Below are positions 1-42,199 of a stretch of 42,199 bases of DNA, one piece after another; the stretch's first letter is position 1, and every line of letters starts with the position of its first letter. The stretch covers positions 1 through 42,199 of the forward strand of contig NZ_FOLC01000033.1 in the NCBI RefSeq assembly GCF_900112135.1, given 5' to 3'. This stretch comes from Collimonas sp. OK412. GTDB taxonomy: Bacteria; Pseudomonadota; Gammaproteobacteria; Burkholderiales; Burkholderiaceae_D. A program made the translations under genes and the position numbers. A model generated the notes under the pieces. It had not been told where the DNA came from. It did no database searches and was given only the letters and a program-made list of their open reading frames with translations.

Positions 1-1
1 C

Positions 2-271
2 AAGCGTATTTACGCGCGACGCAAGGAAACGGTGGAACGCAGCTTCGCCGACGCCAAGCAATTGCATGGTCATCGCTACGCAAAGATGCGTGGCTTGCGC
101 AAGCTTGCCGAGCAATGTCTACTGGGGGCTGCTTGCCAGAATATGAAGAAGATCGCGCTGCTGCTGGCGCGGCTTTTAGCTTCTTTAAACGTCCATTTCG
201 ACCGCACATACGCCTTGATGCGCCATTTCCTCTTGCATGACGCTTTCTTCTGCCGATCGCCTGTTTTTTAA
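2..271 (+). CDS. IS1182-type transposase, C-terminal fragment (5' end outside the window)
   Basis: The frame is open from the window edge and ends with TAA at 269-271, so only the last ~90 codons are seen. The stretch ERSFADAKQLHGHRYAK, followed by RGLRKLAEQCLLGAACQNMK, is the C-terminal signature of IS1182-group DDE transposases (the conserved E region and the motif after it). In the family this enzyme cuts and joins the ends of its insertion sequence. The C-terminus after the signature looks normal, so the element could be intact to the left. I could not define a terminal inverted repeat between 272 and 394. Family assignment is fairly sure; whether the transposase is functional cannot be judged. 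Confidence 0.8.
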   Translation, partial: KRIYARRKETVERSFADAKQLHGHRYAKMRGLRKLAEQCLLGAACQNMKKIALLLARLLASLNVHFDRTYALMRHFLLHDAFFCRSPVF

Positions 272-292
272 GCCCACGCCTTAATTCGACCC

Positions 293-326
293 ACAAAAAA
301 TAAAACCCACCAAAAAATGGTGGGTT
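293..326 (-). terminator. Rho-independent terminator of gap
   Basis: Read on the minus strand, arms AACCCACCA and TGGTGGGTT enclose an A/T loop and are followed by a T-rich tract (TTTATTTTTT). It lies about 70 nt beyond the gap stop codon. Confidence 0.75.
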
Positions 327-340
327 CGTCAGCAACCTGA

Positions 341-370
341 GCCCCGCTCAGTTAATGAGCGGGGCTTTTT
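341..370 (+). terminator. Rho-independent terminator facing gap
   Basis: Arms GCCCCGCTCA and TGAGCGGGGC with a 5-nt loop are followed by TTTTT on the plus strand. The T-run is only on the plus-strand side, so it stops transcription coming from the transposase side. Together with the neighbouring minus-strand hairpin it insulates gap. Confidence 0.75.
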
Positions 371-394
371 CATCATCCAAGCAAAACCAAGGTC

Positions 395-1408
395 TTACTT
401 GGCGTTCACCAGTGCAACCGTGGTGTCCAGCATGCGGTTCGAGAAACCCCACTCGTTGTCGTACCAGCTCGACACCTTCACCAGGCGGCCGGAAACCTTG
501 GTCAGCGTGGAGTCGAAATTCGACGACGCCGGGTTGTGGTTGAAATCGACCGACACCAGCGGCTCGACGTTGTAAGTCAGCAGGCCCTTCAAGGCGCCGT
601 TTTCCGAGGCATCTTTCATGATCGCGTTGACTTCATCGACAGTCGTGTCGCGCGCGGCGACAAACGACAGGTCGACCAGCGAAACGTTGATGGTCGGCAC
701 GCGGATCGCGAAACCGTCCAGCTTGCCGTTCAGCTCAGGCAGCACCAGGCCGACCGCTGCCGCAGCGCCGGTCTTGGCCGGGATCATGCTCATGGTGGCG
801 GAACGGGCGCGGCGCAAGTCTTCGTGATAGACGTCGGTCAGCACCTGGTCGTTGGTGTAGGAGTGAACGGTAGTCATCAGGCCGTTCAGCACGCCGATCT
901 TGTCGTTCAGCGGCTTGACCAGCGGCGCCAGGCAGTTGGTGGTGCAGGAAGCGTTGGAGATCACGGTGTCGCTGGCTTTCAGCACGCCATGGTTGACGCC
1001 GAACACGACGGTGGCGTCGACATCCTTGCCGCCAGGCGCCGAGATGATGACTTTCTTGGCGCCGCCCTTGATGTGGGCGCTGGCCTTTTCCTTGGTGGTG
1101 AAGAAGCCGGTGCATTCCAGCACGACGTCAACGCCCAGCTCGCCCCATGGCAGTTCGGCCGGGTTGCGCTGCGCCAGCACCTTGATGCGGTCGCCGTTGA
1201 CCACGATGAAATCGCCGTCGACCGTGACAGTGCCAGGGAACTTGCCGTGGGCGGTATCGTACTGGGTCAGGTGGGCATTGGTTTTTGAGTCGCCGAGGTC
1301 GTTGATGGCGACGATCTCGATGTCATGCTTTTTGCCGCCTTCGTAATGGGCGCGAAGGATGTTGCGGCCGATGCGGCCATAGCCATTGATGGCGACGCGG
1401 ATAGTCAT
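395..1408 (-). CDS. gap: Type I glyceraldehyde-3-phosphate dehydrogenase
   Basis: Catalyses the NAD-dependent oxidative phosphorylation of glyceraldehyde 3-phosphate to 1,3-bisphosphoglycerate in glycolysis/gluconeogenesis (cytosolic, tetrameric in the family). The 337-residue product has the usual length. The Rossmann motif NGYGRIGR is at residues 8-15, and the catalytic SNASCTTNC block gives the nucleophile Cys155. Downstream parts such as the [13 protein letters not shown] segment are intact. The start has an AGGAGA ribosome site (plus 1414-1419), 5 nt before the ATG. It is last in the tkt-GNAT-gap run, 54 bp after the GNAT gene, and is followed by its own terminator. Confidence 0.97.
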
Positions 1409-1462
1409 GCTTTTCTCCTAAGGTATTAACAATGAATTTATTGCAACTACATCACACACGTT

Positions 1463-2038
1463 TCAACTGACCCTAATGGTACGCCAGCCATAGCCGGCTT
1501 CCTGCAAATCCAGGCCGTCCCAGCTGAACGGCTGCTCCACCAGCAGCTCGGCCCCCAGCATTTCGTAAAACTGCCGCGCCTGGCGGTTTTCCGCCAGCAC
1601 CCACACCAGCATGTTGTTGGCGCCGGCGCTGGCCAGCGTTGCCGCCACGTGGGCCACCAGGCGGCGGCCGATGCCGGCGCGCTGCACCGACGGTTCCAGA
1701 TAGATGGCAGTCAGCTCGGAGTCGTAGCCGAGCTTGGCTTCCTTGAGCGTCATGCCGGCTGCAAACCCGAGCACCTCGCCATCGACTTCGGCCACGAACA
1801 CATTGGCCGCACTCGACGTCGCCGACAGGATGCGGCTCCAGATGGCGGTGCTGTCTTCAACCTTCATGCCGTCCAGGTAGTCATCTGGAATGATGCCGCG
1901 GTAAGTGGCGCGCCAGCTGTCGATGCGCACTGCCGCGATCACCGACGCATCGGCGACCGTGGCGCGGCGGATGACGACATCGCCAACGATGTTGGTGATG
2001 TCGAGACCCTTGGCCTTCTTGACTTCCCTTACATTCAT
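1463..2038 (-). CDS. GNAT-family N-acetyltransferase
   Basis: A 191-residue GNAT protein expected to move an acetyl group from acetyl-CoA to an unknown amine. The acetyl-CoA pyrophosphate-binding motif is visible as [11 protein letters not shown] (around residues 118-128), with [11 protein letters not shown] before it and [15 protein letters not shown] after it, as is usual for the fold. Its ATG overlaps the tkt stop codon in an ATGA (2035-2038), which argues for translational coupling and supports this start, although the first ~20 residues precede the normal GNAT domain. The substrate is not predictable. Position between tkt and gap suggests co-transcription with central carbon genes, which does not by itself indicate its role. 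Confidence 0.85.
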
Positions 2039-4029
2039 GCCAGTATCAACTTGGTCTTGGCGACGACGTTTTCAACAGTGAAGCCGAAATGCTTGAACAG
2101 TACAGGAGCCGGAGCCGATTCGCCGAAGGTGTCGATGCCGACCACCGCGCCTTCCAGGCCGACATACTTGTGCCAGAACGCTGTCACGCCCGCTTCGATC
2201 GCCACGCGCGGCAGGCCGCGCTGCAATACGCTGGCCTTGTAGGCCGCTTCCTGGCGGTCGAAGACATCGGCGCAAGGCATGGACACCACGCGCACTGCAA
2301 TGCCTTCCTGGGCCAGCGCTGCCGCGGATTGCATCGCCAGTTCCACTTCGGAGCCGGTAGCGATCAGGATTGCCTTGGCGTCCGGCGCATCTTTCAAGAT
2401 GTAAGCGCCGCGCTTGATGGCGGCGATCTGGGCCGCATCGCGTTCCTGGTATTGCAGGTTCTGGCGCGAGAAAATCAGCGTGCTTGGGCCGTTCTTGCGT
2501 TTTACCGCCTGCTCCCATGCTACCGCCGATTCAACCGTGTCGCACGGACGCCAGTTGTCCAGCTGCGGAATCAGGCGCAGGCTCGACACGTGTTCGACCG
2601 ACTGGTGGGTCGGGCCGTCTTCGCCCAGGCCGATCGAATCGTGGGTGAACACGAAGATCGAACGGATCTTCATCAGCGCCGCCATGCGCAGTGCATTGCG
2701 GCTGTAGTCGGAGAAGGTCAGGAAGGTAGCGCCGAACGGGATGTAGCCGCCGTGCAGGGCGATGCCGTTGATCATGGCGCTCATGCCGAATTCGCGCACG
2801 CCGTAGTTGATGTGGTTGCCCGGCTGGTCGGCACGGACCGGCACCGATTCTTTCCAGTTGGTCAGGTTGGAACCGGTCAGGTCGGCCGAACCGCCGAGGA
2901 ATTCCGGCAGCACCGGCGCCAGCGCCTGGATTGCGTTCTGGCTGGCTTTGCGGGTAGCGATGGTTTCTTTCTTGGCGACGCAGCTGGCGACATAGTCGCT
3001 CGCGACCTGCTCAAAATTGCCCGGCAGCTCGCCCTTCATGCGGCGCGTGAATTCAGCGGCCTGCTGCGGATATTCGGCAGCGTAAGCGGCGAACAGCGCG
3101 TTCCAGTCGCCTTCGAACTGCTTGCCTTGCGGCTTGGCGTCCCAGGCGGCGTAGACGTCTTCCGGGATTTCAAACGGCGGGTAAGTCCAGCCCAGGGCTT
3201 CGCGCACAGCGGCGATTTCCTTGTCGCCCAATGCCGCGCCGTGCACCTTGTCGGTGCCGGCCAGGTTCGGCGAACCCTTGCCGATCACGGTCTTGCAGCA
3301 GATCAGGGTCGGCTTGTCGGACAGCTTGGCCTGGTGGATGGCGGCGCTGACAGCTTCGACATTGTGGCCGTCGACGGCGCGGATCACGTTCCAGCCGTAG
3401 GCTTCGAAACGCATCGGGGTGTCGTCCTTGAACCAGCCTTCGACGTGGCCGTCGATCGAGATGCCGTTGTCATCGTAGAGCGCGATCAGTTTCGACAGGC
3501 GCAGCGTGCCGGCCAGCGAACAGGCTTCGTGCGAAATGCCTTCCATCAGGCAGCCGTCGCCGACGAACGTGTAGGTGTAATGGTCGACCACCGGGAAATT
3601 GGCGCGGTTGAATTCCGCCGACAGCAGTTTTTCCGCCAGCGCCATGCCGACCGCATTGGTCAGGCCCTGGCCGAGCGGACCGGTGGTGGTTTCTATGCCT
3701 GGCGTGACGTCGACTTCAGGATGTCCCGGCGTCTTCGAATGCATCTGGCGGAAATTGCGCAGTTCGTCTATCGGCAGGTCGTAGCCGGTCAAGTGCAGCA
3801 AGGCGTACTGCAGCATCGAACCATGACCGTTCGACAACACAAACCGGTCACGGTTGAACCAGTGCGGATTGGCCGGATTATGACGGTAGTGCTTGGCCCA
3901 CAAGGCGACTGCGATTTCTGCCATGCCCATCGGCATGCCGGGATGGCCGGAGTTGGCTTTCTGTACAGCGTCCATTGCCAGCGCGCGGATTGCATTGGCC
4001 ATCTTGGTAGTCGGGAGTGTGGAAGTCAT
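2035..4029 (-). CDS. tkt: Transketolase
   Basis: Thiamine-diphosphate enzyme that moves two-carbon ketol units between sugar phosphates in the pentose phosphate pathway. I chose the ATG at 4027-4029 ([20 protein letters not shown]), giving 664 residues, the family's standard size; a longer frame to 4242 adds about 70 residues without similarity. Recognisable blocks are the N-terminal [13 protein letters not shown], the ThDP/metal GDG motif in [15 protein letters not shown], and the pyrimidine-domain [15 protein letters not shown] containing the catalytic histidine region. No strong ribosome site is visible at this start. It reads divergently from speDE and overlaps the following GNAT gene by 4 bp. 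Confidence 0.97.
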
Positions 4030-4290
4030 GGTGTGAGCAGGTAGGCAGCAGTTGAAGATCGGTTGGAAAGCGGTTGACGGGCGAAAAGCAGCGAAACAGC
4101 CCACAAAGGCCGATATTTTACCAAAATGCAGTCGATTCCGGTTCAAATCGGCGCATCTCTCCCGTGCTGGGGCGGTAAAATGCTGCCGCACCGCATGAAG
4201 CGCGTGACCGCACCGAAGCCGGATCGCGTTGTTTTGTTGCAATTCTCACATCCAATCACCTGTCCCCAATATCTTTCCATTGATCGCACC

Positions 4291-5550
4291 ATGCAAGGTT
4301 TACATCTGACGGCTGACTGTTACGACTGCAGCTGCTCCCCGGGCTTGTTGCTAGACCCGATCCAGCTGCGCGAGTTCGTCATGGAACAAACCCTGCGTTC
4401 GGGGCTGACCGTGGTCGGAGAAAAATTCCACCCGTTCCAGGCCGCCGACGGCAGCGCCGCCGGCGTTACCTGCGCCCTGCTGCTGGCCGAATCGCACCTG
4501 GCGATCCATACCTGGCCCGAACGCCAGGCGGTGACCCTGGACGTGTATGTCTGCAATTTCACGGAAGACAACAGCGCCAAGGCCAGCGGCTTGCTGGACG
4601 CCCTGGTCGCCGGCTTCGCGCCGGCCCGCTGGCAAACCCACCGCCTGCAACGCGGCAGCGGCGCCGACAACCAGACCCTGGCGCTGGAGCAGCTCACGCC
4701 CCATACCGCCTACGGCACGCAACTGGCGCCGCCGCTGGTGCAACTGCAATCGCCGTTCCAGCGCATAGAAATCGCCGAGTCCGCCGAATTCGGCAAAGTG
4801 ATGCGGCTGGACGGCGCCTACATGACTTCCGAGCGCGACGAATTTTTCTATCACGAATGCCTGGTCCATCCGGCCGCGCTCAGCCACCCGCACCCGCGCC
4901 GCGCCTTGATCGTCGGCGGCGGCGACGGCGGCAGCAGCGAAGAACTGCTCAAGCATCCGTCGATAGAACAGCTGACCTTGTGCGAAATAGATCCTGCGGT
5001 GATCCAGGCGGCACGCCAGCACCTGCAATCGGTCCATCGAGGAGCGCTGGACGATGCGCGGCTGCGCCATGTCGCCCAGGACGGTTTTGCCTACGTACAG
5101 GAAGCGGCGCTCGCCGCTGCTGCCAACCTGCGTTACGACCTGATCCTGCTTGACCTGACCGATCCGCAAGGCGCCGACGGCGGCGCGCTGGCAGCCGATT
5201 GCTACACCCTCGGATTCCTGCATGCCTGCCGCGCCTTGCTCAACCCGGGCGGCGCGCTGGTGATGCACCTGGGCAGCCCGTTCCACCACCCGCAACGATT
5301 CGCGTTGCTGCGCCAGCGTCTCGGCAGCGTCTTCAGCAAGGTCCATCCCTATACCGTGCACGTGCCGCTGTATGGCGCGCTGTGGGGCATGGCGATTGCC
5401 AGCGACAGCCTCGATCCGCTGCAGCTGGACAGCCGGGCGGCGGCAAGCCGCTTGCGGGAAAGAGCACTGGGCGAACTCCAGTACTACAACGAAAATGTCC
5501 ATTCGGCACTATTCGCCTTACCCAATTTCGTGCAGAATCTGGGCGCTTAG
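4291..5550 (+). CDS. Fused S-adenosylmethionine decarboxylase (SpeD) / spermidine synthase (SpeE)
   Basis: A 419-residue fusion joining the two last steps of spermidine synthesis: SAM is decarboxylated and its aminopropyl group is passed to putrescine. The SpeD part (residues 1-~115) has the self-cleavage site Glu67-Ser68 in LAESHLAIHTWPE, with His73 and Cys88 at the +5 and +20 spacing of the pyruvoyl-Ser, His and Cys of prokaryotic class 1B enzymes. The SpeE part follows a short linker, with the GGGDGG nucleotide site, a YHE motif, LLDLTDP holding the catalytic Asp, and the C-terminal YNENVHSALFALPNFVQ. ATG 4291 (MQGLHLTADCYDC) fits SpeD N-termini; an upstream extension to 4126 is unlikely. 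The stop codon TAG lies inside the left arm of a palindromic repeat. Confidence 0.93.
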   Translation: MQGLHLTADCYDCSCSPGLLLDPIQLREFVMEQTLRSGLTVVGEKFHPFQAADGSAAGVTCALLLAESHLAIHTWPERQAVTLDVYVCNFTEDNSAKASGLLDALVAGFAPARWQTHRLQRGSGADNQTLALEQLTPHTAYGTQLAPPLVQLQSPFQRIEIAESAEFGKVMRLDGAYMTSERDEFFYHECLVHPAALSHPHPRRALIVGGGDGGSSEELLKHPSIEQLTLCEIDPAVIQAARQHLQSVHRGALDDARLRHVAQDGFAYVQEAALAAAANLRYDLILLDLTDPQGADGGALAADCYTLGFLHACRALLNPGGALVMHLGSPFHHPQRFALLRQRLGSVFSKVHPYTVHVPLYGALWGMAIASDSLDPLQLDSRAAASRLRERALGELQYYNENVHSALFALPNFVQNLGA

Positions 5551-5708
5551 TGGACTGTAACAGCCGATTCAGGAGTGAAGGGCGCGTACCCGGCACGCAG
5601 GGCAAGGCGCACAGCGGAGCAATAGCGAGCTATTGCGAGCATGTGCAACGCCGCCATGCGGGTCGGGTACGTGACAGGCACTTCTGAATTGGTTGTTACA
5701 GTTCACTA
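5548..5708. repeat. 161-bp MITE-like palindromic repeat
   Basis: Terminal arms at 5548-5577 and 5679-5708 are 30-bp inverted repeats with only 4 mismatches, each a G/A difference when aligned. The inner sequence is also an imperfect palindrome, centred on CAATAGC-GA-GCTATTG (5620-5635), with a further matched block around CGGGTACG. There is no coding frame. The TAG at its left tip is the speDE stop codon. The features fit a non-autonomous miniature inverted-repeat element or an intergenic palindromic repeat. I saw no second copy in this window and no clear target-site duplication. Confidence 0.75.
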
Positions 5709-5739
5709 GCATGTTGCTGCAAATTCATCGTTGCCTGAT

Positions 5740-6168
5740 ATGGAGAGCGTCTTGCCAACCACCGGTCTTTTGAAGCAAATCCCCGAAACTGCCGCGCCAC
5801 CGGCCCGCAAGAGCCGCGCCGTGCCGCTGGTGCTGGCGGCCTCGGCGCTGATCGCAGGCTGCAGTCCACGACAGGCGCGCGACGAATACGCCAGCCAGGA
5901 CGATTGCAAGAAAGACTGGGGACGTCCCGAGCTGTGCCAGCCGGCATCGGGCGGCAGCTCAGGAGGCAGCCACGGCGGCACTTACTACGGCCGCTACTAC
6001 GGTCCCAGTTACGACGAAGGCGAACGCGCAAGCGCGCAACGCAGCGCACGCAGCGGCGGCAACAGTTTTGGCTTGACTGGCAGCGGCGGCGAGAGCAACC
6101 ACTCGGTCGGCCGCAGCGTGTCGCGCGGCGGCTTCGGCGGCGCCCACATCTCCTCCGCCGGCGGCTGA
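5740..6168 (+). CDS. DUF1190 (YgiB/YjfM-type) lipoprotein
   Basis: A 142-residue predicted lipoprotein with a basic N-region, a hydrophobic stretch VPLVLAASALIAGC and a lipobox Cys41. Then comes a Cys-containing acidic segment (DEYASQDDCKKDWG) and a long Gly/Ser/Tyr/Arg-rich region ending in SRGGFGGAHISSAGG. The RGGFG tail and the spaced Cys residues resemble E. coli YgiB and YjfM. The following gene is a YgiC/YjfC homologue, as in ygiBC and yjfLMC. I chose the ATG at 5740; a TTG at 5731 would add three residues, and neither has a good ribosome site. The stop is 2 nt before the next start, so coupling is likely. Function is unknown. Confidence 0.75.
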   Translation: MESVLPTTGLLKQIPETAAPPARKSRAVPLVLAASALIAGCSPRQARDEYASQDDCKKDWGRPELCQPASGGSSGGSHGGTYYGRYYGPSYDEGERASAQRSARSGGNSFGLTGSGGESNHSVGRSVSRGGFGGAHISSAGG

Positions 6169-6170
6169 AC

Positions 6171-7316
6171 ATGATTCGCGAAAGCCTGACGCCGCGCAGC
6201 AACTGGCAAGAACAATTCGAATCGCTCGGCTTTACCTACCACTCGATCGACGACCTGTATTGGGACGAGCGCTACGCCTATCGCTTCACCGCGGCGCAGA
6301 TCGATGCGGTCGAAGACGCCACCAGCGAATTGCACCAGATGGCGCTGCAGGCGGTCGAGCATGTGATCGCGCACGAACGGCTGGAACAGTTCGCCATTCC
6401 GCAGCCGTTCTGGGCGCTGGTCGAAGAAAGCTGGCGCGAAAAAGAATTTTCCCTGTACGGACGCTTCGACTTGTCCTGGGACGGCCGCAGTCCGCCCAAA
6501 ATGCTGGAGTACAACGCCGATACCCCGACCGGGCTGGTGGAATCCAGCGTGGCGCAATGGTATTGGCTGCAAGACGTGTTCCCGCAAGCGGACCAGTTCA
6601 ACTCCCTCCATGAAAAACTGATCGCCCAGTGGCAAACCCTGGCCCGCGACCATCACAGCAAAGGCTTACTGCACTTCGCCTGCATCGGCGGCCATGAGGA
6701 GGACGAAGGCAACCTGGCTTACCTGCGCGACACCGCAATCCAGGCCGGTTTCGCCACCAAACAGCTAGCCATCGAACATATCGGCTGGGACGACCGGCAC
6801 GCGGAATTTGTCGACGACTTCGACCTGAAGATAGACAACCTGTTCAAGCTTTATCCGTGGGAATGGCTGTGCCGCGAAGCGTTTGCCGAACACCTGCTGG
6901 CGCGGCCGCTGCGCCTGATCGAACCGGCCTGGAAGATGGTGCTGTCCAACAAGGCCATCCTGCCGGTGCTGTGGGAACTGTTTCCCGGCCACCCCAACCT
7001 GCTGCCGGCGTTCTTCGACGCCTGGCGCATCAGCGGCGATTTTGTGAAGAAGCCGCTGTATTCGCGCGAGGGCGAAAACATCACGATCTATGCCAGCGGC
7101 GAAGTCCACCACCAGCCGGGCCAATATGGCGCCGAGGGCTATATCTACCAGGCATTTGCCGCGCAGCCGAAATTCGACGACGGCATCACGCCAGCCTACA
7201 CTTCGGTCGGTTCCTGGGTGGTAGGCGACACCCCGGCCGGCATCGGCATCCGCGAAGACGTGTCGCTGATCACCAAGGACACCAGCCGCTTCGTGCCGCA
7301 TTATTTTGTCGACTGA
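6171..7316 (+). CDS. Glutathionylspermidine synthase-like ATP-grasp ligase (YgiC/YjfC type)
   Basis: The 381-residue product matches the length of the YgiC/YjfC group, which keeps the synthetase domain of glutathionylspermidine synthase and lacks the amidase domain. Conserved stretches are SLYGRFDLSWDG (95-106) followed by PPKMLEYNADTPTGLVESS (108-126), and the ATP-grasp end region with VGDTPAGIGIRED. Family knowledge: these are ATP-dependent carboxylate-amine ligases whose substrates are not settled for the stand-alone forms. Here it sits two genes after the spermidine-producing SpeD-SpeE fusion, so a polyamine amine donor is a reasonable inference. It is translationally close to the DUF1190 gene (2-nt gap) and is followed by the DUF350 gene. 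Confidence 0.85.
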   Translation: MIRESLTPRSNWQEQFESLGFTYHSIDDLYWDERYAYRFTAAQIDAVEDATSELHQMALQAVEHVIAHERLEQFAIPQPFWALVEESWREKEFSLYGRFDLSWDGRSPPKMLEYNADTPTGLVESSVAQWYWLQDVFPQADQFNSLHEKLIAQWQTLARDHHSKGLLHFACIGGHEEDEGNLAYLRDTAIQAGFATKQLAIEHIGWDDRHAEFVDDFDLKIDNLFKLYPWEWLCREAFAEHLLARPLRLIEPAWKMVLSNKAILPVLWELFPGHPNLLPAFFDAWRISGDFVKKPLYSREGENITIYASGEVHHQPGQYGAEGYIYQAFAAQPKFDDGITPAYTSVGSWVVGDTPAGIGIREDVSLITKDTSRFVPHYFVD

Positions 7317-7375
7317 CGATCAAACAGCAAATTTGAAGCACGTTCCCTCCCCTTGATACCAGGAGCACTGATCTT

Positions 7376-7777
7376 ATGAACTTTCTCCCCGTCGGCCTGC
7401 CGGCCTTCCTGTCTCACTTCGGACTCGCACTGTTGCTGGTGGCGATATTTTTCGTGGTGTATATTTTCATCACGCCCTATCATGAACTGCGCCTGATCCG
7501 CGCCGGCAATCACGCAGCCGCCGCCAGCCTGGCCGGCGCCTTGCTCGGCTATATCGCGGCCTTGGCGTCAGCCATAGCGAACAGCGTCAACCTGCTCGAC
7601 ATGCTGGTGTGGGGTGTGGTGGCCCTGGTGGTGCAGTTGCTGGCTTTCCTGATCGTCAAGCTGCTGCTGCCGACGCTGCTGGCCGATATTCCCGAAAACA
7701 AGATCGCATCCGGCGTCTTTCTTGGTACAGTAAGTCTTGGCCTGGGCTTGTTGAATGCCGCCTGCATGACTTATTGA
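7376..7777 (+). CDS. DUF350 inner-membrane protein (YjfL type)
   Basis: A 133-residue protein made almost wholly of four hydrophobic segments (about 14-34, 48-68, 72-95 and 110-130), with the ELRLIRAGNHAAAASLAGALLGY block typical of DUF350/YjfL proteins. Its start has AGGAG at 7361-7365. Function is unknown. It usually travels with DUF1190 and YjfC-like ligases, as here, which suggests one membrane-associated system. It closes the cluster; rsmE begins 13 nt later and may be read through. Confidence 0.85.
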   Translation: MNFLPVGLPAFLSHFGLALLLVAIFFVVYIFITPYHELRLIRAGNHAAAASLAGALLGYIAALASAIANSVNLLDMLVWGVVALVVQLLAFLIVKLLLPTLLADIPENKIASGVFLGTVSLGLGLLNAACMTY

Positions 7778-7790
7778 TTAAGGATTTTCC

Positions 7791-8516
7791 GTGCCTCGTT
7801 TTTACGTTCCTACCCCGCTCGAAATCGGCCAGCAGCTGGCGTTGCCGGAAGCCGTCGCCCATCACCTGCTGGTGCTGCGGCTGGGGCCGGCGGCGCCCGT
7901 CACCCTGTTCAACGGTGAAGGCGGCGAATACACCGCCACCATCAGCAGCATTGAAAAAAAGCGCGTCGGTGTCGAGATCAAGACTTTCTCGCCGCGCGAG
8001 GCGGAGCTGCCGTATGCGATCACGCTGGCCCAGGCGCTGCCGGAGTCGTCGAAACTGGACTGGATCATCGAAAAAGCCGTCGAACTCGGGGTCGCGGCAA
8101 TCCAGCCGCTGGCGGCGCAGCGCTGCGTAGTGCGCCTCAACAGCGAGCGCGCCGAGAAGAAACAGAACCACTGGCAAGCGGTGATCGTCGCCGCCGCCGA
8201 ACAGAGCGGCCGCAACCGCCTGCCTACCCTGTCCAGCCTCAGTCCTTTCAACGACTGGGTCCAACAGCAGGACCTGCACAAACGCATCCTGCTGTCGCCG
8301 CGCGGCGAGCAATCGCTGTCGGACTGGGCGCGCCACCAGCCGCCGCAGGCGCTGGCGCTGCTGATCGGGCCGGAAGGCGGGTTCACGGAAGCCGAAGAAA
8401 ACCTGGCCTGCAGCCAAGGCGCGCTGATGTTGTCGATGGGACCGCGGATCCTGCGCACCGAAACCGCCGGCCTGGCGGCGCTGGCCGCGATCAACGCGAT
8501 CTGGGGCGAGATGTAG
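7791..8516 (+). CDS. rsmE: 16S rRNA (uracil-1498-N3)-methyltransferase
   Basis: Methylates N3 of U1498 in 16S rRNA using SAM. The 241-residue product has an N-terminal PUA-like part (MPRFYVP to about residue 70) and a C-terminal SPOUT fold. The cofactor-knot motifs are LLIGPEGGFTEAE (around residue 190) and MGPRILRTETAGLAAL (near 220-235). Start is GTG at 7791 with AAGGA 7 nt upstream; this start gives the family's usual MPRFY N-terminus. It follows the DUF350 gene closely. Confidence 0.95.
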   Translation: MPRFYVPTPLEIGQQLALPEAVAHHLLVLRLGPAAPVTLFNGEGGEYTATISSIEKKRVGVEIKTFSPREAELPYAITLAQALPESSKLDWIIEKAVELGVAAIQPLAAQRCVVRLNSERAEKKQNHWQAVIVAAAEQSGRNRLPTLSSLSPFNDWVQQQDLHKRILLSPRGEQSLSDWARHQPPQALALLIGPEGGFTEAEENLACSQGALMLSMGPRILRTETAGLAALAAINAIWGEM

Positions 8517-8764
8517 TTTCGTCAACCCGGCGCTTGCCTCTATCGATCCTACAATTTGTTCTAAGCAAAAATATAAGCGCTGGCTAGAATGGTAAACGCA
8601 GTCAAGACACAATCGTTTTCAGTTGCGCAACTACTCAAAGCCCTTAGCCCGTTGTAAGATCGATCTTCTCAACTGCTTTGTATTTACAGAGCAGCAACCT
8701 GCCTCGACGGCTGACGTTGTATCACGCGTTCATTATTGACGCATTATTTACTCAGGAGAATATT

Positions 8765-9235
8765 ATGGGATTGCTGGATTCGGTACTTGGCGCAATCGGT
8801 GGCGGCGGCCAACAGCAAGCAGGTGGAAATAATACGCAAGCCCTGTTGATCCAGGCTGCATTGCCGATGCTGCTCAAAGCGCTGCAAGGTGGTGGTGCGG
8901 GCCAGGCTGCCGGAGCGGACGCCGGTTCCGGCGGCGGCCTGCTCAGTGCATTGGAAGGCGCCGGCCTGGGTTCGGTGGTGCAATCATGGATAGGCACCGG
9001 CCAAAACCAGCCTATCTCGCCAGACCAGGTGCAACAGGCGCTGGGCGGCGGCCACCTGCAGGAACTGGCGCAAGCGGCAGGCATTTCGCCAGCAGAAGCA
9101 GCCGGCCACCTGTCGGAGATCCTGCCTGGCCTGGTGGACAAGCTGACGCCGCACGGCGAAGCCAGCCCTGCTCCTGGCGGCGTCGATCTCGGCAGTTTGC
9201 TGGGCGGCCTCCTGGGCGGCAACAAACCGGCCTAA
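8765..9235 (+). CDS. YidB-like DUF937 protein
   Basis: A 156-residue Gly/Ala/Gln-rich protein, MGLLDSVLGAIGGG at the start, with a DUF937 core: ISPDQVQQALGGGHLQELAQ and a GISPAEAAGHLSEILPGLVDKLTP block (about residues 85-135), then LGSLLGGLLGG. This resembles E. coli YidB, whose role is unknown. ATG 8765 is chosen because it has AGGAGA at 8754-8759 and the family N-terminus; an upstream start at 8678 is not supported. It is monocistronic, since a strong terminator follows. The 250-bp gap to rsmE probably holds its promoter, but no clear -35/-10 pair was found. Confidence 0.8.
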   Translation: MGLLDSVLGAIGGGGQQQAGGNNTQALLIQAALPMLLKALQGGGAGQAAGADAGSGGGLLSALEGAGLGSVVQSWIGTGQNQPISPDQVQQALGGGHLQELAQAAGISPAEAAGHLSEILPGLVDKLTPHGEASPAPGGVDLGSLLGGLLGGNKPA

Positions 9236-9263
9236 GCAAAACCAGGCTATCTCTGATTGAGAA

Positions 9264-9290
9264 AAATCGCCCTCCGGGGCGATTTTTTTT
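9264..9290 (+). terminator. Terminator after the YidB-like gene
   Basis: Arms ATCGCCC and GGGCGAT with loop TCCG are flanked by an A-run before and TTTTTTTT after, on the plus strand. Confidence 0.85.
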
Positions 9291-9416
9291 GGCCATGGCA
9301 ATCCCGGATTCCTGATTCAGTATCCAAAATTCAATAAAATGGCTGTTTTATCAATTAAAAATCGTGCAATCCGCTGCGGTTCGACTTCCGTGCAGGGGCA
9401 AGAGGCCGAAAGCATT

Positions 9417-9422
9417 TATAAT
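9417..9422 (+). promoter_or_regulatory. Candidate -10 element for the ribF operon
   Basis: A perfect TATAAT lies 35 nt before the ribF ATG, downstream of a terminator and in an otherwise empty 220-bp gap. No good -35 hexamer is seen at 16-18 bp spacing, so this rests on the -10 alone. Confidence 0.4.
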
Positions 9423-9457
9423 GCAGGGTTTTGGCAATAAATATTCCGGTCACTTCA

Positions 9458-10444
9458 ATGAAGGTATTTCGCGGACTTCCCAACGCCGAATCGCGTGCGC
9501 CTTGCGCGCTCACTATCGGCAACTTTGACGGCGTGCATCGCGGCCACCAGGTGCTGCTCGCGCACGTCCGCAAGGCTGCCACTGAACTGGGGCTGGATGC
9601 CGCGGTCATGACGTTCGAGCCGCATCCACGCGAATTTTTTGCGCAGCGCGCCGGCCAGCCGGGCAATATGCCGACCCGTGTCGCCAACCTGCGCGACAAG
9701 CTGCAGTCGCTGTCCCAAGCTGGCATAGACCGCGTGATCGTCGAACATTTCAACGCCAGCTTTGCCGCCATGTCGCCCCAGGATTTCATTGAGAAAGTAC
9801 TGGTCGAGGGCCTGCATGTGAAATGGCTGATGGTCGGCGAAGATTTCTGCTTCGGCGCCCGCCGCGCCGGCAATATCGCGACCTTGATCGAGGCCGGCAA
9901 GAAATACGGCTTCCAGGTCGAGACCCTGCCGACTGTCATGAACGACGGCGCACGGGTATCGTCGTCGGCGGTGCGCGCTGCACTGGCGGCCGGCGATTTC
10001 AGCCACGCACGGGCGCTGCTGGGCCATCCGTACTCCATCTCGGGCCATGTGGTGCATGGCAAGAAGCTCGGCCGCACCATCGGCTTCCCGACCCTGAACC
10101 TGCGCGTCAACCATAAACTGCCGGCGCTGTCCGGCATCTTCGTGGTCAACGTCCATGGCCTGGCCGACCGGCCTTTGCCGGCGGTCGCCAGCATCGGCAT
10201 CCGCCCCACCGTGGACGACAGCGGCCGGGTGCTGCTGGAAAGTTATATCCTCGACTTTACCGGCGATTGCTACGGCAAGCTGATACAGGTCGAGTTTTTG
10301 CAAAAACTGCGCGACGAAGAGAAATATGTCGATTTGCCGACCCTGACCGCCGCGATTACGCGCGATGTCAGCAATGCACGCGCGTATTTCCGCCAGCACG
10401 GCCAGCATGACTTGTCGGCGGTTTCGGCCACCGATCGAATTTGA
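9458..10444 (+). CDS. ribF: Bifunctional riboflavin kinase / FMN adenylyltransferase
   Basis: Converts riboflavin to FMN and then FAD. The 328-residue product has the nucleotidyl-transferase domain first (GNFDGVHRGHQ near residues 25-35; SSSAVRAALAAGD near 177-189). The flavokinase domain follows, with GRTIGFPTLNL and IRPTVDDSGRVLLESYILDF. ATG 9458 (MKVFRGL) is preferred over a TTG nine codons earlier because family proteins begin about here. It is the first gene of a plus-strand run with ileS, lspA, coaBC, dut and a lipoprotein gene; ribF-ileS-lspA is a widely conserved order. Confidence 0.95.
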   Translation: MKVFRGLPNAESRAPCALTIGNFDGVHRGHQVLLAHVRKAATELGLDAAVMTFEPHPREFFAQRAGQPGNMPTRVANLRDKLQSLSQAGIDRVIVEHFNASFAAMSPQDFIEKVLVEGLHVKWLMVGEDFCFGARRAGNIATLIEAGKKYGFQVETLPTVMNDGARVSSSAVRAALAAGDFSHARALLGHPYSISGHVVHGKKLGRTIGFPTLNLRVNHKLPALSGIFVVNVHGLADRPLPAVASIGIRPTVDDSGRVLLESYILDFTGDCYGKLIQVEFLQKLRDEEKYVDLPTLTAAITRDVSNARAYFRQHGQHDLSAVSATDRI

Positions 10445-10525
10445 CGCTGTCAGCAATTCCTCGCGCCTTGCCTGCGCTTATGCCTACATATATGCCGGCC
10501 CCACAGAATTCCACTGAAGAAAATT

Positions 10526-13435
10526 ATGTCCGACCAGACCAGCAAACCAGAAAACAATAAACCGGCGAAACCGCAAGGCAAGCCGCAAAATAAGCCGCAA
10601 AGCAAATACCCGGTCAACATGACCGAGACGCCTTTCCCCATGCGCGGCGATCTCGCCAAGCGCGAGCCGCAATGGGTCAAGCAGTGGCAGGAAAAGAAAG
10701 TCTACGAACGGATCCGCAAAGCTTCCAAGGGCCGCCCGAAATTCATCCTGCATGACGGCCCGCCCTACGCCAACGGCGAGATCCACCTGGGCCACGCCGT
10801 CAACAAGATCCTCAAGGACATGATCGTCAAGGCCCGCAACATGGCCGGCTTCGATGCGCCTTACGTGCCCGGTTGGGATTGCCACGGCATGCCGATCGAG
10901 ATCCAGATCGAAAAGAAATACGGCAAGAACCTGCCGGTGGCCGAAGTGCAGTCGAAAGCGCGCGCTTACGCCAATGAACAGATCGACCTGCAAAGAAAAG
11001 ACTTTATCCGCCTCGGCGTGCTGGGCGAATGGGACAACCCGTATCTGACCATGGCCTTCGGCAATGAGGCCGACGAACTGCGCGCCCTTGGCGCCATCCT
11101 GGAAAAAGGTTATGTGTACCGCGGCCTGAAACCGGTCAACTGGTGCTTCGATTGCGGTTCGGCCCTGGCTGAAGCGGAAGTGGAATACCAGGACAAGCGC
11201 GATCCGTCGATCGACGTCGGCTTCCCGTTCGCCGAGCCCGAAAAGCTGGCTGCGGCCTTCGGTCTGCCATCGCTGCCGACCAATAAAGGCTACGTGGTGA
11301 TCTGGACCACCACGCCATGGACCATCCCGTCCAACCAGGCGCTCAACGTCCATCCGGAAGTCGACTACGCGCTGGTGCAGACCGCGCGCAACGGCGAAGC
11401 GCTGCTGCTGATCCTGGCGCAGGACCTGGTCGAAGACGCGCTGCAGCGGTTCGGCCTCGAAGGCAAAATCATCGCCACCTGCAAAGGCGAAGCGCTGGCG
11501 CTCATCAATTTCAAACATCCGCTGGCCGACAGCGATCCCGGCTACAACCGCCTGTCGCCGGTCTACCTGGGCGACTACGTCACCACCGACAGCGGCACCG
11601 GCATCGTGCACTCGGCGCCGGCCTATGGCATCGAAGACTTTATCTCCTGCAAGGCGCATGGCATGAAGGATGACGACATCATCAGCCCGGTCATGGGCGA
11701 TGGCAAGTTTGCATCCTGGCTGCCGTTCTTTGCCGGCATGACCATCTGGGAAGCGTCCAAGCCGATCTGCGCCAAGCTGGAAGAAGCCGGCGCGCTGTTC
11801 AAGCTGGTCATGTTCGACCACAGCTACATGCATTGCTGGCGCCATAAGACGCCGATCATCTACCGCGCCACGTCGCAATGGTTCGCCAGCATGGACAACC
11901 TGCCGAAGGACGGCCACCCGAGCCTGCGCGCAACCGCCCTGCAAGCGATCGAGGACACTGCCTTCTTCCCGGCCTGGGGCAAGGCGCGACTGCACGGCAT
12001 GATCGCCAACCGTCCCGACTGGACCCTGTCGCGCCAGCGCCAATGGGGTGTGCCGATGGCTTTCTTCGTGCACAAGGAAAGCGGCCAGCTGCATCCGCGC
12101 ACGCCTGAACTGCTGGAACAGATCGCGCAGCGCGTCGAGCAAAGCGGGATCGAAGCCTGGCAGGCGCTGGATCCGAAAGAGCTGCTGGGCGACGACGCCG
12201 TCAACTATGTCAAGAACAGGGACACGCTGGATGTCTGGTTCGATTCCGGCTCTACCCACCAGACGGTATTGCGCGGTTCGCACGCCAGCCAGCTGCAGTT
12301 CCCGGCCGACCTCTACCTGGAAGGCTCGGACCAGCATCGCGGCTGGTTCCACTCCTCGTTGCTGACCTCGGCCATGTTGAATGGCCGCGCGCCGTACAAC
12401 GCCCTGCTGACGCACGGCTTCGTGGTCGACGGCGAAGGCCGCAAGATGTCGAAGTCGCTGAAGAACGGCGTCGAGCCGCAAAAGGTGGCCGACTCGCTGG
12501 GCGCGGAAATCCTGCGCCTGTGGGTTGCCTCCAGCGACTATTCCGGCGAAATCACCATCTCCGAAGAGATCCTCAAGCGCGTGACGGAATCGTACCGCCG
12601 CATCCGCAACACCTTGCGCTTCCTGCTGGCCAACACCTCGGACTTCAATCCGGCAACCGATGCGGTGCCGATCGCCGAGCTGCTGGAAATCGACCGCTAT
12701 GCGATCGCCAGCATGGCGCAGCTGCAGGCCGACATCCTGAATCACTACGAGACCTACGAATTCCATCCGGTGATCTCGAAGCTGCAGATGTACTGCTCGG
12801 AAGATCTCGGCGGCTTCTATCTCGATATCCTGAAAGACCGCCTGTACACCAGCGGCGTCAGTTCGTCGGCGCGCCGCTCCGCGCAAACCGCGATCTGGCA
12901 TATCACCCAGGCCCTGCTGCGGGTGATGGCGCCGACGCTGTCGTTCACGGCAGAAGAAGCCTGGTCGTTCTTCGCCAGCCCGGAAGCATTTGCCGCCAGC
13001 GATGAAACCATTTTCACGCAGACCTATTACACGCTGCCGGAAATCAGCGACGCCGCGGCCCTGATCGAAAAATTCAACGCCATACGCGCGGTGCGCGCAG
13101 ACGTCACCAAGCAGCTGGAAGAAGTGCGAGTGGCAGGCGGCATCGGTTCTTCGCTGCAGGCGGAGGTGGAAATCAAGGCGGCCCCGGCCAAGCATGCGCT
13201 GCTCGGCAGCCTGGGCGACGACCTGAAATTTGTCTTGATCACCTCCAGCGCTACAGTGTCCGAAGTGGCGACGGAAGCCGAAGAAACGATCGTGGTCACG
13301 CCGTCGGCGCAGCAGAAATGCGAACGCTGCTGGCATTACCGGGCCGACGTCGGCAGCCACCCGGAACATCCGGGCCTGTGCGGACGCTGCGTCGCCAACC
13401 TGTTCGGCGGCGGCGAAGACCGGCATTTTGCTTAA
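10526..13435 (+). CDS. ileS: Isoleucyl-tRNA synthetase
   Basis: Charges tRNA-Ile. The 969-residue product has the class I signature HLGH (87-90, HIGH variant) and KMSKS (640-644). The editing domain lies between them ([15 protein letters not shown]). The C-terminal zinc finger is [12 protein letters not shown] followed by GLCGRC. Compared with E. coli IleRS the N-terminus carries an extra ~27 residues rich in Lys, Pro, Asn and Gln before the conserved [15 protein letters not shown]. Start ATG 10526 is taken because no closer in-frame start gives a better fit except Met32. It sits 81 bp after ribF and 85 bp before lspA. Confidence 0.97.
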
Positions 13436-13520
13436 GCGATGAAGTAGGTTAACCAGGCGCGGCTTGCAATCGGCTACAAGCTTGCAGGCTGCGCATTTTG
13501 CCACATAGTTAAGAATCGAC

Positions 13521-14027
13521 ATGGCCACAAAAAAACGCTCTTCCGCTTCATCTTCTTCCAGCTACGGCCTGGCGCCATGGCTGGCTATCGCCGCGCTGGT
13601 GCTGCTGATCGACCAGCTGACCAAGATCACCATCGTGCGCCTGTTCAGCTACGGCGAATCGCAGCCGGTGACTTCCTTCTTCAACCTGGTGCTGGTGTAT
13701 AACAAGGGTGCCGCGTTCAGCTTCCTGTCCACCGAGTCGGGCTGGCAACGCTACTTTTTCACCGCGCTCGGCATCGCCGCCGCGCTGTTCATCACTTTCC
13801 TGCTGAAACGCCATGCCGGACAACGCATGTTCTGCACTGCGCTGGCGCTGATCCTGGGCGGCGCCATCGGCAACGTGGTCGACCGCATCGCCTACGGCCA
13901 CGTGATCGATTTCCTCGACATCTACGTGCGCAACTGGCACTGGCCGGCTTTCAACATCGCCGATAGCGCGATCTGCGTCGGTGCGGTATTGTTTGTCATT
14001 GATGAGCTGCGGCGCGTAAACAAGTAA
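13521..14027 (+). CDS. lspA: Lipoprotein signal peptidase II
   Basis: Aspartyl protease of the inner membrane that cleaves signal peptides of prolipoproteins. The 168-residue product has four hydrophobic segments and the two catalytic blocks [17 protein letters not shown] (Asp121) and FNIADSAI (Asp148). [11 protein letters not shown] is also typical. The N-terminus has a Ser/Lys-rich stretch of about 14 residues before the first membrane segment. It ends 36 bp before coaBC. Confidence 0.96.
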
Positions 14028-14063
14028 GCAAGTAGCCAATACATAACGTTTCCAGGAGCAGGC

Positions 14064-15269
14064 ATGGATCTCGCTGGTAAAAAAATCGTGCTGGGACTGA
14101 CCGGCGGCATCGCCTGCTACAAGGCGGCCGAATTCGCGCGCGCGCTGATCAAGGCCGGCGCTTCGGTGCAAGTGGTGATGACCGCGGCGGCAACCCACTT
14201 CATTACCCCGGTCACCATGCAGGGCTTGTCGGGCAAGCCGGTGTTTACCGATCAATGGGATGCGCGCATCGGCAACAACATGCCGCACATCGACCTCACC
14301 CGCGACGCCGACGCCATCGTGATCGTGCCCTGCTCCGCCGACTTCATCTTCAAGCTGGCACATGGCGCCTGCGACGACCTGCTGTCGACGCTATGCGTGG
14401 CGCGCCAGGCGACGCTGCCCTTGCTGGTGGCCCCGGCCATGAATGTCGAGATGTGGCAAAACGCGGCAACCCAGCGCAACCTGGCGCAACTGCTGGCCGA
14501 CGGCATACAGCTGCTCGGCCCTGACGCCGGCGAACAGGCTTGCGGCGAAGTCGGCATGGGCCGCATGCTGGAAGCTCATGAGCTGCTGACGGAAGTGATC
14601 GCCTCGTTCCAGCCCAAGCTGCTGAAAGGAAAACGGCTGCTGCTGACCGCAGGCCCGACTTTCGAACCGATAGATCCGGTGCGCGGCATCACCAATCTCT
14701 CATCCGGGAAAATGGGCTATGCCGTGGCCCGCGCTGCTTACGAGGCGGGAGCCGAAGTCACCCTGGTATCCGGCCCGACCGCGCTCGCCACACCCTACGG
14801 CGTGCGCCGCATCAGCGTCCAGACCGCGCAGCAGATGCACGATATCGTGATGGCGCAGCTGGCCGGCGCCGACAGCCGCACCGATGTCTTCGTCGCCGTG
14901 GCGGCTGTAGCCGACTGGCGGGTAGCCAACGCCAGCCCGCAGAAACTGAAAAAGAATGCCGACGGCAGCGCGCCTGAACTGGTGTTCGAGCAAAATCCCG
15001 ATATCCTGGCAGCAGTTGCGGCATTGCCGAAAGCGCCTTACTGTGTCGGTTTTGCGGCCGAATCGGAAAACCTGCTGCAATATGGCGAGGCCAAGCGGCT
15101 GCGGAAAAACGTGCCGCTATTGGTGGGCAATATCGGCCATGACACGTTTGGCAAGGACGATAACCAGCTGGTATTGTTTGACGCCAGCGGCCACACCAAC
15201 CTGCCGCGCGCCGGCAAGCAGCAGCTGGCGCGCCAGCTGATTGCAGCAATCGCCGATCGTCTTGTTTAG
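14064..15269 (+). CDS. coaBC: Bifunctional phosphopantothenoylcysteine decarboxylase / phosphopantothenate-cysteine ligase
   Basis: Carries out two successive steps of coenzyme A synthesis. The N-terminal CoaC part has the FMN-binding start GLTGGIACYKAAE, the active-site His75 in PHIDLTRDAD, the PAMN motif (124-127) and Cys160 in ACGEVGMGRM. The C-terminal CoaB part starts near residue 190 (LLLTAGPTFEPIDPVRGITN), with KLKKN as the lysine motif. The 401-residue length is normal. An AGGAG ribosome site lies about 10 nt before the ATG. Downstream, 144 bp separate it from dut and contain a GGCAGGA-TTAT-TCCTGCC hairpin (15343-15360) without a T-run. Confidence 0.96.
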   Translation: MDLAGKKIVLGLTGGIACYKAAEFARALIKAGASVQVVMTAAATHFITPVTMQGLSGKPVFTDQWDARIGNNMPHIDLTRDADAIVIVPCSADFIFKLAHGACDDLLSTLCVARQATLPLLVAPAMNVEMWQNAATQRNLAQLLADGIQLLGPDAGEQACGEVGMGRMLEAHELLTEVIASFQPKLLKGKRLLLTAGPTFEPIDPVRGITNLSSGKMGYAVARAAYEAGAEVTLVSGPTALATPYGVRRISVQTAQQMHDIVMAQLAGADSRTDVFVAVAAVADWRVANASPQKLKKNADGSAPELVFEQNPDILAAVAALPKAPYCVGFAAESENLLQYGEAKRLRKNVPLLVGNIGHDTFGKDDNQLVLFDASGHTNLPRAGKQQLARQLIAAIADRLV

Positions 15270-15413
15270 CGTCTGCATGCCGCTGCCGGTTTCAACGCCG
15301 GCGGCTTGCATCGAAAAATCCGCGGCAGCTTGATGAACACCGGGCAGGATTATTCCTGCCATGCCTGTTGCACCAGCCTCTATCATTTCACTTATAGATT
15401 GTTACAAAATTCA

Positions 15414-15863
15414 ATGAATATCATCGACGTCAAAATTCTCGACCCGCGCATGCAAGATCAACTGCCGGCCTACGCCACCGAAGGCAGTGCGGGCCTCGAC
15501 CTGCGCGCCTGCCTGGATGCCGCGCTGACGATCAAACCCGGTGAAACCCACCTGATCCCGACCGGCCTGGCGATCCACATCGGCGACCCGGCTTACGCGG
15601 CGATGATCCTGCCGCGCAGCGGCCTCGGCCATAAACACGGCATCGTGCTGGGGAACCTGGTGGGCCTGATCGACTCTGATTACCAGGGTCAGCTGATGGT
15701 TTCTACCTGGAACCGCGGAACGACCGAATTTACCCTTAACCCGATGGACCGGCTGGCGCAATTGATCATCGTGCCTGTAGCACGTGTCCGTTTTAATGTC
15801 GTAGCCGATTTCGAGAGCAGCGAACGCGGCGCAGGCGGCTTCGGCAGCACCGGAAAACATTGA
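15414..15863 (+). CDS. dut: dUTP diphosphatase
   Basis: Hydrolyses dUTP to dUMP and diphosphate, preventing uracil incorporation and feeding thymidylate synthesis. The trimeric dUTPase motifs are all present: [33 protein letters not shown], and the C-terminal [12 protein letters not shown]. The start at 15414 ([13 protein letters not shown]) gives 149 residues, the usual size; an upstream in-frame start at 15306 only adds non-conserved residues. The dut TGA shares one base with the next gene's ATG, so the two are probably coupled. Confidence 0.96.
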
Positions 15864-16957
15864 TGGAGAAATTGATGAGATTGACGCGTAACAATGGATG
15901 GCAGGGAGTCATGCGCTGTGCAACGCTAACGCTGCCAGTACTGTTGCTGGCAGCCTGTGCCACGCAGGAGCCTGCCGGCACCCAGCCGCAAACCGTGCCA
16001 GTCCCTTCCAAACCCGCTGTGCCTGCGCCGCCGCCGCAACAGGCGGAATTGAAAGCCTTGATCGGCTTGCAGGACCGCTTGTACGACGTCGCCGCGCCTT
16101 TGCTGGTGAACAATGCCCTGCTGTGCCGGAACAATGCGCGCAACCTGCTGGGTTTCACCGCCAAGACAAAATATTCCTATACCTCTGAATTCATTGACGC
16201 GGCCAGCTCTCTCGGCCTGAGCGACCAGCTGCAAGTGACCGGCGTGCTGGCCGGCAGCGGCGCCGCCAAGGTCGGCCTGCAGCGCGGCGACCTGCTGGTC
16301 AGCATCCAGGACAAGCCGGTGCCGACCGGCGCCGACGCCGAGCGCCAGACTGCCTTGCTGCTCGGTCCGCTGGTCAACGGCCGCAACAGCATCAAGGTCA
16401 CCATTGCGCGCAGCGGCGGCAACCAGGTCCTGAACATCCCTTTGACCCGTGCTTGCGCCTTCGGCATCGAACTCGGCAATACCGAGAATGTGATCAGCTA
16501 TGCTGACGGCCGGCGTGTGCTGATCAGCAGCGGCATGATGAAATACACCAAGAGCGACGATGAACTGGCGCTGGTGATCGCCAAGGAAATGGCGCACAAC
16601 ACGCTGACCCACCCATCGCGCCAGCGCAATACCGCCACCATGACCGGCGTCATCGACAACCTGATCCGCCTGAAGCCGGATACCGCCGCGCTGAACGGCA
16701 TGGCCGGCGTCAAGCCGTACCCGCAGCAACTGGATGCGGCGGCCGACAAGCTGTCGCTGTACATGGTTGCGCGCGCCGGCTACAAGGTCGACGATGCCGC
16801 GGCTTTCTGGCAGCGGCTGGCGAGCAGCTATCCGGCCAGCGTGCTCAACGGTTATACCGCGATCCATCCCGGCACGGACTATCGCCTGTCGGCGATCCAG
16901 CAGGCGGTTTCGGATATCCAGGCCAAGCAGGCGACCGGAACCACCATACAGCCATGA
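15863..16957 (+). CDS. PDZ / M48-like lipoprotein with degenerate zinc site
   Basis: A 364-residue exported protein: signal peptide with lipobox LLLAAC (Cys32), a low-complexity Pro/Gln/Ala linker, a PDZ-like region (VLAGSGAAKVGLQRGDLLVSIQ, roughly residues 120-180) and an M48 metallopeptidase-like C-terminal part (DDELALVIAKEMAHNTLTH). In active M48 enzymes this helix is HExxH, but here Lys241 replaces the first His, and the usual glutamate of the later E-x-E-A-D element is Ala/Asp (DAAADKLSLYMVARAGY). It is therefore probably not a zinc protease. Start: ATG 15863 overlaps the dut stop; ATG 15875 with GGAGA just before it is an alternative. It ends the operon before a bidirectional terminator. 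Confidence 0.8.
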   Translation: MEKLMRLTRNNGWQGVMRCATLTLPVLLLAACATQEPAGTQPQTVPVPSKPAVPAPPPQQAELKALIGLQDRLYDVAAPLLVNNALLCRNNARNLLGFTAKTKYSYTSEFIDAASSLGLSDQLQVTGVLAGSGAAKVGLQRGDLLVSIQDKPVPTGADAERQTALLLGPLVNGRNSIKVTIARSGGNQVLNIPLTRACAFGIELGNTENVISYADGRRVLISSGMMKYTKSDDELALVIAKEMAHNTLTHPSRQRNTATMTGVIDNLIRLKPDTAALNGMAGVKPYPQQLDAAADKLSLYMVARAGYKVDDAAAFWQRLASSYPASVLNGYTAIHPGTDYRLSAIQQAVSDIQAKQATGTTIQP

Positions 16958-17020
16958 CCAGACGCTCCATCGTTGCGGCGATGGAGCGCTGCCCAATGCC
17001 GAATGCGGCGGCGACCATAA

Positions 17021-17057
17021 AAAAAGCCTGAATCACTTGCGTGCATTCAGGCTTTTT
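17021..17057. terminator. Bidirectional terminator between the M48-like lipoprotein gene and clpA
   Basis: Arms AAAAAGCCTGAAT and ATTCAGGCTTTTT (13 bp) with an 11-nt loop give a T-run on both strands, so it can end both converging transcription units. Confidence 0.9.
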
Positions 17058-17094
17058 TAACATGCCAGGCAAACGCCCGGCAGTATCGGCTTGC

Positions 17095-19395
17095 TTATTC
17101 GACTTCGACAGTTTCTTCAGGGGCCGCAGGCGAGGACGAATCCTTTTCTGCAAAGTCCAGGCTGATCAGGTCCTTGTCGTCAAGATCGACAGTTACGCGG
17201 CCACCGGTCACCAGCTTGCCGAACAACAGTTCGTCGGCCAGCGCCTTGCGGATCATGTCCTGGATCAGGCGCGCCATCGGCCGCGCGCCCATCAGCGGGT
17301 CGAAGCCCTTCTTGGCCAGGAACTTGCGCAAGTTTTCGGTGAAGATCGCTTCCACCTTCTTCTCGTGCAGCTGCTCTTCCAGCTGCATCAGGAACTTGTC
17401 GACCACGCGCAGGATGACTTCTTCGTCCAGTGCATGGAAGCTGATGATGGAATCGATGCGATTACGGAATTCCGGCGTAAACATACGCTTGATATCCGCC
17501 ATCTCATCGCCGGCTTCTTTCTTGTCGGTAAAGCCGATCGAACGTTTTTGCAGGCTTTCCGCGCCGGCATTGGTGGTCATGATGATGATCACGTTGCGGA
17601 AATCCGCCTTGCGTCCGTTATTGTCGGTCAATGCGCCGTGGTCCATCACTTGCAGCAGGATATTGAAAATGTCCGGGTGGGCTTTTTCGATTTCATCCAG
17701 CAGCAGCACCGCATGCGGTTTCTTGGTCACGGCCTCGGTCAGCAAACCGCCCTGGTCGAACCCGACATAACCCGGCGGCGCGCCGATCAGGCGGCTCACC
17801 GCATGACGCTCCATGTATTCGGACATGTCGAAACGGATCAGGTCGATGCCGAGGATGAACGCCAGCTGCTTGGCCACCTCGGTCTTGCCGACGCCGGTCG
17901 GACCGGAGAACAGGAAGGAGCCGATCGGGCGGTCGGTCTTGCCCAGGCCGGCGCGCGCCATCTTGATCGCCGACGCCAGGGCATCGATCGCCGGATCCTG
18001 GCCGAACACCACATTGCGCAAATCGCGGTCTATGGTTTGCAGTTTGCTGCGGTCGTCCTGGTTGACCGACTGCGGCGGAATCCGCGCAATCTTGGCGATG
18101 ATGTCTTCGATCTCGCCCTTGCCGATCGTCTTTTTCTGCTTCGACTTCGGCAGGATGCGCTGCGCCGCACCAGCTTCATCGATCACGTCGATGGCCTTGT
18201 CAGGCAGATGGCGGTCGTTGATGAAACGCGCCGCCAGTTCAGCCGCGCTGGTGAGCGCGGAGGCCGAATACTTGACGCCGTGGTGTTCTTCAAAGCGCGA
18301 TTTCAGGCCGCGCAGGATCTGCACGGTTTGCTCTACCGTCGGTTCGTTGACGTCGATTTTCTGGAAACGGCGCGACAAGGCATGGTCTTTTTCAAACACG
18401 CCGCGGAACTCGGTGTAAGTGGTCGCGCCGATGCATTTCAGCTGGCCGCTGGACAAAGCCGGTTTCAGCAGGTTCGAAGCATCCAGCGTGCCGCCCGAGG
18501 CAGAACCGGCGCCGATGATGGTGTGGATTTCATCGATGAACAGGATGCCGTTCGGGCTGTCTTTCAGCTGCTTGAGCACCGCTTTCAGGCGCTGCTCGAA
18601 ATCGCCGCGGTACTTGGTGCCGGCCAGCAGCGAACCCATGTCGAGCGAATAGACGATTGCATTTTGCAGGATTTCAGGAACATCGCCCTGGGTGATGCGC
18701 CATGCCAGCCCTTCTGCAATCGCGGTCTTGCCGACACCGGCTTCGCCGACCAGCAGAGGGTTGTTCTTGCGGCGCCGGCACAAGGTCTGGATCACGCGTT
18801 CGACCTCGTACTCACGGCCGATCAGCGGATCGATCTTGCCTTCGGTCGCCAGCTTGTTCAGGTTTTGCGTGAACTGGTCAAGCGGACTTTCCTTGGCCTG
18901 GCCTTCGGCCTGCACTTCTTCCGCACCTTCGGAAGATTTCTGCGCGTCGGCCTGCTGGTCCTTGCGCACTCCGTGCGAGATGAAATTCACCACGTCGAGC
19001 CGCGTCACGCCTTGCTGGTGCAGGTAATACACCGCGTGCGAATCCTTTTCGCCGAAGATGGCGACCAGCACGTTGGCGCCGGTCACTTCCTTCTTGCCGT
19101 TGGAAGCCGATTGCACATGCATGATGGCGCGCTGGATCACGCGCTGAAAACCAAGGGTCGGCTGGGTGTCCACTTCATTCGAACCCGGCACCGTCGGTGT
19201 GTTGTCGCCAATGAAGATGGTCAGCGTCTTGCGCATATCATCAATGTTGACCGCACACGCACGCAGCACCTCTGCCGCGGACGGGTTGTCTAGCAGAGCC
19301 AGCAGCAGGTGTTCAACCGTGATGAACTCGTGCCTTGCTTGTCGTGCCTCGACAAACGCCATGTGCAAACTTACTTCCAGTTCCTGCGCAATCAT
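17095..19395 (-). CDS. clpA: ATP-dependent Clp protease ATP-binding subunit ClpA
   Basis: AAA+ unfoldase that feeds substrates to ClpP. The 766-residue product has the N-domain ([14 protein letters not shown], adaptor docking) and two ATPase modules with Walker A motifs GEAGVGKT and GPTGVGKT. Walker B motifs are ILFIDEIHT and AVLLLDEIE. The C-terminal domain has the [17 protein letters not shown] block. ATG 19395 overlaps the clpS stop codon in ATGA (19392-19395), with GGAGG just upstream, and gives the family N-terminus. No ClpP gene is in this window. The pair ends at a bidirectional terminator. Confidence 0.97.
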
Positions 19396-19700
19396 GCTTC
19401 CTCCATCATGCATTGCAGGGGATGCCCTGCTTTGCGTGCGTGCGTTAATACCAGTTCAACCTTGGTGGAAGCGATATCTTTCGGATATACCCCACACATG
19501 CCTTTGCCATCGCGATGCACCTTCAACATTATCTGCGTTGCGGCTTCACGATCCTTGTTGAAGTATTCCTGCAGGATGGCGACCACGAACTCCATTGGAG
19601 TGTAGTCGTCATTGAGCAAAAATACTTGATACATGGGGGGCGGCTTGAGCTTTTGCTCTTGTCGCGTCGCTACTGTCCCGTCTTCGTGCTTGGTTACCAT
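19392..19700 (-). CDS. clpS: ClpS adaptor for N-end-rule substrates
   Basis: A 102-residue adaptor that binds N-degron substrates and the ClpA N-domain. The core [17 protein letters not shown] contains the conserved [10 protein letters not shown] of the substrate pocket, and the segment [16 protein letters not shown] is also typical of ClpS. The disordered N-terminal tail (~20 residues) is normal for the family. It overlaps clpA by 4 bp. The 327-bp gap upstream (19701-20027) lies between divergent clpS and cspA; I did not find a convincing clpS promoter in it. Confidence 0.97.
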
Positions 19701-19871
19701 GCGCCTATTCTAAAACCTTCCGCCAAATGCGCAACGCGCGACACAGAATAAAATATTGCTTATAACGATATTACGCGTTTTCCGATTGCTATGCAGATGA
19801 CGATAGAAGAGATTAAATCAAGAGCAAAAAAACGGCCGAAACCAGAAAATTAATTGCACAAAGGAAATTAC

Positions 19872-19900
19872 TTGACTTTTTTATTTTTAACGCGAACAAT
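19872..19900 (+). promoter_or_regulatory. Promoter of the cold-shock gene with a long 5' leader
   Basis: TTGACT (19872-19877) and AACAAT (19895-19900) are 17 bp apart, with an AT-rich spacer. The predicted start near 19907 would leave a leader of about 120 nt before the cspA ATG, as is typical of cold-shock mRNAs whose leaders act in temperature-dependent folding. The promoter is a sequence-based prediction. Confidence 0.55.
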
Positions 19901-20027
19901 GACATTCATTGATAAGCGTGTTTCAGCTTGTTAATAGAAGTGAGCAAGTTCTAGAAGGGGCAGCGTTACGCGAGGCTTCTTGCTTTTACGGCTCGTGTGA
20001 TTGTTATTATTTGAAAGACGCTATTTT

Positions 20028-20231
20028 ATGGCAACAGGTACAGTCAAGTGGTTCAACGATTCTAAGGGCTTCGGCTTTATCACTCCGGATGACGGCGGTG
20101 AAGATTTGTTTGCACACTTTTCCGCAATCCAGATGAACGGCTTCAAGACCCTCAAAGAAGGTCAAAAAGTCCAGTTCGAAGTCACGCAAGGCCCTAAAGG
20201 CAAGCAAGCTTCTAACATCCAAGCTCCTTAA
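20028..20231 (+). CDS. cspA: Cold-shock protein, CspA family
   Basis: A 67-residue single-stranded nucleic acid-binding protein. RNP1 is KGFGFI (about 16-21) and RNP2 is DLFAHF (the family norm is DLFVHF), with the [10 protein letters not shown] start and the C-terminal [11 protein letters not shown] typical of the group. ATG 20028 is used rather than an upstream ATG at 20001, because CspA proteins start with this sequence. The gene has its own promoter with a long leader and its own terminator. Which csp paralogue it is cannot be told. Confidence 0.93.
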
Positions 20232-20265
20232 TTTCGCTTTGCGTCATTAAGCCGCTTTTGTAAAA

Positions 20266-20291
20266 AACCTCACCGTGGTGAGGTTTTTTTA
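20266..20291 (+). terminator. Terminator of cspA
   Basis: Arms AACCTCACC and GGTGAGGTT, closely spaced, followed by TTTTTT on the plus strand. Confidence 0.85.
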
Positions 20292-20320
20292 TAGGTACGG
20301 CCCGCAACAGCACGAAAAAA

Positions 20321-20346
20321 AAGCCAGGACACGTCCTGGCTTTTTT
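20321..20346. terminator. Terminator between cspA and icd, mainly for icd
   Basis: Arms AAGCCAGGAC and GTCCTGGCTT flanked by A-runs on one side and T-runs on the other, so it works on both strands. It is the first hairpin after the icd stop codon. Confidence 0.85.
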
Positions 20347-20362
20347 GCAACAACTGACAAAA

Positions 20363-21616
20363 TTACATGTTTTCGATCAGCACTTCGCCGAAACCGGAGC
20401 AGGAAACCTGGGTTGCGCCTTCCATCAGGCGGGCAAAGTCGTAGGTGACCTTTTTCGAGGTAATCGACTTTTGCATCGATTCGATGATCAGGTCGGCAGC
20501 TTCGACCCAGCCCATGTGGCGCAGCATCATTTCCGCCGACAGGATCAGCGAACCCGGGTTGACATAGTCCTTGCCTGCATACTTAGGCGCTGTACCGTGG
20601 GTTGCTTCAAACATTGCAACCGAATCCGACAGGTTGGCGCCCGGCGCGATGCCGATGCCGCCGACTTGTGCCGCCAGGGCGTCGGAAATGTAGTCGCCGT
20701 TCAGGTTCAGGGTGGCGATCACGCTGTATTCGTTCGGACGCAGCAGGATTTGTTGCAGGAATGCATCAGCGATCGAATCCTTGACGATGATTTCGCGGCC
20801 AGTCTTCGGGTTCTTGAATTTCGCCCATGGGCCGCCGTCGATCAGTTCAGCGCCGAATTCCTTTTGCGCCAGGGCATATGCCCAGTCACGGAAGCCGCCT
20901 TCGGTGAACTTCATGATGTTGCCCTTGTGGACAATGGTCACGGATGGCTTGTCGTTGTCGATAGCGTACTGGATCGCCTTGCGCACCAGGCGCTCGGTGC
21001 CTTCGCGCGAAACCGGCTTGACGCCGATGCCGGAAGTGTCAGGGAAACGGATCTTCTTGACGCCCATTTCCTTGATCAGGAATTCGATCAGTTTCTTGGC
21101 GCCGTCGCTGCCTTCTTGCCATTCGATACCGGCGTAGATGTCTTCCGAGTTTTCGCGGAAAATCACCATGTCGGTCTTTTCCGGCTCACGCACTGGCGAA
21201 GGTACGCCCTTGAAATAACGCACCGGGCGCAGGCAGACGTACAGGTCCAGCTCTTGGCGCAGGGCCACGTTCAGGGAACGGATGCCGCCGCCGACTGGCG
21301 TGGTCAACGGACCTTTGATCGAAACGACGTAATCCTTGATTGCAGCCAGGGTCTCTTCCGGCAGCCAGACGTCAGGACCATACACTTTGGTCGACTTTTC
21401 GCCGGCGAACACTTCCATCCAGCTGATCTTGCGCTTGCCTGCATATGCCTTGGACACCGCGGCGTCCACAACCTTGATCATGACCGGGCTGATATCGACG
21501 CCGGTGCCATCGCCTTCGATGTAAGGAATGATTGGATTGTCAGGGACGTTGATCGAAAAATCGGCGTTGACGGTGATTTTTTTGCCTTCAGCAGGCACTT
21601 TGATATGTTGGGACAT
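20363..21616 (-). CDS. icd: NADP-dependent isocitrate dehydrogenase
   Basis: Oxidative decarboxylation of isocitrate to 2-oxoglutarate in the TCA cycle. The 417-residue product matches the E. coli-type enzyme: YIEGDGTG near residue 32, Ser114 in [12 protein letters not shown] (equivalent of the phosphorylatable active-site Ser113), [17 protein letters not shown], and [20 protein letters not shown] (cofactor region). In enterobacteria the Ser is regulated by the kinase/phosphatase AceK; no aceK is seen here. The gap to the divergent rluE-like gene (180 bp) holds two palindromes. Its start follows a CTCCGGAG sequence. Confidence 0.97.
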
Positions 21617-21678
21617 CTGTGTACTCCGGAGTTGAGGAGGTAAAAACTACCAGTGCGGTTGGATTTGAAACACGGTTG

Positions 21679-21733
21679 GTCTTATATAAGACATAAGACA
21701 AGCATTCCATATTATGCACTAGTATTTTACTAG
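21679..21733. promoter_or_regulatory. Two palindromes in the icd / pseudouridine synthase divergent gap
   Basis: A perfect 14-bp palindrome GTCTTATATAAGAC (21679-21692) is followed at once by another ATAAGAC half. Further on is CTAGTA-TTT-TACTAG (21719-21733). Both lie in the only shared regulatory region of the two divergent genes. No regulator is identified; the first also contains a TATA-rich core that could be part of a promoter. Confidence 0.4.
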
Positions 21734-21795
21734 ACGCTATGTTTTTGCGACACCGGCACCGTGCTTCCTCCATGGCGAAGCACTATACTAGCGCC

Positions 21796-22365
21796 ATGTC
21801 TCTGATTCTGTTCAACAAACCATTTCAAGTGATGTGCCAGTTCTCGGCCCACCCCGGCCGCCCTACGCTGGCCGACTACATCAAGATCCCCGATATCTAC
21901 CCGGCCGGACGGCTCGATGCCGATAGTGAAGGATTATTGTTACTTACCGATGACGGCCAGCTGCAGCACAACATCAGCCATCCGGCGGTGAAGCAGCCCA
22001 AGACTTACATGGCGCAAGTAGAAGGCTTGCCGACCGAGGCCCTGCTGGAGCGCTTGCGGCATGGCGTCGATCTCGGCGACTTCCGCAGCAAGCCGTGCCA
22101 GGCGCGCCAGATCGAAGCGCCCGATTGGCTATGGCCGCGCGATCCGCCGATCCGCCAGCGCCACGACAAACCCACCAGCTGGCTGGCGCTGACCCTGACC
22201 GAAGGCAAGAACCGCCAGGTGCGGCGCATGACGGCGGCGGTGGGATTGCCGACCTTGCGCCTGGTGCGGGTGGCGATCGGGCAGGTGTCGCTGCAAAGCC
22301 ATCCGCTGTGGCCGGGCGAGTCGCTGGCGATCGATCCCGCCGATCTGACCACCTTGAGGAAGTAG
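21796..22365 (+). CDS. rluE: 23S rRNA pseudouridine synthase, RluE-like
   Basis: A 189-residue RsuA/RluB/E/F family enzyme without an S4 domain. The catalytic block is [20 protein letters not shown] with Asp in RLD, and the C-terminal motif is [21 protein letters not shown]. The short form starting directly at LILFNKPF is like RluE, which modifies U2457 of 23S rRNA in E. coli; I infer the same target. ATG 21796 is used, since upstream residues in the longer frame are not conserved. It is divergent to icd. Confidence 0.8.
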
Positions 22366-22499
22366 CAGTCGATACAAATTGATACAAGTTTCTGGTCTTT
22401 TTAAAAAAGAGTGTCAACCATACGTTTCCGAGGGTCGTTAATTGCAGTGATTCAAGTGAATCATCGATTGATTAACTCGCTAACTGGATGGATTTGAAA

Positions 22500-22727
22500 A
22501 TGAAAAAACTGATCGCTGTTCTGATTGCTGGCCTGTTCGCTTCTTCCGTTTTCGCTGCCGACGCAGCCCCAGCTGCTCCTGCAGCACCTGCTGCCGCCTC
22601 CGCTGAAGCATCGGCGCCTGCAGCCAAGAAGACCACACACAAAGTCAAGAAGGCTAAGAAAGCCGCTAAAGCAAAAGCTGCAAAAGCTGAAGCTCCAGCA
22701 GCCGACGCTGCTCCTGCTGCCAAGTAA
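22500..22727 (+). CDS. Small exported Ala/Lys/Pro-rich protein, acid-shock-protein-like
   Basis: A 75-residue protein with a clear signal peptide (MKKLIAVLIAGLFASSVFA, cut before ADAAPA). The mature part alternates AP/AA repeats with a basic block (KKTTHKVKKAKKAAKAKAAK). This composition resembles E. coli Asr and other small basic periplasmic proteins, but low-complexity similarity is weak evidence for function. I chose ATG 22500 because the signal peptide begins there; ATG 22488 is an alternative. It stands alone with its own terminator. Confidence 0.65.
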   Translation: MKKLIAVLIAGLFASSVFAADAAPAAPAAPAAASAEASAPAAKKTTHKVKKAKKAAKAKAAKAEAPAADAAPAAK

Positions 22728-22746
22728 TTCGGCATCAGTTTCGACA

Positions 22747-22771
22747 AAAGGCAGGCACGTCCTGCCTTTTT
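22747..22771 (+). terminator. Terminator of the small exported protein gene
   Basis: Arms AAAGGCAGG and CCTGCCTTT with loop CACGT, followed by a T-run on the plus strand. Confidence 0.85.
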
Positions 22772-22830
22772 TTACGTCCTGAAACAATTAATATCAGTAG
22801 CCGGCGCCCCTCTGCCGATTTGCCTCTCTG

Positions 22831-22836
22831 TATAAT
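22831..22836 (+). promoter_or_regulatory. Candidate -10 element for the DUF192 gene
   Basis: Perfect TATAAT 28 nt before the ATG, downstream of a terminator; no good -35 element is seen at the usual distance. An AAAGGAG ribosome site follows at 22848-22854. Confidence 0.4.
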
Positions 22837-22864
22837 CTCCCGATCCTAAAGGAGCATTATCGAC

Positions 22865-23326
22865 ATGAGAATAATTCGCCCAGCCTACCTCGCAGCCACC
22901 GCTGCCATCATCGCAAGCTTTACTGCAGCTGCACTGCCGGCCGCGGCCCAGGAAATCCAGCAGCTCCCGGCCACTCCCCTGAATATCGGCATCCATGTGA
23001 TCAAGGCCGAAGTGGCGCGCAGCGAAGAACAGCGCGAACAGGGCCTCATGTTCCGCAAGAAAATGGGCGCCAACGAAGGCATGGTGTTTGTGTTCGAGAC
23101 TCCTGCGGGCATCTGCATGTGGATGAAGAACACCCTGATTCCGCTGTCGGTGGCGTTCATCGACGCCAAAGGCGCGATCCTGAATGTCGAGGAAATGAAG
23201 GCGCAGACGCTGGATTCCCATTGCGCCCAAGGCGCGGCATCTTATGCGCTGGAGATGAACAAGGGCTGGTTCAAGGAAAAGAACATCAAGCCCGGCACCG
23301 TGATCCAGGGTTTGCCTCAGCTATAA
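22865..23326 (+). CDS. DUF192 exported protein
   Basis: A 153-residue protein with a signal peptide (cut likely after LPAAAQ, about residue 29) and a single DUF192 domain: EVARSEEQREQGLMFRKKM, MVFVFETPAGICMWMKNTL and SYALEMNKGWFKEKNIKPG. DUF192 proteins are small beta-rich proteins, many of them secreted, with no settled function. AAAGGAG lies 10 nt before the ATG. It is monocistronic and shares a bidirectional terminator with rpsT. Confidence 0.88.
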   Translation: MRIIRPAYLAATAAIIASFTAAALPAAAQEIQQLPATPLNIGIHVIKAEVARSEEQREQGLMFRKKMGANEGMVFVFETPAGICMWMKNTLIPLSVAFIDAKGAILNVEEMKAQTLDSHCAQGAASYALEMNKGWFKEKNIKPGTVIQGLPQL

Positions 23327-23388
23327 ACAAGCGCGAGAGAAGCAGCGGCCGGACGCCGCTGCGAGTGAGCATGGCAAAAACAAAACAG

Positions 23389-23427
23389 AAAAACCCTGCA
23401 TGACGACATGCGTCATGCAGGGTTTTT
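23389..23427. terminator. Bidirectional terminator between the DUF192 gene and rpsT
   Basis: A perfect 17-bp stem (23389-23405 with 23411-23427) and loop ACATG, with A-run and T-run ends, can stop both converging genes. A smaller hairpin GCAGCGGC/GCCGCTGC precedes it (23342-23362). Confidence 0.9.
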
Positions 23428-23499
23428 CTTAATCCGGCAACAACTCAGTAAAAAACGCCAGCCTGGCTGACGTTCAATTACCGGCTCTCAGTTACCAGC

Positions 23500-23766
23500 T
23501 TAGGCAGCCAGCGCCTTCAGAGCTGCGTTCAGACGGCTCTTATGGCGTGCAGCCTTGTTCTTGTGGATGATTTTCTTGTCCGCGATACGATCGATAGTCG
23601 ATACGGAGTTTTGCAAGACCAGCGCCGCTGCAGCCTTGTCGCCGCCAGTGATTGCCTTGCGGGCAGCTTTGATAGCTGTGCGCAGGGTCGAACGCTGGCT
23701 GGAGTTGTGCAGGTTTTGCTGAACTGCTTGACGAGCACGCTTACGTGCTTGTGCGGTATTTGCCAT
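23500..23766 (-). CDS. rpsT: 30S ribosomal protein S20
   Basis: An 88-residue primary 16S rRNA-binding protein of the small subunit. [38 protein letters not shown] and the C-terminal [21 protein letters not shown] blocks are the standard S20 sequence. Start is ATG at 23764-23766. A good promoter lies upstream (23843-23871). Confidence 0.98.
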
Positions 23767-23842
23767 TTATATTTCCTAAAACGAGGTCGGGAATGCTAAC
23801 GCGGCAAACCAGACCGCGGCGCAGAATTCTGTAAAGCCACGG

Positions 23843-23871
23843 ATTATAACCAGTTTTTGACGAACAGGCAA
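23843..23871 (-). promoter_or_regulatory. Promoter of rpsT
   Basis: Read on the minus strand, TTGCCT and TATAAT are exactly 17 bp apart. The predicted start near 23836 gives a ~70-nt leader. The rest of the 315-bp gap to murJ shows only the murJ -10 described separately. Confidence 0.7.
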
Positions 23872-24067
23872 ATCCCCCTTGCTTTGAAAGCAATTCTGTC
23901 GCAAGAAAGCACCATTATCAGAGTGGCAAGCCGATATTATGATTGCCACGGGAACGATCCTGCCCGGACTTTATCACAGTCAATGTTTGCCGGAAGCAAG
24001 CCAAACCCGGTGCCAACTCACGCTTTTCCACCTCCTGAGAAAGCTGCGGCAGGCGATCTGCTCCAGC

Positions 24068-24073
24068 TATAAT
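24068..24073 (+). promoter_or_regulatory. Candidate -10 element directly before murJ
   Basis: TATAAT ends 8 nt before the murJ ATG, so a transcript from it would begin at or within 2 nt of the start codon. No strong -35 hexamer is seen. Confidence 0.35.
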
Positions 24074-24081
24074 GCCGCTCC

Positions 24082-25632
24082 ATGAACTTGCATAAAACGC
24101 TTGCCACCGTCTCTGGCATGACCATGGTGTCGCGTGTGACGGGCCTGATTCGCGAAATCCTGTACGCGCGCGCATTCGGCGCCGACGGTTATACAGACGC
24201 CTTCGCCATCGCTTTCCGCATTCCCAACCTGTTGCGCCGGCTGTTTGCCGAAGGGGCTTTTTCACAAGCGTTCGTGCCCATCCTGGGCGAATACAAGAAC
24301 CAGAAAGGCGAAGCCGCGACCAAAGAACTGGTCGACCACGTCGCCACCGTGCTGACCTGGGCCATGCTGTTCACCTGCATCATCGGCATCCTGGCCACCC
24401 CGGTGCTAGTGTATTTCATCGCCACCGGCCTGAAAGACAACAAGGAAATATTCGACGCCTCGGTGTTCATGACCCGGATCATGTTCCCTTATATCGGCTT
24501 CATGTCCTTTGTAGCGCTGGCCGGCGGCATCCTGAATACCTGGCATGAATTCAAGATCCCGGCCTTCACCTCGGTGCTGCTCAACCTGGCTTTCATCGTC
24601 GCCTCGCTGTTCGTTGCGCCTTATATGCAACACCCAATCTATGCAATGGCGTTTGCGGTGCTGGTCGGCGGCGTGCTGCAAGTGGCGATCCAGGTGCCGG
24701 CGCTGCTCAAGGTCGGCATGCTGCCGCGGATTGCGCTCAGTCCCATGGTCGGCTTGCGCGACCTGGGCGTGCAGCGGGTGCTGAAAAAAATGGGGCCGGC
24801 GGTGTTCGCCGTGTCGGCCGCCCAGCTCAGCCTGCTGATCAACACCAACATCGCCTCGCGCCTGGGACATGGCAGCGTATCTTTATTGACCTACGGCGAT
24901 CGCCTGATGGAATTTCCGACAGCATTGCTGGGTGTGGCGCTCGGCACCATCCTGCTGCCTAGCCTGTCGAAAGCCAATGCAGACAAAGACCATGGCGAGT
25001 ATTCATCGCTGCTGGATTGGGGACTGCGCCTCACCTTCCTGCTGGCGCTGCCGTCCGCGGTCGGCCTGGCAACCTTGTCAGTGCCGCTGACGGCGACCCT
25101 GTTCCAGCACGGCAAATTCGACGCCGCCTCGGTGGCCGTCACCAGCCAGGTGCTGATTGCCTATGGCGTGGGCCTGATCGGCCTGATCGTGGTGAAAATC
25201 CTGGCTCCCGGTTTTTATGCCAAGCAAGATATCCGCACGCCGGTCAAGATTGCCGTCGGCGTATTGATCGCCACACAATTGATGAACTACCTGTTCGTGC
25301 CGGTGTTCGCAGTGGCCGGCCTGGCGCTGTCGATCAGTGTCGGCGCCTGCCTCAACGCCGGGTTCCTGCTATGGAGCCTGATGCGGCGCGGCATCTACAA
25401 GCCGGAAGCAGGCTGGATCCGCTATTTCATGCGCCTGCTGGGCGCCCTGTTCCTGATGGCCGCCGTTGCGCTGTGGTGCGGCCAGCAATTCGACTGGACC
25501 GGACCGCACACCAGCTCACTGGCGCGCATTGCCGCCCTGTCCGTGGTGTTGGCTGCCTGTGGCATTACTTACTTTGGAGCACTATTGGCGATGGGATTCC
25601 GATTCCGCGATTTCAAGCGGATTGCGCGTTAA
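24082..25632 (+). CDS. murJ: Lipid II flippase MurJ
   Basis: Inner-membrane protein that moves lipid-linked peptidoglycan precursor to the periplasmic face. The 516-residue product has about 14 membrane segments. The N-terminal signature is SRVTGLIREILYARAFGA, followed by TDAFAIAFRIPNLLRRLFAEGAFSQAF, and other MVF-family blocks such as GDRLMEFPTALLGVALGT. Length is normal. The next gene (SirB1-type) follows after about 40 bp on the same strand. Confidence 0.96.
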   Translation: MNLHKTLATVSGMTMVSRVTGLIREILYARAFGADGYTDAFAIAFRIPNLLRRLFAEGAFSQAFVPILGEYKNQKGEAATKELVDHVATVLTWAMLFTCIIGILATPVLVYFIATGLKDNKEIFDASVFMTRIMFPYIGFMSFVALAGGILNTWHEFKIPAFTSVLLNLAFIVASLFVAPYMQHPIYAMAFAVLVGGVLQVAIQVPALLKVGMLPRIALSPMVGLRDLGVQRVLKKMGPAVFAVSAAQLSLLINTNIASRLGHGSVSLLTYGDRLMEFPTALLGVALGTILLPSLSKANADKDHGEYSSLLDWGLRLTFLLALPSAVGLATLSVPLTATLFQHGKFDAASVAVTSQVLIAYGVGLIGLIVVKILAPGFYAKQDIRTPVKIAVGVLIATQLMNYLFVPVFAVAGLALSISVGACLNAGFLLWSLMRRGIYKPEAGWIRYFMRLLGALFLMAAVALWCGQQFDWTGPHTSSLARIAALSVVLAACGITYFGALLAMGFRFRDFKRIAR

Positions 25633-25672
25633 CTGGATCGCACAGTAGAAAATAGTTTGCTAGGATAGAGTC

Positions 25673-26524
25673 ATGACGATCACATCCTTAGAGTACTTTA
25701 CTTCGCTGGTGAAACAAGCCAACGATGTCCCGTTGTTCGAGGCCGCCCTGGCGATCGCGCAGGATGTATATCCGAAGCTGGATTTCGATGCGCCGCAGAA
25801 CGAGCTGGACCGGCTGGCCAATACCTTGCGGCTGCGCCTGCCGGCGGATGCCTCGGCCATCCAGAAACTGCGCCTGCTGAACCAGTTCTTCTACCAGGAG
25901 CTGGGATTCGCGATCAACGTCAATCATTATTACGACACCGACAACAGCTACCTGCACCGGGTGATCGTCAAGCGGCGCGGCATCCCGATATCGCTGGCGC
26001 TGGTCTACATGGAACTGGCGCAGCAGATCGGCTTGCCGGTCAAAGGGGTGTCCTTCCCAGGACATTTCCTGATGAAGCTGACAGTGCCCTCGGGCGATAT
26101 CATGATCGATCCAGCCAACGGCGCCAGCCTGTCGCGCGAGGAACTGGAAGAACGGCTGGAGCCTTACCTGCCGACAGAAAACGACGAGGAAAGAGCGGCC
26201 AGCCGGCTATCGCTGATCAGCTACCTGCAAATTGCCCACCCGCACGACATCCTGGTGCGCATACTGCGCAACCTGAAAGCCATCTACCAGCAAAGCAACC
26301 ACTGGCAGCGGCTGCTGGAAGTGCAGCAACGGATCCTGATCCTGCTGCCGGGCGACGCTGTCGAACGGCGCGACCGCGGACTGGCGTTTGCGCAACTGGA
26401 TTGCCCGCAAGCAGCCTTGGACGACCTGGAACATTATCTGGCGCAGCGGCCGCTGGCAGCCGATGCGGCCGCCTTGCGCGTGCAGGTGGCGGAACTGCGC
26501 GAGGCTTGCAAGCGCTTGAATTGA
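25673..26524 (+). CDS. SirB1-type transglutaminase-like / TPR protein
   Basis: A 283-residue protein of the SirB1 (YchA) family: a transglutaminase-like N-terminal domain with NQFFYQELGFAINVNHYYDTDNSYL, RGIPISLALVYMELAQQIGLP and GVSFPGHFLMKL, followed by tetratricopeptide-like helices (residues ~190-283, e.g. QSNHWQRLLEVQQRILILLPG). The catalytic Cys of true transglutaminases is not evident at the expected helix (SLALVYMEL), which is common in SirB1 proteins. Biochemical role unknown. Its stop codon touches the stop of the opposing GNAT gene with no space between. Confidence 0.8.
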   Translation: MTITSLEYFTSLVKQANDVPLFEAALAIAQDVYPKLDFDAPQNELDRLANTLRLRLPADASAIQKLRLLNQFFYQELGFAINVNHYYDTDNSYLHRVIVKRRGIPISLALVYMELAQQIGLPVKGVSFPGHFLMKLTVPSGDIMIDPANGASLSREELEERLEPYLPTENDEERAASRLSLISYLQIAHPHDILVRILRNLKAIYQQSNHWQRLLEVQQRILILLPGDAVERRDRGLAFAQLDCPQAALDDLEHYLAQRPLAADAAALRVQVAELREACKRLN

Positions 26525-27094
26525 TTAATTGACGTTGGCCGCGGGCCACTCGCTGCGCAACAGCGAGAGCATCAGCATGTCGTGATGCCGGCCACCCCAA
26601 TGCCCAACCTGGCGCATGCACCCTTCGTCGACAAAACCGAGCTGGCGCAGCAGCTTGAGCGAACCCAGGTTGTCGGGATGGACCATGGCCTCGATACGGT
26701 TCAGCGCCATCTCGGCGAAACCCCAGGTCATGACGGCGGTCAGCGTCTCGCGCATGAAGCCCTGTTTCTGGGCCGACGCCGAAAGTTCGTAGCCGATCAT
26801 GCATTTGCGCCAGTTCCGGTCCCAGCGGAACAAGCCGCACGAACCCAGCAACTGGTTATTTCCCCTGGCTTGGATGCCCCAGCGGGTCCCCGGATTTTCA
26901 TCCAGGCGGAAACTGGCAAAACGTTTGATCAAACCCCTTGCTGCTTCCAGGTCCTGCAAGGGGTCCACGCCAAACCAGCGCATCAGCTCAGGATCTCCAT
27001 GCATGGCCAATATCTGTTCTGCATCGCGCTCGATTATCTCGCGCAGGAGCAGGCGTTCGGTCTGGATGACGGGGAAAGCCGGGGCTTCGCTCAT
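26525..27094 (-). CDS. RimJ/RimL-type GNAT acetyltransferase
   Basis: A 189-residue GNAT_3-type protein. It opens with IQTERLLLREIIERDAEQIL and has the typical IGYELSASAQKQGFMRETL acetyl-CoA segment and LNRIEAMVHPDNLGSLKLLRQLGF near the end. The group acetylates protein N-termini or small amines; the substrate cannot be told. It is 81 bp downstream of uup on the same strand and may be its second gene. Confidence 0.88.
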   Translation of the reverse strand: MSEAPAFPVIQTERLLLREIIERDAEQILAMHGDPELMRWFGVDPLQDLEAARGLIKRFASFRLDENPGTRWGIQARGNNQLLGSCGLFRWDRNWRKCMIGYELSASAQKQGFMRETLTAVMTWGFAEMALNRIEAMVHPDNLGSLKLLRQLGFVDEGCMRQVGHWGGRHHDMLMLSLLRSEWPAANVN

Positions 27095-27175
27095 TGCTTA
27101 ACCATGTCCTTCAATGAAAGGTTACGTAGATCTCGAATGAAGGCGCGGCCTTCCCTATCACCACAAAACACCTGC

Positions 27176-29071
27176 TTATCCCTTGCTGCGCGCCTCGATC
27201 ACTTCCCACTTCTCCAGGCTCTCCAGCAGCAAACCGTCGATTTCTGCGAAGCGGTCGTTGAGGCGCTTCACTTCGTCCGGCTTCTGCTTGTACAGGTCGG
27301 GATCGGCCAGCTGGCTGGAAATGGCTTTCTGTTCCGCTTCCAGCTTGGCGATCAGCAGCGGCAATTCTTTCAGCTCTTGCTGTTCCTTGTAGCTGAGTTT
27401 TTTCTGCTTGACGGCAGGCTCTGCCTTGGCTTCCACCTTGGCTTCGCTCTTGGCCTTGGCGATCACCGCCGACTGGCTTGGACGCACGCGCTCCCAGTCG
27501 GTGTAGCCGCCCACATATTCGCGCCACATGCCGTCGCCCTCGGCGGCGATCACCTGGGTCACCACGTTGTCGAGGAAGGTGCGGTCATGGCTGACCAGGA
27601 ACACCGTGCCGCTATAGTCTTCCAGTAATTCTTCCAGCAGTTCCAGCGTATCGATGTCGAGGTCGTTGGTCGGTTCATCCAGCACCAGCACGTTGGCCGG
27701 CTTGGCGAACAGGCGCGCCAGCAGCAAGCGGTTGCGTTCGCCGCCGGACAACGATTTGACCGGCGAACGGGCGCGCTCCGGTGCGAACAGGAAATCGTTC
27801 AGGTAAGTCATCACGTGCTTGCGCTGGCCGTTGATCTCGACCCAGTCGCTGCCCGGCGCGATGGTGTCGGCCAGGCTCGCGTCTTCGTTCAGCTGCGCGC
27901 GCATCTGGTCGAAATACGCGATCTGCAATTTGGTGCCCTGCTTGACCGTGCCGCTGTCGGGCTGGTCTTCGCCCAGGATCAGTTTCAGCAGTGTGGTTTT
28001 GCCGGCGCCGTTCTGGCCGATCAGGCCGACCTTGTCGCCACGCATGATGGTAGCGGTGAAATTATTCACGATGACCTTCTCGCCGAACGCCTTGTTGACA
28101 TCGGTCAGCTCGGCCACGATCTTGCCGGAGCGTTCGCCCGAGGACACGTCCAGCTTGACCTGGCCCTGCTGGTCGCGGCGCGCGCTGCGCGCCAGGCGCA
28201 GGGCTTCCAGGCGGCGCACCCGGCCTTCGTCGCGGGTGCGGCGTGCTTGCACGCCCTTGCGGATCCAGATTTCTTCCTGCGCCAGGAATTTATCGAACTT
28301 GGCGTTCTCTACCTCTTCGATTTCCAGCTGCTCGGCCTTGCGTACCTGGTAGGCCGTGAAATTGCCTGGGAAGGACAGGATGCGGCCGCGGTCCAGTTCA
28401 ATGATGCGGGTAGCGACGTTATCCAGGAAACTGCGGTCATGGGTAATGAACAGCACGCTGCCCTTGTAGTCGCGCAGCAAACCCTCGAGCCACATGATCG
28501 AGCTGAAATCCAGGTGGTTGGTCGGTTCGTCGAGCAGCAAGACATCAGGCGCGCTGACCAGGGCGCAAGCCAGCGCGACGCGCTTTTGCATGCCGCCCGA
28601 AAGCTGCCCCATCAGCAAGTCCTTGTCCAGGTTAAGACGGTCCAGCGTGGTCTCGACCTTATTGGTCAGGCTCCAGGCGTCGGCCGCATCGAGCTTGCTC
28701 TGGATCTCGTGCATGCGCTCCATGATGGCGTCGTCGTTATCGCCGCCGAACTGGCCGGTCAGCGCATCGTATTCGTTCAGCAGCGCCTGCATCTCGCCCA
28801 TGCCGGACGCTACCGCGTCGAACACTGACATCTCGGATTCGAAATGCGGTTCCTGGTCGACGTAGGCGATCTTGATCCCTTGCTGCATCACCATCAGCCC
28901 GTCGTCCAGCCTGGACACGCCGGCGATGGTTTTCAGCAGCGACGACTTGCCGGTGCCGTTGCGGCCGATCAAGCCGACCCGCTCTCCCGATTCCAGGGAA
29001 AATTCCGCGCGGTCCAGCAGCGCAACGTGACCGAATGCGAGTTGCGCATTGGTGATAGAAATGACAGCCAT
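27176..29071 (-). CDS. uup: ABC-F ATPase Uup
   Basis: A 631-residue soluble protein with two ABC domains: Walker A GRNGTGKS (36-43) with signature LSGGMQKRVALA, and Walker A GQNGAGKT with signature LSGGERNRLLLA. The C-terminal coiled coil (LPLLIAKLEAEQKAISSQL and onwards) is the mark of Uup among ABC-F proteins. In E. coli Uup acts on ribosomes/branched DNA-related phenotypes and transposon excision; which applies here is not known. ATG 29071 (MAVISITNAQLAFG) is chosen over 29155 because ABC-F proteins start there. Upstream (29072-29460) is a gap shared with the MHYT gene. Confidence 0.92.
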   Translation of the reverse strand: MAVISITNAQLAFGHVALLDRAEFSLESGERVGLIGRNGTGKSSLLKTIAGVSRLDDGLMVMQQGIKIAYVDQEPHFESEMSVFDAVASGMGEMQALLNEYDALTGQFGGDNDDAIMERMHEIQSKLDAADAWSLTNKVETTLDRLNLDKDLLMGQLSGGMQKRVALACALVSAPDVLLLDEPTNHLDFSSIMWLEGLLRDYKGSVLFITHDRSFLDNVATRIIELDRGRILSFPGNFTAYQVRKAEQLEIEEVENAKFDKFLAQEEIWIRKGVQARRTRDEGRVRRLEALRLARSARRDQQGQVKLDVSSGERSGKIVAELTDVNKAFGEKVIVNNFTATIMRGDKVGLIGQNGAGKTTLLKLILGEDQPDSGTVKQGTKLQIAYFDQMRAQLNEDASLADTIAPGSDWVEINGQRKHVMTYLNDFLFAPERARSPVKSLSGGERNRLLLARLFAKPANVLVLDEPTNDLDIDTLELLEELLEDYSGTVFLVSHDRTFLDNVVTQVIAAEGDGMWREYVGGYTDWERVRPSQSAVIAKAKSEAKVEAKAEPAVKQKKLSYKEQQELKELPLLIAKLEAEQKAISSQLADPDLYKQKPDEVKRLNDRFAEIDGLLLESLEKWEVIEARSKG

Positions 29072-29460
29072 AATTTGGATGAAACCAGAAAAAGAAAGAT
29101 CTGCAGCAGCGCTACAACGGCTTTGTGCAGTCAATTGGATGAATGAACCGCACATTGTACCTATACTCGTGCCGCCTAGTCGTACATTTGTCGCAGCCCA
29201 CCCTTTGCCAAGCCCACTTCATGCCCGTCGCCAGCGGTGATTTCGGCTAGCAGGCCGCATCAATAAAATATTTCCATAAACGTATTGCCGTATAGGAATT
29301 TTAACCCTATATTATTTCCACATGGAAATATCCATCCACGAGACGGACACATGCCATGGCGTAATTTATCTGACCCGGTTTTTATAATAACAATGTTGCA
29401 AAAACAAGGGCAGAAGCGCCTCGCTTTTGCCTATCACATTCATACGACAGGGAGAAAGCC
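29072..29460. other. Divergent gap between uup and the MHYT gene
   Basis: 389 bp without a supported gene. The left half has no feature I trust. The right half is AT-rich and carries the TATTTCCA sites described separately; a GGGAG ribosome site precedes the MHYT ATG. Confidence 0.6.
29269..29330. promoter_or_regulatory. TATTTCCA operator-like sites before the MHYT gene
   Basis: A perfect inverted repeat TATTTCCA-CA-TGGAAATA (29313-29330) is preceded by a third identical half TATTTCCA at 29269-29276, 44 bp upstream (about four helical turns). The layout fits a dimeric regulator binding cooperatively; no regulator is identified. Confidence 0.45.
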
Positions 29461-30225
29461 ATGGATCCATTGCTAGGCCAATTATTGGCGCCGAAATATG
29501 ACGCTGCTCTGGTACTGCTGTCATACATGATTTCATTCTGGGGCGCGCTGCTGGCCTTGCAATGCGCCAAATCCATGTTTCGCAAGGATGGCTCGCTGGA
29601 CCTCGGCATGACCGTCTGCGCCGCAGCCTCGCTGGGCGGCATCGGTATCTGGTCAATGCACTTCCTGGCCATGCAGGCGTATCGCCTGACCGTGCCGATT
29701 GCCTATGACGTGGTGCTGACCGCGGCTTCGCTGCTGGCCGCCATCGTCATTTCCGGCATTGCGCTCTACCTGGCCGGCAGCCACGGCAAATTCAAGGTAT
29801 CCGGCTGGCTCGCCGGCAGCCTGCTGGCCGGCGTCGGCGTGTGCGTGATGCATTACATGGGGATGTACGCGATGAACCTGCGCGCCACCATGCTGCTCAA
29901 CCCGACCATCGTCGTGATCTCGATCGCCATCGCCATCGCCGCCGCCTCCGCGGCGTTGTGGCTGGCGTTCAACCTGACACGGCTGCTGCACCGCGTGGTA
30001 GCGGCGCTGGTGATGGCGCTGGCGGTGTGCAGCATGCACTACGTCGGCATGTACGCCGCCAACATGATCTGCACCAGCAACGCGCCGCTGATCCCGCTCA
30101 AGATCGGCGGCAACTACCTCGACGTGTCGGTCTATGCCGTCGCCGGCCTGCTGTCGCTGTGCATTTTCTGGGTGGTCCTGGGGCGCAGCATGGATGAAAA
30201 CAAGCTGGCAGAGACGCTGCGCTGA
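29461..30225 (+). CDS. Stand-alone MHYT-domain membrane protein
   Basis: A 254-residue protein with seven predicted membrane segments. The MHYT motifs are in MHFLAMQAYRL, CVMHYMGMYAMNLRA and CSMHYVGMYAANMICTS, with the spaced His and Met residues thought in this family to bind a metal (proposed copper) and sense a gas or redox change. Many MHYT proteins carry GGDEF/EAL or kinase domains; this one ends after the last membrane segment, so any output partner must be separate. GGGAG lies a few bases before the ATG. Confidence 0.9.
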   Translation: MDPLLGQLLAPKYDAALVLLSYMISFWGALLALQCAKSMFRKDGSLDLGMTVCAAASLGGIGIWSMHFLAMQAYRLTVPIAYDVVLTAASLLAAIVISGIALYLAGSHGKFKVSGWLAGSLLAGVGVCVMHYMGMYAMNLRATMLLNPTIVVISIAIAIAAASAALWLAFNLTRLLHRVVAALVMALAVCSMHYVGMYAANMICTSNAPLIPLKIGGNYLDVSVYAVAGLLSLCIFWVVLGRSMDENKLAETLR

Positions 30226-30239
30226 GCAACCAGGGCGGG

Positions 30240-31301
30240 CTAGAGGTCAAAGCCCTTCATGACGCCGATCGTCATCAGGTCGGCGTCATTCTTGTTCCTG
30301 AACGTGACTACGCGGCCGAAACTGGCGAAGCCTCTCAGCTGATGGCCGAGGTCACGCCCGACCTGCAAGCTGACCAGGCCGTTGACTTTCCAGTCGTTCG
30401 AGTCGCGTTTATTGACGGCCAGGTAGGGCCCCACGCCGGCGCTGATGTCCCAATGCTCGGCGACAGGCTGCACATACCAGCCCTGAGCGGCAAACCCGTG
30501 CCGGTTCACCCGCACGCCATCATCCCCTTCTTCAATCGCGGAAACCGAAGCGGCCCACGGGCCGTAGTATTTCTTTGCTTCCAGCGCATAACTCAGGCGC
30601 TTGCCTGGTCCCGACTGGTTGGTCTGGGCGAAACCGCCCAGCGCCGCCAGCCATAAGCCGTGATTGCCGCCATCATCGGGCGCGCTTACGTGGGCTGCGC
30701 CGAAGTCCTTGCCGAGGCCGACCAGGAAAGCATCCGAGGAAGGCGCGCCGGGCGTCAATACGTGGTTGTAGGCCAGCCGCAAGCTGAGGCCGGGCGAATA
30801 CTGGTCGAGATGCGCCAGCAACGCCACGGAAATCAAGCCGCCCAGGCGCGCATCGTCTTTTTCCGTGCCGTTGACGGTGGTCCGGTTCATGCTGAAATAC
30901 GGGCCCGCCCCCAATTCAAGGTCAAAACTGGGGCGCAAGTTCTGGCGGTAGACCATTTGCATGGCGTAACCGTCGCGGTGATTGTTGTCGGGATGGCCTT
31001 CGTTGTAATACACATAGTCCAGCCGGGTGCTGGCGCCTGCCGGCAGGTGGCCGCCGGCCGCCAGTCCGAACAGGTCGAGGGCCGGTCCGAAGCGGATTTC
31101 CGCCGCGCGCCAGCGCATCGGCTTCTGGCCGTCCAGGCTGGTGCCGTACAGGATGCCGTTGCCGAGCGCGGCCGAGGCGTAGTAACTATCGCCGGCCGGC
31201 GCCAGCGGTGGCAAGGCATCCTCTGCCTGGGTGATGGGATGCCAGCAAAGAAACATGGACGCCAGCGCAAAATTTCGGATTACTCTGTTCTTCTTAGACA
31301 T
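30240..31301 (-). CDS. Outer-membrane beta-barrel-like protein with two similar halves
   Basis: A 353-residue exported protein: signal peptide (residues ~1-26, ending near TQA) and a mature part rich in alternating hydrophobic/aromatic segments. Two halves match each other: first YNEGH, then GAGPYFSMNR and a VGLGKDF end; second EEGDD, then GVGPYLAVNK and an IGVMKGFDL end. This points to an internal duplication of a barrel unit. The C-terminal residues FDL are unlike the usual terminal Phe of single outer-membrane barrels. I do not recognise a named family. GGAGG lies before the ATG; it is divergent to the TetR gene. Confidence 0.65.
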   Translation of the reverse strand: MSKKNRVIRNFALASMFLCWHPITQAEDALPPLAPAGDSYYASAALGNGILYGTSLDGQKPMRWRAAEIRFGPALDLFGLAAGGHLPAGASTRLDYVYYNEGHPDNNHRDGYAMQMVYRQNLRPSFDLELGAGPYFSMNRTTVNGTEKDDARLGGLISVALLAHLDQYSPGLSLRLAYNHVLTPGAPSSDAFLVGLGKDFGAAHVSAPDDGGNHGLWLAALGGFAQTNQSGPGKRLSYALEAKKYYGPWAASVSAIEEGDDGVRVNRHGFAAQGWYVQPVAEHWDISAGVGPYLAVNKRDSNDWKVNGLVSLQVGRDLGHQLRGFASFGRVVTFRNKNDADLMTIGVMKGFDL

Positions 31302-31390
31302 GGCAGCCTCCGTTATCGATCAGACATTGTTTTACGGCTTGCTCAAGATTGCCTATATGTGACCAGTAAATAACGCCATCGTTTCATCTC

Positions 31391-31419
31391 TTGACTTAGG
31401 GAATAAATATTCCCATAAT
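31391..31419 (+). promoter_or_regulatory. tetR promoter with built-in operator
   Basis: TTGACT (31391-31396) and CATAAT (31414-31419) are 17 bp apart. The spacer and the first -10 base carry the 16-bp palindrome GGGAATA-AA-TATTCCC (31399-31414). The predicted +1 falls on the A of the tetR ATG (31426). A TetR dimer on this site would block RNA polymerase. Confidence 0.8.
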
Positions 31420-31425
31420 CAGCCC

Positions 31426-32064
31426 ATGTCAAATTCCTTATCAAACCCGGTCACTACAGACCGTGTCAATTTTTCGCGCGGCCGCGGCAGGCCGCGCGAA
31501 TTCGACATGGACCAGGCGCTGGACAAGGCGGTACGGGTATTCAGCGAGCGCGGCTACCACGGCACCACTGTGTGCGACCTGACGCAGGCCATGCAGCTTG
31601 CTTCGGGCAGCGTCTACAAGGCGTTCAAGGATAAAAAAAGTGTCTTCCTGGCAGCGCTCGACCATTACAAAACCGTACGCGATACGCAGCTGCGGGCAGT
31701 GGTCGGCGCGGGTGCGACGGGAAAAGAGCAGGTGCGCCTGGCCTTGGCTTTTTATGCCGAAGCGTCGCACGGCGCCTGCGGCCTGGAGGGTTGCATGGTG
31801 GTTGGCAGCGCAGCGGAACTGGCCACCTTTGACCAGGATGTTGCGCAATGGGTCACCGCAGCGCTGACCAGGAACGAAGTGTTCATCGGCACGCTGATCC
31901 GGCACGGCCAGGAAGACGGCTCGATCCCGCAGCAGATCGATGGCACGGCGACCGCCCGCATGATGCTGTGCGTGATCCAGGGCATGCGCGTGGTCGGCAA
32001 GACCGGCCGCACCCGGGATGAGATGGCCGTGCTGGTAGATATTGCAATGAAGACACTCGCCTGA
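31426..32064 (+). CDS. TetR-family repressor
   Basis: A 212-residue regulator with an N-terminal helix-turn-helix (RGRPREFDMDQALDKAVRVF, GYHGTTVCDLTQAMQLASGSVYKAF) and a ligand-binding C-terminal part of the type with conserved ACGLEGCMVVGSAAEL. The ATG at 31426 coincides with the predicted transcription start, so the mRNA may be leaderless; no other start precedes the DNA-binding domain and there is no ribosome site. An operator lies in its own promoter and a similar site (12 of 16 bases) directly precedes the MFS gene, so it probably represses both. The ligand is unknown. Confidence 0.9.
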   Translation: MSNSLSNPVTTDRVNFSRGRGRPREFDMDQALDKAVRVFSERGYHGTTVCDLTQAMQLASGSVYKAFKDKKSVFLAALDHYKTVRDTQLRAVVGAGATGKEQVRLALAFYAEASHGACGLEGCMVVGSAAELATFDQDVAQWVTAALTRNEVFIGTLIRHGQEDGSIPQQIDGTATARMMLCVIQGMRVVGKTGRTRDEMAVLVDIAMKTLA

Positions 32065-32080
32065 TTTTTTTATCAATTTA

Positions 32081-32096
32081 GGAAATGTTTATTCCC
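32081..32096. promoter_or_regulatory. Second TetR operator copy before the MFS gene
   Basis: GGAAATGTTTATTCCC matches the palindrome in the tetR promoter at 12 of 16 positions, with the right arm intact. It lies 16 bp before the MFS start codon. Confidence 0.6.
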
Positions 32097-32112
32097 TTTT
32101 TAAGGATTACCG

Positions 32113-33315
32113 ATGACCACATTTACCGCTAGCGCCGAGACCAGTTCCGATCCGGCAGCCTCGGCCTGGATGATGCTCCTGCTGGCGTTCGCCTGCGGGC
32201 TGATTGCCGCCAACCTTTATTACGCCCAGCCCTTGGCCGGACCGATCAGTGTGGCGCTGGGCCTGTCGCCCGGCGCCACCGGACTGATCGTCACCCTGAC
32301 CCAGATCGGTTATGGCATAGGACTGCTGTTTATCGTCCCGCTCGGCGACCTGCTGGAAACGCGCCGCCTGGTGCTGATCCTGATCGGCCTCGCCATCCTG
32401 TCGCTGCTGGCAGCCGCATTGTCGACGCATCCGCTGCCCTTCTTCGCCGCCACGCTGTGCATCGGCCTCGCCTCGGTTGCAGTGCAGGTGCTGGTGCCGT
32501 ATGCCGCGCACCTGGCGCCGGAAGCGGAACGCGGCCGGGCCGTCGGCAGTGTCGTCAGCGGCTTGATGCTGGGCATCATGCTGGCGCGTCCGGTGTCCAG
32601 CTTCATCGCCCAGTTTGCCTCTTGGCACGCGGTGTTTTTCCTATCTGCGGCAGCGATGGCGCTGCTGGCGCTCATGCTCCGCCTGGCGTTGCCGCAGCGC
32701 AAACCGGTTTCGACCATTTCCTATGGCAAGCTGCTGGCCTCCATGGTGCATCTGATGCGCAGCACGCCGGTGCTGCGGCGCCGTGCGTTCTATCAAGCCT
32801 GCATGTTCGCCGCCTTCAGCCTGTTCTGGACCACTACCCCATTGCTGCTGGCGGGGCCTGAATTCGGGCTATCGCAAGGAGGCATTGCATTGTTCGCCCT
32901 CGCGGGCGTGGCCGGCGCCATTGCCTCGCCCATCGCCGGCCGCTTCGCGGACCGCGGCTGGACCAAGGCCGCGACTGCATTCTCAATGCTGGCCGTCGCC
33001 GGCGCCTTCCTCATCACGCACATCGGCGCCCACGGTTCGCCGCTTGCCCTGGGCTTGCTGGTAGCCGCCGGCATCCTGCTGGATTTTGGCGCGACCACCA
33101 ACCTGGTGCTGGGACAGCGCGCCATCTTTGTTTTGGGAGCCGAATATCGCAGCCGCCTCAACGGCCTCTACATGGCGACCTTCTTCGCCGGCGGCGCGCT
33201 CGGATCGGCGCTGGGCGGCCTGGCTTTCGCCCATGGCGGATGGGCCATGGCGTCGTGGCTGGGGTTCGCGTTGCCGGTCATTGCATTGCTCTACTTTTTC
33301 ACCGAGCCGCGCTAG
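32113..33315 (+). CDS. MFS drug/metabolite exporter
   Basis: A 400-residue major-facilitator protein with about 12 membrane segments. The NLYYAQPLAGPISVALGLSP opening and the DLLETRRLVL cytosolic motif are those of the DHA-type (YgaY-like) exporters. AAGGA lies a few bases before the ATG. The upstream TetR gene and its operator 16 bp before the start suggest inducible expression together with the repressor. Substrate unknown. A weak GC-rich hairpin (33389-33412) lies between it and the opposing qorB-like gene. Confidence 0.9.
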   Translation: MTTFTASAETSSDPAASAWMMLLLAFACGLIAANLYYAQPLAGPISVALGLSPGATGLIVTLTQIGYGIGLLFIVPLGDLLETRRLVLILIGLAILSLLAAALSTHPLPFFAATLCIGLASVAVQVLVPYAAHLAPEAERGRAVGSVVSGLMLGIMLARPVSSFIAQFASWHAVFFLSAAAMALLALMLRLALPQRKPVSTISYGKLLASMVHLMRSTPVLRRRAFYQACMFAAFSLFWTTTPLLLAGPEFGLSQGGIALFALAGVAGAIASPIAGRFADRGWTKAATAFSMLAVAGAFLITHIGAHGSPLALGLLVAAGILLDFGATTNLVLGQRAIFVLGAEYRSRLNGLYMATFFAGGALGSALGGLAFAHGGWAMASWLGFALPVIALLYFFTEPR

Positions 33316-33425
33316 ATTTTTCCAAAAGATTTGCTGTCGCCTGCGGTTATTCGCAGCCTACACGGCAATCGCCCAGAAAGTGATGCTGAGACCGGCCTTG
33401 GCCCCGGTTTCTTGACGGGAGCGGA

Positions 33426-34277
33426 TCAGGCAAGCGCAGCTTTAACCAGCGTCGCAAGAGTCGTCGTCGGTCGACCGATCAGCCGGCTCAGCTGATGGCC
33501 GTCATCAAACAGCCCGCCTTTTGATACCCCGGCATCAGAATCCGACAGTAAACCGGCTACGTGCTCAGGCAAGCCTGCGCCAAGCAGCGCTTCCTTGAAA
33601 TCGGCCTCCGGCAGGTTTTGGTAGACCACTGCCTTGCCCGACTGGCGAGCGATTTCAGCCGCAAGTTCGGTCAGCGTGTAGGCTTCGTCGCCAGCCAATT
33701 CGTACACCTTGCCCGCCTGGCCGGCGCCGGTCAGTACAGCCGCGGCTGCAGCGGCGTAGTCGGCACGTGCCGCCGATGCGATCTTGCCTTCGCCGGCGCT
33801 GCCGATGTAGACGCCATGCTGCAAGGCGGTGGGCACGCTGGCCAGGTAGTTTTCCGTATACCAGCCGTTGCGCAGCACTACATGCGGCAGGCCGGATGCC
33901 CTCAGCAGCGCTTCAGTTTCCTTGTGTTCGGCAGCCAGGCCCAATGGCGAAGTATCAGCCCGCAAAACGCTGGTATAGGCTACCAAGCCGACACCGGCGC
34001 GTTTAGCCGCATCAATCGCATTGCGATGCTGCGGCAGGCGCTGCCCCACTTCGCTGGATGAAATCAGCAGCAGCTGGGCGGCGCCCTTGAATGCAGCGTC
34101 GAGCGTCGCTGGCTGGGCATAATCGGCCAGCCGCACTTGCACGCCCAAGGCGGCCAGGTCGGCAACTTTTTCAGGAGTGCGCACCGCGGCAACGATTTCG
34201 TTTGCCGGCAGCTTTTTAAGCAGTTCTTTGATGACAAGGCGGCCCAGTTGGCCGGAGGCTCCAGTTACGACGATCAT
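33426..34277 (-). CDS. qorB: NmrA-type NAD(P)H:quinone oxidoreductase, QorB/Qor2-like
   Basis: A 283-residue atypical short-chain dehydrogenase. The dinucleotide motif is VTGASGQLGRLV at the N-terminus; the SSSEVGQRLPQHRNAIDAAKRAGV and VLRNGWYTENYLASV blocks are those of QorB (YtfG). QorB reduces quinones with NADPH in E. coli. The ATG at 34277 (MIVVTGASG) is preferred over a TTG two codons earlier, because an AAGGA site lies 8 nt upstream of the ATG. It is divergent to an HxlR regulator, an arrangement known for qor2-qorR. Confidence 0.85.
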   Translation of the reverse strand: MIVVTGASGQLGRLVIKELLKKLPANEIVAAVRTPEKVADLAALGVQVRLADYAQPATLDAAFKGAAQLLLISSSEVGQRLPQHRNAIDAAKRAGVGLVAYTSVLRADTSPLGLAAEHKETEALLRASGLPHVVLRNGWYTENYLASVPTALQHGVYIGSAGEGKIASAARADYAAAAAAVLTGAGQAGKVYELAGDEAYTLTELAAEIARQSGKAVVYQNLPEADFKEALLGAGLPEHVAGLLSDSDAGVSKGGLFDDGHQLSRLIGRPTTTLATLVKAALA

Positions 34278-34326
34278 GGTCAAATTCCTTTATGTGCAAG
34301 AGAAGAACTGGCACAATATCACTCAA

Positions 34327-34362
34327 ACTTACATTTAGTAAGTACCAACATAAAGGTAAGTA
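34327..34362. promoter_or_regulatory. HxlR-type operator in the qorB-hxlR gap
   Basis: Inverted repeat ACTTAC-ATTTA-GTAAGT (34327-34343) plus a further GTAAGTA half at 34356-34362, 18 bp from the previous one. Its position between the divergent genes suggests it is the site of the neighbouring regulator. Confidence 0.6.
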
Positions 34363-34370
34363 TCCTTCCC

Positions 34371-34781
34371 ATGAGCAATGACGCCAACAGCCCGATAGCG
34401 GCAACCATACCCCTCTCCGCCCAGATGACGAGAGGCGACTTGTTTACCGGCAAATGCCCGTCACGCGAGGTGCTGACGCACGTCACCAGCCGCTGGGGAG
34501 TGCTGATCCTGGTCGCGTTGCTGGGCGGGACCTATCGTTTCAGCGATTTGCGCAGGAAGGTTAACGGCGTCAGCGAAAGGATGCTCGCGCAGACGCTGCA
34601 ATGGCTGGAAGCCGACGGATTCGTGCTGCGCAAATCCTACCCGGTTGTTCCGCCCCATGTGGAATACAGCCTCACCCCGCTCGGGCTGGAAGTTGGGAAA
34701 AAAGTGGAAGCGCTGGCTGACTGGATTGAAGAGAGCTTGCCGCAGATTATGGAGGCTCGGCGGCTCGGCGCCGATGCATAA
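34371..34781 (+). CDS. HxlR-family regulator, QorR-like
   Basis: A 136-residue winged-helix regulator. HxlR signatures are CPSREVLTHVTSRWGVLIL, FSDLRRKVNGVSERMLAQTLQWLEADG and PPHVEYSLTPLG. Cys29 sits just before the DNA-binding domain, where HxlR proteins such as QorR and HypR carry a redox-sensing cysteine. The ATG at 34371 (MSNDANSPIA) is chosen; a long upstream frame to 34137 has no family similarity. Divergent from qorB with a palindromic site between. It probably senses quinones or electrophiles (inference from the pair). Confidence 0.88.
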   Translation: MSNDANSPIAATIPLSAQMTRGDLFTGKCPSREVLTHVTSRWGVLILVALLGGTYRFSDLRRKVNGVSERMLAQTLQWLEADGFVLRKSYPVVPPHVEYSLTPLGLEVGKKVEALADWIEESLPQIMEARRLGADA

Positions 34782-34827
34782 GGCAAAATCAGATCATCCT
34801 GGGCGGCTTCGTCCCACCGATTTCACA

Positions 34828-35424
34828 TTAGTCGAATTTCACCAAATTCAACACCGCCAGCGGACCGCCGGGAAACTGCACTGCCCTTCCTTCGTTGACG
34901 CCGCCCAGGTCGATCGGTGCAAAGCCCAGCCGCGCGATCAGGTCGCTTACCGTCTTCTTCGCGTCGGCATCCGGTCCCGACAGGAATAACACGCGGCGGC
35001 CGCCATTGGCTTGCGGATCTGCATCCAGCACGGGCGCGACCAGGTGGCCGAAAGCCTTGACCACGCGGGCGCCTGGCGCCAGGTCTGCGACTACTTCGCT
35101 TGATGCACGACCGCCCAGGTTGACGGCCTGGAACGACGGCACTTCAACGGCATTGTTGGCATCGACCAGGATGCGGCCGTTCCACGGACCGAGGTCCTTC
35201 AGCGCTGCCGGGATGCGGTCCCAATTGACTGCTACGAATACCAGGTCTGCCTGGGCTGCTTCTTTCACGCTGACAGCCTTGATATTCGGACCAAGTTCGT
35301 CAGTCAGGGCTTGCAGCGACTGCGGGCCGCGGCTGTTGGCGATGGATGCTTCAATGCCGTTTTGAGCGAGTTTGCGGGCAATGGCTGAGCCGATGGCGCC
35401 AGCGCCGATGATTGCGATGTTCAT
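34828..35424 (-). CDS. NADPH-dependent F420 reductase-like NAD(P)-binding protein
   Basis: A 198-residue Rossmann protein. GAGAIGSAIARKLAQNG gives the dinucleotide fold, NSRGPQS binds the NADP phosphate in the family, and DANNAVE, VKAFGHL and LGGVNEGRAVQFPGGPLA are conserved. The F420 cofactor is not expected in this group of bacteria, so the real substrate is unknown. An AAGGAAAC site precedes the ATG. It is divergent to a LysR gene, whose product probably controls it. Confidence 0.82.
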   Translation of the reverse strand: MNIAIIGAGAIGSAIARKLAQNGIEASIANSRGPQSLQALTDELGPNIKAVSVKEAAQADLVFVAVNWDRIPAALKDLGPWNGRILVDANNAVEVPSFQAVNLGGRASSEVVADLAPGARVVKAFGHLVAPVLDADPQANGGRRVLFLSGPDADAKKTVSDLIARLGFAPIDLGGVNEGRAVQFPGGPLAVLNLVKFD

Positions 35425-35487
35425 GATGTTTCCTTTGGATGAGGTGGAAAAGTTGTCTTGCTGAGTTGAATCTTAGGTGTTTCCAGT

Positions 35488-35515
35488 TTATAGCGTTAGT
35501 AGATAGTTGCTATAA
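35488..35515. promoter_or_regulatory. LysR-type binding site overlapping a promoter
   Basis: Perfect 7-bp arms TTATAGC and GCTATAA with a 14-bp spacer, in the gap between the F420-reductase-like gene and lysR. The right arm overlaps TATAAT (35511-35516), a -10 element for lysR. This fits autoregulation by the LysR protein. Confidence 0.55.
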
Positions 35516-35546
35516 TCAGTTTCAAGCATTACTTGAAAGCTCAATC

Positions 35547-36479
35547 ATGGAAACCCTCGCCAACCTGGAATCCTTCGTACGCAGCGCCGAGACCGGCAGC
35601 TTTTCGTCGGCAGCACGCCGGCTGGCGCTGACGCCGGCAGCAGTCAGCCGCAACGTCGCGCAGCTGGAACGCAACCTCGGCATCCGCCTGTTCCAGCGCA
35701 GCACGCGCGGCCTGACCCTGAGCGAAGCGGGAGAGCGTTTCCTGCAAACAGTGCAAGGCGGCCTCGACAGCATCCAGGGTGCGATTGCCGATATCACGGT
35801 CAATGCCGGGCAACCGGCTGGCGTGCTCAAGCTGAGCGCCGCGCCGGGCTTTGGCATGGACTACCTGTTGCCGCTGATGCCGGCCTTTCTCGAACGCTAC
35901 CCGGCAGTGACGCCGGACTGGTACTTCGATAACCGTCCGCTGGACCTGATCGCCGGCGGTTTCGACGCGGCTATCGGCGGCGGTTTCGACCTGCCGCCAG
36001 GCATGGTGGCGCGTGAGCTGGGAAGGATGCATTTGATTGCCGTGGCATCGCCAGAATTCATGCGAGGCAAACGCCGCCCCAAGGATCCGGCCGGATTGGC
36101 AGAACTCGCCGGCATCGTGATGCGTTCACCGCTAAGCGGCCGGGTACGTACCTATGTCATGCGCAACGGCGCCGGCGCTGAAATGGCGGTGGTGCAGAAA
36201 CCAGTGATGACGGTCAGCGGTCCGGATGCGATCTTCCCCGCTACGCTGTTGGGCCTCGGTGTCGGCATGGTTGCCGTGCCACATGCCCGGCCGCATCTGG
36301 AGAGCGGCACGCTGGAGCGGCTGCTTCCGGACTGGTATAGCGACATTGGGCCGATTTCGCTGTATTTCACCAGTCAGAAACTGTTGCCGGCCAAGACGCG
36401 CGCTTTTGTCGATTTCGTCACAGAAGCGTTCCGCGCGCAGAAGCTGGCGCAAGTGCTGTCTGTACATGGCCGCAGGTGA
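35547..36479 (+). CDS. LysR-family regulator
   Basis: A 310-residue LysR protein: N-terminal helix-turn-helix (METLANLESFVRSAETGSFS, AARRLALTPAAVSRNVAQLE, LGIRLFQRSTRGLTLSEAGERF) and a periplasmic-binding-like effector domain from about residue 90. ATG 35547 gives the usual N-terminus. It is divergent from the NADP-binding gene, with the inverted repeat described above between them. Effector unknown. Confidence 0.92.
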   Translation: METLANLESFVRSAETGSFSSAARRLALTPAAVSRNVAQLERNLGIRLFQRSTRGLTLSEAGERFLQTVQGGLDSIQGAIADITVNAGQPAGVLKLSAAPGFGMDYLLPLMPAFLERYPAVTPDWYFDNRPLDLIAGGFDAAIGGGFDLPPGMVARELGRMHLIAVASPEFMRGKRRPKDPAGLAELAGIVMRSPLSGRVRTYVMRNGAGAEMAVVQKPVMTVSGPDAIFPATLLGLGVGMVAVPHARPHLESGTLERLLPDWYSDIGPISLYFTSQKLLPAKTRAFVDFVTEAFRAQKLAQVLSVHGRR

Positions 36480-36744
36480 AAAAATGGAGCAGCCCAGCCA
36501 ACAGGTTTCAGAGCCGCCACGCTCATGCATCCGAGCTGGATACTGCTATGATTTCCTTTTTTGGGGTCCTGTTATGCGATCGCTTCATTTTTCGCAAGAC
36601 GGCACGCTATGAAGACATTTCCGACGATTGCGGTCTTCCTTCGAAGCATGCTCATCCGGCGCCGGCTTGAGGTAGCGCACCCGGTAATCTGCATGTTGTG
36701 CCGACGCCTATTGCGTCATGGCGTAACCCAGCGAGCAAAATCCA

Positions 36745-37779
36745 ATGACTACTTTCAGCTTTCTTGACGATTACAGCGAGGGGTGCCACCCCGATATCCT
36801 GCAGGCTCTCCTGGAGTCCAATCTCATCCAGCACGCCCCATACGGATCCGACACTTACTCCGAGGAAGCTAAGGCCAGCATCCAAAGCCACTTGGGGGGA
36901 GTCAGGGCCGATATCCACTTTGTGGCGAGTGGAACGATGGCGAACATTGTGGCGATTTCCAGTTGCCTGCGTCCCCACGAAGCAGTGATAGCGGTCGGCT
37001 CGGGACATATTGTGGTCCGAGAGGCTGGCGCCATCGAGGCGACCGGCCACAAACTCATTGTCGTTCCCGCCGTGAATGGCAAGCTTACGCCAGCCAACAT
37101 TGAGGCGGCGCTGGCCGGTAATGCGCATTTCCCGCACATGGCCAAGCCTCGGCTACTCTATCTGTCGAATGCGACAGAGACTGGCACGGTCTATACGCTG
37201 CCGGAGTTGCGTGCGATTTCCACTTTGGCCAAGCAACGGGGACTCATCCTCTTCGTTGATGGAGCGCGATTGGGCGCGGCTCTCTCGTCGAACAAGAGTG
37301 ATGCCACGTTGGCCGATATTGCATCCCTGGCCGACATTTTCTGGATTGGCGGAACCAAGGCGGGTGCGCTCCTGGGTGAAGCGCTGGTGGTGTGCAACCC
37401 ATCTCTCAAAGAAGACTTCGCTTTCCACATGAAGCAGCGCGGCGGCATGTTGGCCAAAGGGCGCCTATTGGGCATCCAGTTTCGCGAGCTTTTCGGGACC
37501 AAAAAACTTTTTTTCACTATGGCCCGCCATGCGAACGCCATGGCTGAAAAGCTGGCTGCAGGCATCTCGTCCGCGGGCTACTTGCTAAGCGCCGAATCAG
37601 AGACGAACCAGGTATTCCCCATACTGCCGAACTCCGTGATCTCAATGCTGCAAGGGGGCTTTCAGTTCTATGTCTGGGAGGCACAGGGACCGGACAGTTC
37701 GGTGATTCGCCTGGTCACTTCGTGGGCAACGGAAGAGCGTCATGTCGATGCGTTTCTATCGAAGCTGCCGCCCGCGTGA
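36745..37779 (+). CDS. Threonine aldolase-like PLP enzyme
   Basis: A 344-residue beta-eliminating lyase family protein: FSFLDDYSEGCHPDIL at the start (family FxNDYSEG), FVASGTMANI (PLP phosphate), VDGARLGAAL with Asp172, and the Schiff-base Lys205 in IGGTKAGALLG. It most likely cleaves L-threonine or another beta-hydroxy amino acid to glycine and an aldehyde; the substrate is not certain. There is no strong ribosome site. The 265-bp gap before it holds an extended -10 (TGCTATGAT, 36544-36552) and short overlapping frames, but no supported gene. Its base composition is lower in GC than genes to its left. Confidence 0.88.
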   Translation: MTTFSFLDDYSEGCHPDILQALLESNLIQHAPYGSDTYSEEAKASIQSHLGGVRADIHFVASGTMANIVAISSCLRPHEAVIAVGSGHIVVREAGAIEATGHKLIVVPAVNGKLTPANIEAALAGNAHFPHMAKPRLLYLSNATETGTVYTLPELRAISTLAKQRGLILFVDGARLGAALSSNKSDATLADIASLADIFWIGGTKAGALLGEALVVCNPSLKEDFAFHMKQRGGMLAKGRLLGIQFRELFGTKKLFFTMARHANAMAEKLAAGISSAGYLLSAESETNQVFPILPNSVISMLQGGFQFYVWEAQGPDSSVIRLVTSWATEERHVDAFLSKLPPA

Positions 37780-38052
37780 AACTGCCAATAATTACGCCCT
37801 CTCGCATCACCCTTGATGAAGCGCTTCCATAAACCAGAGGTGAGAAACGTGCTCTTGTCAGGCCGAAGCAATACCTGCCTCTGGCACCACGGTCAAAAAA
37901 ATGCCCGCCAACCTGTCGGTTGCGGGCATGAAGGTACATCGGGGTTGGGGATACCGTCATGGTAAGTGACGGCCCAAGTATAAAGCGGACTTGATTCAAT
38001 AACATTAAGACGACATGAAGATGGGCCCAGGCAGGCGACAAAAATATTGTCA
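37780..38052. other. Island boundary region without a gene
   Basis: About 270 bp between the threonine aldolase gene and the first phage remnant. It holds the minus-strand terminator at 37894-37929; otherwise only short random frames on both strands. Confidence 0.6.
37894..37929 (-). terminator. Minus-strand terminator at the island's left edge
   Basis: Arms ATGCCCG(C)CAACC and GGTTGCGGGCAT with a short loop; the T-run (TTTTTTT) is on the minus-strand side. It lies 264 nt beyond the end of the Imm51 gene, the nearest minus-strand gene. Confidence 0.7.
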
Positions 38053-38196
38053 GTGTCTTTTTTGCGGAATTTTGCCGAGTTGCGCAAAAAACCGGGGATA
38101 ACTGACTATAACTGTCCTATCCGACCCTTACTGGGTTTTTCTCCCGCCGACGAAGCATTGATTCGAGATTCCTTGTTGCGCCATCTCGGCGGCTAG
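38053..38196 (+). pseudogene. P2-type tail-completion protein (gpS) remnant 1
   Basis: An open frame ending at TAG 38194-38196 gives PIRPLLGFSPADEALIR followed by DSLLRHLGG, preceded by a degenerate VSFLRNFAELR and GITDY. This is the C-terminal half of phage virion-morphogenesis protein gpS, whose family has a RIARVHQ-G-TD core and a RPLLGF ... LL end. There is no start codon and the N-terminal part is missing. The stop codon shares CTAG with the stop of the opposing Imm51 gene. The fragment assignment rests on pattern recognition plus agreement with remnant 2. Confidence 0.7.
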
Positions 38197-38609
38197 TCCT
38201 GTAACTTGGCACGAAACAGAATATCTCTAAGGATATGGTCATCGTCGAAAGCGATTTTTAACGCATAGCCTAGCACCGTCAAATTCACTTTTGTTCCGTA
38301 CGTTGCAAAATGACCGGCGTCGGAATCGAACCTGAATTCGCCCGCTAATTGATGAAACTGTTCCTTAACGATTGCTTGCGCAACTGAGTTCCAGTCGCGA
38401 CCGTTACCGACCCAGCCTTCCTTCGCTCGTTCCTTAAAAATGGGCGCTTTAGCTTCAAAATCAGGGGCGAACAAGACTAACGCTGTGCAATTGCCTTCAA
38501 TAAGCATGAATGGCCAAAACGTTGTAATGTCAGCGGACTCTTTTTCTTTTTGTTGTAGACAAACTCTTGCTGACTCTTGGGCCAGGTTGGCTATTGCGTC
38601 GATCTTCAT
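38193..38609 (-). CDS. Orphan Imm51-type immunity protein
   Basis: A 138-residue protein of the Imm51 fold: FWPFMLIEGNCTALVLFAPD, a variable linker, GWVGNGRDWNSVAQAIVKEQ and GEFRFDSDAGHFATYG, then a C-terminal helix (ALKIAFDDDHILRD). Imm51 proteins neutralise nuclease toxins delivered by contact-dependent or Rhs/T6SS systems. No toxin gene is next to it, so it is an orphan or a cargo gene. GGAGGTG lies 5 nt before the ATG, and the gene looks intact. It is wedged between two gpS remnants on the opposite strand. Confidence 0.8.
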   Translation of the reverse strand: MKIDAIANLAQESARVCLQQKEKESADITTFWPFMLIEGNCTALVLFAPDFEAKAPIFKERAKEGWVGNGRDWNSVAQAIVKEQFHQLAGEFRFDSDAGHFATYGTKVNLTVLGYALKIAFDDDHILRDILFRAKLQD

Positions 38610-38629
38610 TGAACACCTCCACTGGACGT

Positions 38630-38722
38630 AGCTATCCGGCCCGTCCCTTGCTCTGCTTCACCACCACGGATCAGGCATTGATTCGTGGTGCTTTGTTACG
38701 CCATATTGTCAGTGACTTGTAG
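38630..38722 (+). pseudogene. P2-type gpS remnant 2
   Basis: The frame ends at TAG 38720-38722 with PARPLLCFTTTDQALIR followed by GALLRHIVSDL. It matches remnant 1 mainly by amino acids: many differences between the two are third-position (CGA/CGT, TTA/TTG, CTG/CTC, GAC/GAT), so both descend from genes once under coding constraint on this strand. Only the C-terminal ~30 residues are left. Confidence 0.75.
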
Positions 38723-38766
38723 GTATTGAACTCCCGGGTGTATAGCCGATGTTTACTTCTCCAAGG

Positions 38767-39042
38767 TTAATGAATGGCAACCAGTGAAGCGGCATATTCG
38801 AAAGGCTTTTTGTATTCCGGCAAGCTGTAATGCGCGTCATTGCCCATTTTTGTTAGTCGGCTTTTGAATGCCAAGAGATTCGCCGTCGCATCGGATCGCT
38901 GACGAAGGAGGAAATAACATGCTTCGCTGACGACAGATTTAATGGGTGAGTCAACATTTTGTCCGTACAGGGCGAGGACTGCCAGTGCTTGAATTTTATT
39001 GACGTATTCGCTAATCATTTCTTCTTCGATATGCACGTCCAT
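38767..39042 (-). CDS. Small unrecognised cytosolic protein (cargo gene)
   Basis: A 91-residue, mostly helical, acidic/neutral protein with no signal peptide. I chose the ATG at 39042 (MDVHIEEEMISEYVN) because GGGAG lies 6 nt before it; an upstream ATG at 39081 would add 13 hydrophobic residues. I do not recognise a family. The placement next to a gpS remnant, opposite in strand, mirrors the Imm51 gene and suggests a second cargo (possibly immunity) gene; that is inference. Confidence 0.6.
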   Translation of the reverse strand: MDVHIEEEMISEYVNKIQALAVLALYGQNVDSPIKSVVSEACYFLLRQRSDATANLLAFKSRLTKMGNDAHYSLPEYKKPFEYAASLVAIH

Positions 39043-39605
39043 AGCGAACTCCCAAAACCGAAACAATAGATAAAATGACATTAATTCATCTTAGTAATCG
39101 GAATGAAATTTGTCCATGGTTCTGATCGGCTTTAGTAAAATTTATAAATACCGTACGGTAATGCGGGTCAACTCTCTAGCGGCATCGCGTGACCCCGCAC
39201 GCGCGCAAAATGCGTCGCCGAAATTGGCAATTCAAAAAAACACATTATTGTGGACGTCATATCCAGACATTTTTAGAAGCGCTGCGTCACCGCGTCCGCC
39301 TCCCAGCTAGTAGTCACCAGTTCGCGGCTGACGTATTGGCTGCCGTCGTTACCAGTTGCGTATCGCCGACGGCTCGCCAACTCACGTTGGGCAGCCATCC
39401 TCCCAGCTTATTCGAAGCACATCTTGTTTTTAATCACCTTGCATTTTCTGACTATTGATGCATTGTTGTTTTGCGTAAATAGTCGCGTGGGAACTGCGCA
39501 ACAGCATAGCTAAATGATTTCGATTGTTATCTTTTTTACTAGCTTTTTTTGTCATAGAAGATTTAATATCAAATCGTCTCCATACAAAAAAAAAGAGGTG
39601 ACGAC
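39043..39605. other. Non-coding stretch with a duplicated gene fragment
   Basis: About 560 bp with no full gene. It contains the minus-strand fragment 39273-39398 and, at the right end, an AT-rich run with AGAGGTGA that serves the next gene. Nothing else is supported. Confidence 0.5.
39273..39398 (-). pseudogene. C-terminal fragment A of an unrecognised protein
   Basis: A 41-codon frame (ATG 39396-39398, stop TAA 39273-39275) ending in SRELVTTSWEADAVTQRF. The end matches the end of fragment B (40954-41130), so this is a degraded copy of the same C-terminus. A GGGAGG directly abuts the ATG, too close for a normal ribosome site. The family is not recognised. Confidence 0.5.
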
Positions 39606-39890
39606 ATGGGATGGTTTAACAAATTGGTGACCAAATATATTCTGACGCCGGAAAAAATGGCGGAAAATGAATTACGCGATACACGCTTGGGGTTGTATCA
39701 ATCAGAAAGGCAGTTGCTGGAAGCGGAAATGCGAGTCGATTATTATCGCAATGTCCTAAGCTTCCTCGAAGCGATTACCGTCGACGGCGTAGAAAGTGTC
39801 GCCGAATCGCAGAGACCCAAACTGTCCTTACAACCGCAAGGACCGCAGCGGCATACACCAGATTTGGGTTCTTATCGCGGCACAGCCTGA
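39606..39890 (+). CDS. Small coiled-coil protein, phage/plasmid-like
   Basis: A 94-residue protein with a predicted coiled coil in its first two thirds (KMAENELRDTRLGLYQSERQ, LLEAEMRVDYYRNVLSFLEAI). Small proteins of this kind, a short hydrophobic start followed by an A/E/Q-rich helix ending in a YHxxR-like segment, are common in phages and plasmids, but I cannot name the family. AGAGGTGA precedes the ATG. The last ~30 residues look uneven and could reflect a frameshift into neighbouring sequence. Confidence 0.55.
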   Translation: MGWFNKLVTKYILTPEKMAENELRDTRLGLYQSERQLLEAEMRVDYYRNVLSFLEAITVDGVESVAESQRPKLSLQPQGPQRHTPDLGSYRGTA

Positions 39891-40033
39891 GCTCCGGCTC
39901 GCACGGGTTTCATGCGGCGCAAACGATCACGCATGGATCGCTGTTCATGTTTATTCGTTTTCGCCGCAACTCGTGTCGCAACTCCCGCGACGGCTGCAAT
40001 AAAGAACTGATTACGCATATCGAGCAAGCTTGA

Positions 40034-40315
40034 TTGCGGTCGGCCGCTGCCACCCGTTGCGAAACGGTAGCTCGCGTCGTCACGCCTAGGCCCGCACGCC
40101 TGCGGCGCGTTAGCATTCCCAAATCAGAAAGCGGCGATGCTCGGAAAAATCGCCTGCAAAAAAATCTCAAAATCGAGCAGGATGAAAACCAGCTGTCGGT
40201 CGGATTCTTTGGCCGCATAGCGCGCATCGCCCGCGTGCATCAGGAGAGATTGACGGATACGCAGGAGCGACAAATATCAATCAAGCACGATGTGATTGGC
40301 TGGAAGAGCAATTGA
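40034..40315 (+). pseudogene. P2-type gpS remnant 3
   Basis: The frame contains RKNRLQKN and then LSVGFFGRIARIARVHQ (recognisable from 40139), the middle core of gpS-type virion-morphogenesis proteins. It breaks off soon after LTDTQERQ and ends DVIGWKSN, without the RPLLGF tail. So it carries the part missing from remnant 2 and most of remnant 1. A frame upstream to 40034 is open, but its sequence is not gpS-like. Confidence 0.7.
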
Positions 40316-40531
40316 AATTGCTGCTCCAATCGACGAAAAAGAAATCGCTCCGCTTGTGATTCTGGACGCCTTACCACCTATCACTTGTGACAGTATTTTG
40401 CTCACTCTAACTCTGCTAACGTCGCAAATGTAGCTCTGGCTCCCTGCAGATGAATGTTTTGCCAATGGCGCCGCTGGTAAATCACGCTACAAGTCACGTA
40501 CGGCGCGAACCATTCAAAATAGGAGTCTCTT

Positions 40532-40897
40532 ATGTCTCGATTCATTCCTGCCGGAAGTTATCAAAAAACAGCCTCACATATCAATTCGAACCTTTATGGC
40601 AAAGCGCGGCGTCGCGATCAATCGTGGATTGCATCTGGATTCAATATCTCCAGCCTATCTGGCGGCCTTGTAAATTATGATGGCGCACTGCAATCGGAAA
40701 ACGATTCTCTCCCCGTCACCGGCTTCATTCCTAACGGCAGCTACCAACAGACCACGGAAAATATCGCCGTCGCGTTAACGGCATATTGCCAAAAAAGAGA
40801 CGGCAGCTGGCAATGGGCTTCGCTGGACATTACCAGTTACAAGCAGGGCGACGGCGATATTGCGAATATCGATGGCGAGCTGAAGATTCAAAAATAA
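40532..40897 (+). CDS. Cyanovirin-N homology (CVNH) lectin-like protein, two repeats
   Basis: A 121-residue protein without a signal peptide. It has two tandem CVNH repeats: SRFIPAGSYQKTASHIN ... NYDGAL and TGFIPNGSYQQTTENIAV ... GDIANIDGELKIQK. The second repeat ends with the typical DIANIDG-L-K. CVNH proteins bind high-mannose glycans in cyanobacteria, fungi and ferns; the family is sporadic in other bacteria. The first repeat lacks the usual cysteines and the second keeps only one, so disulphide pairs of cyanovirin-N are absent. AGGAG precedes the ATG. Role here (glycan binding, fungal contact) is speculative. Confidence 0.8.
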   Translation: MSRFIPAGSYQKTASHINSNLYGKARRRDQSWIASGFNISSLSGGLVNYDGALQSENDSLPVTGFIPNGSYQQTTENIAVALTAYCQKRDGSWQWASLDITSYKQGDGDIANIDGELKIQK

Positions 40898-40953
40898 AGC
40901 TCCGTGAGCTATGGTGGGTGGCGCCACCATTTTCAAAAAATACAGAGATAAAT

Positions 40954-41130
40954 TCAGAAAAGTTTCGTCACCACATCTGCATCCTGATAGGTAATAACCA
41001 GTTCTTTGTTAGTCCTTGGTTGGCCATGCGTACTGCCAATGCTGTATTTGATATCCAGGCTAATCATCGTAAACCCATCAAACACGCGGCGAATATCGGG
41101 ATGGCCGTTAATGCTGTGCGACCCGTCCCG
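40954..41130 (-). pseudogene. C-terminal fragment B of an unrecognised protein
   Basis: A 58-codon frame opening directly after a TGA (41131-41133) and ending NKELVITYQDADVVTKLF before TGA (40954-40956). The end matches fragment A. The frame has no start codon at its beginning and overlaps the next feature in another frame, so a frameshift may have split one gene of about 130 codons. Convergent with the CVNH gene. Confidence 0.55.
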
Positions 41131-41350
41131 TCACATTCTCCGGTAGCATCGCGCAAATTTCGCCAACACACATTACTGTCTCAATAGCGAACAAAAATGC
41201 CATCGCCACGGCCGGATTTTTTGTTTGAACCTGCGCACCATCAAAGCCCAGCGCAAAGGCAATTCGATCACTCTCACCAGGTGAAATCAAACGATCGCGG
41301 GCGCCAGGACTGATAAGTCTACGAACATTCGTCGAGGGACTGGTTTCCAT
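41108..41350 (-). CDS. Unrecognised 80-residue frame, perhaps the 5' part of a split gene
   Basis: ATG 41350, no clear ribosome site. The product repeats RLISPG twice and contains a hydrophobic segment (AVAMAFLFAIETVMCVGEI). It runs into fragment B in a different frame near 41130; together they could be one frameshifted gene. No family recognised; it may be non-coding. Confidence 0.3.
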   Translation of the reverse strand: METSPSTNVRRLISPGARDRLISPGESDRIAFALGFDGAQVQTKNPAVAMAFLFAIETVMCVGEICAMLPENVTGRVAQH

Positions 41351-41613
41351 CCATTGTCACGCTTTGCAGCCCAAGCTGCGGCCAGGGCTTTAGTCGCGAT
41401 GTATCTGAATCGCGTTGCCCCTGGACGTAGGGCTGAAAGCGGCAAACATTCCCATTTTTCTGAATGATGCCATTTCGCAATTTGTTCGTAAATGGTAACA
41501 GCGAACGCAGGAAATTACGGGTTTCCGTGGGAATCGCGAAAGGGAGGAAATCGTCAACAAGCCTTTAAATACGCGGCTTACGGCCAATTACAGGGAGTTG
41601 AAGAAAAGGGACT

Positions 41614-41688
41614 TGGTCCCGCCAACAGGAATCGGACCTGTATCTAGCGCTTAGGAGGCACTCGTTCTATCCATTGAACTATGGCGAG
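41614..41688 (-). tRNA. tRNA-Arg (anticodon CCT)
   Basis: On the minus strand a full cloverleaf fits: acceptor CTCGCCA/TGGCGGG, anticodon arm AGTGC-CTCCTAA-GCGCT with anticodon CCT, T-arm ACAGG-TCCGATT-CCTGT, discriminator A and encoded CCA (41614-41616). The D-arm and variable region resemble E. coli tRNA-Arg(CCT). The tRNA reads leftward, so its 3' end faces the accessory region, the usual layout for integration into a tRNA gene. Confidence 0.92.
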
Positions 41689-42199
41689 ACAACGCGCAGC
41701 CGGGACCGGCTGCGGCGAAATTGTATCAGAGCCAGGGCTACTTGGTGTTAATCAAGTGATACAGCCCCCGCTTCGGCAGCTTTCTCAGCCCCTGGCGGCA
41801 TCGCCGCAAGCCAGTCCCGCACCTGCTCGGCAACCTACGTGCCGGCATCCAGGGTCACCCATTAGCCGCCCCTTGTAAAGGGTACGAATTTAATACTCGC
41901 GATGTTCTGCGATAGGTCGATTCAATCGTGCCATCGCTGTGACGTCCGGTCGCTGAATTCGTGCCCTTTGCTTCGTAGTGTGGTTGCGTGAATCGCACCA
42001 GTCACCCATATGGATCAAGTGGATGCGTTGTTGCATTGCTCCACCCTGGCAGCGCAGCTGCCCCAGAAGCATCTCGGTACCGTCTTGCTTCCAAATGATG
42101 GGCAGATCTATGGCTCCCGCGTAGCGGCTCCAACCCTTGGTGGCTCGCAATCCGGACGACTCATTTCGTAACCGCGTACAACGATGGCAAACGACACAG
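41689..42199. other. Region right of tRNA-Arg without a recognised gene
   Basis: Contains the minus-strand frame at 41890-42198 and otherwise short random frames; no promoter or repeat stood out. Confidence 0.4.
41890..42198 (-). CDS. Unrecognised frame running off the window edge
   Basis: An open frame of 102 codons with no stop to the window edge, carrying a CxxC pair (CHRC) near its visible start. I cannot assign a family and it may be a fragment or non-coding. Confidence 0.25.
   Translation of the reverse strand, partial: CVVCHRCTRLRNESSGLRATKGWSRYAGAIDLPIIWKQDGTEMLLGQLRCQGGAMQQRIHLIHMGDWCDSRNHTTKQRARIQRPDVTAMARLNRPIAEHREY

Follow-up and report, generated by a model that had tools for sequence, protein, structure and literature searches.

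The three pieces of P2-type gpS that lie beside a tRNA-Arg(CCT) gene in the window, a 42,199-nucleotide stretch of DNA from the genus Collimonas, are quite probably explained by serial stacking of cargo genes between the phage genes S and V by way of incoming S 3′ ends. In the mechanism that we propose, the S-V boundary would be a cargo site in P2-like phages of this kind, and the region would be the leftover S-V interval of such a prophage at the tRNA. Incoming cargo would be joined to the 3′ end of the donor phage's S; a first, homologous junction would form within S, and a second, which looks illegitimate, would connect the resident S with what lies upstream of the new cargo. The resident S would gain a new 3′ end together with the new cargo, its old 3′ end being shifted downstream to a place before the old cargo, and repeated rounds would yield an array S-cargo-S3′-cargo-S3′-cargo-V. 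Growth of such arrays by repeated entry is supported by comparison of loci, and the recombination pathway behind them is what we infer from the sequences.

As the initial annotation had proposed, all three pieces are of the P2 gpS type: each matches Pfam PF05069 (Phage_tail_S) under the gathering score of 24.3 bits (38053-38196, E = 6.4 × 10−5, profile 115-147; 38630-38722, E = 0.0079, profile 123-147; 40034-40315, E = 0.019, profile 73-108), and such partial matches mark fragments, not members, of the family. The intact gpS encoded on contig C34 of this genome, used as tblastn query in a database of 28 loci, found pieces 1, 2 and 3 at E = 3 × 10−8, 6 × 10−7 and 5 × 10−13, respectively; with a C-terminal S profile that excluded the window, pieces 1 and 2 scored 45 bits, compared with 8.3 for the best reversed sequence. 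Recognisable S in piece 1 does not begin at 38053, as first annotated, but at about 38102 (perhaps 38093); this displaced 3′ end (38102-38196, plus strand) covers S codons ~132-160, perhaps from ~128, its left end being an estimate with a weak score (LLR 6.3). Its stop codon overlaps, in the CTAG at 38193-38196, that of an opposing gene (38193-38609, minus strand) whose assignment to the Imm51 family was borne out (Pfam PF15595, E = 4.1 × 10−14). The second displaced 3′ end (from 38630 or 38631 to 38722, plus strand; S codons ~135-160) is followed by the opposing gene u104 (38767-39081, minus strand). The earlier description of an unknown 91-residue protein holds in that the u104 product has no Pfam match at E ⩽ 1, but its length is 104 residues, 91 being counted only from an inner ATG.

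Over the 25 codons compared between pieces 1 and 2, 8 nucleotide differences fall in codons that remain synonymous and 17 in codons that encode another residue; the differences are thus not mostly silent, as had been stated, and the counts still fit the view that the two are not recent copies. Both pieces are 3′ ends that abut opposing genes and agree with the repeated cassette then suggested, whereas piece 3 (40125-40259, plus strand; S codons ~72-125) is internal to S, is no cassette end and is followed by no recognised opposing gene. It lies in a block (39283-40259) that corresponds with 86% DNA identity to L038 8169-9146 and includes the long S copy of that locus, but it is cut at the 3′ side.

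Between u104 and piece 3 lie the 3′-end remnant of a D12-class DNA methyltransferase (39274-39333, minus strand; 78% to L038 11583-11642), whose L035 homologue matches Pfam MethyltransfD12, and the cargo gene u94 (39606-39890, plus strand). Piece 3 is followed by a possible CVNH-like gene (40532-40897, plus strand; Pfam CVNH, E = 0.0026, under the gathering score), a second D12 methyltransferase 3′ remnant (40956-41116, minus strand; 78% to L038 11584-11744, 72% protein identity), a decayed phage integrase (41117-41462, minus strand) and the tRNA-Arg(CCT) already noted there (41614-41688, minus strand; ARAGORN), the presumed attachment site. L233 carries an integrase next to tRNA-Arg (Pfam Phage_integrase, E = 3.4 × 10−17), and as a tblastn query this protein matched the decayed one at 74% over 80 residues (E = 3.5 × 10−32) and in two further pieces. 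A search of the region found no gene V, and together with the integrase remnants this agrees with the phage decay postulated at first; the phage genes would have decayed while the Imm51, u104, u94 and CVNH-like frames stayed open.

Intact prophages in which the flanking genes lie away from gpS were looked for, and the opposite was seen. In P2-like prophages with intact S and V, the interval between the two genes holds homologues of Imm51 (57% identity in L037 and 63% in L038) and of u94 (83% identity in both; 85-86% at the DNA level), in support of serial cargo capture, and L035 has a distant u104 homologue there. The additional gene that an S-V moron would add to the late region of a P2-like phage is thus present in L037, L038 and L035, though not in the window itself, where V is absent. 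Closer u104 homologues occur in L052 (97% identity), L053 (95%) and L042 (88%), and distant ones (34-35%) directly after S in L035 and within the S-V interval of L071. The window's order Imm51, S end, u104 recurs in L052 and L053, whose displaced copies and their orthologue in the window, S end no. 2, differ by 4-7 nucleotides. Among ten cargo proteins, PADLOC gave matches only for the three methyltransferases.

Extra S 3′ ends between cargo genes, behind an intact S and before V, are found in L034, L037, L038 and L060 (the last from a viral collection), in L034 and L060 with cargo other than that of the window; a displaced S 3′ end directly precedes an opposing Imm51 gene in L037 and L038 and MT1 in L034. 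Five loci outside Collimonas also have displaced S ends, and in three of these both S and V are intact. When each locus was searched with its own S C-terminus, a copy within 6 kb downstream was detected at E < 10−3 in 7 of the 150 fetched loci (6 distinct prophages; 131 of the 150 include at least 3 kb downstream of S), four weak further matches downstream (E 0.004-0.032) being left out of this count, and the 6 kb upstream of S gave nothing below E = 0.009. In the phage collection, a 63-residue query at E ⩽ 0.01 matched 248 records, each at a single place in S, and hence no second copy, in a search under whose sensitivity 25-residue pieces may fall. The collection gave no match to window positions 38053-39312 or to the Imm51 protein, and no phage was found in which Imm51 comes directly after S.

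Some relatives contain fewer cargo genes: S-FN3-V in L066, S-u104-like-D12-V in L035, S-D12-V in L043, S-MT1-V in L158 (Duganella) and S-101aa in L074, on a contig without V. A before/after pair is formed by L038 (S-101aa-S3′-Imm51-u94) and L037 (S-FN3-S3′-101aa-S3′-Imm51-u94), in which the cargo order fits older 3′ ends downstream of a newer module. No array was caught in the act of formation, and support comes from such comparisons of loci.

The S end clusters with the FN3 cargo and apart from the remainder of S, clearly in L060 and weakly in L037, as would befit a homologous junction inside the anchor gene. Across 31 comparison windows of lysB-R-S in L060, the nearest sequence is L002 or L061 in 25; in the last three it is L035, L035 and L037, with identity to L002 dropping to 76-78%, and the L060 S is mosaic elsewhere too. 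For L037, positions 6136-6225 are closest to L060 (90%) and L066 (89%), against 87% for L035, and only the last comparison window, which extends beyond the stop codon, separates well (82 and 80% to L060 and L066 versus 59-70%); L066 is also nearest to L037 in part of R. The displaced copy of L237 belongs to another S lineage: it shares 84% identity with L101-type S and 70% with the S of its own locus, which ranks 35 of 123. That of L236 has its own S as nearest. Older 3′ ends that lie downstream and match another lineage, as in a displacement array, are thus seen in the L237 copy and the long L038 copy. Since S ends group with cargo in L060 and L037 and the L237 copy is foreign, incoming cargo appears to bring an S 3′ end of its own and to displace the old one downstream. 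The initial annotation had left it open whether cargo brings or regenerates a gpS end, and the before/after pairs and recombinant S ends favour bringing.

In the Collimonas-type clade, S codons 128-139 read in antisense as a hairpin plus T-tract that resembles an intrinsic terminator facing the cargo, which appears to be a new observation; a consensus terminator scan missed it because loops were limited to 3-8 nucleotides. With a custom hairpin plus T-tract score, 28 of 30 distinct clade S genes reached at least 13, and the 30 genes averaged 17.9 versus 8.1 under synonymous resampling. In 22 of them, at most 5 of 100 recodings were as good; the other eight were unexceptional, including L037 (21/100) and L002 (11/100). 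Among 25 S genes, no other stretch of 12 codons has a synonymous diversity as small as these (0.176, compared with 0.377 for codons 9-127 and 0.526 for codons 140-158 elsewhere in S), and seven random codons were equally low in 5 of 20,000 draws. Stem covariation is modest: only two two-sided pair changes occur, both in displaced copies (L034 and L059), and 20 of 500 shuffles reach two two-sided cells over all 36 rows. The 28 displaced or remnant copies scored 13 or more in nine cases, 8-12 in six and zero in 13, both S ends of the window being among those scored zero.

The element is found in 19 of 21 clade members with opposing cargo and 8 of 8 with co-directional cargo, compared with 0/7 and 8/43 in the 60-77% group and 2/20 and 1/38 in the below-60% group. 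Its presence, as judged from these scores, is a property of the clade, and its apparent link with opposing cargo comes from one clade contrast. A moron, by definition, has its own promoter and its own terminator; promoter-like sites were no commoner than in shuffles (1 versus 2.1; 5 versus 4.9). Most cargo in Collimonas-type phages faces S, and the antisense element, we infer, would terminate cargo transcripts inside S. Since the hairpin faces the cargo, the unit formed by an S 3′ end and its opposing gene would come with a built-in terminator. It is a tentative idea, with chances somewhat short of even, that the S end is double-coded in this one P2-like clade and that such a unit is a self-terminated cargo cartridge that renews S and leaves one scar per event, recording order and donor.

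It is possible, if doubtful, that the hairpin has no role and simply reflects codon use and the encoded motif KKGPxYxYPAR. An A-run comes from the lysine codons, GC arms are favoured by Gly-Pro and Pro-Ala-Arg, recoded genes keep an average score of 8.1, and presence is independent of cargo orientation within clades; however, the minimum of synonymous diversity falls exactly at the element, and most clade genes are rarely matched by recodings.

Other origins of the S fragments fare less well. If P2-like prophages had lain in tandem or overlapped at one site and then decayed through deletions, they might have left such fragments by chance and without stacking, as the decayed prophage region at a tRNA, the near-complete second S plus end of R in L238, and the eleven Collimonas-type copies that start at scattered S codons 47-115 would allow. 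This is improbable, since copies lie between intact S and V with the neighbouring late genes present (L034, L037, L038, L060 and L237), a second R piece occurs only in L238 among ten stacked loci searched with R, and copies in different genomes are followed by the same cargo. Some displaced ends might instead be small functional genes, for example truncated gpS competing in tail assembly. The open frames of 79 residues in L236 and 81 residues in L237 match the 78-residue family PHROG 8396 end to end (residues 1-77; E = 1 × 10−26 and 2 × 10−26), so free-standing gpS C-terminal halves recur in viral genomes, and all three window pieces match it in part. A functional role is nevertheless unlikely, as many copies are frameshifted or contain stops (L037, L038, L041 and L058) and those of the Collimonas cluster start too late for the PHROG 8396 frame.

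Most displaced ends start at or near the hairpin. Their left ends cluster at S codons ~119-137, near the terminator-like element, in 17 of 29 Collimonas-type copies, ten of these clustered left ends having weak scores (LLR 4-13); after merging by hand, 10 of 21 junctions fall in the cluster against a chance expectation of 19/137 codons (p = 2 × 10−4). Site-specific cassette insertion at S codon ~125, integron-like or integrase-driven, would account for this cluster but is highly improbable, as junctions spread over ~50 nucleotides with no common core by eye, partner sequences differ (V-upstream spacer, D12 gene, FN3-upstream), S-side ends range over codons ~47-137 with no fixed site at every junction, and outside Collimonas the corresponding ends of the copies fall at codon 123 of R and at codons ~40, 78, 103, 110, 115 and 115 of S. 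At the L034 junction, a D12 methyltransferase 3′ remnant is joined to S codon ~124. L060 and L037 share sequence upstream of FN3, near the end of which lies the palindrome TTAGCGCTAA; it was weighed as a possible recombination site and rejected, the other junctions being unmarked in a search of L002, L034-L085 and the window. Another idea considered was that S ends might act as promoters for the opposing genes upstream of them.

Displacement of Rhs C-termini is reportedly the subject of work by Jackson (2009) and Poole (2011). Rhs loci resemble S stacking in a 5′ part that stays constant and in series of displaced 3′ parts; the variable Rhs C-terminus is a toxin, whereas S has a conserved, structural 3′ end. 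In a study of T6SS effector-immunity arrays in Vibrio cholerae, modules enter by homology on one side, and the other side is joined illegitimately in the authors' proposed model (PMC5361080). There too, older 3′ parts are moved downstream and an array is built, but what is replaced is the effector, and the immunity gene is retained (PMC5361080), whereas here the 3′ end of a tail gene would be renewed at each step and the cargo consists of assorted phage-borne genes. By analogy, both systems may work like S-end stacking, which is not wholly undescribed, contrary to the initial suggestion, because this displacement logic has been published for them (PMC5361080).

In P2-like phages, moron sites include orf30 between S and V, the same interval as here, and in KL3 a methylase convergent with S overlaps its 3′ end by 21 bases, as tabulated in PMC3091744; the portions available of these reports describe no repeated S ends or stacking (PMC6823313, PMC3091744). 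Antiviral hotspots of P2-like phages, beside cos between the replication and portal genes and at the fun locus, are likewise variable accessory loci at fixed places for which exchange by recombination has been suggested, but they are loci other than S-V, and displaced gene ends do not figure in the portions available (PMC9122126, PMC9519451). No report of displacement arrays for phage morons was found in the literature.

If correct, stacking by incoming S ends would provide a readable record of cargo build-up in temperate phages, in which one displaced S end stands for one capture and both order and donor lineage are partly recoverable, and it would carry the principle of displacement arrays over from toxin loci to a gene for a phage structural protein. 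Genes that abut stray gpS 3′ ends, in prophages and on bare chromosomes, may serve as a guide to new cargo families. If the terminator is double-coded, this would account for opposing cargo immediately after the tail operon without antisense read-through and, since the cartridge would renew S on entry, the phage could go on stacking cargo at this operon border.

All three fragments in the window that the initial annotation had read as remnants of gpS are indeed gpS-like, with the correction that piece 3 is an internal part of the protein and not an S 3′ end. A Pfam search of the window's genome gave a single PF05069 match at E ≤ 0.001. It lies on contig C34, in a P2-like prophage with two DNA methyltransferases and a PA-IL-like gene (Pfam E = 5e-52) between S and V. 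An additional weak S-end match (E = 0.0029) lies in the same genome at G000:C48:9525-9605. In the window, S end no. 1 and the opposing Imm51 gene share the palindrome CTAG at 38193-38196, in which their stop codons overlap.

The phage around these fragments has decayed, as had been proposed. Integrase pieces at 41117-41462 adjoin tRNA-Arg(CCT), V gives just a chance-level match at the distant position 20127 (E = 0.038), and no frame of at least 90 aa from the C34 prophage matches the window at E ≤ 1e-4; the window has therefore retained S–V cargo and lost the remainder of the phage. Integrase genes detected by Pfam also adjoin tRNA-Arg(CCT) on the contigs that carry the L038 and L037 prophages (loci L232 and L233), 24-28 kb from the S genes of these prophages. 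Genome G005 (L048) has in common with the window part of an aldolase-like neighbour, the tRNA, an S end and an Imm51 gene. The contig end (41852-42199) recurs at 7 other places in the genome (334-348 bases, 99-100%), two of which are contig starts, so the assembly probably broke at an insertion sequence or a repeat of that sort.

With piece 1 as the query, 12 of the 15 Collimonas genomes gave matches at E ≤ 0.01 (33 matches, many in short frames), around which 26 loci of 7-16 kb each were compared. Intact S followed by V was found in eight (L034, L035, L037, L038, L039, L043, L045 and L047), or nine prophages when that of C34 is counted, and three of the nine carry extra S 3′ ends in between. 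The gene order is S / CPBP-type protease / D12 remnant / S3′ / methyltransferase MT1 / V in L034; S / IS fragment and FN3 protein / S3′ / 101-aa gene / S3′ / Imm51 / D12 remnant / u94 / V in L037; and S / 101-aa gene / S3′ / Imm51 / u94 / long S copy / 462-aa gene (PI-PLC-X match) / D12 methyltransferase / V in L038. Apart from u94, the cargo in these three is oriented against S. A search for the window's cargo in intact P2-like prophages had been proposed as a check, and Imm51 and u94 are present in the S–V intervals of L037 and L038; this interval was already known as a moron site (PMC6823313, PMC3091744).

The same array theme, without intact S, is seen in L050, where the 101-aa gene occurs at least twice (5238-5601, 67% to its L038 counterpart, and 6997-7355, 58%); 6641-6841 may be a weak third piece. 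The window's block Imm51 – S3′ – u104 recurs in two other genomes (L052 and L053) with 92-97% protein identity, L052 being 93% identical to the window across 1.1 kb. At L051:6562-7273, a bare S 3′ end stands with a PA-IL-like gene 97% identical to that of the C34 prophage; a short MT1 remnant is nearby, and no other marker gene was found in its surroundings. Toxin-antitoxin cargo also lies behind S or S ends, namely HicA/HicB at L044:6688-7274, a Gp49-like protein with an HI1420-type antidote at L040:6403-6996, and the same antidote at L236:4498-4791.

In the Collimonas clade, defined by an S identity of 78% or more to nine S proteins used for comparison, the antisense strand of intact S reads GGGCCGG – 11 nt – CCGGCCC, exactly or with slight variation, at codons 128-139, and a T-run comes next. 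This terminator-like element is stronger than synonymous recoding yields, and synonymous diversity of S has its minimum there. Pairing is kept at 94.8% of the 252 stem cells from 36 rows, while slid partners pair in no more than 66%; two-sided changes occur in two cells, a number reached by 20 of 500 shuffles. Among 28 displaced or remnant copies, the hairpin score is 13 or more in nine (L034, both of L038, L040, L042, L051, L054, L057 and L059), 8-12 in six and zero in 13, including both window copies. The first window copy still has a T6 for which a weak stem can be drawn. With orientation approximated by the longest open frame beginning about 700 nt or less from the S stop, the next gene opposes S in 21 cases and does not in 8 in the clade, against 7 and 43 in the 60-77% group (Fisher p = 3e-7). 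Since hairpin presence does not track cargo orientation within the groups, this association is a single contrast between clades.

Displaced copies extend beyond the genus. Of 195 family genomes, counting those of Collimonas, 37 match a C-terminal alignment of S. G163 (L237) has intact S, a copy and V; G107 (L236) intact S and a copy, no V being recognised within 11.5 kb; G061 (L238) S in two frames, a second S that is almost complete and comes with the end of R, and a partial V; G028 (L239) two copies and no intact S; and the viral contigs L110 and L127 a copy with intact S and V. Cargo outside Collimonas is for the most part co-directional. In L110 the displaced copy is split between codons ~131 and 135, near the hairpin position, by an insertion sequence (5436-6850) that has an rve domain.

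Several relatives carry fewer cargo genes: S-FN3-V (L066), S-D12-V (L043), S-u104-like-D12-V (L035) and, in Duganella, S-MT1-V (L158). In L060, S is followed by FN3, a displaced S end and MT1-MT2-V, the last part 88% identical to the C34 prophage, which is without FN3. In sliding windows across lysB, R and S, the closest relative of L060 was L002 or L061 in 25 of 31; the final three windows, starting near S codon 94, were closest to L035, L035 and L037, with L002 identity down to 76-78%. L037 is nearest L035, L043, L034 or, in part of R, L066, and in its last two windows L060 and L066, by a lead that stays slight (90 and 89 versus 87%) up to the stretch beyond the stop codon. FN3 is carried by L060, L037 and L066, so that S ends seem to move along with the cargo; the signal is clear in L060 and weak in L037.

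Displaced copies, judged by identity, can match the S of other lineages in some loci: that of L237 is 84% identical to L101-type S and 70% to its own (rank 35 of 123), and the long copy of L038, which like L043 terminates in D12-V, is nearest L043 (84%). For the L236 copy the closest sequence is the S of the same locus (88%), so that an origin within the genome or from a close relative fits equally well there. Left ends outside Collimonas are scattered (R codon 123; S codons ~40, 78, 103, 110, 115 and 115), and codons 119-137 hold those of 17 of the 29 Collimonas-type copies and of none from elsewhere. After merging by hand this cluster stands at 10 of 21 (p = 2e-4). The right side of the range is limited by the ~22 residues required for detection, and ten of the ends in the cluster have weak scores. 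The cargo-side junction partners differ, being the 3′ part of the D12 gene in L034, the V-upstream spacer in L037 and the FN3-upstream region in L060. Growth of the arrays by one homologous and one illegitimate junction would fit best.

Displacement arrays are already known for T6SS and Rhs loci (PMC5361080). Searches of the open-access literature turned up no description of gpS ends displaced in this way, nor one of an antisense terminator within S. The displaced C-terminal halves at L236:4802-5041 and L237:8162-8407 remain open reading frames that start at the same internal Met. Both match, end to end, PHROG 8396, a 78-residue family without an assigned function, so that free-standing gpS C-terminal halves are frequent enough to make up a viral protein family.
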